64,000 nucleotides of DNA. Origin: Megalonaias nervosa (Eukaryota > Mollusca > Bivalvia > Unionida > Unionidae). The number at the start of each line of letters is the position of its first letter. The first letter of the stretch is position 1. The translations under genes were made by a program, and so were the position numbers. The notes below the pieces were generated by a model, which saw nothing but the letters and a program-made list of their open reading frames with translations, was not told where the DNA came from and searched no databases. This document shows, one piece after another, positions 1-64,000 of the stretch. The stretch spans positions 112,207 to 176,206 of the forward strand of contig JAECUM010000841.1 of NCBI GenBank assembly GCA_016617855.1. The letters run 5' to 3'.

Positions 1-1643
1 ACAACTGTAGAGCTGTAGTGATCAGTCATAAGAGAGAGGACCCTCCTAGCGATCTACAAATCTTGAGGTACAAAGCTGGAGCAATTGATACAATGACAGT
101 GGTTTGTTTGGGGTTCTTACCTTGCGACATTAATCGTCAGCACGATATCATGGAGAGGGATAAGTGGGGTGGGGGAGATTTCTTGAATTACCGTTGCTTT
201 GCTTTTATTTCTTAATTCTCGGTTAGACCCCAGACTGTACCTGTACACATGCAAATTCACGCCAGTCTATAGATTGTAGAGTTACAAAATCTCTAATGTT
301 AAATTCTGTATCATCCCAAACAACGGTGTAAATCGTACGTAGCACAACAGTTGTGTTTATTGCTTTGTTTTCTTTTCTAGTTTATACCTTGACTGTACCC
401 TCAACCTAGACTGTCCTTACACATTTTGCGATCAGATACGAAGCCCATGAACTATGTTTCACCATACTTAATTAACTGACCTCTCGTCCATAACAATGTA
501 ATGATATTATAATTAATGATGCAATGATTAACCGGGTCAAACAAAGGAACCTTCGAGCGGCACACTCATCTTAGTCCTGAATGGACAATATCTCCATAAA
601 GCGTAAACCAATCATTGATTCCAAAAGCCTGTATTACGAAGGGAAAAAATAGTAATCGGCCTCGTATCTGTGTGTGCCTTTTTAGATCATACTACCTCTT
701 TCTATAAAGACAGGCATCCAGAGATACATGTCAGGAGCGATTGCTAGGATACAAACACTATTGTTGGGTTTCTTGCGAGATTAAGTGACAGCAAGATATC
801 ATTGAGGGATTTGTTGTAGTTGTTTTTGTTGTTTTCTTTTCTTTCTTAATTCTCGATCTGACCCAGACTGAACCTCACAGACACATGTGTGGATTAAACA
901 TTCAGATCATTATTATTGTAAACATGTTGACATGAATCTAATTTAAAGATACAGTCTTAATTCTGGCCTCAGAATCTTCTACAATGGAAAATTCCATTAA
1001 GTAACAGAGTATTTTCAGAAAATGGTAATTGTGACTTGGGTCAAGTAAAGGGGTATATAATCTTATTTATCCAAATATTACTCATTCTTGCCTATTGCTC
1101 GTCACATGTGCATCCTACTCGACTTATGAAAAGACCCAACTCTGGAGGGAGAGGTTGCTAATGACAGACATATGTACTTCAGAATAAGGTCGCTAAATAA
1201 TTGAATATAGGTGAAATGTCATTGAACTTAATTCGACTTTTGACATGCAAATGTGAACGAGGAAAAAATGAAAGTGCAAGGTGGATATTTGACAGGAAAC
1301 AATATTTAACATTGCATATAGATCAGCCGCTCAGAGGAAACTCTAAATAAAATTGCATAAATGGGTTACGAAAATAGAGTCTGAAATGATACGAAAAATT
1401 TAACTATACTATAGACGATGAGTGTTTTTTATGCAGTGGAACCTGTGCTAACCACATTAGTGTTCATTAATATAGACAATCAAGTACAATTTAGACAGAC
1501 AGGAACATTGATTTTATGGATAAAACTTGATGAAATTTGGAAAATAAGTTGAATATTTATGTTCGAAATATCTATAAATGTGTATGATATTGTTGAAACG
1601 TGCTGCATCAAACATATTAGATTAAATGAAACAGAAATATATG
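1..1643. other. intergenic or upstream DNA, no gene seen
   Basis: AT-rich sequence with stops in all frames. The only open stretch above 60 codons, near the left edge, has no recognisable motif. No repeat, RNA gene or exon could be supported. Confidence 0.6.
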
Positions 1644-1910
1644 TTGACATGTTAATCATATTTCAGTCTTGTAGACCCAATGACCGTAAAGATAAGTTGA
1701 CATGTTAATTATTCTTTAGTCTGGTAGAAAATGACCATAAAGATATGTTAACATGTGAATCATATTTCAGTCTGGAAGACCCAATGACCATAAAGATATG
1801 TTGACATGTGAATCATATTTCAGTCTCGTAGACCCAATGACCATAAAGATATGGTGAATGTGAATCATATTTCAGTCTCGTAGACCCAATGACCATAATG
1901 AAGACACCTT
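1644..1910. repeat. 53-bp tandem repeat, about five units
   Basis: A unit beginning TTGACATGTTAATCATATTT and containing GACCCAATGACCATAAAG recurs about every 53 bp, five times. The second unit lacks a few bases and the last two differ most at their ends. No coding sense. Confidence 0.85.
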
Positions 1911-2995
1911 TACATTGCAATAAAAGATTACTCCATTTTTGTTATTACAGATAAGAAGTCAGAAAAAACCACATCTAAAAAAAGTTCTTTAGTTTCGTCC
2001 ATGCCCCAGAATAATGTCACAACGTACATAACTCAATAGATATAATTCATAAAAAATCTTCAGCAGCAAAGTAGAGAAACGAAAAATACGAGTCAAATAT
2101 TACTTATGTTCTTTGCAGTGATTTTAAATACACCAGAGGCAACGTTTACCAAATATGTACGTTGCTGACAACGTAATATATTGTCATGTAATATACTGTG
2201 ATGGACCATAAAAGAAGCCAAGACAATTCGATGCGATGTCTGTTTGCATCTTAAATCAGTCCACCAGAGGCATAAACAAATATTTCACTTAGAACATATT
2301 CAAGTATTTTTGCGAAGATTTGTGTTCGACTGCAAAACTAGTGCATGAAAAATTACGACCGAAATATGTAAAACCTCTTCTGTTCACAGAGTAAGATGAA
2401 CAACTTTATGTTTAATAAATATGCTAGATCAATGAGACAAATTTAAAATAAATTTCTAGGCCAAAATCACTTAAAAGTCAAATATAGAGGTCCAGTGCAC
2501 GCAGAATGTAAGTAAATTACAAATGGAAAATGCATACCATTTGTGTTTTGTCTGGTTATAAGTCATCTGCTCATTAAAACACAAGGTAGTATGATCTAGA
2601 TGAAGAAGTAAAATCATACTGAACAACAACGAACATTATATTTCATTCAACAAGGATATTACAGTTGATAGGGTCATGAAATACGAAAAGACATATCAGT
2701 TAAAATGATCACATAGATTGATGGACATTTAGAGAACAGCTGGTTAAAAATATAAGCAACATTTTATAAACATAATATCTGAGAGCGACATTTACTCTTG
2801 TGAACGCATGGATAAGTGTGCAATCATAAATGGAACAGTTACACGAACTAAAGAAAGGTTTTACTCATAGCTTAAAGATTCAAACATAACATATGATGAT
2901 TTCTATTATGTTCAGGATGTCAAGAAACATTTCAACGTTCACATGGATAGAAATCTACATGACAGTTAGGTCAGGAATTGTACGTTAATAATATG
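1911..2995. other. no gene seen
   Basis: AT-rich sequence without a usable open frame, a tRNA-like head or an inverted repeat that I can find. Confidence 0.6.
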
Positions 2996-4091
2996 TAGGG
3001 GTGAAACGATTCATCGATATATCGATGCATCGTTACTTTTGCTGAAATGATACACATATCGATACAAGAGACGGAGAAGCGATACAAAACGATACTTACC
3101 GTATGCATGTTATTTTAGTTTTCAGCAGTTATGAATAATTATTATTAGTTGCCTTGTTATTCTGTAAAATTATAATCCATCTGAAACAGCATTTGTAGAC
3201 ACAGGCATTCATGTTTATTAGTAAAAACGAAAAAGATTATTTGAGAATACCCACTCGCCGTCTACAAGGTTAACACAGTGACATCGTTCGTAATCTGAAA
3301 ACACCCCCACCCCCCATTCCATGCTAAATATCTTAACCCAGAAGTATCTTCAGCATATACTATACATTCCAAACGTGTTCCACATGTTTAATGAAGTACT
3401 TTACTCATCCTTTAATAACCACTTTAACACGAAGTTTCTACTTTGAATTGTATCTTGACTCCTTTGGTCCATTTGAAGGCTACGCTACCGGTGTGTTGCA
3501 CGTTGAAATATGTTACATTTAATTCTCATTTGTGGTTATTGCTTGTTCCGCTCCAGGTTAAAAAATAACCACCAATCAGAAATCAATGTAGCTTATTCTC
3601 TGAGTGACAAACAGGAAGTTTTGGCAGAGCAACGGAGAGACTTCGAGGGAAAGTGATTAGATATGTCAAGTGCTTAAGCGGAGATGCTGTCAAGGTGTGC
3701 CATTGCGTCAATCGTGCAAAATTTGTACGAATTCGAGCGCTAAGAGAACAGTGAAACGCGAGAACTCCCGCAAATTCGTTGAAAGTCCGACATGAAAATG
3801 TGCTCGCCGAAGTATACATTTTTTATTTACCTGTTCTTGTCGCGACGTCTGTTTTTCTGGTAGCAACTGTTCCACATCTGGGTTCTTCAAGCACAACATG
3901 AATGGTTGTGAAACAAAATTGGATTAGAACAACGTGCCCAGGAATAAAAATTATGGCGTAGTTTGAACCATTCATAAAGAAAGTTTTATAAACGACCATC
4001 AAGTTCATATGTATATCGATATGTATCGTATTGCAGGCTGTGTATCATGAATCGTATCGATACGCGGCATAGGTATATCGTTTCACCCCTA
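2996..4091. mobile_element. non-autonomous hAT-like DNA transposon, 1.1 kb
   Basis: The element starts TAGGGGTGAAACGAT and ends ATCGTTTCACCCCTA, a perfect 15-bp terminal inverted repeat. It is flanked on both sides by ATAATATG (2988-2995 and 4092-4099), an exact 8-bp target site duplication. An 8-bp duplication and TAGGGG-type ends are typical of the hAT superfamily. The subterminal regions are rich in ATCGAT-type palindromes. The interior has only short open frames and no transposase motif, so it must have been moved in trans. Confidence 0.85.
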
Positions 4092-4099
4092 ATAATATG

Positions 4100-7000
4100 T
4101 GACATGTTTGAGGAATTTATGAATGTCTGTATTAAAATTGATTGACGTTAATCCTACACAAATATCGCTGGCTTAGCACATGATACAAATTTGTAGATAT
4201 GAACTTGGACTGATAACAGGCTATGATATGTTCATGATGATTGAGAATGGAATAATAGGTGGAATTAGCGTGATATCACTGCATGGACTGGGGTTTTTTC
4301 CTGCCTAAAGCATAATTCATTCTAGCGTGTTGCTTTGATTATTCACCAGAACATCAAACACAAAATAAATATACATTTTGTTCACATCTACGCTTTCTTT
4401 TCTTCGATCTGCTTGTCCAGATCTTCTTGCTCATTTGCTAACTTATGACCAGAACAATGAATCGCTCTCATGTGCACGTCTCAAATCAAGTCAGTCACAC
4501 TGGTTATTAGTCTAAAAATAACACATACGTTTATTAATTTCTGTGTTTTCGTCGTTTATGAAAAAAATACCTTGCCGCTTCTGTAATATGCCGCCCTAAT
4601 TGCACACATTGAAAACAAACTATATTTGTCGTTGTCTGTCTTTCACTTTGAATATTGAAAATTAGCATTGTTAGCAACAAATAACATACCTAACACACTG
4701 AGGCAATTCGAAAATTATAAATCAATTTAATCTCGGCATTATTTGAGTTTATTTGTGTTTATAATAAACTTCTTTTTGTTGTTATTATGTATCTCTTTTT
4801 TATACTTTCTAACTTCTAGTTCAAGACTGTCCAGGTTCATTTCCGTGTTTAACTCAGTTTTGACTATTGTTACGTATCGGCTCGTTCAAAAGTAACAAAA
4901 GAAAAGAGTGAAGACAACAAGCTTTGTAAGTTTTAACAAAAATAATTTATTTCCCTAGAAAACACGGTGAAAAGGTGAAAATATGAAATAGGACTTACGG
5001 TTTGTGAAGAAAATCCAAACATTTATCCTAGTTCTGAAAAAATGCAAGTCCTATCACTAAATAATTTTAACTGAATCCAGGTTCGAATCTTGATGACGTT
5101 CCAAGATGGAGGACGATGACGTTAGATGAAGTCTTTACACAAATGTCCAGAATTTCACGTTGAACCACAATTTGTAATGTACTAATCCAATTTAGAATGA
5201 ATTTCACTGAATGTCTTTGTCCTAAACCATTTGTGTAGTTTTCCAGGGAAAAATAAATTATTATTTAAAAAGTAGATGAACTCCTATAGCTGTCATCTAT
5301 AACAAGACACATCTCGAGCTCTACAGATGTAAAGAAAAAAATAAACTCTTTCCAGCACAAGAAAAATAATACCTTCTTCTCAAGGTATAAGAACGACTCT
5401 GACTATTTCACAGGGACCTAAGTGTTTAAAAACCGAACCAAAACGTCATTTCATGCACGCGCACGAAGAACGCGTGGTTATTTCATCATCTAACAATCGC
5501 AGTACACGATGTAATCAAATATGCTTAGAAATGACCTTTGCCACAACCAATCGTTTACGCCGGTTGTTTATCCAGTAGGCAATCTAAAATAATGCTTACG
5601 CAAGCCGAGAGTCATATTTACGTTCTAAATAAACATAATGTTTCTTTCAAAATATCAGATCCCGTGAACATAATCATCATCATAATAAAATATAATGATA
5701 CAAAAATGAAATAAAAAGAATTCAAATTTTAACACACAAGTAATTAAACTACATGGTCGTAACACTATATTTGTCCTTTTCTTTATTTGGTCTTTAGCTA
5801 TATCGGCGATATCACGTATACGAGTGTCTTGTCTAGCTATTTCCATTTCTAATGCGCATGTCTCTGTTGTAAACTTGTTTTTCAAATCATTTAACTCTTT
5901 TCTCCTTTGGTTTTTTTGTATATTTTATTAATATTATCGTGTACCACAACAATTTTATTAACAACCTAACGAGTAACTTATTTTAATCTTTCTCTTTTGA
6001 GTGTTGAACCTCAGCATGTAAACTGCTTTACATTTCATTAACTGCAACATGTTTTATCGTTTTGATCTTATCACTCAAATCGGGTATAGATAAATTGTAA
6101 GTTGTCCTTATGTCTTTTATCATGCTTTCACATTTATTTTTATTTGAACAGCATTCATTTATTTATTATCATTTATTCATCTCTGTTAATTCATTTATTC
6201 TGCAACTGTAAGAAGTTATTAGTTAAATGTTTTCCTGTTGATGAAGTCCATTTAGCTTTATAAAATAATGAAACAGAGCCCTTTGAAACCGACTTTTTGA
6301 ACCTACATGTCACATGACCAAAGATCAGGATATATTCAATAAGCTTAGACATACCAGAGAAACGTCGGATATTGGACTACTCAATCTAAATTTGCTCTAG
6401 AAACTACTATTAATGAAAGACAAGAAAAAAGGTTACTTGGGGAAGTAATCATGCGAACAATAGACAGTAATGAGACATGAAGAGGTGGGAGGCAATGAGA
6501 AAACAATTAATGAATACAATATAGAATTTAATGTGGATAACTACATGATCCTAAAGTTTGTTTCCGTGTCTACTACTCCCATCCAATGGCGAAGGAACAC
6601 CTCACGTGGTCCGCTCCTACCAGCCAGCTTAAGGATCCCTCCAGACCCTCCTTATCCTGCAGACCAGCAAACCCAGAACCTATAGGACTCACGGTACTAA
6701 TTCAGTTGCCGTTGTAAACCTATGCAAACGCCATGGTCAAACCTATATTTATCAGTATAGATGCATCCTGGATGACAGCCTCTGTGTAGAGAAAACCAAA
6801 TGAGCCGCGGCATTTTCAGGATCTACGGATGTTTGAAACATGTGCTTTCAATTCCTCACTAAAGAGCCGGGTGCTAATATCAGTAATGAGTTTGTTAAAG
6901 GACTGAAATTCGTCGGCAGAACAATGTCTCTATTTTTTCAGTTACAGCTATGATAAGCTCTCAAAAGATTCATTTTACTACAATCTATCTGACATTATCA

Positions 7001-7679
7001 ACCAATCGTGCCCAGCCAAACCCAAAGATACTCTTGTTTCATCTTCACCTATTTCCACACTGGTTCCCATATTTACATACCATTAGTACGGTGTGAAACA
7101 ATTACGTCCTTCGGAATAACCTCACTATCGACGGCAGTATCCAGGATACAAAAATCCCTGAGTTCAATGACTCCCCGTGGAAGACTAACAATACAATGAC
7201 CGAGCTGTGTATATCTGAGGCCCGGTTGCGTGCGAATACAATGATAAACATTATGCATGCGTTCTGGTGTATATTTATAATTCTGTATAATTAAGCCTGT
7301 ATACCTTGATTTCTTTCATAGAAATCCGGAACGACTGTGTAGATAGATGAGAATTACTTATCGAGTCGTCATGCGAGTGTGTCTGCTACGCACGAGTGCA
7401 TATAACACCGATTCAGCACCATCATTTATTGGTGATGCGTGCTTAGTCGTGACGGAATATGGGCTGGTGCGTGCAAGCAAGGCGATGGGTGCCGTTTACC
7501 CGTGGACCTGGGTTAGAATCTCCGTAGAGTACGAATTAAAAATTCTCTAACCTGTATGATAGTATTATTTGTATTAAAATATTAATTCTGCTTACAATTA
7601 TCAAGCATTCTTCTATAGAATCCAGGGATAACACTTTCCGTTCTGTCTGGTGTATATTTATAATTATATATACAAAAGC
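4100..7679. other. no supported gene; minor repeats
   Basis: Mostly AT-rich. About 80 bp near 4905-4985 resembles 10485-10560 and is a dispersed repeat. A minus-strand open frame near 5655-5885 has a polar, coiled-coil-like beginning but a hydrophobic end and no family resemblance; I do not call it a gene. The stretch 6300-7250 is a little more GC-rich with short open frames on both strands and no recognisable domain. Confidence 0.5.
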
Positions 7680-7898
7680 TTAACGCCATTTTTTTCGGCA
7701 CATGATATATACATGGCGGCCAACTTTAACTAGTGGAGGTAGAAGCCGTGATAGAACCACCGACCCACTGGAAGCACCCGCCAGCTTTCTCACATACCCA
7801 CATTGACCGAGCCCGAGATTGAAACCCACGCGGACAGAGGTGCGATGGCAGTTGTTGGTAAAGGCTGGCATTTTAGACCACTTGGACACACAGGACCA
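7680..7898 (-). mobile_element. tRNA-derived SINE, family B, minus strand
   Basis: On the minus strand it has a tRNA-like head with A box (GTGGTCTAAAAT region) and B box, then a body including the TCTCACATACCCACATTG block (plus-strand reading of the complement) and a 3' end with GGCGTTAA. It matches the copies at 7947-8160, 16003-16259 and 17050-17312. The head is degenerate, so it is not a functional tRNA gene. Confidence 0.85.
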
Positions 7899-7946
7899 AT
7901 ACATACATACATACATACATACATACATACATACATACATACATAC
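7899..7946. repeat. (CATA)n microsatellite between two SINEs
   Basis: About twelve CATA units lie exactly between the 5' heads of two oppositely oriented family-B SINEs. Confidence 0.95.
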
Positions 7947-8160
7947 GGTCCCCGAGTGGCCGAGTGGTCTAAAACGCTCACCGCTACGGATCAGTCCCAT
8001 CGCACCTCTTCGTGGCTTCGAGTCTCGGGTTCGGCCAATGTGGGTATGTGAGAAAGCTTGCAGTATCTTCTCGTGGGTCGGTGGTTCTTTCTGGGGTTTT
8101 CCCGGGTTCTTATGTATAGCCTATCTTGTACTGAAAACTTGCGTTAAACCCTTCAACAAC
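7947..8160 (+). mobile_element. tRNA-derived SINE, family B, plus strand
   Basis: The head GAGTGGCCGAGTGGTCTAAA is a Pol III A box region, followed by a B box near GAGTCTCGGGTTCGG. The body contains CTCGTGGGTCGGTGGTTCTT and the 3' part ends in TTAAACCC. It is slightly deleted near the 3' part compared with the 17050-17312 copy. The tail has become a second (CATA)n array. Confidence 0.88.
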
Positions 8161-8212
8161 ATACATACATACATACATACATACATACATACATACATAC
8201 ATACATACATAC
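8161..8212. repeat. (CATA)n microsatellite at SINE tail
   Basis: Thirteen or so CATA units directly follow the 3' end of the plus-strand SINE. Confidence 0.95.
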
Positions 8213-10085
8213 TGTCACGTTGTGGGAAAATATGCCGAGGCCTCATGCATATATATATATATCTTCTATAGTTAATTCGCCTACTCTCTTTGTTAGGCCG
8301 TAGTCAAAGAGCTAGTGTACAGCCAGGATCTTTGTTGTAAATCGCCAGTGACTCCCTACTGACATGAAAGTCAGACTGGGACAATGAGAAACAGAGTGGC
8401 CACCAAATGTTAGATTAATCAAGGCAGTTTCAAAGGAACCAGACCATATCCAATCAAAACTAAGATATTCAAATTTAGGGCGGATTTTCTACGCAAGCAA
8501 GCCGTTATTTTCAGACTAAATTCATTTTGAAATTAGTACATGGGTGAACCCAGTTAAGAGATCCAGAAAGTTTAGATTGTACTCCGAGTGGTAAACTTGC
8601 CACTCGTGAAAGGGGAGAAGAAATTTTCGTGGAATTCGAGGTTGGGATCTGCGAAGGTTTCTTAAGGTAACATGTCTTCGTCCGAATATTCGTACTAGTT
8701 TCATAAATAGGAATTTGTAAGATTGATATATTGTTACGTATAGTAGATTGTTGAACTGAAAATTAGAAAGCCCCAAGTGTCCATTCTATAAATAATTTTA
8801 CTCTAATCAATACAAGACCACAGGTCTCACAACTTTCCAATTGTCTGTCAACCGCACATCTGCATGGTTTCTCTTTATCAACTTTCCGTACCGTCACTTT
8901 TCACGCCGTAAAACTATACAACTCCCTCTAACACAGAGAACTATTTTTACTACGCCACCTTAGCCAGTCAAAACATGGTTTTGAGCCATATTTCGCCTGT
9001 AAAATTACATCACATTTGCCACCTTGGCGACATAAACGGTATCTGCTGACGACGGAACAGTTCCTTCTTGTTTATTCCATTATGTTATTTACCAGTCTCC
9101 AATCATAGATACTGCACCTGGAGTCACACAACCAATGTACACCACTAGATTGTAATAGGGACTATGGAACGACAGGGACACTCCTGCGGCTCTGACCTGA
9201 ATTCACCAAACGTAAACCATGGCATCATGGAAACTCACAAACACTTCACTCCGTGACGTTTGCTCCTAGTACTTGGCTAAATATTTCGGGCTAAGGAATA
9301 TTTCCACAGGACCGAGTTCCTATCATCAAACAAGTAATCACAAAAATCTAAGAATTCCTTAAAATGGAGCGCTATAACCAAATGCGCATACTCCAAATTT
9401 ATTATACGTATATGGAATACTTAGATGTGAGTGCGTGAGTTGACCAGTTCTTAATTTATTTGCCATTATTCTGATGAATGATCTGTGAGAGAGTGATGAA
9501 TTTTCCTTAGAGTAGAGTAGGGAGACCAGATTATACGTCCCTTCTGATTCTACACTCTACAGCCAGCTTTCCGGGTGGAAGTAGAGGGTAGACGCCCAAA
9601 GAGCAGGAACTTGGGAATGGCGCAAAAGAGCTCGTGGAAGACGCCATAGTGACGTCAGAGGCTTGGGGTGTAGGTGCAGTGCCGGAATGAGCACGGGATT
9701 GTCAGCAGCGGAAGTGCCAGGAGAGCACATTAGCCAGGGTACCGGAGTACGAAAGACGACCGGAAGTGACAGATGAATAACGGAATCGAACATCGGAAAG
9801 GAAACACTCTCTCTTAAGACCGTTAAATTTATGTGATGACATTTGGCAACTTGTAATAGGTCATCGATTATAATAGTTTAAAAAAATTGAATTTGAGAAA
9901 TTGTCACTTGAATTATTGAATTCAATTGGTATATTTTATTAAACTGTTATATTTTCCAACTTGAGTTATTTATATACTTAGACCGTCGGCATTGCTGACT
10001 AGGGGCTCGGAGCTATTTAAATTTTAATTGTCCATCTTTCTCTGGTATTAGAAATAATACCGAAGGAGGCATGTGACACATGCAT
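8213..10085. other. no gene seen
   Basis: Unique-looking sequence. The minus-strand open frame at 9557-9793 is in a GC-richer patch but shows no motif and no splice-supported continuation. Confidence 0.55.
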
Positions 10086-10122
10086 ATATACATACATACA
10101 TACATACATACATACATACATT
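10086..10122. repeat. (CATA)n microsatellite
   Basis: Short CATA array just upstream of a SINE. Confidence 0.9.
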
Positions 10123-10137
10123 ATGACTCTGTGGCCT

Positions 10138-10450
10138 ACCGCTCCGGTGGCCTAGTGGTTAGAGAGTCCGCCTCGGATGCGAGAGGTCGTGGGTTCGATC
10201 CCTGGCCGAGTCATACCAAAGACTTATAAAAATGGTACTAACAGCTGCCTCGCTTGGCGCTCAGCATTAGGAGGTTAGTGTTAGTACTGGTCGGCCTGGT
10301 GTCAGGATAATGTGACTGGGTGGTACATCATGTTACATGTCTGAGGCATGATGCCCCAGTGCTAGACATCACTATAAACTGCCACACTGCAGACATCGTA
10401 GCGATATGACTGAAAAATTGTTAAAGATACGTTAAAAATCCAAATCACAC
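10138..10450 (+). mobile_element. tRNA-derived SINE, family A, full length
   Basis: The tRNA-like head has A box GGCCTAGTGGTTAGAG and B box GGGTTCGATCC. It is followed by a body with GCTGCCTCGCTTGGCGCTCA, a GTCGGCCTGGTGTCAGGATA block and a 3' end CTATAAACTGCCACACTGCA. Further copies lie at 26941-27072 (3' part), 27340-27700, 29199-29508 (minus) and 29643-29992. This body is familiar from mollusc SINEs, which supports the host assignment. Confidence 0.9.
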
Positions 10451-11073
10451 TCTGTGGTCTTAAAATAAGTAATAGAAAAGATTGAGAAGGAACATGCTTT
10501 GTGAAATTCAACAAAAATAACGTATTTCCCTAGAATACAATGTGAAAATGTAAAACAAAGGAACTTCCGGTATTTCGAATTCAATCCCAAATAATCACAG
10601 AATTACACTTTAGGAGAAATCCAAATTAAATCCAACGTTGAAGGCGTTAAGGTGTCTGTTGTGGCCTGTATCGCGGTGTTGTGCCAACATTCATTTGCTG
10701 AATCACTGTAATATAATTCCAGGTTTTCATTCACTATTAATCCCAGTGAAAATCTGTTAAAAGAATAATATTTTTATGAGCACCGTGTATTTCTAGAGAA
10801 AACTCGCTCGAATTAATTAATTTGAAGAAATTCCAGCCAAATGAATTACTGGACATAACAATAGTTTGCATTCTAGAAAATGAAATCGTGATAATTTTCA
10901 TAACACCAATAACATCATTATCTGTAGACGTGTCAAGTGATTGACTTCACTGGTCATTATGGATTTTGTGGGTGGAGTTGTCGATAGGTCATACTGACCG
11001 GTTCTCTCGCTATGTTCACTACTTAGTTATACTGTTTTTCTGGATCTCTGTCAGATAGCTCGAAACGCGCGCG

Positions 11074-11126
<53 letters not shown>

Positions 11127-12246
11127 ATGTTTTGTATGGTGTTATGGAAGTTAGAGGGACCTTAAGTTGCTTTATGAGTGATTGGAGAGTCTAAAAGGGT
11201 TGTTGTCCTTATTAAGTGGTGTGGACTTGTGTGTGTACGTGTACAATATATTACGTTGTCTGCTGCACCCAGTGAAGATCATGAATGAAAAATGGATGAA
11301 TGAAAAAAAAACGAAAAATTAATATAATGGAAAATGTAAAAGTAATAATTAGTCATGGAGTTTCCTCAAAAATGTGTTCTCCCTATGAATTCAATGCACC
11401 TCTACATTGAAACAAACGATCGTTTTAACCACTACTGTGTTTTTCCAGTAATAAATCATCTATGGCCATTAAGCGATAAATGTGACATATAAAGTAAGTG
11501 TCAATAATTTATCAAATATTCTTACGTTACAGTATCACTTCTGATAGAATTTCTAACGTTCTGTCAAATATCAAGTGTCATAAAAATGGCATGGTGTGTA
11601 TATCTTTCACCAGCTTGTCTACCAGTCCAAATTTGTTGTCCAGCAGAATCAAGTGCATAAAATGTACCGAGTCCGTTTAGTACCTGATGACACGTGGCTC
11701 CCGTTGTTTAGAGCAATTGATTTAATTGATGATCTCTGTGTCCAGCAGTAACAGGTATTTTAGCTCATACAAATGTGAAGATTCTTTTTCTTGAATCATA
11801 AACTTATTTTTCGATAGTTCCAGGATCAACTAACAAGAAAACAACAACCACTCCTCTTGTATCATAGATATTGCCGAAGATAATAAATATTAACATCTGA
11901 TATCTTAATATATACATTCTATCAACCTGAGTTTGTGTATCTGTTATATACTAGGGCAGATGCATGGAGAGGGTTGTTGTGCTGTTTCTCCGTGATATAA
12001 TTTATATGGGGAAAATCCACCACGACATTTTGAGATACCAAGGAATCGTTTGTTACTTTTATAACTAAAGTGTCTCTAAGTTACAACAACTGAGCGTTGG
12101 TTAACGGAAAAATACAAGCATGCGCTTATAAAACGAGTAAAGAATGAATTTAACTTGAACTAATATAGAAAACAATTAGAGACAATAGTTTGATTGGGTT
12201 TTATTTTAGAGTAGGGCGACACTTGTAGGTAATATAGTGCCGAGAC
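10451..12246. other. no gene; (GT)n and one copy of a local duplication
   Basis: Contains a (GT)n array at about 11077-11122. The flanks of this array (about 11033-11185) are nearly the same as 13243-13381, so a roughly 140-150 bp unit around a GT microsatellite is present twice, 2.2 kb apart. No open frame with recognisable content. Confidence 0.6.
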
Positions 12247-12398
12247 TAATAGAATCTATGTTGGGGTTTGGACCCAGACAAGAAAATCCCAGTTGCGTGG
12301 TTATATTATTTGTCTAACCACGAGGCTCGTGGCGAGACACATAATGTAACCCCGCGACTGGGATTTCCTTGTCTTGGTAGAAACAACGACATAGATTA
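12247..12398. repeat. long imperfect palindrome (hairpin)
   Basis: Centred on CCACGAGGCTCGTGG, with arms of about 60 bp that pair well (for example GACAAGAAAATCCCAGT on the left against ACTGGGATTTCCTTGTC on the right) and weaker pairing further out. It is probably a fold-back MITE; no clear target duplication was found. Confidence 0.75.
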
Positions 12399-13271
12399 TT
12401 TTTCTCACCCAATGTTTTCCAACTAAATTAAAATAGCCCTGCACCCTTGCAATTTAGTTAGCAGATTCAAAACACTCTATCCATCAGGCACTATTATTTC
12501 TTCTCACTCTGTATGAAGGTCATCAGGTTTTGCGCTCTTTTATGAAAATCTGAATGATTATTCAAGTAGAATCTAGCTATATGTGCCGCTCTTAGAAAAG
12601 GGGAAAAACTCCAGAAAAAGCTATAATTGTTATGTGTTCGAAGTATTGTGCAATGAGCGTTCGAGCTACTAGCTTTGGGGGTTTTCTTAAATGATTAAGA
12701 CGAATATGCTAATTAGGGCAGTGGGGTGACCTGTCGATCCTAAGTACACAAGTTCTACGCATGAGAAAATAGAAAAGTAAAATCATTTGATATTATTACT
12801 GTATTATCACATTTAATCGATGGATATCATATGAAATTGACAATAAATAGCCTAATTAATATATTTTATACGGTTAAGTTTTAACTTTCATCAGTTCTAA
12901 TTTGGAAAACGTTATATGGTATGCAAAGGTACGATACTGTGCAGTACAATATGCCTACTGGGTACAGTTCTAACGAAGTGTGAAGCGACATCAGTAAATT
13001 TCTAATTCATGACTTTCTTGGAATTTATATTTTCTGCCCTGGAAATGTGGCAAGTGTTACTATTAATAGTGCAGTGATACGCTACATGGAAATATGTTTG
13101 TGGAAGAGCATATGGACTGATCGTGGGTGTTCGAAAAAGTTAGAAGAAACCAGTTTGACATAACACATTTCTGGTTTTTTTGCCAGCTTTGCAGTAGCAC
13201 TTGAGAGATTTTGGTTATGTGTGGCCGGTGATGTGTATTACCTGTTTTTCTGGATCTCTGTCAAATAGCTC

Positions 13272-13324
<53 letters not shown>

Positions 13325-13893
13325 ATGTTTTGTATGGTGTTATCGAAGTTAGCGGGACCTTAAGTTGCTTTATGAGTGAATTTATTTTTGTTATATATCT
13401 GTTGTTGTTGTTGTGTTTGTTGTTGAATTTTAAAACAACTCCGTCAGGCACAGCTGAAGACAGCAAGGGGTTTTTTTTTGGTAGTTCCTAGCGCGTGGAC
13501 GCCATGACGGAGACGACAGATCTGAGATGACCAGACTGAGATAGGAAAAGTAAGGTGAGCAAAACATGTAGATTTCTCCGTCGCAGTCTTTAGAAAAAAT
13601 GAATAAAGAACTATGCCTAACGACACACGACGGTAGCCGACCCAAGCTAATCTGATGGTAAGATTCGAATCTGAGCCGTTTCAATTGCAAGTCAGTCACC
13701 CAAACCTTTGAGTCACCGTGTTCAACTTGTGCCGATTTGTTTTTCTCATTGTGTTTTTGTATTCACCGTATTTTAAGGTTTGATAATATTTGTTACCATT
13801 GGAACCCAGTCTAAATAATGTTTGTTACTGTCATTACTAGTAGTAGTAGTAGCAGTAGTAGTTGTTATTGTTGCATTGTTACCGTTATCATCA

Positions 13894-13942
<49 letters not shown>

Positions 13943-13983
13943 AGTTCATTTATATTCATTCTCTCATTAGTGAAGAAAACACA
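12399..13983. other. region upstream of the first recognised SLC7 exon
   Basis: No exon recognised. Holds the second copy of the local duplication (about 13243-13381) with a (GT)n array at 13275-13320, and a (TTA)n run at about 13892-13940 that would read as poly-leucine. The transporter promoter and true first exon may lie here or further left; nothing in the sequence fixes them. Confidence 0.5.
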
Positions 13984-14167
13984 ATGGATAGACTTTTCAT
14001 TTCTTTTCTTCTTCTTTCCCGTCGAATCAAAACAGACAGTCCAAATTCAACACGCAAAAGAAAACAAAATGGCGGTCCTGAAGTTGCAATCGTGCAGGAA
14101 AAGATTCAGCTGGAGAAATCAGTAGGGCTTATCGGTGGGATATCAATCATCGTCGGGACAGTCATTG
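13984..14167 (+). CDS. SLC7-type amino acid transporter, exon 1 (N-terminus and start of TM1)
   Basis: Encodes a polar N-terminus rich in K, R and Q, then VGLIGGISIIVGTVIG, the start of transmembrane helix 1 of SLC7 light-chain exchangers; GS[A/G] of the substrate-binding GSG motif follows in the next exon. The exon ends at GTCATTG before GTAAAT (phase 1). The start is uncertain: I use the ATG at 13984, but the upstream frame stays open through a poly-leucine microsatellite, and an acceptor within the exon (AAAACAG at about 14029) would make this an internal exon. The family exchanges neutral or dibasic amino acids at the plasma membrane, usually with a glycoprotein heavy chain. Confidence 0.8.
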
Positions 14168-14205
14168 GTAAATCTAACCTAGAAAATGAATTTAAAGTGA
14201 AAGCA

Positions 14206-14210
<5 letters not shown>

Positions 14211-14280
<70 letters not shown>
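14211..14280. repeat. (CT)n microsatellite in intron 1
   Basis: About 34 CT units, 45 bp downstream of the exon 1 donor. Confidence 0.95.
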
Positions 14281-14282
<2 letters not shown>

Positions 14283-14764
14283 ACCTCGTCAAGTCAATCC
14301 AAACGTTTCATCAGCTACATTATTATACTTAATAATTAAGAATTCAAACAGGCCTGATATGTTCCTATCTTCCGAGATCTCTAAAATATATTCCTCCTCT
14401 ATCCCTCGCTTGAACTTTATTTTCTCTATTCCGATTCTTTAACAATTAAAACCATGTACTCTCGACAGCTCAAAACTGGCGTGGATTAGCCTTTCATTTA
14501 CAGACAACAAAGAACCCTTGAAAATCATCGTCTGTGCATGAGAAACCATTTATCTTTGCAAATACCGAGACCGGGGATCAAATCAGGGACGGCAGAGAGG
14601 TACAAATGAACACATCATGGATTCGCTATTTAGGTCCGAGCATGTTTTCACATATCTTAAGCAAATTGCTTAATTTACATTTTATTCGTCCGTCTCTTGT
14701 TCTATGTTTCCCAAATACTGTGAGTATATGTTTTGAATGCATTTCTTAATATTAAATTCTATAG

Positions 14765-14866
14765 GTTCAGGGATCTTCATATCTCCAAAGGGAGTCTTGG
14801 AGAAAACAGGGTCTGTGGGACTCAGTTTGATTGTATGGACAGTAAGCGGTATTCTAGCCCTCATGG
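14765..14866 (+). CDS. SLC7-type transporter, exon 2 (TM1 end, TM2)
   Basis: Encodes [15 protein letters not shown] followed by a hydrophobic TM2 ending ILALMG. Together with exon 1 this gives the G-S-G-I-F signature of the unwound TM1 that binds the amino acid backbone in APC-fold transporters. Acceptor AG at 14763-14764 and donor GTAAGT at 14867; phase 1 on both sides, matching exon 1. Confidence 0.93.
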
Positions 14867-15551
14867 GTAAGTTGACCTAAATTTAATTTCTTGCATCCTT
14901 TCTACCTTTCGACTTTCTTCCTTCATTTATTTTTTCTTCCTTCTCTCCTGACGTCAGTCAGTAATAAGGTAGAGACTTTATATATAAAGTTGATTCAGGT
15001 AGAGTTTCCTGATAGTGGTGTGGTGATTTGTCATTTAAATATTTTAGTTAGGGAGGTTAAACAGTAAAATACTTTCGAATAAGTACTTATCTATTTAATC
15101 CGTTGCATTCACGCCAATCATGTCACTTGCAAATCAGTCTGTTACACTGCTCCGTCTGCTTGTACTCTTTAAAACGGATTTATTAAATTTTGTTCACGGT
15201 GTCACGACCATCCACCTGATTTTTACTGACTGAAATAGAATGGGATTTTCCACATACAGGTGTATGTGTTACAGAAGATGTCGCTATTCAATGATCATGT
15301 AAAAGATTAATCTTATTTTTTTATGCTATCTATTTTATCCCCAAAATTATTATTCGTAGTTTTATCAAATGTATCGCGCTATAAAATTTGAATTTAAACT
15401 GAACTCATCGTCTTTAAAGCAAAGATAAAAGTTAACTTAAATGGCTATGTATGAATTGTAGAACTGAGTAAAGTCTTTACAAGAACAGTTTCATGAAAGA
15501 TTAAAATATGCAGTGATGTAGCCAAACGTAGCGTCTTTTTGTACATTTTAG

Positions 15552-15791
15552 GTGCACTTTGTTACGCTGAGCTCGGAACGTTGATACGAAAATCAGGTGG
15601 TGAATATATTTACATCAAGATAGCTTTTGGTGATATTCCCGCCTTTATGTATGCCTGGACATCGGTTATCGTTATTCGGACGTCCTCTATAGCCATCATT
15701 TGTCTGACCTTTGCCGAATATATGGGCACTTTCTTTCCTTTCTGCGGGCCTGCTGTTATCCCTACCAAGCTAGTAGCTGCTGCAATAATAG
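15552..15791 (+). CDS. SLC7-type transporter, exon 3 (TM2-TM4 region)
   Basis: Encodes ALCYAELGTLIRKSGGEYIY, the highly conserved TM2-TM3 loop of SLC7 proteins, then TM3 and a loop with FFPFCGP. The cysteine lies where light chains of this family form the disulphide bond with the heavy chain (rBAT or 4F2hc), so this is likely a heterodimeric transporter. The following hydrophobic run starts TM4. Acceptor TTTTAG, donor GTAAAG, phase 1 both ends. Confidence 0.95.
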
Positions 15792-16002
15792 GTAAAGGAA
15801 ATGTAAGAATGCAAAATATACTATCTTTGTATAGGTCTACATTCTCCCAGCTGCCACTAGCAAAATGCATTAGCTGGCTGTATACACCTGGGAATTTTTA
15901 CGCAAATCACGATATTCTCTCTTTATTTTCTGATAATGCATAACTGATATGTTCTATAATTTTTATAATTTGCTTATATATAAAAGAAATAATGGCATAG
16001 TA
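15792..16002. other. start of intron 3
   Basis: Intron 3 spans 15792-23847 (8.1 kb) and holds SINEs, microsatellites and the Polinton relic described below. This first part has no feature. Confidence 0.6.
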
Positions 16003-16259
16003 GTTGTTGTTGTTGTTGTTGTAGGGCTTAACGCCATTTTTCAGCACACGATAGGCTATACATGGCGGCCAGTATTATTAGTGGAGGAAGAACCCGGGAA
16101 AACCCCGGAAAGAACCACAGACCCACGAGAAGCTACTGGCAAGCTTTCTCACATATCTATATTGGCCGAATCCGAGACTCGAACCCACGCAGACAGAGGT
16201 GAGATGGCAGTGATCCGTAACGGACAGCGCTTTAGACCACTAGGCCACTCGGGGCCCCC
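16003..16259 (-). mobile_element. tRNA-derived SINE, family B, minus strand
   Basis: Complete copy on the minus strand: head with GAGTGGCCTAGTGGTCTAAA, B box region, body with the TTCTCGTGGGTCTGTGGTTC block, and a (GTT)n run on the plus strand that is the (AAC)n tail. It is inverted relative to the copy at 17050-17312, 0.8 kb away. Confidence 0.92.
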
Positions 16260-17049
16260 TAATGGCGTAGTCGACAAGAGTATGTTATGTATGTCTATAT
16301 TATATGTGTTCATTTTCATTATTGTAGATTATAGGGATCACTTAGTAAATAACATGTTAAATACTAATTTTCGTTATAGTTGTGGGTTTGTATTTTAAGA
16401 TGAGAGCGTTTTAGTAAACACATTACATAGTTTCAGGATATAAGAAAACATGTTGATAAGCTGAGTTCAGATAATTGGTTTTCTTGAAAACCCAGACTGA
16501 CCTAATTCATAACTGACTAGCTGCCAAAGTACTTAAGCTTGTTGACAATGTTAGAGTGATCTCGAAATTATTATTCGATCCTCATTCTGCTTCTGAAATT
16601 ACGTCTTAGATTTTATATAAGTGATACTGTATTAAAAATTAGTTATTCCTAGCATAGACATCAGTTTTAGTGGAGTCCTATAGTTCTGTTCAGTTCAGTT
16701 GTGTGGATTCATTTATTTGTTTCAATTATTCGTTGGAATTACAAAGTGCTCAGACTTTAGGATTTAGTATCTATTTTGAAATTATTTTGAATTCATTTAA
16801 AGACATTTTGGATTATATCATTGTAATGTATCAAGAATATTGGCACATCAGCACAATAAATTGGACTTTTCGGAAAATCACTGCAACTCATTTGGAATAC
16901 TCGATACTGTTAGAACCATTTAGGATTTTATTCACCATTTCGTAAGTTTTGTTTTTTTTAATTTTTCACTTTCTGTTTTAGGTAAATAAATTATTTGTTC
17001 AATTTTTCACAACTTGCTGGTTTTCGCTCTTTTCTGCTACCTTGTTTAA
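16260..17049. other. no gene; intron 3
   Basis: AT-rich. The 92-codon open frame at 16670-16945 has ordinary AT-rich composition and no resemblance I recognise; treated as chance. Confidence 0.55.
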
Positions 17050-17312
17050 GGGGGCCCCGAGTGGCCGAGTGGTCTAAAGCGCTGATCGTTAGGGATCACT
17101 GCCATCTCACCTCTGTCTGCGTGAGTTCGAGTCCAGGCTCGGCTAACGTGGGTACGTGAGAAAGCCTGCCAGTAGCTTCTCGTGGGTCGGTGGTTCTTCC
17201 CGGGGTTTTCCAGGGTTCTTCCTCCACCATTAATACTGGCCGCCATGTATAGCCTATCTAGTGCTGAAAAATGGCGTTAAACCCTATAACAACAACAACA
17301 ACAACAACAACC
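17050..17312 (+). mobile_element. tRNA-derived SINE, family B, full length
   Basis: Best preserved copy: CCCGAGTGGCCGAGTGGTCT (A box), GAGTTCGAGTCC (B box), body with CTCGTGGGTCGGTGGTTCTT and GGCCGCCATGTATAGCC, end GGCGTTAAACCC, then an (AAC)n tail. Confidence 0.93.
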
Positions 17313-17950
17313 TTGTTTAAGACCAAAGAGTCGTAACAAGTCCTATTAGTATTCCTATAGGTACTTTGCATTTTCCTTCCAATCATTTCCATACAGATTT
17401 ATGAGCAAAACAACAAAGAAAATGGCATGATGGTTTAATTCTTTCTTTTATTAAACTGTCAAACCAAAGGCAGAAATATGTTTAAAATTTTGCGTTGGGT
17501 ACATTTCCTGCCCGTATAAACTCCACATTGTAGATTTTTCTCAAAACCTATCATTCAGATGGCAACGTGAACACTGGTATGACTTAATATTAGATAACTC
17601 CAACACAAAAATTATGATATCTGTATTTATTTATCTAGCAGAGGGGGGGGGGCTTTCTCCATGCATTTCATTGATAAATAATCATCGGCTATTTTATTTT
17701 AGTTCTATAAATCAACTAAGAATCACTTCTTTAAAACATACTTTATTAACACAGATGACATTTAAGTACTATTTTAAAAATCCTTATTTGCTTCCGACAT
17801 GTAGTTATCATACTTGAGTAGTATTATTATGGGAATTTTGGATTCGATTTCTACTATATATCAAAGCCTTCTGTACCCCATGACTTTACCCTTAAATTAC
17901 AAACAAGTGTATGATTTAAGTAAGTATACATAGACCCTTAGTGATCTCTC

Positions 17951-18027
<77 letters not shown>

Positions 18028-18570
18028 GTTATGAGTCTCGAGTAAAGTTACCATACTAGGCTAATATACTGCCTACCACTGTGATTATTGATCATACTGT
18101 TTTCTCTGTAAGAGAATATGCTTCAGAGAGAATACTTTCCATGTGTGAGAATATTGGCTGTGGCTATATTTCTATACAATATGTTATGTGAGAATATAAT
18201 GAGTATAATATATTTGGTACAGATAGTTTGAGAATATATTATTTTAAACAATTATAGTGGTGTATATTATGTAAAATGGCGAAAACTTCACAAGTTGATG
18301 TATATAGTATTTTGAAAACAAATTATGTGTATACACAATTCTGGGATTTTACTACTGGAGCAATGTAATATTTATAATGCTTCAGGAAAGTTTAAATCGC
18401 TGATTCTCTTCAATTCATTATACGGGTTTGTCAAAGATGTCCAAAAATGTTGTTTGATTTTTTAAATACGTATCCTGCAACTCTTGATAAATTAATCGAC
18501 TTAGGAATAATGTTAAAAAAGCAACGACTTAGACTTGGCCAAACTTATGAGAAAACACACGAGGAGCCAT
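17313..18570. other. intron 3, no gene; CT/CA microsatellite
   Basis: Includes a compound (CT)n(CA)n array at about 17953-18027. The frame beginning at 18447 may already belong to the decayed polymerase that follows, but I cannot recognise it. Confidence 0.5.
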
Positions 18571-18579
18571 TATTTGATA

Positions 18580-19120
18580 TTGTTCATGAAAATATTATGT
18601 TGCTGGCGTTAAGTAGACGATGGCATACACTGACACGATTCACTTTTGATGTACATCACAACCGATGATATATAACCGGACATGGCTGGACCAAGTTTAG
18701 GAAATAAGTTTGACACCAGAAGTAATCGAAAGATCATGCACTGTTTAGCAACACCAAAATAGCTGTGGCAAGTTTAAAGACGAAAGAGCTGGCAAACCAG
18801 TAGAAGAATATGTGGGACAGGGTGATTAAATATGGTTGATTGTGGTAGGAACCTCCAGTTCCATCGACGGATTCGGTAAGAAAATCATAAAAGCAAAATG
18901 AGTTTCCCAGGTAAATCTTGCAAAAGATTTCAAACATGACATAGATGTGGAATGCTCGCGAGAGCGACGCAAGTTCGCACATAAAGCAAATCTGATACGG
19001 TCAAACATCACATGAGCGTGTATAGTTGCAACAAGGTGAGTTGGTCACCATGTGACATCAAGCGATGAATATTTCCTGGTGGAATCACCACTTATGTGTA
19101 CGGACACCACGCGATTGTTA
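18580..19120 (+). pseudogene. Polinton-type DNA polymerase B, C-terminal remnant
   Basis: Broken frames encode YTDT at 18626-18637, at the place of PolB motif C (the catalytic Y-x-D-T-D-S), then KDHALFSNTK, CGKFKDERAG with EEYVG shortly after, KKIIKAK, and after a frameshift GGITTYVYGHHAI near 19078-19116. In this order the pieces match the region after motif C and the C-terminus of protein-primed PolB in metazoan Polintons, as I know the family. At least two in-frame stops and several frameshifts show it is long dead. It is followed at once by an integrase remnant on the other strand, the usual PolB-integrase neighbourhood of Polintons. Confidence 0.7.
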
Positions 19121-19189
19121 ATCAACGTACGATTGACGTCCTAGCACGACCGCTAGCGCATTGATGTATTAGTGTATTGAAACAGATTC

Positions 19190-20700
<1,511 letters not shown>

Positions 20701-20702
20701 TC

Positions 20703-20709
20703 TTGTTAC

Positions 20710-20782
<73 letters not shown>
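20703..20782. repeat. (TA)n microsatellite
   Basis: About 36 TA units. Open frames here read as IYIYIY and are artefacts. Confidence 0.95.
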
Positions 20783-20783
<1 letters not shown>

Positions 20784-21060
20784 CACATAGCTACTGAAAC
20801 ACGTTTTGTTGTCATTTACGATTTCTGTCATTTCACACGCTTAACAAAGACTCGTACGAAGCCAATGTTCAAACGTAGACATGGCAAATAACTACCCAAC
20901 AATTTATCAGTCCACCAAGACATATATTTATACCATTTCAAATTATAAGTCAATCGCGCGGTGGACAAAATGTGAATCAAATAATATTAGCAGTGTCTGA
21001 AGTACATTTGCGGTTTCAAGGTCATCAGGAACCTTCGGTCATCAAGAACCCTCGGACGAA

Positions 21061-21297
21061 CTATTGCTTGATTCTACCCGCAATCATAATGCACATGCAT
21101 ATCAAAATCTGTTGTCGTTGATGGGCCGGGATCAAAACGTTGGCACATATCTGCAGATTTCCCAGCTTAATGTTCATATGTTGTGCCCGATTTATCGCTT
21201 TTCACTGGAATACCTGGACATGAACATAGTCTATGATCGGCTTGCACTTTCATTCGCATATAACCTGATCCCTGTTGTAACATATGCGTTGCATTGA
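21061..21297 (+). pseudogene. possible capsid-protein C-terminal remnant
   Basis: An open stretch of about 78 codons ending at TGA, with IYRFSLEYLDMN and SFAYNLIPVVTYALH. By position (just before the minor virion protein and protease remnants) and by its end it could be the last part of a Polinton major capsid protein. The match is by general appearance only. If right, it would be the half that is missing from the element at 40.5-56.4 kb. Confidence 0.35.
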
Positions 21298-21501
21298 TTC
21301 TCTGTGATAAGTTGCTGATGTTGGAGAGCGTAGGTGGTTGAATGAGAGTCTTTGATGTACCAGTGGAAAACCCGTAATTGTAGCTGTTTTAATTAAACAA
21401 CAAAGTCTAAAATAATGTCCTGCAACGAAGCTAAGTTTGGCCTTTGTCCAAAGCTGCTTACGAAAACAAGGAACGCAATATGAAACGATTGCTGGGTAAC
21501 A

Positions 21502-21870
21502 TTGAGGCTTTCTTTGCCACAGGTTTCTGAAGATAGCTCCTTATGGTTGTCCCAAACACAACTTAATCACCTTAATGCAGCCAAACAAAAGTTATGCAAG
21601 TCCGAGATGACACAAATACAAACCACTAGTGGAATATTTCCATTCATTGCGACCATTCTAGCATTTTTAGTTATTGCAGCTCCTGTGTTTGTACTGGCGT
21701 CTGCGTTAGGGGTAGTCGGAACAGCATCCGGATGGCTTTAGGAAAGGCAATTGTAAGCCGTATATCGTCTTGTAAACGAATAAAAAAGGAAAATGCCTTC
21801 GATTTTCAGGGACAACTCGCAGAATACCCCACAGGCCGAGGTCTTCGACTACCCGGTACAACTCGCAAAA
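21502..21870 (+). pseudogene. minor virion (pVI-like) protein remnant
   Basis: Encodes LWLSQTQLNHLNAAK, then a strongly hydrophobic segment (FPFIATILAFLVIAAPVFVL) and, after an in-frame stop and in the next segment, GRGLRLPGTTRKRQR. A short L-S-x-x-Q-L motif, a hydrophobic glycine/alanine-rich core and GRGL-type tail repeats is the layout of a small virion protein that commonly precedes the protease in animal Polintons; it is thought to be like adenovirus pVI. The same GRGLRL tail survives before the protease in the larger element (43333-43391). Confidence 0.6.
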
Positions 21871-21875
21871 GGCAA

Positions 21876-22270
21876 CGCGTCCATTAACCAATCTTGATTT
21901 ATTCATGATGGCAAAGTGAGTAAGGCTTTTCCTTGGTGTCTTTATAGTTGAATGAACTTGCATCAATGATTCCCAATGCATGAGAAACCGGTATCGTTAA
22001 CCTGGATTTGACAACAGGACCTGAGACTTACTGGGTTGCATACACGGTGACACCCAATTATCTTTTGTACTTTGACTCGTACGGGCTGCACCACCATTTG
22101 AAGTTGCTGATTATTTAACTCGAGGCAGTCAAAACCGTCTACTTTTTTTTATTCAACTCTACCGTTACAAACTCGGCTGTACGGGCCACTATTTGGACAT
22201 CTTGTTATTGAAGCACTGCGTGCACTTGAGCGTTCATCAACACCGCAAGGACTTGTTGATTTTACGTTGT
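21876..22270 (+). pseudogene. adenain-like cysteine protease remnant
   Basis: Around 21975-22110 the frame reads ETGIVNLDLTTGPETYWVAY then LLYFDSYGLHHH. This aligns closely with ETGIINLDGSSGPGTH and IIYFDSYGLAPP of the protease at 43400-43780. In adenovirus-type maturation proteases this region holds the catalytic His (Tyr here) and the acidic residue. The upstream part has frameshifts, one PNA-stop replaces PNH of the other copy, and the cysteine region is scrambled. It places this relic firmly among Polinton-type elements. Confidence 0.85.
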
Positions 22271-22312
22271 CACGTAGAACGTAGGCAAAAGATATGAAAT
22301 ATCTGTTATTAA

Positions 22313-22490
22313 CTTTCACGGACGTAACTCAGCCCGACTTGGCACTGATGTGGATCTGAGCAGGTTTGTCACCAAAGCGGATTTGGCTGAGTTTACCTGC
22401 CGATAAGTTACTGACGATGACTCGGACGAGCTTGTGATATTTGAATATCAATCTGGAAAATTTGAAACGTCCAACGAGAACATTCAATAA
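22313..22490 (+). pseudogene. fibre protein N-terminal remnant
   Basis: Encodes FHGRNSARLG, then VTKADLAEF, a stop, and DELVIFEYQSGKFETSN. These match, in order, IFGRSSWSLK and EVVVFQDQQGQLKTSN at the start of the fibre-like gene at 43854 in the large element. It sits directly after the protease, as in that element. Confidence 0.65.
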
Positions 22491-22635
22491 TATTATTCTC
22501 AGGCTAAAATCAGCGAAATCGGGTAATCAAAAACTCTGGTATGTCGATTGCGCTTATCAAAGAATATGTTGATACTGCTAAACACTAACACGAAACAACA
22601 CACAGATGTAACGGTCGCTAAGGTGATATCAGCCA

Positions 22636-22876
22636 CAGTGGTGTCACTAGGGGAGTGCGGACCGCACCGGGTGACATCATCAGAAGGGGTGACACCAAAA
22701 TGGCTGTCTATAAAATTTTGAATTTTTGTGCAGGAAGGAGGTCCATGGGGGTGACACCATGAGTTACCGCACATGACTGTCTATAAAATTTTTGAAATTT
22801 TGTACAGGAAGGAGGTCCATGGGGGTGACACCATGAGTTACCGCACTGGGTGACACCAACCCTAGTGACGCCACTG
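22636..22876. mobile_element. hAT-type MITE with 8-bp target duplication
   Basis: 241 bp with terminal inverted repeats starting CAGTGGTGTCACTAGGG on the left and the complement of CAGTGGCGTCACTAGGG on the right. Exact 8-bp target duplication ATCAGCCA at 22628-22635 and 22877-22884. Internally, a 74-bp unit carrying GGAAGGAGGTCCATGGGGG occurs twice in tandem. It landed inside the Polinton relic, so it is younger than that insertion. Confidence 0.92.
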
Positions 22877-22889
22877 ATCAGCCATATCC

Positions 22890-23121
22890 TCACCAATACT
22901 TTGGTGTGACTGAAATTACCACTGCTACAACTATTATAAGCACAACAAACAGAATTATTGTTGGAGCCATATCAATCGTAACCTGTGTGACAAGTGGCAC
23001 TGGTACAGTCATTTTGATACGATTACATTCAGAATTACCAGTCTATTCGGAACTTCTCGTGGTAGCACAAAGTAGACTCAGTACGATTAATACACTCTAC
23101 TCTGTTGATGATGATATATAA
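22890..23121 (+). pseudogene. small membrane protein remnant of the Polinton relic
   Basis: Encodes TEITTATTIISTTNR followed by a hydrophobic helix (IIVGAISIVTCVTSGTGTVI) and a polar helix with SRLSTINTLY. The layout and position after the fibre match the gene at 44983-45498 of the large element (ETATIIGS, hydrophobic helix, then a helix with a Thr/Leu-Leu pattern). The 5' part was cut by the MITE. Confidence 0.5.
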
Positions 23122-23847
23122 TTACACATGATATACTTAGCATGGATGAATTTGAAATGGAGCTGGTAGAAATAGAAAACCAACGGCGATTTCGTGCACA
23201 GATAAGAAACCGATGCGCCAGTGACTAAAAACATGTAATTGATTTACAGGCAGTGAAAATCGGGTAAGTGTTTACGAGTTTGCCAGTGCACACTGATCAA
23301 TCTGTCAACATGTTTTGCCAGTGCATTGACCTCATTTAAGGCTCACTAAGGGTTGATGTATACTTGCTTAAATCATACACGTGTGTGTGATTTAAAGGTA
23401 AAGTCAGTAACGGCCTTAGCAAACGCGGGACCCGATTTGGATCATTTTGGCGGAGACCCCTGGATTTACTCGAGTGGCCACCTGTGCACACGGCATTTGG
23501 AAATAAGCATTTTAAAACAAGTTGTATATGATATTGAACTTAAAATGTTCTTCCTTTGATTTAAAATTACTTTCTCTCTATAAACATATTTTTTAAAATT
23601 ACTAACGTGCGGGGCCGCTGTGAGCGCAGGGTCCGATTGAACCAAATCGGTCAAATCGGTTTAAGGCCGGCCCATGTGTAAAGTCATGGGGTATAAAATG
23701 ATACTACTTACACATTAGGCATATTTAGGGTGCATGAAATCCGTAAAATTATTCAAAGAAATGGACAACAAAGGGTAAAACAATAACAGAGTGAATTTGG
23801 TTCAAAGGTTTGACTGAAATAACAATTATTTCTACAATTCATTTCAG
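23122..23847. other. end of intron 3, no gene
   Basis: The relic fades out near 23220. A weak inverted repeat may link 23400-23440 with 23600-23660 (ACCCGATTTGGATC against the complement of a GGTCCGATT block); too diverged to call. Confidence 0.45.
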
Positions 23848-23973
23848 TGACCCTGATGGTTATAAATTGTTCCAGCACTTCACTGGCCGCCAAGACGCAG
23901 ATTTTTTTCACGGGAGCAAAGCTGCTAGCTCTGGCCATCATAGTTGTGGGGGGTATCGTCAGACTATGCCAAG
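23848..23973 (+). CDS. SLC7-type transporter, exon 4 (TM4-TM5)
   Basis: Reading on from exon 3 in phase 1 gives TLMVINCSSTSLAAKTQ then FFTGAKLLALAIIVVGGIVR. This is the end of TM4, the conserved N-C-x-S loop with K-x-Q, and TM5 of SLC7 light chains. Acceptor ATTTCAG, donor GTGGGT. Confidence 0.93.
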
Positions 23974-26748
23974 GTGGGTAAATTATCTACCTCACCTTGT
24001 TTTGTCTTTCTTTGTTTGAGGGTGTGTTTTGCTTTGTGGTGGCTGTTTTCTTTGTTTATTTTTTTTTTCTTCCCAAATTCTATATAAGTGGAAATATAAA
24101 TTCGAAAACACTGACGTGAATGTAAATCAAGCACTCATTTTGACTGACTTAATGAAGGAAGTAGTACAATAGTATTAACACTGTACGCTACAGCTAGTTG
24201 TAGGTTGTGGGCGGCGCGCACAAGGATACATCTCAGACCTTATTTACCCGTATATACACACAACTGTGAACAGAGTCAGGGTCTACTATATTCAGTTGAA
24301 ATCTTAAGTGCTAGTCTGATCTGGGTCCACACCAATCGCAGCTGAGTGAGCGCTTTCGCAGGTAAATACGAAAACCACAATCAAAATTAAATTACGAATC
24401 CTCAAACTCCAGCACATATGTACCACTAATTATTGTTTATTTGAAACTTTACTAGACCCCTAGCTAGCAATCTTCCGGGCAACAATTCATTGGTTATATA
24501 ATGGCAACTGTTATTCTGAGCTTGTCTGACAAAGAGGACATCTAGTGCCCCAATGGTTAGAGAACTGGACAGTTTAGTACTATTTAACATGTGAAAATTA
24601 AATATGTAATAACTTATTTATTTTTTATCGGAATTCACTATCAGTCGAAAATATATCTCTTACAATAATGTTCTGCTCCGGAGGTTATGGAGCACAGCTG
24701 AAAGTTGACAAGGCACATCAAAGTTACCTGATCTACCACTCTAACAATAAAAGTTAAATATGTGCAACATAAGGCATAAGACCTGGTTTGATCCGCATAT
24801 TTACATCACAAAGTATGGCTTTAAAAATCTCTTATCTGTCCGCGCTGTAGAGGAAGTCGACAATCTATTTTACATAGCGTGCCACTTTTTTTCCGGATTA
24901 AATACAAAATGAACGAGCGCGTGCCACCAGCAAGAGAGTAAAACTTTAAATCCAGATTTTGGCTGCCCTCTGCGTGCCACACAAAACCTCTTGACGTGCC
25001 ACATTGTGGCACACGTGTCGTAGGTTGCCGAGCCATGTGGTACACTAATTTTGCCTGTCCTTGGCATACATCTGTAAATTGTCACAATGTGGGCAGATCC
25101 TTTGAAAATGTTAAAATATAAGAAACTGAAAACAAAGTTATCGCCAGCTGCTTTTTTTAATATAAATAATTTACATCAAACTTTTATGACGTAAAAACTA
25201 GCCAAGCAGAGCTATAAATATTCATGAAATCCACATCAGAGGCAAGGCAAAACTGTACAGATAGTTCCCGAATGGCATTATCAGCAGCTATAATTGTGGT
25301 ATGCTGGCAGATTTACCGTTGAGTGTTGAAATAAATTCATGGACTCTGAAGATTCTGTTACAAAACATACATACATAAATAGAACGCAAATCAGGCTTTC
25401 TGTTAATATCTATATTAGTAATTTATAAGTTGCAGCTTCAGCGTGCCTTGTTCAAAATAGTTGTGGTGGTTGCATATTGGAGAAACTGCCATGTTGCCCT
25501 ACGTCCAGGTAAAATGGGCAGAATATTGTCTGCTAGTGTCCTTATCGGAAGCATCTATACTCCGAAAATAAAAATCATCCCCATCATTCACACACAAACA
25601 GACACACACACACGCACGGTGGCTTAGATAGATAGATCTGAATGATGTGAATTCAATAGACGATAGGCTCTGCTTGGCTAGCTACATCATGCTTATCCTA
25701 TGATGAGATTTTCCGCATTTTGCGGGTTTTTCGTAAAACTTAGAAATGTTCGGAATAAGCGATTTTGTCGTCTTTGCTGTGGATTTACTGATGGATAAAT
25801 CAAAAGGGTGGTTCTGTTTTTCAGTATTAAACCTCAGTGTTAAACTTGTTTTTTTTAAATTGCTGCAATTAAATCTTTCTTCTCAAAACATCTCAGATAT
25901 TGGAAAAGTTGGCAGTTCGAGGGATGATTAACACCTTGATTTTTGTACACAACTGCTGATTTTGTTATCGATTTTCCAAACATATGGACTATCTTCCTTA
26001 ACGGAGAACAAAGTTAAAGATTTTGTGCATAATTGTTATGGTCACCACGATGCATAAAAAGTGGTGATTAATGCATGGATAGTACTTATGTAATAATACA
26101 ATATTTTCACTTGGCTAGTGAAATAGTGTATATCTACTCAAAACAAACCTAGATTTTCTTTATATCATATATTTTTTCAAGGCAAAATCTGTAGATTTGC
26201 ATTATGTACCAATGCAATTAACAGCTACATTGCTTCATCAACAAAACGAATTTACTAAATTTTACACAAATATTGGGACAGTGGTGTTTTAGATATTTAG
26301 CTGGTACATGGCATGCTTCCAATTGATTATTGTGACAAAATAATGACTGTATTTGTATGAAAAGGAAGAGATTTTTTATTTTTGTTAACACATTCCATGC
26401 ACGGATTGATACTGTTGAGGTGGGGTTATTCTAAACATAACGGAGCGGTGGCATCCAACAGACGTCAGGGCGTAAAATCTTTAAACACAAGATTTTAATG
26501 ATTATTATTATTTGTAAGAATTTTAGTTCTTCATTTTCTTTATTTCTACAGGCAAACGTAAATATTTGTGTGGCCTTGGCAGGCTTGCAGTCTGTCTCTG
26601 TAGTTGACTCTGTATCCAATTTCGTTATCGCTTAATTTCGGTTTGCAATCAAGACGAATCAACGTCCGATTTATCCATCGTTTAAAAGCGAGTGATGCTA
26701 GTAACAATTGCTACTAGAAAAAATATTATTACTACCGTCTGTACTCTC
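23974..26748. other. intron 4, no gene seen
   Basis: Intron 4 spans 23974-28459. This part is largely AT-rich. At about 24870-25045 the phrase GTGCCAC and its complement recur several times, which suggests an old repeat that I cannot delimit. No open frame of interest. Confidence 0.55.
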
Positions 26749-26935
26749 TTATAAGTCGAGATCGACTGCAAATTGCGTAGACCCAAATCTGCCGTCGCAT
26801 AATGCGCCGGCTTCTAGATCTGTACAGTTTGTTTGGAATAATCAGTAGAACAAACATTATAGACCCTGATCTGCATGCGCATTATGCTACGGCAGATCAG
26901 AAACTTTGTTGTTTGCAGTTTGATTCGACTTATAA
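26749..26935. mobile_element. fold-back MITE with TTATAAGTCGA ends
   Basis: 187 bp starting TTATAAGTCGA and ending TCGACTTATAA. The arms of about 58 bp share CTGCAAA and ATCTGCCGT-GCATAATGCG in inverted order. The ends could be a Tc1/mariner-type element with TA target duplication; the superfamily is not certain. Confidence 0.75.
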
Positions 26936-26940
26936 TCGAT

Positions 26941-27035
26941 ATGACCCAGTGCTAGACATCACTATAAACTGCCACACTGCAGACATCGTAGCGATATGAC
27001 TGAAAAATTTTTTAAAGCTACGTGAAAAATCCAAA

Positions 27036-27072
<37 letters not shown>
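26941..27072 (+). mobile_element. SINE family A, 3' fragment with (CA)n tail
   Basis: Begins at CCAGTGCTAGACATCACTAT, includes CTGCCACACTGCAGACATCG, and ends in a (CA)n run. The tRNA-like head and 5' body are missing. It starts only six bases after the end of the fold-back element. Confidence 0.88.
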
Positions 27073-27074
<2 letters not shown>

Positions 27075-27339
27075 TGATCAACTGATATGCACATATTAGT
27101 TTTATGTGTATGGAACTATATTTTCACGTACAAGAATTGAAAGGTATAGCTTGTGAGCCAGAACAAAATGAACGTTGAAAATTGTTTGCTCTTCTTTCAA
27201 TCAAGACACTTTTCACTCAAAATAAAAACAACCTGATAAACAGAATCTCAAATGGGTAATGATGTATTATTGAACTTAAGAAACCCGTTAAATAATGTCC
27301 AGCTTTTGCTTTCCAAGGCTTACAATAGCTGAAAATTGG
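27073..27339. other. intron 4, no feature
   Basis: Unique AT-rich sequence between two SINEs. Confidence 0.6.
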
Positions 27340-27639
27340 ACCGCTCCGGTGGCCTAGTGGTTAGAGAGTCCTTCTCGGATACGGGGCGTCGTGGGTTCGA
27401 TCCATGGCCGAGTCATATCAAAGACTTACAAAAATGGTACTAACAGCTGCCTCGCTTGGCGCTCAGCATTAAGAGGTTAGTGTTAGGACTGGTCGGCCTG
27501 GTGTCAGGATAATGTGACTGGGTGGAACATCATGCTACATGTCTGCAGCATGATGCCCTAGCGCTAGACATCACTATAAACTGCCAAACTGCAGGCATCG
27601 TGACTGAAAAATTGTTAAAGCTACGTTAAAAATCCAAAT

Positions 27640-27700
<61 letters not shown>
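27340..27700 (+). mobile_element. SINE family A, full length with (CA)n tail
   Basis: Head CCGCTCCGGTGGCCTAGTGG with B box GGGTTCGATCC, the full body, and a (CA)n tail of about 60 bp. It has several point changes compared with the copy at 10138. Confidence 0.92.
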
Positions 27701-27702
<2 letters not shown>

Positions 27703-28459
27703 AGTTCGTGTCATAAATGTGGTGTTAAATCATTTTATTTAATGCTATTCCGTGAAAATTCACGGAAGTCATTTACGAGAAATAATTCAACTGCCGCGTC
27801 GATAATTTGAGCGTGAGATTTACATAGAGTCATATGTTGCCGTGTGGAAAAAGGACTGCCTCGAGTCAAAGCCGATTCCAGATCAAATCCAACAAGGCGC
27901 AAATATTTTTTTCTTAGTATGATATTTTACCTTGAATAGGGAAGGAGAATTATGTAACTGTTTACATCTTCTGTGTGAATAATCACAAAACACAGCAGAA
28001 CATAAACGGTAAATTGCGGGATTCAGTAAGAAATCTGCTATTTCCATCTGTTATACAGACTAGTACATAGTATGTTTTAGCTTAAAATAAAAAGAAAATT
28101 TACTTGTTATCAAATGAATAACGGATATATTTCATATCGTGGGTGAAAAACGTGAAAAACGTAAGTATTTTTATCCACTCGATAAAATATATACGTCATT
28201 CGCTCGTCGCAAGTAAATATCCTTTATGCACTTGGACATGTTCTATTTACATGATTCCCGTGGTACATGATCTTTCTTCGTGTCTCATGGTTGTGACGTC
28301 ACTGACTTTATGTCACGCCATAACGTTAAGTTCTTAGCGTCATGCAGCTGAAATGATATTTTGTACAATTCAGAAACTGCATCTTTACTTAATCTTATAT
28401 ATTTTATCATGTATAACATTTAAGAACAACGTTATAAGGAAATGTTCAATAAATTTCAG
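27701..28459. other. intron 4, no gene seen
   Basis: No exon, repeat or long open frame with recognisable content. Confidence 0.6.
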
Positions 28460-28559
28460 GGCATGTTGCTGAGCTTACCGATAGTTTCAAGGGAACAGCA
28501 AGTTCTGCATCCAGCATTGCTTTAGCATTCTACGACGCTTTGTGGGCTTACGATGGATG
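28460..28559 (+). CDS. SLC7-type transporter, exon 5 (TM6 with substrate-gate motif)
   Basis: Continues in phase 1: HVAELTDSFKGTASSASSIA then LAFYDALWAYDGW. A-F-Y-x-x-L-W-A-Y-D-G-W is the hallmark TM6 sequence of SLC7 light chains; its aromatic residue contacts the substrate. Acceptor TTTCAG and donor GTATCA after TG of the Trp codon (phase 2). Confidence 0.95.
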
Positions 28560-29198
28560 GTATCAATAATCATTTAATACGCTGTTAAGATAAAGGGGAA
28601 CGAACTGCAACTGACAAACCGATTTGATTCAATGTAAAAGATGCAGAAAATTCGGAATTTGCTGTAGTTTTGCTTTTGTTATTTTTTTTAAAGGATGATT
28701 TTCAATTTCTGTTCTGCCATCGATAACTTTACCAATACACAGGATACTCCATGTTTTTAAGCTCTTCACCTGTGAATACAGCAACTGTACTTACCTGTGA
28801 TGTTGTTTAGTCCATTCCGGTTATGCGATAAGATGACATTCGTTTAAAAGTTACTCGAATTTTTACAGTTGTTAGAAAGTTTGATTTAATTAAAAACTAC
28901 ACGTCTTATCAGTATCTCAGAGTGTCCGAAATAGTTAGTATGTGTAATGAATCATTTGTCGTTATTTTGCTCTCTAGAAAAGTAATAGTTCTCAGAATCG
29001 GTTGCACGAGTCGAGCGGCCTTATGAACTGGTTTCTGCATATTCATAATCTAAATACATATTCATTATTTGTTATGTCGTTTAACAAGTTTGTTCTGAGA
29101 CTTTTTAAAGTTTAAAATTAACTAAATGCAAAAGTGAAGTAGCAGACCAATATATCAGCGATAGACCATATGCGGCATAGTGGCGTCATAAAAAATAT
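28560..29198. other. start of intron 5, no gene
   Basis: AT-rich, no recognisable element. Intron 5 spans 28560-31413. Confidence 0.6.
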
Positions 29199-29508
29199 GT
29201 GTGTGTGTGTGTGTGTGTGTGTGTTTAACGTAGCTTTAACAATTTTTGAGTTATACTGCTACGATATCGGCAGTGTGGCAGTTTATAGCGATGTCTAGCA
29301 CTGGTGCATCATGCTGCAGACATGTAGCATTATGTCCCCCCCCCCCAAGTCACATTATCCGGACACTAACCTTTTAATACTGAGCGCCTCGGGAGGCAGC
29401 TGTTTGTACAATTTTTATATGTCTTTGGTATGACTCAGCCGGGGTTCGAACCCGCGACCTCCCGCATCCGAGGCGGACGCTCTAACCACTTAAGCTACCG
29501 AAGCGGTC
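29199..29508 (-). mobile_element. SINE family A, minus strand
   Basis: On the plus strand it starts with (GT)n, the complement of the (CA)n tail. It ends with GGTTCGAACCC (B box complement), AGGCGGACGCTCTAACCACT and a CGGTCC head. Includes a short C run. It lies 135 bp from a plus-strand copy, forming an inverted pair. Confidence 0.9.
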
Positions 29509-29642
29509 CGTCAAAAAATATCCATCATTGTGATTTTTGTTGTCCAGACTATCGACGTGAAATGTTTGAAATGAATGGGCCATAATTTTAAAAATGCTCA
29601 TTGGATTTAAATAAAAGGTTGCTACGCATTTCCATTACCTAT

Positions 29643-29950
29643 TTGGACCGTTCCGGTGGTCTAGTGGTTACAGCGTCCGCCTCGGATGCGGGAGGTCGGG
29701 GTTAGAACCCCGGCCGAGTCATACCAAAGACTTCTAAAAATGGTACTAACAGCTGCCTCGCCTGGCGCTCAGCATTAAAGAGGTTAGTGTTAGGACTGGT
29801 CGGCCTGATGTCAGGATAATGTGACTGGATGGGACATCATGCTACATGTCTGCGTCATGGTGCCTCAGCCCTAGACATCACTATAAACTGCCACACTGCA
29901 GACATCGTAGCGATATGACTGAAAAATTGTTAAAGCTACATTAAAAATCC

Positions 29951-29992
<42 letters not shown>
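29643..29992 (+). mobile_element. SINE family A, plus strand with (CA)n tail
   Basis: Head GGACCGTTCCGGTGGTCTAG, body as in the other copies, and a (CA)n tail of about 40 bp. Confidence 0.92.
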
Positions 29993-29993
<1 letters not shown>

Positions 29994-31413
29994 TACCTAT
30001 TTGTTTAAGCCGGCCTGAAAATAACATTTTGATACTCATAGTTGTATTGCGTTTAGCACAATTTGTCTAGTAAGCTATTTAATATGAGCGACTTTCAAAT
30101 GCATACAGGCGATATCTCCCTAAACAATCAATACATTTTGCTTTAGTTTTAGAATCCGTTGGTCATCCGTTGTTTTCCTTGGACAGTTTAGCCTTTGGGT
30201 AGTATAACATATGCCTCGGGTGGATAATTTATCATATAACCTGAAAACAAGGGCAACTATCGTATAATATATTGTTTTATAATTTGTGAAACAGATTTCC
30301 CTGAAATGCAAAATATTTTTATTCAAAAGTATCATATGTATTACATTCGATATCCATAATGGTCAGGGCATCTTTCCGGTAGGGGAAATATTCGGTTAGC
30401 TCCGCCATATCCACGGTATTTTATTTACATTATAAACTCGTATATTTCAAATTCATTTAAAAGTAAGTTCATAATAGAGGAACAAAAGTCTTAGCTTTTG
30501 TCATGCCAAGATTTTCTCCGACGACGAAAATTCGGCTCTGCTGATATAGTATCAACAGTTAGATAAACTTATGGTGATGCATGCAATGACTTCGTAACTT
30601 GAAATGAGACAATATCGAACTCTGATTGGTTAATATCGGGATAATATCGACTTCGGATTGGTTAATCCCCGGACATTATGGGTGATACAATTATGGCTCT
30701 CGAGACTGAAGAAATGAAAATCCGATAACTTTTTCCCCTGACAGAAAGAAGCTTCCCCTTACCGAAAGAAGTTTAACTTTTCGTTCCTTTCATTTGACAT
30801 AGATGGATTGATGAGTGGCAGGTAAATGATGATAATTTTATTTGTATTTTATTTGGTTGACTTTGTTTCAGCCATATGTGTCAGTAATTGGCTTTTTTAT
30901 ATTGCAATAATTTGTTTTAAGTCATACACCTAGACCAAATACGATTTCAGTCACATTTTTCGACAATAACTTAGTTGTTTAAAATCTAGTCAAAAATATC
31001 CTACAAAGCATTCCTACACACTATGAGATGCTATCTCCGGTTTGTGAAAATCGCATAAAAGCAATCATGCGCTAATTCCCCCTGCATTTCTTGTTTGTTC
31101 CAACCATTTGTAACATTTCGATATATGTGTGAAAGTGTTCAAGATCTATTCTGTGTTTTATAGCTTTAAAATTTTGTATTTGTCATAAGCTTGCCACTCT
31201 TACGAGTCTATATATATCAAATGTTATGATGTACAATGGAAAATGTGATTTATTATTATATATAATTAATATATTAATTGTTAAAAAGCGAAACATGAAA
31301 GAATATCTAAACAGTAATCAACTCTAAAAAGAACAACTAAACATTACTCAGTTAGAAAAATTGACCATTTGTTGCGAACATTAAACCTATGGCTGAGATT
31401 CTTTGCATTATAG
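29993..31413. other. rest of intron 5, no gene seen
   Basis: A short local duplication of ATATCG-ACT-TTGGTTAAT type occurs near 30610-30670. Otherwise featureless AT-rich intron. Confidence 0.55.
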
Positions 31414-31458
31414 GAACAACTTGAACTACATCACGGAAGAACTGCAAGACCCTAAAAA
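31414..31458 (+). CDS. SLC7-type transporter, exon 6 (45-bp micro-exon)
   Basis: Completes the Trp codon from exon 5 and encodes NNLNYITEELQDPKK, the conserved loop after TM6 (W-N-x-L-N-x-x-x-E-E-x-x-x-P). Acceptor ATTATAG, donor GTAAGT, phase 2 on both sides. It is easy to miss because of its size, but sequence and phase fit exactly. Confidence 0.92.
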
Positions 31459-33174
31459 GTAAGTTCTTCACGAGACCCGTCCGAATTGATAATAAAAGGT
31501 TCCATTATAATTGGTATCTTCAGTGTATTTCACACCTGGTTCACCGTTGTATATATAGAAAGTAGAATTGTATATACAGAAAGCATGATTATACTGAAAT
31601 TGAAAAATTTAGTGACTCAGTGTCTATTGCAAATTTAAATGGTCGGGGCTAACGCCGGCCTTATGATCTAATCTTCAGCGGATGGTTTGTTTTCAACCTA
31701 ATTGGGTAATCTGAAGAAAGTGTAAATGCGTATACGTTCTTGACAGTGGCAGCGTGTGTGTCGGGGGTGGAGGGATGGTCAGTTGCCACCGGAAGACACG
31801 TGAAGTGGCCCCATCGGAACCCCTTTTGCAACTGAAATTTTCATACTATTTTACATTACCTCAATGTAACGGGAGCAATTCTTCACAAAACTTATATTTA
31901 GATGTGGTAGGGTGGGGTAGGACGGAGGTTTGCAACTGACATAAAAACTGTTCTCTGGCAAATAAAAAAAAAAAAAACATTGCCGGGCACATCGGTACGG
32001 GCGCGGCTTAAGAACATTGTCCTCTGGCACCTCGAACCCTTGAACCGCCACTGGTTTATGACAAGCTCGATGAGTGAAACAAAACTTAGAAATGTGAGTT
32101 CCTGTGTCTTTGGAATATTCCAAATCAATAAAGTCCACGCGATGGTCACGTTTCTGTTTCTTTGTCTTGTTGTTTTGCTGACCCAGCATTTCATCTTGTC
32201 GGCTGAGATATAGCGGAATTTTAACACTGATGAATCCAAATAGATAGAGTTATGACAAATAAGGTATGGTTTCTTTCCTAGAAAAGCATGTGACGAACAT
32301 TCTGTCCACATTGTGGACATGCTTTCAATAATTCACTAATACTTTATTACTTCTGTTAGAATTGTTCCATTTGATGTCAGTCATAACACGCTTGACTTGC
32401 CATCCAAAGCAACACATTTGTAGCATCGGTATCTAAGAAATCCTTTAATACAGGAAATAGCGCCGAAATGATGTTGATGATGATTGATGTAAACACATTT
32501 TCCGTCCGGAAAATGATGTCCCGAGACTGAAGATCTCTACTCGTCACTTGAAGGTAAATTTTCAAACTGGGGGTGGGGGGTTAAGACTTTTTAAATTTTC
32601 TTCATCTCATAGGGTCCAAACAAGGTCAAGTTTTGAATCCCAGTTTGTTTCATATGGATCTCTGCTTCTCTCCGTTGTTCGGGTTTGTAATATTTTCTAA
32701 ATTTCTCCCATAATAGTTTCCATTCTGGTGTCCCAAAATGCACTGAATTCAAAATGGCCGCCATTTTCTTGATAGGCATGAGGCAGCTGCTCCGGAGTTT
32801 TGTGCCGTTTCTCAAGTCATATGTATTTGTTGACTGTGTTCATATACATTGTTGGTTTCGTCATGCATTGGCTGTTCTGTTGGCGTGTGCTTCTTTATTT
32901 GATTGGGGAGGGGTGGAAGAGAACTGATAGACTTTTCTCAGTCGTTTTGCCCCATTTGTACCACAACAGGTTTTGCTGGGGTTTTTTTAATATGACGTCA
33001 TTACGTTATTCTCACCAGTCGACCCGTCGACCCGTTTATGCAGTGATAGGTCCTAACTCATTGCATTAAATAACAGCTTCTTGATGCTCGATACTACATT
33101 GTGCACTACACTTAACAACCTGGAACTACATTCATCTTGACTTAAATGTAAACGGCAGCGAAAAAAGAAACGTT
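31459..33174. other. intron 6, no supported gene
   Basis: Intron 6 spans 31459-37016. Contains an A run near 31964. Open frames at 31851-32320 (minus) and 32591-32815 (minus) have no recognisable domain and no supporting splice context. Confidence 0.5.
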
Positions 33175-34173
33175 GTCAGGCGATGAGCCAAAGTGTGTGG
33201 ACCTATCACGCTCCGGTTACTCCATCAAGTCGTTCCCACGTTACTCCTGCCGAGGGGGAAGTGCCGTCATCGCAAACAACTCCACAATTCACCGTCTTAA
33301 CAACACTGCAACTTGAATTTCGAACACATCGTTTGCAGTGGTCTCAATCTCACTCACAATAGAACAAAGGTCATTCCATTTGTACTGTCTCTACCGCCCT
33401 CATCCTAGTTGAATAAACATTCTGACTGAATCTCTCTTTATTTAGCAGTTTCCTAACATCCTGGAGTATGGTAATTCGATAGGTGGCAAGCTAAGTATTC
33501 TTGGACAAATCAGCTTTCAGTCTGACTCTCATGGAAATCCATACACATCAAAACTCTGGATTCAATTCATTTTTTCAACCTCAAACAGTTAGTTAGCAAA
33601 TCCACCCATGAACATGGTCAGACTTTAGACTAGATTCTTCATAGAGTTGACGACAGTGGTTAATTGTTAAATAAAGAAGTGAGAGAACGTGATAAAGAAG
33701 AGAGGGAACGCATGTTACTCAGATGCGGGGGTGGGGGGTGGGGGTGGACACTAGCAAGCGCAAAAAAGTTATGGAACGCGCAAAAAGTAAGGGAAACGTG
33801 CAGAAAGTAAGTGAGCGACGTTACCACACGTTCCTCAAAGCACTACATCCCTGCCTGATGATAATGTTCTAAAGTCTTCATTGGTGTCCAACGAACTTGT
33901 ATCAAATCACCTCTGAGTCCTATGCCATCTAACTGTATCAGTCCCTATCCATCCATCTCTGTTTGATACTAAGAGAAAATTCCGAATGATAAATAGAACC
34001 CATCTAATGTATGACATCGAAGCAAACCTAACAACATTTTGTTTTGTAATTTCATGGTGTTTGTTTATGTAATCATGTCATTGTATATATTTTTGTGTGT
34101 TGTCTAATATCGCAAAGCGCTTAGAGCTTCTGAAGATTGAGCTCTGTACTAAGTCCACATTATTAGTTTATTA

Positions 34174-34223
<50 letters not shown>
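33175..34223 (+). mobile_element. CR1/L2-like LINE remnant (endonuclease and 3' end)
   Basis: In broken frames 33185-33660 encodes GYSIKSFPRYSCRGGSAVIA, RSFHLYCLYRPHPS, GKLSILGQISFQ and STHEHGQTLD. In this order these are conserved blocks of the apurinic-type endonuclease of CR1/L2-type non-LTR retrotransposons (the usual G-D-F-N block reads GQI here). Near 34110 the sequence CGCAAAGCGCTTAGAGCTTC and a terminal (TTA)n array at about 34172-34223 look like the 3' end of the same type of element. The reverse transcriptase is missing, so it is internally deleted. Confidence 0.75.
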
Positions 34224-34683
34224 GGTTTTCTCTGCATGAGCTCTGGTCACCATGATGACGTCGGCTAAAGACATGCTGTCTTGTTGGCTGTCGATCTTCC
34301 CGATACTTCATTTGTTAGTGGGTCATTGATCAACATATTGGACTTAACAAAGTCTTCCAACGTCCAAATTAAGGCAAAATATGCGTCTCTTGGACGGTAT
34401 CACTTCAAACATTAATGTCCAATTTGTCGTTGCATTGGTGCATTTTCGTCAATAAATTTGTGTTAATTCAGCAGGTTTGCTCAGTTTCATCCAGAATGGA
34501 GAGCTCAAAGCTGATATAAGCTATAGCGGGAACATGGGCCTTGAACAATTTCAATCTGACCATGAAAGAATAGGCGGTCATTAGTTGCTTTGTTTTTTTT
34601 ACTCTGGAAGTTACCTTGATGGCAGATTGAAGAAAAAATAAACAACATTCACTTGCAACCGGAACATTTTCTGTGTTGGCCAA

Positions 34684-34685
<2 letters not shown>
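34224..34685. other. intron 6, no feature
   Basis: No recognisable gene or repeat. Confidence 0.55.

Positions 34686-34750
<65 letters not shown>
34686..34750. repeat. (CT)n microsatellite
   Basis: About 32 CT units. Confidence 0.95.
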
Positions 34751-34752
<2 letters not shown>

Positions 34753-37016
34753 ACGATGATGCTAAAGCATACGGACCGTTCATTGCATCTTCAAAATCGC
34801 AAAGGTGTGCTTTGCCAATATTTCTCTGACGGTGTTGGGTGACAGAGAACGTCGTCGTTGTATCTGGATTGTCTTCGGAATGATGTGATCGTTTGATGAC
34901 GGTAGAGTATCCAAGTTTGATCTGATTATGCTCTCGCATTCTCTATGTGTAGAAGCCAAGGGGATATTTTCTTTCAGGTCCGCGTCACTCATTAGGAAAT
35001 AGTTCCTAGGCTGTCTGTGTAATAAACTTGAGGACATTTTCATTCACATCCATGTGGCTTTTATTTTAATTATTTTGATTCTCTTCATATTGTTTTTATT
35101 TTATTTTACTTTTTTTAAACTATTACTTTTTATTTTTTAATTTCTCTTAGATCTTGTAAAACAGGAATTGTTATTACAATTTGGCTAAAAAAAAATTGTA
35201 AATGTTTATTTTTGTTTGTATTTTGTATAAAATTGTTAAAATTTTGTTTAAAACTTTCACTTCTGTGTTTTACAAATTTGTATAAACCCAAAATTTAATC
35301 TGATGTCATTGTCTAAATTTTGTTGCAAATATTTTGTTTGCATTTTTAAAAACTTTATACAGATTTTCCTTTTGTATAAAAAGTTTACCATTTGTTTGAA
35401 AATTTTTATTTTATTTACGTTTGGGTCTTTTGTCGAAGTTTTTAATTGTTATTTTTATTTGTAAATTAATTTCCTTAATTTGCTTTTAACGTGTTGTTTT
35501 TGTTTGTTTTGTTTTTGTTTGTTTTTTTTCATATTTGGCTAGTGCTTTTGTAATTTCTTAAAAATGCTGTTTTTTAGTTTGTTTAAAATAATGTTTTAAT
35601 TTTCTTTTAATTTTTATTTCCAAACTGTTAATTTTGTGTTTTTCTACAATAGTTTCGATGTTTATTACTTAACTGCAAATTTATTTGTTTGCCATTTTGT
35701 ACTGTTATTTGCAGGGCTTTTTACTTTAAAGAGATGTAAAGGTTTTTAGACTCTGCAAATTTCGAAATTTTACTATCACTTTAGTATCGGCAATTTTAAT
35801 TATAATGGGGCGGAGTTTCCGCTGAATTCTGTGTAAATTTCGGAATTTTCATAATACTGTAGGCTAAGCCATATGTTTTAATGTAATATTTGGAGGTGGG
35901 ATGTTTTAGTCTGCGCTAGATCCTGCTACAGTTCGGAAATTTAAGTATTATAGTCTCGACCATTTTAATAATCAGGGTTTACGCTTACCTTCTGCTAAGC
36001 TACTTTCAGTTTCAGAATTCTCATATTACTTTTGATCCTGGTCATCTTTTTATATAATATTTTAGGATTTTTAGTTCAGATAAATTCTGTGTCAGTTCCG
36101 GAACTTAATAACACGTTTAATCTCGTCGAATGGTAGCCATAATCTCGTCGAATGGCAGCCATGATCGATGTATGGACTCAGATCTCAATTAATTTTCCTA
36201 TTGAGTCTCTACTTTTGTTTATCAGTACTGAACCTTCTACTATCTCCAAGTCAATACAAATCATATGTTAATCTAAAATACCTTCAAAGATGACTTTACG
36301 GTGAAGTTCTTGTCATAGGTTGACCAGTTTTTCTTTGAGAGGCTGGACTGTAAACAAAGCAATGTGTAATGGAACACATATTTCACTTCCGGATCATCAC
36401 CAAAGCCTTATTACTCGCTGTGCACTGTCGCCGCAATACACACCATAAGCTCGTATTATAAAGAATATACAATTACATTTAGATCCATACCAAGAATGCC
36501 TAAATATAACCACCAAAAGGAGACAGGAAAAAAAATGCTCTGAAAATAGACTGGAACTACAGTGTGGGTACTGAAACGGAACTAATAATTACGACCTGAT
36601 TCCATATAGGCCTCACCAAAATAAAAGCGATACTCTTCATTTATAAAACCTCCTCGCTCTTCACAGGCTGTTCTGGTCCCAGATTAAACTAAACCATAGT
36701 ATATTGTCTTTGTGCAAATTTCCACAAGGCCCATAATGCTATTTTTCAAGATGGCCGAAAAGTGGAATTTCCATAGGGCCACCTAGTATCATATGGGCCC
36801 CATGCTGTCCCCTTATTCTACTAATATGTTGTGATTATGGCTCGCCATTGGCACGTTCTGTAAAGCAAAATAAACTTTATGGATAATTTTGAATGTCTCC
36901 TAGATATGAACCTTTTAGAAGGAGTGGAGAACTGTGGAAGCTAAGGGTATCTCAGTATTTTTCGTGTTTATATAATGAAGTAACACTTTTCATTTTATTA
37001 CTTTCTTGTCTTCCAG
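34751..37016. other. rest of intron 6; T-rich tract
   Basis: From about 35050 to 35740 the plus strand is very T-rich with many TTTGT and TTTTATTTT phrases. This is low-complexity sequence with strong strand asymmetry. Near 36118-36165 ATCTCGTCGAATGG-AGCCAT is duplicated in tandem. No gene seen. Confidence 0.6.
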
Positions 37017-37140
37017 GAATTTGCCACGTGCTAATATCTTTGGTGTCCTCCTCGTGACCGTAGTTTATGTTATGGCTAATATATCCTATTTAACCGCCAT
37101 GACATCAGCTGAACTTCTCGCTTCAAACGCGGTTGCGGTG
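37017..37140 (+). CDS. SLC7-type transporter, exon 7 (TM7)
   Basis: Encodes [20 protein letters not shown] then [26 protein letters not shown]-type start of TM7, an aromatic/asparagine stretch and the loop with a serine-rich helix are standard for the family. Phase 2 in, phase 0 out; donor GTAAGT. Confidence 0.95.
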
Positions 37141-37464
37141 GTAAGTGTATATTGGAATTTTAATATAAATAGGGGTTGCCGTTTTTCATCACTTGTAATG
37201 AATTTTACACTGAAAAGTCACTTCGCTGTGTTGTGTTTTAAAAGAAAATCGAAGGATACGATTAATTTTTAGTATTATATTGTTAGCTTATTGATTATAT
37301 ATAATTTATTCCAGCAAACACCAAACGATCATGGACAGCCTTTCTTTTATAAATTATTAAGTTGTGGAAATGCTTACACAGTTGGGGTGTCAAAAAACGT
37401 TTGGATGATCGAGATTATTCCCCCCCCCCCCCGTATCCGTCCCCTTCTCCCTTAATCTAATTCT

Positions 37465-37507
<43 letters not shown>

Positions 37508-37512
37508 ATCAG
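37141..37512. other. intron 7 with (TTA)n
   Basis: Contains a C run near 37421-37432 and a (TTA)n array at about 37467-37506, just before the acceptor. Confidence 0.8.
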
Positions 37513-37616
37513 ACTTGGGGTGAAAGAGTTTTGGGAGTCGCTGCAATCATTTTGCCTTTGGCAGTTCTGTGTTCCACGTTCGGTGCCGCCAACGGTTCCA
37601 TGTTCACAGGGGGAAG
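37513..37616 (+). CDS. SLC7-type transporter, exon 8 (TM8)
   Basis: Encodes TWGERVLGVAAIILPLAVLC then STFGAANGSMFTGG. The S-T-x-G-A-A-N-G-x-x-F-x-x-x-R motif of TM8 is diagnostic for SLC7 light chains and especially like b(0,+)-type members. Acceptor CATCAG, donor GTAGGT inside the Arg codon (phase 2). Confidence 0.95.
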
Positions 37617-38469
37617 GTAGGTTCAACGATCAGGACTTCTCTCATGTCATCACTGATTTGATAAACAAAAAGTCTATATTTCCGATAATATAAATGGAAA
37701 TGGACGATAAGAAAGCAAAGCTTATATGTTGTTTGGCATGGAGCTTATACCTTGTTTGGCTTCATAACGTGATAATGCATCCTTTAGTATTTCATGGAAC
37801 CAAATAAATTGTCTGTGTTTATACCTATTCCAATGAAAAGTATCAAAGTTGTCTTGTTATTTCGATGTTGTACTTTTCGGGTTCAAGACGGTCATAACAG
37901 TCCGTAAACTGGCATGTATCGAAATTATTATCCCACTTGAACGTATTTGTTGAAAGCATAGCGCACGAGGATCTCCTAGCAAAGGCTTGCAGGGCAGATA
38001 ATTGTGAACACACAGCTCGCCTGTTGCATCAGTTATCTCCCTTGGGCAGAAAAAATATTAAATAATGAATCGGCATTTAATTCAAATGTAACCGTTTTAG
38101 GGTGGGTGTCGAGGAAAATTTATACAGGTAATAAATCACAAAACAATTTTTAAATGCCTAAAAATCGTTTCGTATATTTGGTTCATAATTAGATATTTAT
38201 GTTCTAACTTTTGAAACGTAGGATGTCAACCATATTGTTTTCCCAGTTGTGTTTCAGTTTTGTGACCGACTTTATTTGAGTTGTTACACACATAAAAATA
38301 ATTTTAGCGGAAATACTGAATTTTATAACTTGATAAATAACCAATTATATTCCAATATATTTTTAAAAGAGGTTTGGTTATTGAGACTCTCTGCTAAAGC
38401 CATCTTAGTCTTTCTTCTCCATTGCTGGAATAGAGTACTGTATAAAGTATTTATTATTTCCAATTTCAG
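37617..38469. other. intron 8, no gene
   Basis: Ordinary AT-rich intron. The upstream open stretch that runs into exon 9 has no domain. Confidence 0.65.
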
Positions 38470-38566
38470 AGTAGTGTATGCTGCGGGCAGAGAGGGACAC
38501 TTACCAGAATTACTGTCCTTTATCCAGTGCAAACGCCGTACCCCATTACCCTCATTGGTATTCACG
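38470..38566 (+). CDS. SLC7-type transporter, exon 9
   Basis: Encodes RVVYAAGREGHLPELLSFIQ, then the loop CKRRTPLPSLVFT. R-x-x-Y-x-A-G-R-E-G-H-[ML]-P is a nearly invariant SLC7 light-chain signature. Phase 2 in, phase 0 out; donor GTGGGT. Confidence 0.96.
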
Positions 38567-40148
<1,582 letters not shown>

Positions 40149-40298
40149 ACGATTATTTCCCTGCTTATGATTATCCCGGGAGATGTGGGCAGTCTGGTGG
40201 ATTTCTTCAGCTTCACAGCATGGATTTTCTACGGCTCTACTGTAGCGGCGCTACTGTTCCTTAGATGGAAGATGAGAGACGCGGAGAGAATTTTCACG
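40149..40298 (+). CDS. SLC7-type transporter, exon 10 (TM9-TM10)
   Basis: Encodes TIISLLMIIPGDVGSLVDFF then SFTAWIFYGSTVAALLFLRW, ending in RDAERIFT. I-P-G-D-[IV]-x-S-L-V-[ND]-[YF]-F-S-F-x-A-W-[LI]-F-Y-G is most like b(0,+)AT/SLC7A9 among the family; I leave the symbol empty because the ends are missing. Donor GTAAAA. The next exon should begin with a V-P-I motif, but none is found up to 64 kb. The Polinton-like element starts 218 bp downstream, inside intron 10. Confidence 0.95.
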
Positions 40299-40515
40299 GT
40301 AAAATTCCTTTGATCTTTGTTGATATAGAATTTACGTCGATTAAAGTTCACCGTTCATCTGTATTCTTGTCAAAATTGTGAGTTTGTCTTTTGTGCTTTT
40401 TAAATTTTTCTTGTCTTAGTGCTTATCAAACCTAAATATGCATTTAATATTTTCTCTCCGTCGCTTTTTGCACCTTATCTGTGTAAATGTAAAAATATAA
40501 ATAAGGCTTTATTGC

Positions 40516-40750
40516 AGCAGCAGGGAGGGCGAATCCTACATCTTTTTAGAAGAGTCCATTCGCGAAAATAAAGCTTCCTACGGAGATAAAAATACAAGGT
40601 CAATAACGTCAAACTGAAGCTTCTAACCGACCGAGACTTCTTTAATTGGGTTAGCTATTTTTGTTATTGACGTTTATGTTTTCATTTTTTATGGCGTGTT
40701 CGTTTAACCGTCGGACACTCAATTTTTGTCGTCGCCCTCCCTGCTGCTGT
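40516..40750 (+). repeat. left terminal inverted repeat
   Basis: Starts AGCAGCAGGGAGGGCG and matches the complement of 56113-56360 along its length, with about fifteen mismatches and two short indels by eye. Its inner end reads CGCCCTCCCTGCTGCTGT, that is, the outer sequence inverted, so the repeat is itself framed by short inverted repeats. Confidence 0.95.
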
Positions 40751-40787
40751 GTGGGTGTAGTGTAATTAAATCATTAATATATGAATA

Positions 40788-41801
40788 ATGGAATCTCACA
40801 CAGCTAAACTAGCTCGACAGCGACTAGAGGCAATTAAGAAATATCTCCCCGTCCGTGATTCTGTCAAGCAACAACTACAAGCGCGTCAGGAGTCTCAGGT
40901 GGAATTTACAGAGGGTACAGAACAGTTATTTAAACCAATTGTCGAACCAACAAAGAAAATTGTCACAGCAACTGAGGCAACACAAAAAGCTCTTGAAACA
41001 TTGCCCGGCCGTCTTAAAGCAGCTCAACCACCACCCGGGCAACCTCCTCAACCACCACCTGAAGATCGGCCACAACCTCTGCCAAGGGTTAGAATTAACA
41101 TCATAGATAAATTCACACCTGAAGGTATTGCCGCTATCAAGGACCGAACCCGATTACTGGATATTACCGCGCATGGATATTATGAAAGAGAAAAATATGT
41201 AAAACCCGAACATATAAAAAATATGAGACCTGCCGATTGGAGAAGGGATGTATATCGCATCGCTACTGATACTCCGCAAATCAGATCTGAGGAAGATATT
41301 AATAATTTTAATATTTTTAACCAGGCAGTAGATGATTATATTGAACAAGTAAAACAAGAAAGAAAACAAAAAGAAGAAGAAATGAAGTTGCAACTTGAAG
41401 AAGCTAGACAATTAAGGAAACAAAGAGAGAGAAAAAAAGTCGAAACTTGAAGAGACTGAATGAGCAAAGAAACAAAAAGAAGAAGAAGATTTGGAATATG
41501 AAGAAATTAGACGAAGAAGGAGGGAATTACGTTCACCAAGTAAGAAAGAAACAACTGGAAGTGGTCTGAGCGATTGAGTCACTCAAGGAAGTGGTCTTAT
41601 TACTTTATGTCCCAATAACACCCTTGCCGATGTTGAATGATTAGAAATTTGATTGGAGGAAAACGAGCTGGTAATAGTTCCCCATAAATCATTAATGAAG
41701 CAGCTGCTATTTGTCAGATATTATTTACAGGCGGTATCTTGGATACTAATGTGTATCGATCCCTCATCGATGAAATCGCCGATGATTACCGCAGTGATTG
41801 A
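40788..41801 (+). pseudogene. coiled-coil, proline-rich virion-module protein (unknown role)
   Basis: Best preserved open frame of the element: 220 codons from ATG at 40788 to 41450. It starts ESHTAKLARQRLEAIKKYLP, has a proline-rich linker (PPPGQPPQPPPEDRP) near residues 81-96 and ends in a highly charged coiled coil (KQERKQKEEEMKLQLEEARQ). After the stop, the other frames continue the charged stretch, then GSGLITLCPNNTLADVE and, to 41801, NEAAAICQILFTGGILD with YRSLIDEIADDY, so the original gene was about 335 codons. It is the first gene inside the left repeat. Function unknown; a scaffold or core protein is possible. The C-terminal part resembles proteins of other invertebrate Polintons that I have no name for. 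Confidence 0.7.
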
Positions 41802-41839
41802 TTAAGGGTATACAATTATATCAGTGACAAGAAAATAAG

Positions 41840-42295
41840 ATGATCATACATAATGCTCACCGTGGACCGATCATGGTCAGGGTGATAAATTCGCGATTAC
41901 CAGTATACAAAGCGTTCTACGGAGATGGATTCGGTGATGTTATTCAGTGTCTATTTAGAAGGATGGCCCCAAAAGCAATACCGTTTGTAAAGCAACTGGG
42001 GATGAAAGCTATTGACGTTGTTCGTGATAAAGGTATTGGTGTTGTTGGTGATGTAAAGTATTCTCAGCAATCAAGGATAGACTAGCACGATTAATACGAC
42101 GAAAACCGCAGACGGTCCGACCTCAGCCAGTAACATTGCCCAGTACCGAAGTTATGCCTGCAAATGTTAGTAAAATAATAAATCAAGCTGCAAATCAAAA
42201 ATTAGCTGAGTTGGCTGGTGTACCACCATCAGAAAAAGAAAAAAAATATAACTGCTAGTCTGATAGCAGGAAGAGGTCCTCGTGTTAGACGATAG
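41840..42295 (+). pseudogene. putative minor virion protein
   Basis: Begins MIIHNAHRGPIMVRV, followed by YGDGFGDVIQCLFRRMAPKA, a basic-amphipathic segment typical of small minor virion proteins (adenovirus pVI/pX type) of Polintons. After a frameshift near 42060 the frame goes on with KDRLARLIRRKPQTVRP, and the end, after another shift, is AGRGPRVRR. Short, basic and glycine-rich; placed directly before the capsid gene. The role is inferred from layout, not from a clear motif. Confidence 0.5.
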
Positions 42296-42309
42296 CAAGT
42301 ATAATAAAG

Positions 42310-43296
42310 ATGTTCAAACGTGTATATGATCCCGCATTCGACATGGACGCACCAGTTATCAAGTATGAATCGATGCGTGATTATCAGTAGTATTCTTATG
42401 ACGCACAACAGCTAAATCAGCGTGGAAAAATCGAATTACAAGTTCAAGATACAAGTACATATTTCTTACCCGCTGAAGTAGAAGATGAAATTCTAAAAAC
42501 AGATGATACTGAATATGGAGCTGATGTTATGTTTGGTTTTGTTAATAATGGCATCATGGCGTTGTTCGACAGCGCCATATACATGATTGACGGAAGAAAT
42601 ATTGAATCGATTCAGAAAGACGTCGACGTTGCCACGATGATATTGAGTCTAGCAAGATATAGCGGTGATTATTCACGATCCGCTGGACGGTCAATGATGT
42701 TTATAAAGGATACTTCTTGACCACCCTGACAACAGACAGCATCTTTTGGTACAATTAACACGCGATAGTTCGGTTGATCCACAACCAGCTGGAATGATAC
42801 TCCGACCCACCGCTGCATTTTCGACGTTACAGAACACCAACCCAGAATTCAACTTAGGATTCGCAGCGCGTCGATCAACGCTGAAAGATGGAAGTAGAAG
42901 ATTTTCAAATATCTTTGGATTTTGCAGAAATGTCAGAAAGGTTATTTTCGGAGCCAAGCATACAGTTGTACTCATACGAAAGGCTACCGACGATGATGCA
43001 ATCTGGCGCCCTATCGGTGATGCAGGTAAAGTAATACTGACAAAACTTTCATTGTGGATGCCAGTAATGATCCATCACTCCCTGAAGAACAACGGTTGCT
43101 CTCTTTTATGGACTCGGGTGTTAAATCAACATTATCATGGTTGATGATGACCACAGATAGTGTTCAGAGTACATTTAATGGTTTATTCACATGGCAGATA
43201 GCATCACAGCAAGGTGTCTCTACACCGCGATATATATTTGTTGCTTTCCAAGATGCTGCACGAGTAAACTCACAAACACACACAACGAGCCATTGA
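42310..43296 (+). pseudogene. major capsid protein (double jelly roll), C-terminally deleted
   Basis: From ATG at 42310 (MFKRVYDPAFDMDAPVIKYE). Later segments in shifting frames include IFGFCRNVRKVIFGAKHTVV, DDDAIWRPIGDAGKVILTKL, SLWMPV, and LFTWQIASQQGVSTPRYIFV with AFQDAARVNSQT. The F-G-F-C, K-H-T, W-[MF]-P and F-x-W-[RQ]...P-[RK]-[YFW]-I-[FI]-V-x-F-Q pattern is that of the Polinton major capsid protein as I know it. It has one in-frame stop early and at least three frameshifts. The gene ends just after AFQDAARVNS, about where the second jelly roll should go on; the frame runs instead into the GRGLRL tail of the next gene. An internal deletion has therefore removed the C-terminal half. Confidence 0.75.
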
Positions 43297-43299
43297 AAT

Positions 43300-43391
43300 C
43301 TTACGTAAAAAAGGGGGAAGGTCTAAGACTGCCAGGAACCCCTCGTTCAGGGTACGGTCGAGGTCTAAGACTCTCCGGGACACATCGTTGA
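43300..43391 (+). pseudogene. tail of pVI-like minor virion protein
   Basis: Only the end of the gene is left: GEGLRLPGTPRSGYGRGLRL then SGTHR and a stop. The match to GRGLRLPGTTRK before the protease of the relic at 21.8 kb shows what is missing here: the LSQTQL motif and the hydrophobic core that the relic still has. It was fused to the capsid remnant by the deletion. Confidence 0.6.
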
Positions 43392-43399
43392 TACTTCCC

Positions 43400-43780
43400 A
43401 TGTCTAATTTTGATTTACTTGATGCTGCTAAGCGATTAAATATCAAACACTTCAGAGTTGTTTTTATGCGTGATCAATTACCAAAACAACCAAATCATGT
43501 TGAGACCGGTATCATCAATCTCGATGGAAGTTCTGGTCCAGGTACTCACTAGGTTGCGTACGCGATTGATCCACGTGGAATTATTTATTTTGATTCCTAT
43601 GGACTGGCACCACCGAAGGAATTTATAAAATATGTCAACACAGTACAAAGTACTGCGCTTCAAAACACTCCCGTATGGTATTCAACATTACCAACACAAA
43701 CAATAACTGATCCGCCAATATGTGGCCGTGAAGTAATTAATGTACTCGACGCTGTCATCATCAACGACACCGCCTCATAA
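43400..43780 (+). pseudogene. adenain-like cysteine protease
   Basis: ATG at 43400 gives MSNFDLLDAAKRLNIKHFRV, then GIINLDGSSGPGTH, a TAG stop at 43550, VAYAID, IIYFDSYGLAPP and, near the end, DPPICGREVINVL; 127 codons counting the stop. The catalytic triad of adenovirus-type maturation proteases is visible: His in G-T-H, Asp in Y-F-D-S-Y-G and Cys in I-C-G-R. The stop replaces the codon right after the His, which in the relic copy at 22 kb and generally in the family is Trp; a single TGG-to-TAG change explains it. Apart from that the frame is open. Role: cleaves virion precursors during maturation. Confidence 0.85.
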
Positions 43781-43853
43781 AGTCGTGCACGAGTACACCA
43801 CCAGACGATATAGCCACCCACCGTCGTTTTAAACGAGTCTTAGTGAATATACA

Positions 43854-44974
43854 ATGGTAGATATTTTCGGAAGATCTTCTTGGAGTCTCAAACTTCAAGG
43901 TGAATTACCCAAATACGCAACACTTGATCATATCAAGGACGAGAGAGATAATCTTTTACGTCTCGCAGATGTGGACCAAAATGAAGTCGTTGTTTTTCAG
44001 GATCAACAAGGACAATTAAAAACGAGTAATATCTGGTTGACAGATATTATTCTGCGAGTTCCAGATGCAATCGAAAATAACTTAGCGGTATTTACTAAGA
44101 ACGGTAAAATTAAAACCTCGGAGGAATCGGTCTTAACACTCATGGGAGAGATTGCTTGACGCATCAGAAGAATTGGAGATATTATGTATTGCGACCTCAA
44201 CATGAGCAAAAATACAATTATTAATGTGAGAGAACCAAAATCAGACGATGATGTGGCAACAAAAAGATGCGTAGACAGCAACAACAACACGATCAGAACT
44301 GAGATCAATGATCGTTTACTATCCGCCGGTGATACAATGACTGGTTCTCTGAACATGTCCAGTAATAAAATTACTTGTCTTAGAGAACCAGAATCAAACG
44401 ATGACGCTTCAACAGAAAATATGTCGATGATAGCAACATTCCGATAATGACATCGCTGATGACAATCGATGATGGATTGTCGACATTTAGATCTGATTAT
44501 ACTACTCACGCACAAACGTTTTTGAATTTTCGCAGAAACGCAACTAGAGCCATTAATGAACTTTTTGGAAGTCCAGCAGTCGTCGACATTAAACTCTCTG
44601 ATATAAATAAAAATATTAATGAATTTTTTGGAAGTCCAGCTGTCGTCGACATTAAACTCTCCGAAATCAAAAAGATTACCGACAGTGTAGTATATACAAT
44701 AGCGTCTGGATCAGCATTATAAGATCCAAACACTAATTCCATCCAACATCGCGCTGAGGTTACTGGCATATACAGATTCTCAGTACTCGACACTACATCA
44801 TTTACAATACACACCAATAATCAACGGCGTTCTTCAGTCAGGGCTATATCTGTTATGTTAGTAGTAATGGATCAAAACGACGAGATAACATTTGTAGTGG
44901 TCCCCGAAGAAAGGAGCCCCGGCTTGATTTACTATTGGTGTCTTGAACTAGTCGCTAAACTACCACCTACCTAA
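43854..44974 (+). pseudogene. fibre-like virion protein with phage-type repeats
   Basis: Starts MVDIFGRSSWSLKLQ. It contains two copies of a motif NMSKNTIINVREPKSDDDVA and NMSSNKITCLREPESNDDAS, each followed by K-[RY]-x-[VD]-D, the second preceded by GDTMTGSL. G-D-x-M-x-G-x-L-x-M-x-x-N-[KR]-I-x-x-L-x-x-P-x-x-x-x-D-A-x-x-K-x-Y-V-D repeats are known from phage tail fibres and collar-type fibres. A 63-bp direct repeat (44567 and 44630) gives FGSPAVVDIKLS twice. The end, ITFVVVPEERSPGLIYYW to KLPPT, may be a beta-rich head. Interrupted by TGA at 44157, a frameshift near 44430 and a stop at 44719. Probably the receptor-binding fibre. Confidence 0.65.
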
Positions 44975-44982
44975 ATTATATA

Positions 44983-45498
44983 ATGAACCAGTCAATCGAC
45001 TTTGTTGCAGCGCAACATTACAGATACAAGCAAGTTTGTTTGTCACAGACCCAACTGAAAAATATCATTGATGAATATACAGTAAAAATAAAAAATACCT
45101 CAGACGTATCGTTGTTACTGATACAATTGTTTATTCTGCATCCGCGGTCTTTGCTGAAACAGCAACTATAATCGGATCATTATCAGCGTCGTACGTAGTA
45201 GCACCAATAATAAGAGTTGGCATTACAGTTGTAGCTGGTGTTGCTGGTATTCTTAATATTATCGCAACAAAAAAAATATCTACGTGTGCGGTTGATAAAT
45301 TAAACGAATATACAACGCTGCTATCAGCGGCAACACACGCACATGCCAAATTATCATCGCTGATATCATCAGGGCTCAATGATGGAATAATATCAGATCA
45401 GGAATTCGCAGAAATGATTAAGGTTTACCACGACACCTCCGGCTTGGCAACTGGAAACCAAAACCCACCATCTCCGACAAAGACAGAGTCACCTTAAT
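44983..45498 (+). pseudogene. small membrane protein with helical C-terminus
   Basis: Starts MNQSIDFVAAQHYRYKQVCL and LSQTQLKNIIDEYT. After a frameshift near 45100 the frame continues with ETATIIGSLSASYVVAPIIR, a second hydrophobic stretch (ITVVAGVAGILNIIA), then a polar helix and GLNDGIISDQEFAEMI. Two likely membrane segments followed by a helical hairpin. The relic at 22.9 kb has a similar gene in the same place. Function unknown; possibly a membrane-active virion or entry component. Confidence 0.55.
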
Positions 45499-45535
45499 TA
45501 AAATCAGGAGGTAAATAATAATAATATCATCAACG

Positions 45536-46279
45536 ATGACATCACAAGAATTACTACAACAAATCGTAACTAATACAACACCACCAACAGCCACGATGAT
45601 ATCAACGAACTCAACTAATCCTGAATTCGACGTTATCTTTCCAACGGCAATTCCAGCCAAAGAAATAACATTAGCACAATTGCAAGTATATTACAGCTGG
45701 CCAAATATTAGATCAAAGTCATTCGGTGGGTTGCCCGCAAATAACTCATTAGTGTTTTCTTATAAAAATAAATAATCTGATGGAACTCCAGATTGGCAGG
45801 TTGTTGGTATTCCTACGGGCAGTTATCAAATAGAACAGATCAATAGTGAATTCCAACGCAGGATTAAATCTATCACAGGAAAAGAATCCAAAATCGCTAT
45901 TACAGTTCATGAGCCAACATTATAGGCTGCGATAGAAATATCAACGTCCGACTACGCCGTAGATATATATCAGTCATCGATCAGAACTGTATTAGGATGG
46001 CCAGAGGTAGTATCTGTTCATCAAGCACCACCAGAACCTCAACGATCCGACTTCGTCACGGACAAAAAAATATTTTTAAATTATCCAAGATATCGGAAAA
46101 ATTATCCATGGATTCAGGGAGTGACGAGTATAATACCCACTTTCATCGCGTCCACTAGTGAAAAGCTTGCTAAATTTAATCATCCTATATTTATTCTTGA
46201 CGATAATAAAAAGCTGACCTTCGATAATGAGATTTATGAATTTTTTCCAATAATATTAAATCCGAACACAAACAAGTAA
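45536..46279 (+). pseudogene. putative beta-rich virion protein 1
   Basis: 248 codons from ATG at 45536 to TAA at 46277, with just two in-frame stops (45773 and about 45923) and no frameshift. Shows FPTAIPAKEITLAQLQVYYS, then WQVVGIPTGSYQIEQINSEF and, later, SIRTVLGWPE. Proteins with a short N-terminal beta stretch, an I-P-T-G-x-Y-x-I-x-x-I-N box and an L-G-W box are found in many animal genomes, and I associate them with Polinton-like elements, where a structural role is likely. The exact function is not known to me. Confidence 0.5.
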
Positions 46280-46329
46280 GCAACAATCTGCGAAATCTGT
46301 TTTTTTTTTTATAACACAATATTACAACA

Positions 46330-46994
46330 ATGATATTAGACAACAAATAGTCGAAACTATACAACATTTAAACCAGGTTGCATCAGACCTCGAATTTTTC
46401 AACAAAATCATCGTCGAAACAGTAATTATCAGACATGCAGATTATAGTATTCCAGTCTATCCCTATGAAAAAATAAATCTTAAACAATTATTTCTTGAAC
46501 ACTTTAAAATAACTGAAGAACAATTACCAAAATTCGTAATACCAGAATTCAAGTCAGACGAATTAAGAAAAACAGTTAACGATATTATTGATGAACATTA
46601 TCCCCAGGCTATTGCCGAATGGAGAAAAATATCCCCTCCAGCGATTATTCTCAAATATAACAATGATCCATACGGTGGAGGTCGTCATATATCACCAGGT
46701 GTTGTCGCGATCACATCAACGATCGCAGTTAATTTGGTGTGTGATGCTATTGATGGAAGTTATCAAGTAGATACTGAAAAATCCAGGCAGGCACAACAGG
46801 GATATATGTTATATTCATTTACCCCTGAAGTACCTCCTGGGTTTTTAATTGTGTCAATGCCCTTTAATCCGGTTTATCTACGATGCCATAATCCGCTATT
46901 ATCACGGATACATTTTAGAATTACTGACCAGGCCGGACACTTACTTGATTTAAGGATCGAAGTTTTGGCAATAAGTCTGTATGTGCGTTTGTAG
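46330..46994 (+). pseudogene. putative beta-rich virion protein 2
   Basis: An uninterrupted frame of about 220 codons to TAG at 46994, with IRQQIVETIQHLNQVASDLE near the start, SPGVVAITSTIAVNLVCDAI in the middle and RIHFRITDQAGHLLDLRIEV at the end. The closing I-x-[FI]-x-I-[TL]-D-x-x-G-x-x-[LI]-x-[FL] stretch is typical of virion proteins of this element class. The start is unclear: the ATG at 46330 is in a different frame from the main body, and a T run lies just upstream, so a small indel probably broke the N-terminus. Confidence 0.45.
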
Positions 46995-48375
46995 CTACTT
47001 TTTGTTGGAATTAAAAAAAAATCTGAATCTGAATCAGAATTTAATAAATATTATAATCAGAATCAGAATCAGAATAAATATTATAATGAAATTTTATTTT
47101 TTTTTACTGAAAATCAGACTAAACTCTGAAAATCGATGTGGTAAACACTCGAATAAAAATTAAAGTCAGACAAAACTCTGAAAATCGATGGGGTAAATGG
47201 TACTCAAAATTATATTTTTGGTGATAAAATTACGCTGAGACAACAAAAATATTATTTTTACTGACCAACAACAACAATAATATTATTATAATAAAAATTT
47301 TATTTTTGCTGATTATCGTTCAGATTTCATAATTTTAATAGGGTAAAGGGTACTCAAAATCATGATTATCGTCCAGATTCCACAATTTGATGGGGTAAAT
47401 GGTACTCAAAATTATATTTTTGGTGATAAAATTACGCTGAAACAACAAAAATATTATTTTTTACTGACAACAACAACAATAAATATTATTATAATGAAAA
47501 TTTTATTTTTATTGTTTTCAGACTGATTTTCTAATTTTGATGGAATAAATGGTACTCAAAATCATGATTATCGTCCAGGTTTTATAACTTGATGGGGTAA
47601 ATGGTACTTAAAATTGTGATTATTGCCCAGATTTCGTAATTTGATGAGGTAAATGGCACTCAAAATAACAAAAATCTCTCTGAAATTGATTTTAAAAAAA
47701 TTAAAAAATCGGAATAAACATAAATATTATAATCTGATTCTGTATAAATATTATTATCAGAATAAAAATAAATATTATAATCTGATTATGTATAAATATT
47801 ATTATCAGAATAAAAAAGTTATAACCTGATTCTGTATAAATATTATTATTAGAATAAAAATAAATATTATTATCTGAATCTGAATCAGAATAAATATTAT
47901 TATCAGAATAAAAATAAATATTATTATCTGAATCTGAATCAGAATAAATATTATTATCAGAATAAAAATAAATATTATTATCTGAATCAGAATCAGAATA
48001 AATATTATTATCAGAATAAAAATAAATATTATAATCTGAATGAGAATAAATATTATTATCAGAATAAAAATAAATATTATTATCAGAATGAAAATAGACA
48101 TTATAATCTGATTCTGAATCAGAATAAATATTATTATCAGAATAAAAGTAAATATTATAATAAAAATAAATATTATAATCTGATTCTGCATAAATATTAT
48201 AATCAGAAAATAAATATTATTATCAGAATAAAAATAAATATTGTTGTCAATAAATTTTATCATCAGAATAAAAATAAATATTATTATCAGAATAAATCTG
48301 ATTCTGAATAAATATTATTATCAGAATAAATATTATAATGAATCAGAATGAGAATAAAAATAAATGAATAAAAAA
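46995..48375. repeat. AT-rich minisatellite inside the element
   Basis: From about 47640 to 48370 a unit such as ATAAATATTATTATCAGAAT, alternating with AAAAATAAATATTAT and TCTGAATCTGAATCAGA phrases, repeats dozens of times. From 46995 to 47640 a longer unit with GATGGGGTAAATGGTACTCA repeats four or five times. Both lie in the space between the rightward structural genes and the rest of the element. Open frames here are artefacts. Confidence 0.88.
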
Positions 48376-48912
48376 AGAGCAAAAGATGGTACCTGACGAG
48401 CAAGTTGAATGACGGAAATATATCTTCTCGGGTAATTGTTATTTTTTTTCTCATTGCAATTGTTGGATCGCTAAGAGAGATAGGGGTAATAAAAACACCT
48501 CCTAAGTGAACCCCGGGTGCTTTGGGGTTCGGGGGTGCCAGGCGAGTTACAGCTGGAATTAGTTCTTATTTTGACAGTTTTACAATCACCCGTACACTAG
48601 TATATCTCGTCATCAAATGCCCGCAGGCGCCCCCAATTATAATAGCATCTGTCGCCGAATGCAAAACGATATGTCTATCGCATTTTTCGAGACTAGAACA
48701 TGTGAAGAGTTTCCACTAGTGTAAACGTACGCGAACGCCTTAACCCCACGACTACCGGAGCTCTTACAAATACACAGGTAAATTTAAGTATATAACTATT
48801 CGCTACCACAGTCACTGGTGACAGCGCTTTCACACTCAGAGACTTCGTCAGTGACCTTGTCACTGAGTTTACAATCCTATATAAAAAAAGTTAAGCTGTC
48901 TCACACGTGAAC
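48376..48912. other. no gene seen within the element
   Basis: GC content rises somewhat; no recognisable protein on either strand. Could hold regulatory sequence between the two halves. Confidence 0.45.
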
Positions 48913-49228
48913 TTACAATCTTTTTTTTGTTTCGTATTCGCGTGATAATTCTGATCTAACTTTCTCAATTGCGTTTGCGAGTGAAACAAATTTTCGAATA
49001 TCCTCATCAAAAACTACATAAAGCAGAGATTGTTTCATGGGCAGTTGAAGTAATTTAATGAATCTATACTCAGCTGCTAGTGTATATCTCCCATCATATT
49101 TCCGTTCCTGACGCGCTTCAAAATCATTTGTGATTTTTTTCAGGGTCAAATTGGTCAGATAATTCTATATCCTCATCATTTAATTTTTTAATCTCAGAAA
49201 TAATTGCATGAATATTTTCGGAATTCAT
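48913..49228 (-). pseudogene. small unknown Polinton gene
   Basis: On the minus strand, starts MNSENIHAIISEIKKLNDED. After one frameshift near 49135 it continues as ITNDFEARQERKYDGRYTLA and SLLYVVFDEDIRKFVSLANA to a stop at 48913; about 105 codons. Mixed helical, no motif I recognise. Being open apart from one shift, between other leftward genes, makes it a likely real gene of the element. Confidence 0.5.
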
Positions 49229-49558
49229 TATTTAATAAATATTTATTTAAAATAAAAGTATTTCTGAATCTGAATAAAAATAAAAATATTTATTATATAT
49301 ACATTTCTGCATGATGTCATTCGGGAGGTTAAAGTACATGTAGGTCTATTATATACTCCTGTACAACTATCTTACTTCTAAGCTCTAATGATAACTTACC
49401 TGGATTGCACGCAGTGGAGAAACAACAAATAAATAATCGCGGCAGTCATATGATATTACGCAGTTACAAGCGGGGCAACTGCTTAATTACTCTACCAGAG
49501 AAAGCGTTTGCTTGACAGAGTTATCTCCCTTCATCTTTGCAAACAACTACAACAAAAT
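49229..49558. other. no gene seen within the element
   Basis: AT-rich start resembling the minisatellite (AATAAATATTTATTTAAAAT), then unique sequence without an open frame. Confidence 0.5.
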
Positions 49559-50107
49559 TCAAAATTGAGTCAAAGTAAATTCGGGTTTGTTAGTGTCTGC
49601 ATCTAACACAATCTGAAGATACTGAAATATTATTTTTTGTTTATATTTCTTCGAATACGCCGATTTATATATTTTATCCCCGACACGTTGTACAGCAGGT
49701 ATGCAAATATGAAAATATTTTCCATCTGCATTCATTGATTGAAATATTATCTCTTCGCCAGTTTCCACGTTCAAAGATTTAACAACTTTCGGAAATTTAT
49801 TATATTTTCCAGTTTTATCAAATTTACAATTTTGACTTTGTGTAATAAGTCGTAAATTACATAAAGAATTATTTTTCTGATCTGAATCAATATAATCAAT
49901 AACAAAACCATCTTCGATTGGTCCATGAAAATATTCGTAGATGAATTTATGTGATAAACATCTTTTATCCCAGCATTAAATCTGAGATAACCGGCATTAT
50001 CAACAACACCGACTGCTTTTTTTTAGCCGACAGTGCCTAATTACACCATCACGAGGTGCCTTATAATTCTTGATGGTGGGATGCTTCACAAATTCATTTT
50101 GCTCCAT
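49559..50107 (-). pseudogene. HNH homing-type endonuclease
   Basis: On the minus strand from ATG at 50107 (MEQNEFVKHPTIKNYKAPRD). After two frameshifts near 50020 and 49960 comes HKFIYEYFHGPIEDGFVIDY and IDSDQKNNSLCNLRLITQSQ. H-x-x-[IV]-Y-E-x-F-x-G-P-I-x-x-G-x-V-I-D-[HY]-I-D-x-[DN]-x-x-N-N-x-x-x-N-L-R is the HNH fold of phage and intron homing endonucleases. Here the usual H of the D-H-I-D box is Y, so activity is doubtful even before the frameshifts. The C-terminal 85 residues include a second beta-helical stretch. In mobile elements such genes may act as cargo or as nicking nucleases. Confidence 0.75.
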
Positions 50108-50230
50108 TTATATAATAATATTATTTGTCTAAATTATTATTTTATTGTTGTGGTGAAAATCTGGCAAGATAGTCTTCGGCGCTTTTAATGAGAGACTCAT
50201 TTCCGACGCCATCGGTATTATTTTTTTTTT

Positions 50231-50470
50231 TTAATCATAATATCGTTTCAGCTGTCCGTATTGTTTACCACCGCATTTTACATACAGCTGCGTTTCTCCT
50301 CTAACCCCAACACCACACTTCAAGCACGGTTTTTGTCCTAGATTCTCTCGATGAACGCTTTGCATTTGACATCCACAGAATTCATTTACTCAAGCCCTGT
50401 TACAAGGAACTGAAGAACCAACCATAAACCACTTGCATTTATTGTTTTCCTGAGTCGTTGTATATATAAT
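50231..50470 (-). pseudogene. small cysteine-rich (zinc-ribbon-like) protein
   Basis: Minus strand: NNKCKWFMVGSSVPCNRA, a stop, then VNEFCGCQMQSVHRENLGQ, KPCLKCGVGVRGETQLYVKC and GGKQYGQLKRYYD. Six or seven cysteines in C-x-C and C-x2-C spacing suggest zinc binding. The end Y-V-K-C-G-x-x-x-Y is similar to the beginning of the phospholipase-like gene at 55.3 kb. The start codon is not clear. A regulatory or DNA-binding role is possible but not shown. Confidence 0.45.
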
Positions 50471-50509
50471 TAAACTTGAATTTAAATATATATTTGCCTT
50501 AATTATGAT

Positions 50510-52485
50510 ATGGAGGAATTTGCGAGATTATCTGCGATTAAGCCTTTGAAGCCAGATTCGATCACGACAGAATAACCCCTCAATTACCAAGGCGAGCTTT
50601 GGTTGATTTACCGAATAAGACTCTAATCAATCGTATCAGTGAAGCAAAGAGAAAATTTCGCAACGATTGTCCAGCTCATGTGTGGTCAAAATTTCAAAAT
50701 TATACGCGACACCGATGGTGTTGTCGATGCTACAATGAATGATAAGCGAGCAACGACAATTATTAATTATCTTGACATTGCACGAAAATATATTTTTAGA
50801 ATAAAACTTATCGTGGCGACCGACGACGACACATGGATTATCCGTGACAAACGTGATCCTGTTTTATTACACCACACTGGAAATATTGTCACGTTAAATA
50901 AAAATTCAAAACCATGAATACTGACTGTATCGACAAACCTTATTATGAACGAGCATACCCTGTAACGGCAATTGTTTATGCGATATATCCGCTGAATGAT
51001 AAGCCTGACGGTGATAAACTTTTACCGATGAAAATTTCTCGCCTGAATTGTGTTGCTGATCGAGTTACAGAACATTTCACAAACGCGAAACAAGGAAACG
51101 GTTTAACGGATCTAAGACGTAAAAAAGTAAATGAGTGGGCAGAAACAGTTAAAGCTACTGGAGCGCCTATCAAAGAGGTTGCTGAACTGGAAAAGAAATT
51201 AAGATTTCCAATAAGAGTGAAGACATTAACTGGAGAGATTTTATACGAATCGAAATATTTAAAAATGGAGATTCGATAGAGATTATTGATCATAACGCAC
51301 ACGCGTGGACTTCTGATATAACAATATTTCAACAAAATCGAACTGTTAAATTCTATAATGCTGATATGTTTGATTTTATCAGAAATATTAGTAAGAGTGA
51401 CCCTGTGTCCGTGTGGTTGTTTCAAAGTTCAGTTTGTACGACCTAATGGAGATATTTATGGTACAGAATCTCTCCAAGACGAATTAAAAATCTTGCATTG
51501 AAGTACACGAACGATACTGATGTTATCAAACGATTACTCAGTAATTGTTTTACCGTTCCGTCAGTTGCTGCCCACGCTGCTCAGAGGAAAAATTCATGGA
51601 AACCAACACGATTGGAATTTCTTGAAGATGTTCAATGCAGTTATATCGAACACGGACACGGTGGATTATGGAATACTAAATACGATTATAAAGATGCTAT
51701 ATCGGTTGATATGGTTGCATCTTATACTGGAAGTTTTCTTGGATACGGAGAATGTTCTGAGTATTTCAAAAGATTTGGACATCCAAGACATGAAATGATC
51801 AGAGTTGCGATAAATGGACCCTTACCAGATTTTGACTTAACTGGATTTGTCATTCGAGTTTGCACAGAAAAAAACTTTCATCCGACTGTCGCTGTTTGGT
51901 TTGGAAAATATTTTATCGAACGCGGTTGGGCTGCAATAGTTTTATTACGATATATGCTTGATGTGAAAATATTGATATCGTTAACTGTAAGTGAAGCAAT
52001 TATATAATATCGTCCGCAGAAACAAGTTTGGTTACCACAACAAAAGAAATATTCTGATGATGAAAATCCTGATATGACTGATTTTGAGAATAAATTCGCA
52101 AAGGATCTTGGGAGGAAAATAATTGGTAAATTTACACAAGGAGGATCATATTATCATAAACGACATTGTTGTAGATAAATTATCGGCGAAGCTGAACTTG
52201 ATTTATAATGCTGATACAATGGAGAGAACCACATTTATCAGTCGGAATAATATTAATTTATCGGATGGAACTAAATTAGGTACGATTGTGAACTATACTG
52301 ATGGTGATTCACCACAGTTTACTCATTTTGGATCTTCGATGCTCGCGTATGATTCGATAAATTTATTATCGATGATAAATAGATTTTCTGATACCGCGAT
52401 TAGAGTCGCTACAGATTCATTTTATATGAATAAAAAATACGCAGGATTGCTAAAACAATTACATATCGGAGCTGATGCATCATGA
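50510..52485 (+). pseudogene. divergent family-B-like DNA polymerase part of fused replicase
   Basis: From ATG at 50510 through at least five frameshifts: FKIIRDTDGVVDATMNDKRA, IIRDKRDPVLLHHTGNIVTL, then EFLEDVQCSYIEHGHGGLWN, ISVDMVASYTGSFLGYGECS (about 51700-51745), KDLGRKIIGKFTQGGSYYHK (about 52090-52145) and AIRVATDSFYMNKKYAGLL (about 52399-52455). I read these last three as PolB motifs A, B and C in the right order and spacing, with D-x-x-x-S-Y for D-x-x-S-L-Y-P and A-T-D-S for D-T-D-S. No clear 3'-5' exonuclease motif is visible. It differs strongly from the PolB remnant at 18.6 kb. Only one in-frame TGA (52483) separates it from the helicase. Confidence 0.55.
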
Positions 52486-53674
52486 AGCGAACGGAGAATA
52501 AAGCGAGAAAAGATTCTTAATTATTCTGAATCTGCCGACGTTGAATCTAAGGAAATATGTTACAAAAATAAACAGATGTCAAAACTTTCATCAGCTGCAT
52601 CGGTATATGATCCTGTGACTAGATATAAAACAGTTTATCTCAATGGACCCGGAGGTTCTGGTAAAACAACACGTGCGATTGAAATATTCCTGAACAGTTG
52701 TTCATGGAATTTTGATATGGTTGTTTTGACACCCACACATAGACTAGCCAGTGAAATGACTGAACGAGGAGTTAAATCTCATACTTATCACAGCTTCTTC
52801 CGATGGAAGGGAGATACATAGACTCATGAACGAATGGGCGAGAGACATATTCCTTAGATTATTATTTGGGATGAAATTTGTACGGTATCGTTGGAGGTAT
52901 TAAAAATATTTCTTGATTGGTTGTTAACGAGAAATACTGTGATTATCATGTGTGGCGATCATGGTCAACCTCCACCTTTTGTTGGATTATCTCCACATGA
53001 ATGGCAGATTATTTTGAGGAGATAACTGATGATCATAGAGCTCATGATGAACCACTGAAAGAATTTCAAAGATTAATCAGACTGCAGCCAGATAAGATTC
53101 AATGTGAGATAATGCGCCAAGTAATTCCAGAGACTACGATGAATGATTTTTCGAATTTATGGAAACCTGCTGATTTGATAGTTGCAAGTCCGAAGACAGT
53201 TCGTGATACACTTCAGCAAGAATTATTTCTGTTACATATAGAAAAGTTTTCAGATCTACCTGTTCCATTGTGTTATCGCCCAGCAGACACACGTAAGCAA
53301 AATATTGAAGCTGAGATTCCTGGAACCTTGACAGAGTCATGGGAGAAACAAAAACTCGTTCTTAATGATAGTGTTGTTGTTGATGAGAATGCCGTTGAGA
53401 GCGCATTAACGATGGATAAGTCTCCGTGGACTCTAGGATACGCTATAACGATTCGTTCGTCACAAGGATGAACTATTTCTGATACAAAAATCTGGATTGT
53501 CGATGATCGGATCGAATGGTCAAATTTAGTTTATCTAGCAGTGTCGAGAGTTAGAAGATTGTCTCAGCTGCGGAGGGTTATCATAGACTGCGCAATGACT
53601 CAGGAAAACAATGATAGCAATTGTGATGATATAGTGAAGAAAACTTTGCTGGTTATCAGCGATCTGACATAAAA
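52486..53674 (+). pseudogene. SF1 (Pif1/RecD-like) helicase part of fused replicase
   Basis: In the same frame as the polymerase end, then KTVYLNGPGGSGKTTRAIE (motif I, Walker A), VVLTPTHRLASEMTERGVKS (Ia), IIIWDEICTVSLEVLKIF (motif II), IIMCGDHGQPPPFVG (motif III), GYAITIRSSQG (motif V) and NLVYLAVSRVRRLSQLRR (motif VI). All are standard for SF1B helicases of the Pif1/RecD type. Breaks: in-frame stops at 52819, about 52855 and 53469, and a frameshift near 52995. About 395 codons. It would unwind DNA ahead of the polymerase. Confidence 0.88.
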
Positions 53675-53911
53675 GGTAAACGTGACTTTGCTGTTGATAC
53701 TGAATTTATCATGGCACTGAAACAACGACAGAATAGTCATTGTGCGAGCTGTAATACAGTAACGTTATGGCAGTATTCGAATAATAATCCAAAATAATTT
53801 ACCGTGGATAGAATTAATAGTAATCTCGGTCACACACGCGAAAATGTGATGTTGACCTGTCTTGAGTGTAATCGACGTAGGGGTGCTGGTGTTCTGCTTT
53901 CACAGAAGTGA
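53675..53911 (+). pseudogene. HNH nuclease domain at the end of the replicase
   Basis: One frameshift beyond the helicase end, the frame reads ENFAGYQRSDIKGKRDFAVD, SHCASCNTVTLW, a stop, FTVDRINSNLGHTRENVMLT and CLECNRRRGAG. Paired C-x2-C motifs around a V-D-R-I-x-S-x-x-G-H-x-x-x-N-V core make an HNH (zinc-stabilised) nuclease fold. The gap to the helicase is only a few codons, so this is best seen as a C-terminal domain of the same protein. It ends at TGA 53909-53911 and overlaps the integrase gene tail-to-tail by 12 bp. Confidence 0.8.
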
Positions 53912-54892
53912 AGGCGGTGGTAATTGTGCATCCTCAGGAATTACTTGTAATTGTTCGCGTACAAATCCACGCTGAGGAGCAGTTGAATCTAATCTGTGGA
54001 TTGCAGGTCTACCCGTGGATCTTACCACGCTGGATATTTTATGTGTGGTCACACTCCAAATAGGATCAGTTGCTCTTTTTTTACCCCCTTCAAGTTCACC
54101 AGGTTCATATAAATATCTTACAGTCACACTACCTAGTACTGATTGTTTTGAGGAAGAGTCACGTCGTTGTATTGGTATATTTTTTCTTGTGATCGCGCTG
54201 ATGGGTTTCATAGAAGTTGCACGAGTAATTTCATTATTTAACGCAGCTAAAATACTTGGTAGTCTTATAACCCATTCGCGAGATCCCTTATTCCCGGACT
54301 TAAGGTCGGTGAATATTTCCTTTGCATATTGATATCCAAATAACCGCTCAGCAAGTGTTCAATTAAATCGCTCAACGATTGCCTGATCCCTATGAATTGC
54401 GGTGTGCCCTCGTCTGATTTTTACGTTATGTTTTTTCATCAGAGATGATACTGCACCAAACAATTCTTTGCCAGGATCAACTTGTAGTAGCTGTGGCCAT
54501 CGCAAGGGTCCTTGTTAATAAATTCATTCAGAAGCAGATGCTACTTCAGTGCTGTTTTTGTTGATAGTGGTTCTGCTTCTTTATATATACTTGCAACATC
54601 AACGACAGTTAACGCTTATTTGTATGTGCGTGATTGACGTCTACGTGTTTTAATAAAATCATGCGGTAAAAACAAAATATCTGCCTGATGAACTTCATTG
54701 GGAGCACTGACATCAAAATATGCGTACTGAATTTTTTTTAGGTGGTGGTAGATAAATTTGCCATATTGCCTGTCGTGCTAACCAATTCGCAGCAACAGAA
54801 CGTGTGACACCTGCTGCATCAGCAAGTTTACTAATCGCTGCTCAACCCCTCCAATATCCTCTTGGGCTATAATAAATCGATTCCATCATTAT
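53900..54892 (-). pseudogene. rve-family integrase (Polinton type)
   Basis: Minus strand from ATG at 54892 (MESIYYSPRGYWRG). An N-terminal helix-turn-helix-like part (SKLADAAGVTRSVAANWLAR) comes first. Then EVHQADILFLPHDF (first catalytic Asp), LLQVDPGKELFG (second Asp) and HRDQAIVERFN (catalytic Glu, about 35 residues on), followed by LPSILAALNNEITRATSMKP and an SH3/chromo-like end (VRYLYEPGELEG, PIWSVTTHKIS, RGFVREQLQVIPED). That is the D,D-35-E core and C-terminal layout of Polinton integrases. Four or more stops and frameshifts are present. It cuts and joins the element ends to host DNA. Confidence 0.88.
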
Positions 54893-54908
54893 AATAATAC
54901 TCGGTTGA

Positions 54909-55331
54909 TTAATTACCGGCCCCTAGCACTAGTTTACCTTTCATTGCAGATTTTATTAAAAAGCTAGCAAGTTTTTCTCTGAGAGATTTATTTTTTATGG
55001 AATATAACGAGTGAATCAACTTCACATCTGCAATATGTCGTTGTTGTGAATCCGGATTTTTATACGCGACATCATGAATGTGACATGCTTGATCAATCGC
55101 ATTTATTGGATACTGTCCAGGATGTTGGTTGGTATCATTCATCAAGTCGCATGTCAAGTCGGGTTCCAGGACCACAATAATTATATCCAGGAAGATGTTT
55201 TTCTCCTGGGTATTTAGTCCATGGAGTCCCTGGTAATTTTCCAGTGAAGTAGCGATATCACCACCTGTCTTCGTAGGAGACGAAATTAATCTGTATTTCC
55301 TTCTACCACATTTCACATACCTGCCTGTAAG
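54909..55331 (-). pseudogene. phospholipase A2-like virion protein
   Basis: Minus strand. Begins RYVKCGRRKYRLISSPTKTG; an alternative frame then gives YPGEKHLPGYNYCGPGTRLD (calcium-loop type Y-x-G-P-G), and the first frame resumes with AIDQACHIHDVAYKNPDSQQ (D-x-A-C-x-x-H-D, the PLA2 active-site helix), ending in a basic tail KSAMKGKLVLGAGN. Two compensating frameshifts (about 55230 and 55150) lie on both sides of the loop. PLA2 domains of this kind occur in parvovirus VP1 and in some Polinton/adintovirus-like elements, where they help cross endosomal membranes. The start is uncertain (no ATG in frame at the expected place). It lies 16 bp upstream of the integrase on the same strand. Confidence 0.82.
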
Positions 55332-55437
55332 CGCACACTTTTATTGTTTGTTATTACTGTTGTTAATCCACTGGTGGGGGTGGATGCTCTGCATCGAACA
55401 CAATATAAATCCATATTATTTATTATATTTCTACAAC

Positions 55438-56107
55438 ATGGATATCATTGACTTCTCAGGGACACGAAAGCAAGAGCTAATCAAGCATTATCCAGCGCTA
55501 CCAAATTCTATCAGAGCAATTATAATAGGTCCATCTGGGTCTGGTAAGACACGATTGTTGCTTAATCTGATAATGAGATGGCTCAAGTGGGATAAGTTGC
55601 ATTTAGTGTCACCATCTGTAGATGATCAGCGATGCTACGATGTGCTTAAAGATTTTAATGAAGAAGCGAAGTCGTCAAATGAAGACGGTAATGATATTAT
55701 TGATTTTATCACCGATATTGATGAAGCTCCATCCGTGGATGATCTCGATGGATTTATTAATAACCTCGTAGTATATGATGATGTGATGCTGGAGAAACAA
55801 TCAAATCCAGCTCGGATATTTTCCAGAGGTAGACACAAAAAATACTGATGTAATTTATGTTACTCAGCGATATGCACAAATATCTAAAGTTATCAGAGAC
55901 AATTGTAATCTTTTAGTTGTGGTTAATCGAGTCGATACACATACTCTGCGAAACATTCATCAGACTTGGTGTTCAGGGGATATGGATCTGATTAAATTCA
56001 AAAATTTCTTCTCAAAAGAGCAAGCTACCCCACACGGATTTATCACGATAAATTTATATGATCCTCGGTCGCGATATCGTATAGGTCTCGATAAAATATT
56101 TCGTTGA
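55438..56107 (+). pseudogene. A32-type DNA-packaging ATPase
   Basis: ATG at 55438: MDIIDFSGTRKQELIKHYPA, then IIIGPSGSGKTRLLLNLIMR (Walker A at residues 30-38), LHLVSPSVDDQRCY, NNLVVYDDVMLEKQ (Walker B), and after one frameshift near 55838, DVIYVTQRYAQISKVIRDNC (sensor-like T-Q) and NLLVVVNRVDTHTLRNIHQT. This is the FtsK/HerA-type packaging ATPase of Polintons, virophages and large DNA viruses. About 223 codons. Only one frameshift, so this is one of the best kept genes. Stop at 56105-56107, five bases before the right repeat. Confidence 0.92.
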
Positions 56108-56112
56108 CAGAC

Positions 56113-56360
56113 ACAGCAGCAGGGAGGACGACGACAAAGAGTGAGTGTCCGACGGGTAAACGAACACGCCATAAAAAATGAAAACATAAACGTCAAAAAC
56201 ATCAATAACAAAAATAGCTAACCCAGTTGAAAAAGTCTCGGTCGGTTAGAAGCTTCGGTTTGACGTTATTGACCTTGCATTTTCATCTCCATAGGAAGCT
56301 TTATTTTTGCGAATGGACTCTTCTAAAAACAAAGTTGTAGGATTCGTCCTCCCTGCTGCT
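56113..56360 (-). repeat. right terminal inverted repeat
   Basis: The complement begins AGCAGCAGGGAGGACGAATC and matches the left repeat throughout, with a 12-bp longer stretch near GACGTTTTTGATG that duplicates a neighbouring phrase. The inner boundary again carries the inverted outer motif (ACAGCAGCAGGGAGG at 56113). Confidence 0.95.
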
Positions 56361-56671
56361 ATTTCTGATCACTCAACTCGATGAAACATTAATGAGCTAC
56401 CTGGTTACATGATACAGTGACGTCAAAGTAGGGACCCGGGAAGAAAAATCTTGTCAGTAAACTGGTAGTATATCCGTGTCATGTTTTTATAACAAATTTA
56501 TTTTGATCGCCTTCCAATCCAGATGATTCAGTAACTATATGCATATTCTCCCTCGGACTATTAATTCTTACTCTTTGTCACTGAGTCATTGGAATAATAC
56601 ACGTTTTAAAATTATGACAAAATTACTTCTAAATTCCTAATATTACTTTGAATTTTCATTATATATCTATA

Positions 56672-56734
<63 letters not shown>

Positions 56735-56844
56735 TGAAGTAAATTTTAAAAAATAACTTAAAGGTAACTTGGAAATAACTTGGAGGTAGCTCGAAGTTAT
56801 CTTGAAGATAAACAAAACTTAGAGGTAATATACCATATGAATAC
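56361..56844. other. intron 10 after the element; (AAT)n
   Basis: No gene. An (AAT)n array lies at about 56677-56733. Confidence 0.7.
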
Positions 56845-57085
56845 CTGAGGCTTTTTCATAATTTCCAACTGTCCTCAAAAGGTCCAAAAAGAAATGGATG
56901 CTAATGATGTCAGTATAGAATGCATAAATATTGAATACCAGAAACATAAATCCAAAGCATTGTATAACTCCTAGCAGTAATCGCACAGTGTATATAACAA
57001 ACCACAAGTTCACATTAATAGGATTTAATCGTGTGGGGTCCATAAATACATCTACCAAATCATTACAGTTTGTGGAGTTTGGAGC
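56845..57085 (-). CDS. possible exon of an unknown membrane protein
   Basis: Minus-strand open segment of 80 codons with a good acceptor (TTTTAG before 57085) and donor (CAG|GTATTC at 56845/56844). Encodes APNSTNCNDLVDVFMDPTRL, then two hydrophobic stretches (WFVIYTVRLLLGVIQCFGFM and FLVFNIYAFYTDIISIHFFL) and DLLRTVGNYEKASG. An N-glycosylation site (N-S-T) precedes. I do not recognise the family and found no adjoining exons. It could be a gene on the opposite strand to the SLC7 gene, a captured exon, or chance. Confidence 0.3.
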
Positions 57086-57329
57086 CTAAAACCTTATACT
57101 GTTTCTTGATCTACTAAACAATAAAAAGACTTACTGTAACTACTCTACTCTGTTAAAGTCCCTACCTATTACAAATGCATCCCGGGTGATTTCAACTTAC
57201 ACGGTGTTAACAGACCATATGAACGATTACAACGTGGTATTCTGAACAGATTATTGAATTAATATGTGAAGATTAGAAATAATAGATTTTAAACGAATAC
57301 CAATTATAGATGTTATTTGTCCGATTAAT

Positions 57330-58900
57330 GATTTTTTTTTTCAATAATGTCAGAATTATCTGAAGAATATACTATTGAGTTTCGTTTTAGATTCGAGGGG
57401 AATAAATAGAAAAAAGGAAGATATAAACAACGAGTTAAACTTGAAAATAATGACATTAAAAATTGCAGATCCGGTAGAAAGAAGTCTGATGCATCTAATA
57501 TTGATAATATAGAAACAAAACAAAATCTGTTAAACTGTCAGTACTGCGTAAACAAATTGATGATAACAACTAAAAAACTTCAACTGCTCAGAGATATATT
57601 TACCAAAAGATTTAAAACGTTATCAACTGCTTTAAAAAGCTTTTCGAACTGTTAACTCGGAATCAAAGATAAAACCTCAAAACAGCATACATACCTCAAT
57701 TGAAGCAATTGAATAAAAGATAAATGCTGAACTATTAGCTTTTTAAAGAGTGACGTGGAGCAATTAAAGAGGTCTATAAATCAATTATAACGCTTTAGAA
57801 TCACAACTTAAACAGTTGCATAAAGAATCAAAAGAAGATAAACACAGTGAAGATATTTAAAACGAGCTGATGACTCCAAAGCCGGATTGAAAATGTTTGA
57901 AGATAGGCTGACCGAAATAAAATATAAGATTTAAAAGAACTGGACATAGTGACAAAAATGGCCTCTCTGCCGGAAGTAAGAAATGTTTTAAAATGTATTA
58001 AAGTATAAACAGCCAAAAAAGACCTTCTCAGTAATATTGATGTGGTACAAAGGAATTATGGGTGAATTAGATAAAACGGTGAAACTATTAAGAAGAAATT
58101 TTTATGAACATAAAATAACAGATAACAGAAAAAATAAAAAATGAAATTTAAATCTGATACAAAAAAAAAAAAAACAAAAAAAAAAATAAAAATAAAAAAT
58201 AAAGATAGAACAAAAGCAGAATAATCTAAGAATTAATTGCTTAAACATATTTCAACTCTGCGTGGAGTATTGGTTTACTTTAGAAAAAACTTTTTAGGAG
58301 ATATAGAGAAATTCATAACTCATTTAAACCTAGATATTAAATCTAATCCAGAAATACCTTGAAGGATATATTTTATTTTCCTTAAACAATAGAGGAGTTG
58401 CTGTTTTATTGCATCATTAAAAGAGACTATATATCTACGTCATAGTCGACAAAGAAGATAAACGATCACGAATAAAGAGTGTTTGGGGGTCTATTTAATG
58501 CTGTAATTTTTTTCTATTACAATTCAAAAACTAATTTAAAATACCATTGTTTTAAACTGAAATATCAATGCAGACATAAGTTTGAATTTTATATTACATT
58601 AAAGGGGTATAATTGACATAGTGATGTCCCAGTACCTATAGATAGATCATATGTAATAAAAGAATCAAAATATACTTATAAAAAAAGACATAATGCTATT
58701 TCTTTCAATTAAAGGAGTTAAAGACAGTATTGATGGGTCTTTAGATCGAAGTTTCAAAATTGGGGCCATTATAAACATATACCAATATTGAATATGAATC
58801 AAACATTACAAAAGAAAGGGGGTTTTTTTTAGTCAGTATTTAAATAATTTTGTTCAGACTTTTGCTCTCTAATCTTCTAATAATCCAAACTATATTATCC
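57330..58900 (+). pseudogene. decayed element, coiled-coil part
   Basis: Short plus-strand fragments such as YTIEFRFRFEG, KKSDASNIDNIETKQNLLN and LESQLKQLHKESKEDKHSED are in many broken frames, polar and Lys/Glu-rich, like the coiled-coil proteins of virus-like elements. There is an A-rich run near 58162-58205. Taken alone this is weak; it gains some weight from the capsid-like fragments that follow. Confidence 0.3.
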
Positions 58901-60195
58901 CTTTGAAAACCTAAACTTAGTGATTTTTACCAACCTTCTGACGAACATATAACTAATGCGTATGTTTCTATTGCATTTATAATGGGTGCAAGTGTTTATA
59001 TGAGCTACAAATATCTTTCACATGTGAACAGACCATGAGAGAATTTCTTACAGCTTTTAGATGTCTATGAATAAACATAGCTAAATTTAAATAATAAAAA
59101 GAGGGGCATCATACAGAAAATATGTAACTCCTTCCAAGCATGACAAAACGCCAAAGGGCGTTAAGAATCTCAATCCAGCATGTCATTATACCACGATGAG
59201 GACAAACGATTATAATTGCACAAGTTAATTTTTTCATATCACTCAGTCGAAAGGATAAAGCAAATACACATGATTCAGTTGTAAACAAACTTGGAAAAAT
59301 GCTTATCAGAGACATAACCCTTTCCTACGGTGGTGATGATATTTTAAAACTGAATGGTTACGACATGTTCGTGACGTGTAAATATTCGTGGTTTCCAACG
59401 TCGATAAGAATAAATAAAATCGAGCAAGGTATCCTGGGAACGTTAAGATCAAGGGCAGCTAAAGCACAGTAGTACGGAAGCCATTCGGTTTATTGAGTAC
59501 TCAAAGAAATTTAGAATTCCAGATGTTCAGATGTTAACAGATCACTGTCCGTTTTATTCTTTTGTTCCTCCTCAGGATTTGAGATTATGATTATGTTGGA
59601 AAAAGCATCCGAAGTGATAGAATGTGCAAACCAAAATTTGGAGAATATTTGCCTCCAGCATACTACGATTTTTTAAGCTTTTGGCTAATACACAATTGAC
59701 AAGTTCATAAATGGAATTTATTTTTTTTGTATGAGCATATTATAAAAGATAAATATATTGATACAGCTGCTAATATGACAATAATAAATGCAATATTGAT
59801 TCACCAAGAAGTCTAAAAATAGTCTTGATACTTTGCAACAAGGACAGAAAAAAACAATTCTGAGAATTTCAATCAAGCAATAGGAAAAAAGCGTTCTGTA
59901 GAGATTACATAAAATTATATTATTTACAAAGGTATACGTTAGGTCAGAAGCAACACAAGCTTTATGTGATGAACAAAAAGACACTCACATTAGTCATGTT
60001 CATAGAAATAATTTTATACCGATCACCGTTCTCCACAGTTAGACTTCAAAAGTACACATGATAAGAAATTGCATGGAACATATATAGCTGGCAAATATGT
60101 CAACAAGGAATACAAGTACAGAAAAACAGAAAAGGAAACGTGGATGTGCAAAAATGTATATTTATTATGTTTCTGATGCACACGATCAAACTCCC
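58900..60195 (+). pseudogene. capsid-like protein of a third virus-like relic
   Basis: Plus-strand pieces: VNKLGKMLIRDITLSYGGDD and ILKLNGYDMFVTCKYSW (59275-59400), then FRIPDVQMLTDHCPFYSF (59510-59565), FEIMIMLEKASEVIE (59580-59625), CNIDSPRSLKIVLIL (59790-59835), KLHGTYIAGKYVNKEY (60064-60115) and MYIYYVSDAHDQTPF (60155-60195). Order and spacing resemble a capsid-type protein of another Polinton-like lineage in animals, which I recognise only by pattern. At least eight frameshifts or stops. It is unlike the capsid gene at 42.3 kb, so it comes from a different element. Confidence 0.5.
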
Positions 60196-61139
60196 TTTTA
60201 GGCTCATTCAGAAGAACCTGTTAAAATCTATTCTCTTCTATCGACTGGCGCAGCAGTTCTTAGACTTGGTTAACTTGTTCTCCTATTTAACAGATAATAC
60301 ACGTGCCTAAACTAACGCCAAAATAAGATGATTAGTGATGTTGCAAATTGCCAAAAGTCAAAGTTTGAACTAGATCAAATTGAAAAAGAATATAGAAACC
60401 TTTTCGACTTTTGTTGTGATTATATGGTGTGTTTTTTTGTTTTTTTTGCTGCTAAAGAATAAGCCTTAAGTTCGTCGTGCAAGTGTGCTGGTACTCAAAA
60501 TCTACTTCTAATGTATTGGTACTCAAAATCTACTTCTGGAATTCCTCCAAATGCATTTTCTTCACTCGAAGACATAAAAAATTTTCTTTAATATCTTTCA
60601 TTGTTTCTTCGTTTGTCCACTTAGAGTTTGTAACTGGAATTGGTTGGCACTTGGCCCAAACAGAAAACTTGTTTTAGACTAGGTACATGACATATGACTT
60701 TGGCACTAATGTGTCGTATTCTTCATTATTCAGAAACCGTTTCCTTCTCTTTTTCTTTCTTACTAGTACACACACTTCATCCTACCAGACGAAGAACTTT
60801 ATTGTTATTTGTATAAGACCATTACCCCAAGTGCAAAATTATGTTTGTTTTGCTATCGACAATTCCGTGATTATGCCCACGGTTATCTATAAGGCATCGT
60901 GCTTATTTCTCTTCTGATTCCTATTAGATATCTTGCTCATTCCTCTTCTGTTTTATATTAAGTAGGCCTTACCAAAATATGGGACTAAATATCCCTACTA
61001 ACATTGTCTCTGCCAAAATAAATAAAGCAGTTAGTAAAGGACAGCAGATAGTGTTTGTGTCTTTTTCCTGTGACCAGAAATGCAAAATGATATTCATGTC
61101 CTTCTCAGCTTGACCAAGTATCTGTATCGTGCCAGGGAG
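60196..61139. other. no supported gene
   Basis: Possibly the fading end of the third relic (IEKEYRNLFDFCCDY near 60385). A 36-bp phrase with TGGTACTCAAAATCTACTTCT is duplicated near 60488-60540. Nothing else recognised. Confidence 0.45.
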
Positions 61140-62475
61140 TCTTCCGTGCACTTGACACATTAACTTACAGTACCTGATGATATGTATCCTACTGTGTACT
61201 TTACACATTACCTTACAATACCTGACGATAATATCCTTCTGTGCACTTTACTCATTGCCTTAGAGTATCTGATGATATGTAGCCTACTGGGCACTTGACA
61301 CATTGCTTTACAGTACCTGACGATCCGTATTCTTCTGTGCACTTGACACATTGCCTAAAAGTATATTTCATATGTATCCTTCTGGGTACCTAACACATTG
61401 CCTTAGAGTACCTGATGCTATTTATCCTTCTGTGTACTTAACACATTGCGTTACAGTGCCTTGTATGTATCCTTCTGGGAACTTGACACATTACCATACA
61501 GTATCGAATGATGTGTATCCTTCGGATTCTGGGCACTTGACACATTGTCTTACAATACCTATGATATGCATCCTTCTGTGCATTTAACACATTGCCTTAG
61601 AGTTCTTGATGATACGTATCCTTCTGGGCACTTGACTCGTTGCCTTACAGTACCTGATGATATGTATCCGTCAGGGCACTTAACACATTGCTTTACACTA
61701 CCTGATGATATGTATCCTTCTGGCACTTAACACATTGCCTTACAGTACTTGGTAATATGTATTCTTCTGGGCACTTAACACCTTGCCATAAGGTACTTGA
61801 TGATATGTATCCTTCTGGGCACTTAACACTGCATAGAAGTACCTATGATATGTGTCATACTGGGCGCTTAACACGTTCCGTTAGAGTACCTAATGATATG
61901 AATTCTGAGCACTTAATACATTGCCTTACAGTACCTGATGATATGTATCCTTATGGGCACTTAACACATTACGTTACTGTGCTGATGTTATTTATCCTTC
62001 TGGGTACTTGATACATTGCCTTATAGTGCCTGATGATATGTATCCTTCTGGGCACTTGAAATATTGCCTGACAGTAACTGGTGATATGCATCTTTCTGTG
62101 CACCTAACACATTGTCTTGCAGTACCTTATGATATGTATCCTATGTATCCTTCTGGGCACTTAACATATTGCCTTACAATACCTGATCATATGTATTCTT
62201 CTCGGTACTTAACACACTGCCTTACAGTCCCTGATGATATGTATCCTTCTGGGCACTTTACACATTGCCTTACCATATCTGATGATAAGTATCCTTCGGC
62301 TTTGGGCACTTTACACATTGCCTTATAGTACCTGATAATATGTTTCCTCCTGGGCACATAACACGTGGCCTTAGAGTACCTGATAATGTTTATCCTTCTG
62401 GGCACTTGACACATTGCCTTACTGTATCTGATGATGTGTATCCTTCTGGGCGCTTGACACATTGTCATATACGCA
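61140..62475. repeat. 48-bp minisatellite, about 27 units
   Basis: Unit with GATGATATGTATCCTTCTGG, then GCACTTAACACATTGCCTTA and CAGTACCT. Because 48 is a multiple of three, some units stay open and read as a 16-residue repeat (MYPSGHLTHCLTVPDD) on the plus strand and another on the minus strand. Diverged units and frame breaks argue against a protein. Confidence 0.93.
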
Positions 62476-62749
62476 CACCATAATGCTTCTTTGTTTCTTT
62501 ATTTACAAAGATTATACAGGTATCGCTACGCCTTTTGAATCAGTAAAGGAATTTGACACTCATCTACAGTATAAGCAATCAATATAAAATTAACTTTGTT
62601 GGGATGGTAGGGGAGGGGATGAATGTGAGAGTTGTCTCATATTAACTGTCAACGTCTGTTGGCATACACAAAAATATAAAACTGATTCATTAATTCAATG
62701 TTATTTGCACTTGACTGAATTTTTTTTTACTGTGAATGAGAGGTCTTAC
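62476..62749. other. spacer between two minisatellites
   Basis: Unique AT-rich sequence, no feature. Confidence 0.6.
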
Positions 62750-64000
62750 GAAGGTGAGAATGGTATTATATTAACTGTCACGGTCTGTAGGCTGAGTGGT
62801 CTTATATTGACGGTCACGGTCTGTAGGCTGATTGGTCTTATATTAACTGTCACGGTCTGTAGGCTGAGTGGTCTCATATTAACTTTCATTGTCTGTAAGC
62901 TGAGTGGTCTCATATTAAATGTCACTGTCTGTAGACTGATTGGTCTTGTATTAACTGTCACGGTCTGTAGGCTGAGTGGTCTCATATTAACAGTCTCTAT
63001 ATGCATCTGATTGGTCTCATCTTAACTGTCACTATATGTGTCTATATCTATCTGAGTGGTCTCATACTGTCCTTATATGTATCTGAGTGGTCTCATATTA
63101 GCTGTCACTATATGCATCTGAGTGATCTCATCTTAACTGTCACTATATGTATCTGAGTAGTCTCATATTAACTGTCACTATATGTATCTGAGTGGTCTTA
63201 TACTTACTGTGATTATATGTATCTGAGTGGTCTCATCTTAACTGTCACTATATGTATCTGAGTGGTCTCATGCTGTCATCATATGTATCTTAGTGATCTC
63301 ATATTAACTGTCACTATATGTATCTGAGTGGTCTCATATTAGCTGTCATTATATGTATCTGAGTGGTCTCATGCTAACTGTCATTATATGTATCTGAGTG
63401 GTCTCATCTTAACTATCACTATGTGTATCTGAGTGGTCTCATTTTAACTATCACTATATGTATCTGAGTGGTCTCATATTCACCATCACTATATGTATTT
63501 GAGTGGTCTCATATTAACTATCACTATATGTATCTGAGTGGTCTCATATTAACTGTCATTATATGTATCTGAGTGGTCTCATCTTAACTGTCACTATATG
63601 TATCTGAGTGGTCTCATGCTGTCATTATATGTATCTGAGTGGTGTCATATTAGCTGTCACTATATGTATCTGAGTGGTCTCATCTTAACTGTCACTATAT
63701 GTATCTGAGTGGTCTCATACTGTCGTTATATGTATCTGAGTGGTCTCATATTAGCTGTCACTATATGTATCTGAGTGGTCTTATACTAAATGTCATTATA
63801 TGTATCTGAGTGGTCTCATATTAACTGTCACTATATGTATCTGAGTGGTCTCATGCTGTCATTATATGTATCTTAGTGGTATCATATTAACTGTCACTAT
63901 AAGTATCTGAGTGGTCTCATCTTAACTATCACTATATGTATCTGAGTGGTCTTATATTAACTATCACTATATGTACCTGAGTGGTCTCATATTCACTATC
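62750..64000. repeat. 36-bp then 35-bp minisatellite, running off the window
   Basis: From 62770 to 63000 the unit has TCACGGTCTGTAGGCTGAGT, then GGTCTTATATTAACTG (36 bp). From 63000 on it is TATCTGAGTGGTCTCATATT followed by AACTGTCACTATATG (35 bp), with shorter variants around 29 bp lacking part of TTAACTGT. GAGTGGTCTCAT is common to both, so the second array arose from the first or the reverse. More than 30 units. Confidence 0.93.

What the first reader, a model, noticed from the sequence alone, without database searches (positions are those of the whole stretch)
50510..53911. Polymerase, SF1 helicase and HNH nuclease appear fused in one replication protein
The polymerase end and the helicase start share a frame and are separated by one TGA only, and the helicase end and HNH domain by one frameshift, with no start codon or spacer between them. 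Usual animal Polintons carry a protein-primed PolB and, to my knowledge, no helicase of the Pif1/RecD type. The polymerase has altered motifs (ATDS for DTDS). This could be a different replication module in a Polinton body, perhaps with HNH nicking to prime or resolve copies.
Basis: partly seen in the sequence, partly recalled or inferred. Interest (0 to 1): 0.9.

Follow-up and report, generated by a model that had tools for sequence, protein, structure and literature searches.

The report
Polymerase-helicase-nuclease replicase of animal Polinton
A decayed virus-like element in a large, probably animal genome carries a broken copy of one long gene that, in intact sister copies, encodes a predicted protein-primed DNA polymerase, a helicase and an HNH nuclease in one chain; this fusion is already known from protist viruses, and here it has relatives in molluscs and root-symbiont fungi, with the nuclease kept in nearly all complete relatives.

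The parts
40516..56360 (.). whole integrated element, about 15.8 kb, flanked by ATTGC / ATTTC (4 of 5 bases alike)
   Evidence: inverted terminal repeats; collinear with four other copies; exact target duplications of at least 5 bp in 2 of the 3 other copies with both ends in hand
40516..40752 (+). left terminal inverted repeat, begins AGCAGCAGGG
   Evidence: 223 of 250 columns identical to the right repeat, reversed
56111..56360 (-). right terminal inverted repeat
50511..53972 (+). broken replicase gene (N-terminal region, vOTU-like, PolB palm, SF1 helicase, HNH)
   Evidence: 8 tblastn pieces of intact sister protein P0001, 43-95% identical, three frames
50929..51500 (+). vOTU-like protease region (NCVA and HNGHAW signatures in homologues)
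   Evidence: Cys 60 of 60 and His 59 of 62 rows with a residue; weak OTU fold matches
51540..52545 (+). PolB palm region; motif C ATDS at 52408-52419
   Evidence: pieces (coordinates scaled from P0001 341-705); fold model vs phi29 polymerase
52573..53583 (+). superfamily 1B (Pif1/RecD2/Dda-like) helicase
   Evidence: PF13245 on the piece 52486-52818, E 5.8e-07; PF13245 8.9e-12 on P0001; fold match to Pif1, Dda, RecD2
53639..53896 (+). HNH nuclease domain
   Evidence: PF01844 E 0.0011, below its cut-off, on 53798-53908; phrog_1035 1.9e-12 for the intact sister domain
42310..43284 (+). [quoted passage not shown]
   Evidence: 52% to the 464-aa MCP of a sister copy, which hits PF21738 at 1.3e-20
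43307..43756 (+). adenain-like cysteine protease, decayed
   Evidence: 73% to sister ORF; PF00770 E 0.005, below cut-off; no ORF of 80 aa here
43971..44965 (+). fibre-like repeat protein, decayed
   Evidence: repeated DAATKKYVDD modules in sister; no family hit over cut-off
45536..46988 (+). 501-aa structural protein candidate, decayed
   Evidence: no Pfam hit
54182..54886 (-). RVE integrase, decayed
   Evidence: 59% to sister ORF; rve PF00665 2e-07, just below cut-off
54912..55429 (-). phospholipase A2-like protein, two pieces
   Evidence: PF08398 3.2e-12 in sister
55519..56101 (+). A32-like packaging ATPase, two pieces
   Evidence: 80-84% to sister ORF; PF04665 1.9e-12
49616..50089 (-). separate free-standing HNH_3/NUMOD1 homing-endonuclease-like gene, decayed
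   Evidence: 49% to sister ORF; PF13392 8.5e-12

Best explanation
The finding is a decayed copy of the replicase gene of an integrating Polinton-like virus, a single gene whose intact copies encode a likely protease, a predicted protein-primed DNA polymerase, an SF1B helicase and an HNH nuclease in one chain. Shown by sequence or model: the fusion, the family-wide residues, the phi29-like palm, the Pif1-like helicase, and the capsid, ATPase and integrase genes in the same element. Inferred: the N-terminal region supplies or resembles the terminal protein that primes synthesis at the inverted repeats; the vOTU-like domain cuts it free; the palm copies by strand displacement, helped by the fused helicase that stands in for the lost proofreading domain; and the HNH processes branched or junction intermediates of replication or packaging. 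The integrase would then insert copies, leaving short target duplications.
Confidence: 0.82

Rival explanations
1. The HNH is a homing endonuclease that lodged at the end of the gene and serves only its own spread, as suggested for nucleases in pPolB-S1H proteins (PMC11071308).
For: Published suggestion (section 10 read). A free-standing HNH_3/NUMOD1 gene lies next door in the same element. GIY-YIG and HNH domains differ among protist PLV helicases in kind and place (PMC12220804 passages).
Against: Within this family it is in the same place in 44 of 45 complete rows, mollusc (P0048, P0052) and fungal (P0058) ones included; the 45th, P0071, has three of the four residues. Of six rows that end sooner after motif VI, P0069 and P0070 have all four residues, P0054 two, and P0004, P0055 and P0076 none aligned. 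It is conserved at dN/dS about 0.2. Splicing (HINT) domains were not searched for with a dedicated model.
Confidence: 0.25
2. The palm is a dead relic (first motif-C aspartate lost) and the protein is really a helicase-nuclease that relies on a host polymerase or on the canonical Polinton polymerase in the same genome.
For: ATDS instead of DTDS in all 20 fetched copies; A in 68 of 73 rows, never D.
Against: Motif A Asp in 69 of 71 and the second motif-C Asp in 72 of 73 rows with a residue; the palm has the lowest dN/dS (0.11) in the comparison of L034 with the rest, though not among the rest (0.24). PMC11071308 section 10 lists active polymerases with the same change.
Confidence: 0.12
3. The parts are separate genes that only look fused because the window copy is decayed.
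For: In the window alone the frames are broken.
Against: Single open frames in sister copies and in homologues from other sources.
Confidence: 0.01
4. The copies come from a protist or fungal contaminant in the assembly rather than from an animal chromosome.
For: The host was not identified; relatives occur in fungi and in unnamed sources.
Against: At least 150 places, on contigs up to 412 kb among those listed, in a 2.19-Gb assembly; canonical Polintons in the same assembly; the closest named relative in the tree is from a bivalve, in a clade with support 1.0, on a 143-Mb record.
Confidence: 0.05

Closest known systems
pPolB-S1H proteins ('Tlr1-like helicases') of polinton-like viruses, the Tlr1 element of Tetrahymena and transpovirons
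   Same: vOTU-like domain, palm without the first motif-C Asp, C-terminal SF1 helicase, C-terminal HNH or GIY-YIG (PMC11071308 section 10)
Canonical Polinton/Maverick (adintovirus) pPolB
   Same: element body: integrase, double-jelly-roll capsid, protease, ATPase, inverted repeats
   Different: canonical protein in the same genome has exonuclease plus palm, DTDS in the copy read, open frames often about 1,366 codons, no helicase seen in the 971 residues read; integrase 29% and ATPase 31% identical in one copy
OmPLV helicase-pPolB fusion of Oxyrrhis marina (PMC12721341)
   Same: SF1 helicase and pPolB in one protein
   Different: helicase is N-terminal and the exonuclease is kept, the reverse order of this family (abstract, sections 15 and 20 read)
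phi29-type protein-primed DNA polymerase
   Same: palm fold, best solved match
   Different: separate terminal protein and full exonuclease, no helicase (recalled)
Phage HNH family phrog_1035 (labelled endonuclease VII)
   Same: 5 of 5 queries match, at 6.5e-15 to 1e-09: the intact sister domain and four whole homologues
   Different: label is an annotation; no Pfam endonuclease VII hit up to E 1

Membership tests
pPolB-S1H (Tlr1-like helicase) | PolB palm followed by SF1 helicase in one chain | tested here: met
pPolB-S1H (Tlr1-like helicase) | first Asp of motif C replaced, motif A kept | tested here: met
   A 68, V 3, T 1, L 1, D 0 of 73; motif A D 69 of 71
pPolB-S1H (Tlr1-like helicase) | vOTU domain with catalytic Cys and His before the palm | tested here: inconclusive
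pPolB-S1H (Tlr1-like helicase) | exonuclease domain absent | tested here: inconclusive
   phi29 alignment covers phi29 54-499, so part of the exonuclease region aligns; exonuclease motifs not scored
pPolB-S1H (Tlr1-like helicase) | detectable sequence kinship to Tlr1 or transpoviron proteins | not tested
   those sequences were not in hand; the top viral fold match H6WBE3 (999 aa) carries no name
Canonical Polinton | RVE integrase, double-jelly-roll MCP, cysteine protease, A32-like ATPase | tested here: met
   protease and integrase profile scores lie under the curated cut-offs
Canonical Polinton | stand-alone pPolB with exonuclease and DTDS | tested here: not met
   helicase-fused palm with ATDS
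Canonical Polinton | 6-bp target-site duplication (recalled) | tested here: inconclusive
   5 bp exact in C9746 (CGAGC) and C1985 (CACCG), 4 of 5 in the window, C3376 end altered; if the last T of the right repeat is counted as target, C9746 reads as 6 of 6 and C1985 and the window as 5 of 6
Homing endonuclease insertion | patchy presence among relatives | tested here: not met
   44 of 45 complete rows carry all four residues tested
Endonuclease VII-type resolvase | match to the endonuclease VII family | tested here: inconclusive
   phrog_1035 hits, no Pfam endonuclease VII hit

The most novel reading that the evidence does not exclude
An all-in-one replisome: one polypeptide brings its own primer protein, a protease to release it, a strand-displacing polymerase, a helicase and a fixed HNH resolvase that clears branched replication intermediates, and it has spread as an integrating virus through molluscs and arbuscular mycorrhizal fungi as well as protists.
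Probability: 0.3. Interest if true: 0.75.

Novelty: new member of a known kind. Interest (0 to 1): 0.5.

Why it matters
It extends a replicase type known from protist viruses to what looks like an animal genome, with named relatives in molluscs and mycorrhizal fungi, and places it in an integrase-bearing Polinton body beside canonical Polintons of the same genome. That makes replication-module exchange in Polintons directly traceable. The fixed HNH offers a testable alternative to the published view that such nucleases are passing selfish insertions.

Tried and rejected
Separate genes: rejected by the intact frames. Decay as the cause of ATDS: rejected, it is family-wide. Kinship by sequence to the canonical Polinton polymerase of the same genome: no significant match. 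Free viral relatives in IMG/VR: 31 pattern matches, none a relative. First structure job (P0002, 17 rows): mean pLDDT 53, useful only for helicase and HNH. Solved relatives by sequence: helicases, apart from weak others: coactosin-like proteins at E 0.12-0.94 for residues 40-95, PacI at 0.44 and a Cas9 at 0.59-1.1, none followed. NCBIfam gave RecD2/TraI-type helicase names and one TsaE, all far below cut-off. A longer target duplication than 5 bp cannot be excluded. P0076 is an outlier row (palm motifs absent); it was kept in the counts. Host identification by COX1 did not complete. Published accounts of this fusion in animals or fungi: none seen in the search listings, nor in what I read of PMC11071308 (section 10, passages), PMC12721341 (abstract, sections 15 and 20), PMC12220804, PMC10120064, PMC4642659 and PMC11071296 (passages). 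Krupovic 2016 (PMC5499653) and Starrett 2021 (PMC8502044) are not held, so they may hold such cases.

Full report
What was checked. The window is bases 112207-176206 of contig C706 of an unnamed 2.19-Gb assembly. The finding lies in a broken gene. Translating the region gives open pieces in all three forward frames, with a start codon at 50511. An intact natural sister protein, P0001 (1179 aa), aligns to the window as 8 collinear pieces from 50551 to 53972 in three frames. Searching the genome with the 53001-53468 piece listed 150 places, which is the cap and thus a lower bound, the window itself among them. Of these 150, 16 have one open frame of 1163-1189 codons, stop to stop. Twenty copies were fetched for reading: the longest frame was 1160 codons or more in these 16 and 921-1134 in the other 4. 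Of the 16, 15 run through the HNH; L035 loses the frame before it.

Anatomy of the protein. Three homologue searches gave proteins P0002-P0076. A table of diagnostic sites over P0001 and these 75, counting rows with a residue at the site, shows: vOTU-type Cys 60 of 60; His 59 of 62; motif A Asp 69 of 71; the residue that is normally the first motif-C Asp is Ala in 68, Val 3, Thr 1, Leu 1, never Asp (73 rows); second motif-C Asp 72 of 73; Walker A Lys 67 of 69; HNH His 52 of 54. Of 45 rows with at least 110 residues after helicase motif VI (P0001 one of them), 44 have the complete HNH set D, H, N, C; the exception, P0071 of Gigaspora, has Ser for Asn. Six further rows reach motif VI but end sooner: P0069 and P0070 have all four residues, P0054 has H and C, and P0004, P0055 and P0076 have none aligned. 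Among the 20 fetched genomic copies, 18 carry the HNH D, H and N; L035 and L048 lose the frame before it, and L042 has Tyr for the last Cys.

Selection. In 15 of the 20 fetched copies (L035 and L045-L048 left out as incomplete), NG86-type dN/dS for L034 against the other 14 was 0.31 for the N-terminal part, 0.22 vOTU, 0.11 palm, 0.17 helicase and 0.20 HNH. Among the 14 it was 0.37, 0.24, 0.24, 0.13 and 0.18. Pairs are not independent and the copies were chosen for open frames, so these are descriptive. Palm and HNH are both constrained.

The element. The window has terminal inverted repeats at 40516-40752 and 56111-56360, 223 of 250 columns identical. Copies in C7307, C9746, C1985 and C3376 are collinear with it. 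Both ends were in hand for three of these: C9746 and C1985 have exact 5-bp target duplications, C3376 has an altered end; the window has 4 of 5 bases alike. If the last T of the right repeat is counted as target, C9746 reads as an exact 6-bp duplication and C1985 and the window as 5 of 6, so 5 and the 6 recalled for Polintons cannot be told apart here. Genes of the C7307 copy: double-jelly-roll capsid (PF21738, 1.3e-20), adenain-like protease (0.005, under cut-off), integrase (rve, 2e-07, just under cut-off), phospholipase A2-like (3.2e-12), A32-like ATPase (1.9e-12), and a free-standing HNH_3/NUMOD1 gene (8.5e-12). All have decayed counterparts in the window. The same genome also holds canonical Polinton polymerases: 150 matches from 75 scored candidates, to the palm part and the exonuclease part of the profile, with DTDS in the copy read. 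One canonical copy's integrase and ATPase are 29% and 31% identical to this family's, so the two are distinct lineages, and the two polymerases do not match by sequence.

Where else it occurs. Named relatives are Sinanodonta woodiana (bivalve, P0027; lineage; its record ends inside the helicase, so its HNH was not seen), Elysia crispata (sea slug, three proteins, two with the HNH; lineage), 13 proteins of the fungi Diversispora, Gigaspora, Racocetra, Cetraspora and Ambispora, and one Thiodiazotropha bacterial MAG, which I take for host DNA. Diversispora, Gigaspora and Ambispora are Glomeromycotina; for Racocetra and Cetraspora I rely on recall. A FastTree tree of palm and helicase columns (73 of 76 rows; P0025, P0026 and P0072 left out as too short; midpoint root, pulled by the outlier P0076) puts the window family with P0002-P0005 and Sinanodonta at support 1.0 and 12 fungal proteins together at 1.0. 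IMG/VR had no relatives by the patterns used. The host of the window was not identified: ten requests for COX1 did not complete.

Comparison with what is known. PMC11071308 (section 10 read in full, other passages by search) describes this architecture in PLVs, Tlr1 and transpovirons: vOTU, protein-primed palm without exonuclease and without the first motif-C Asp, SF1 helicase, and C-terminal GIY-YIG or HNH, which it attributes to intein invasions. PMC12721341 (abstract, sections 15 and 20 read) describes a different order with the helicase first. PMC12220804 (passages) reports GIY-YIG behind SF1 helicases, and HNH in front of helicases, in cryptophyte and other PLVs. Animals, molluscs or mycorrhizal fungi were not mentioned for this fusion in what I saw or in the search listings. 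Two key papers are not held, so I claim only that I did not find it.

Mechanism. My reading: protein-primed start at the inverted repeats, release of the N-terminal part by the vOTU-like protease, strand displacement by the phi29-like palm with the fused helicase, and processing of branched DNA by the HNH. The last step rests on its fixation, its conservation and hits of 5 of 5 queries to the phage family labelled endonuclease VII. T4 endonuclease VII as a junction resolvase is recalled, and Pfam did not confirm that label.

Noticed in passing
window 19534-22245: A second, more decayed relative of the same element: pieces of integrase (19534-19668), capsid (20825-21371) and protease (21972-22245), found by tblastn.
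   Followed up: partly
window 49616-50089: Free-standing HNH_3/NUMOD1 homing-endonuclease-like gene on the opposite strand just upstream of the replicase, open in the C7307 sister copy.
   Followed up: partly
L049 4120-5106, window 43971-44965: Fibre-like protein with repeated DAATKKYVDD modules.
   Followed up: no
ends of the copies in L051-L056 and the window: Target duplications of 5 bp are exact in two copies; a 6-bp reading fits one copy exactly and two with one mismatch.
   Followed up: partly
G000, one search list: Canonical Polinton polymerases in the same genome (75 scored candidates, a capped list), many with an open frame of about 1,366 codons: two Polinton lineages amplified side by side.
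   Followed up: partly
P0055, P0058, P0062, P0063, P0065, P0068-P0075: 13 homologues in mycorrhizal fungi, without a functional name in their sources; 12 were in the tree and form one clade.
   Followed up: partly
window 47000-49500: AT-rich repetitive stretch inside the element (G+C about 0.3), matching the flank of the C1985 copy many times over.
   Followed up: no
P0028 residues 105-190: Segment between the vOTU-like part and motif A lies in the range aligned to phi29 from residue 54 on; could be an exonuclease remnant.
   Followed up: no
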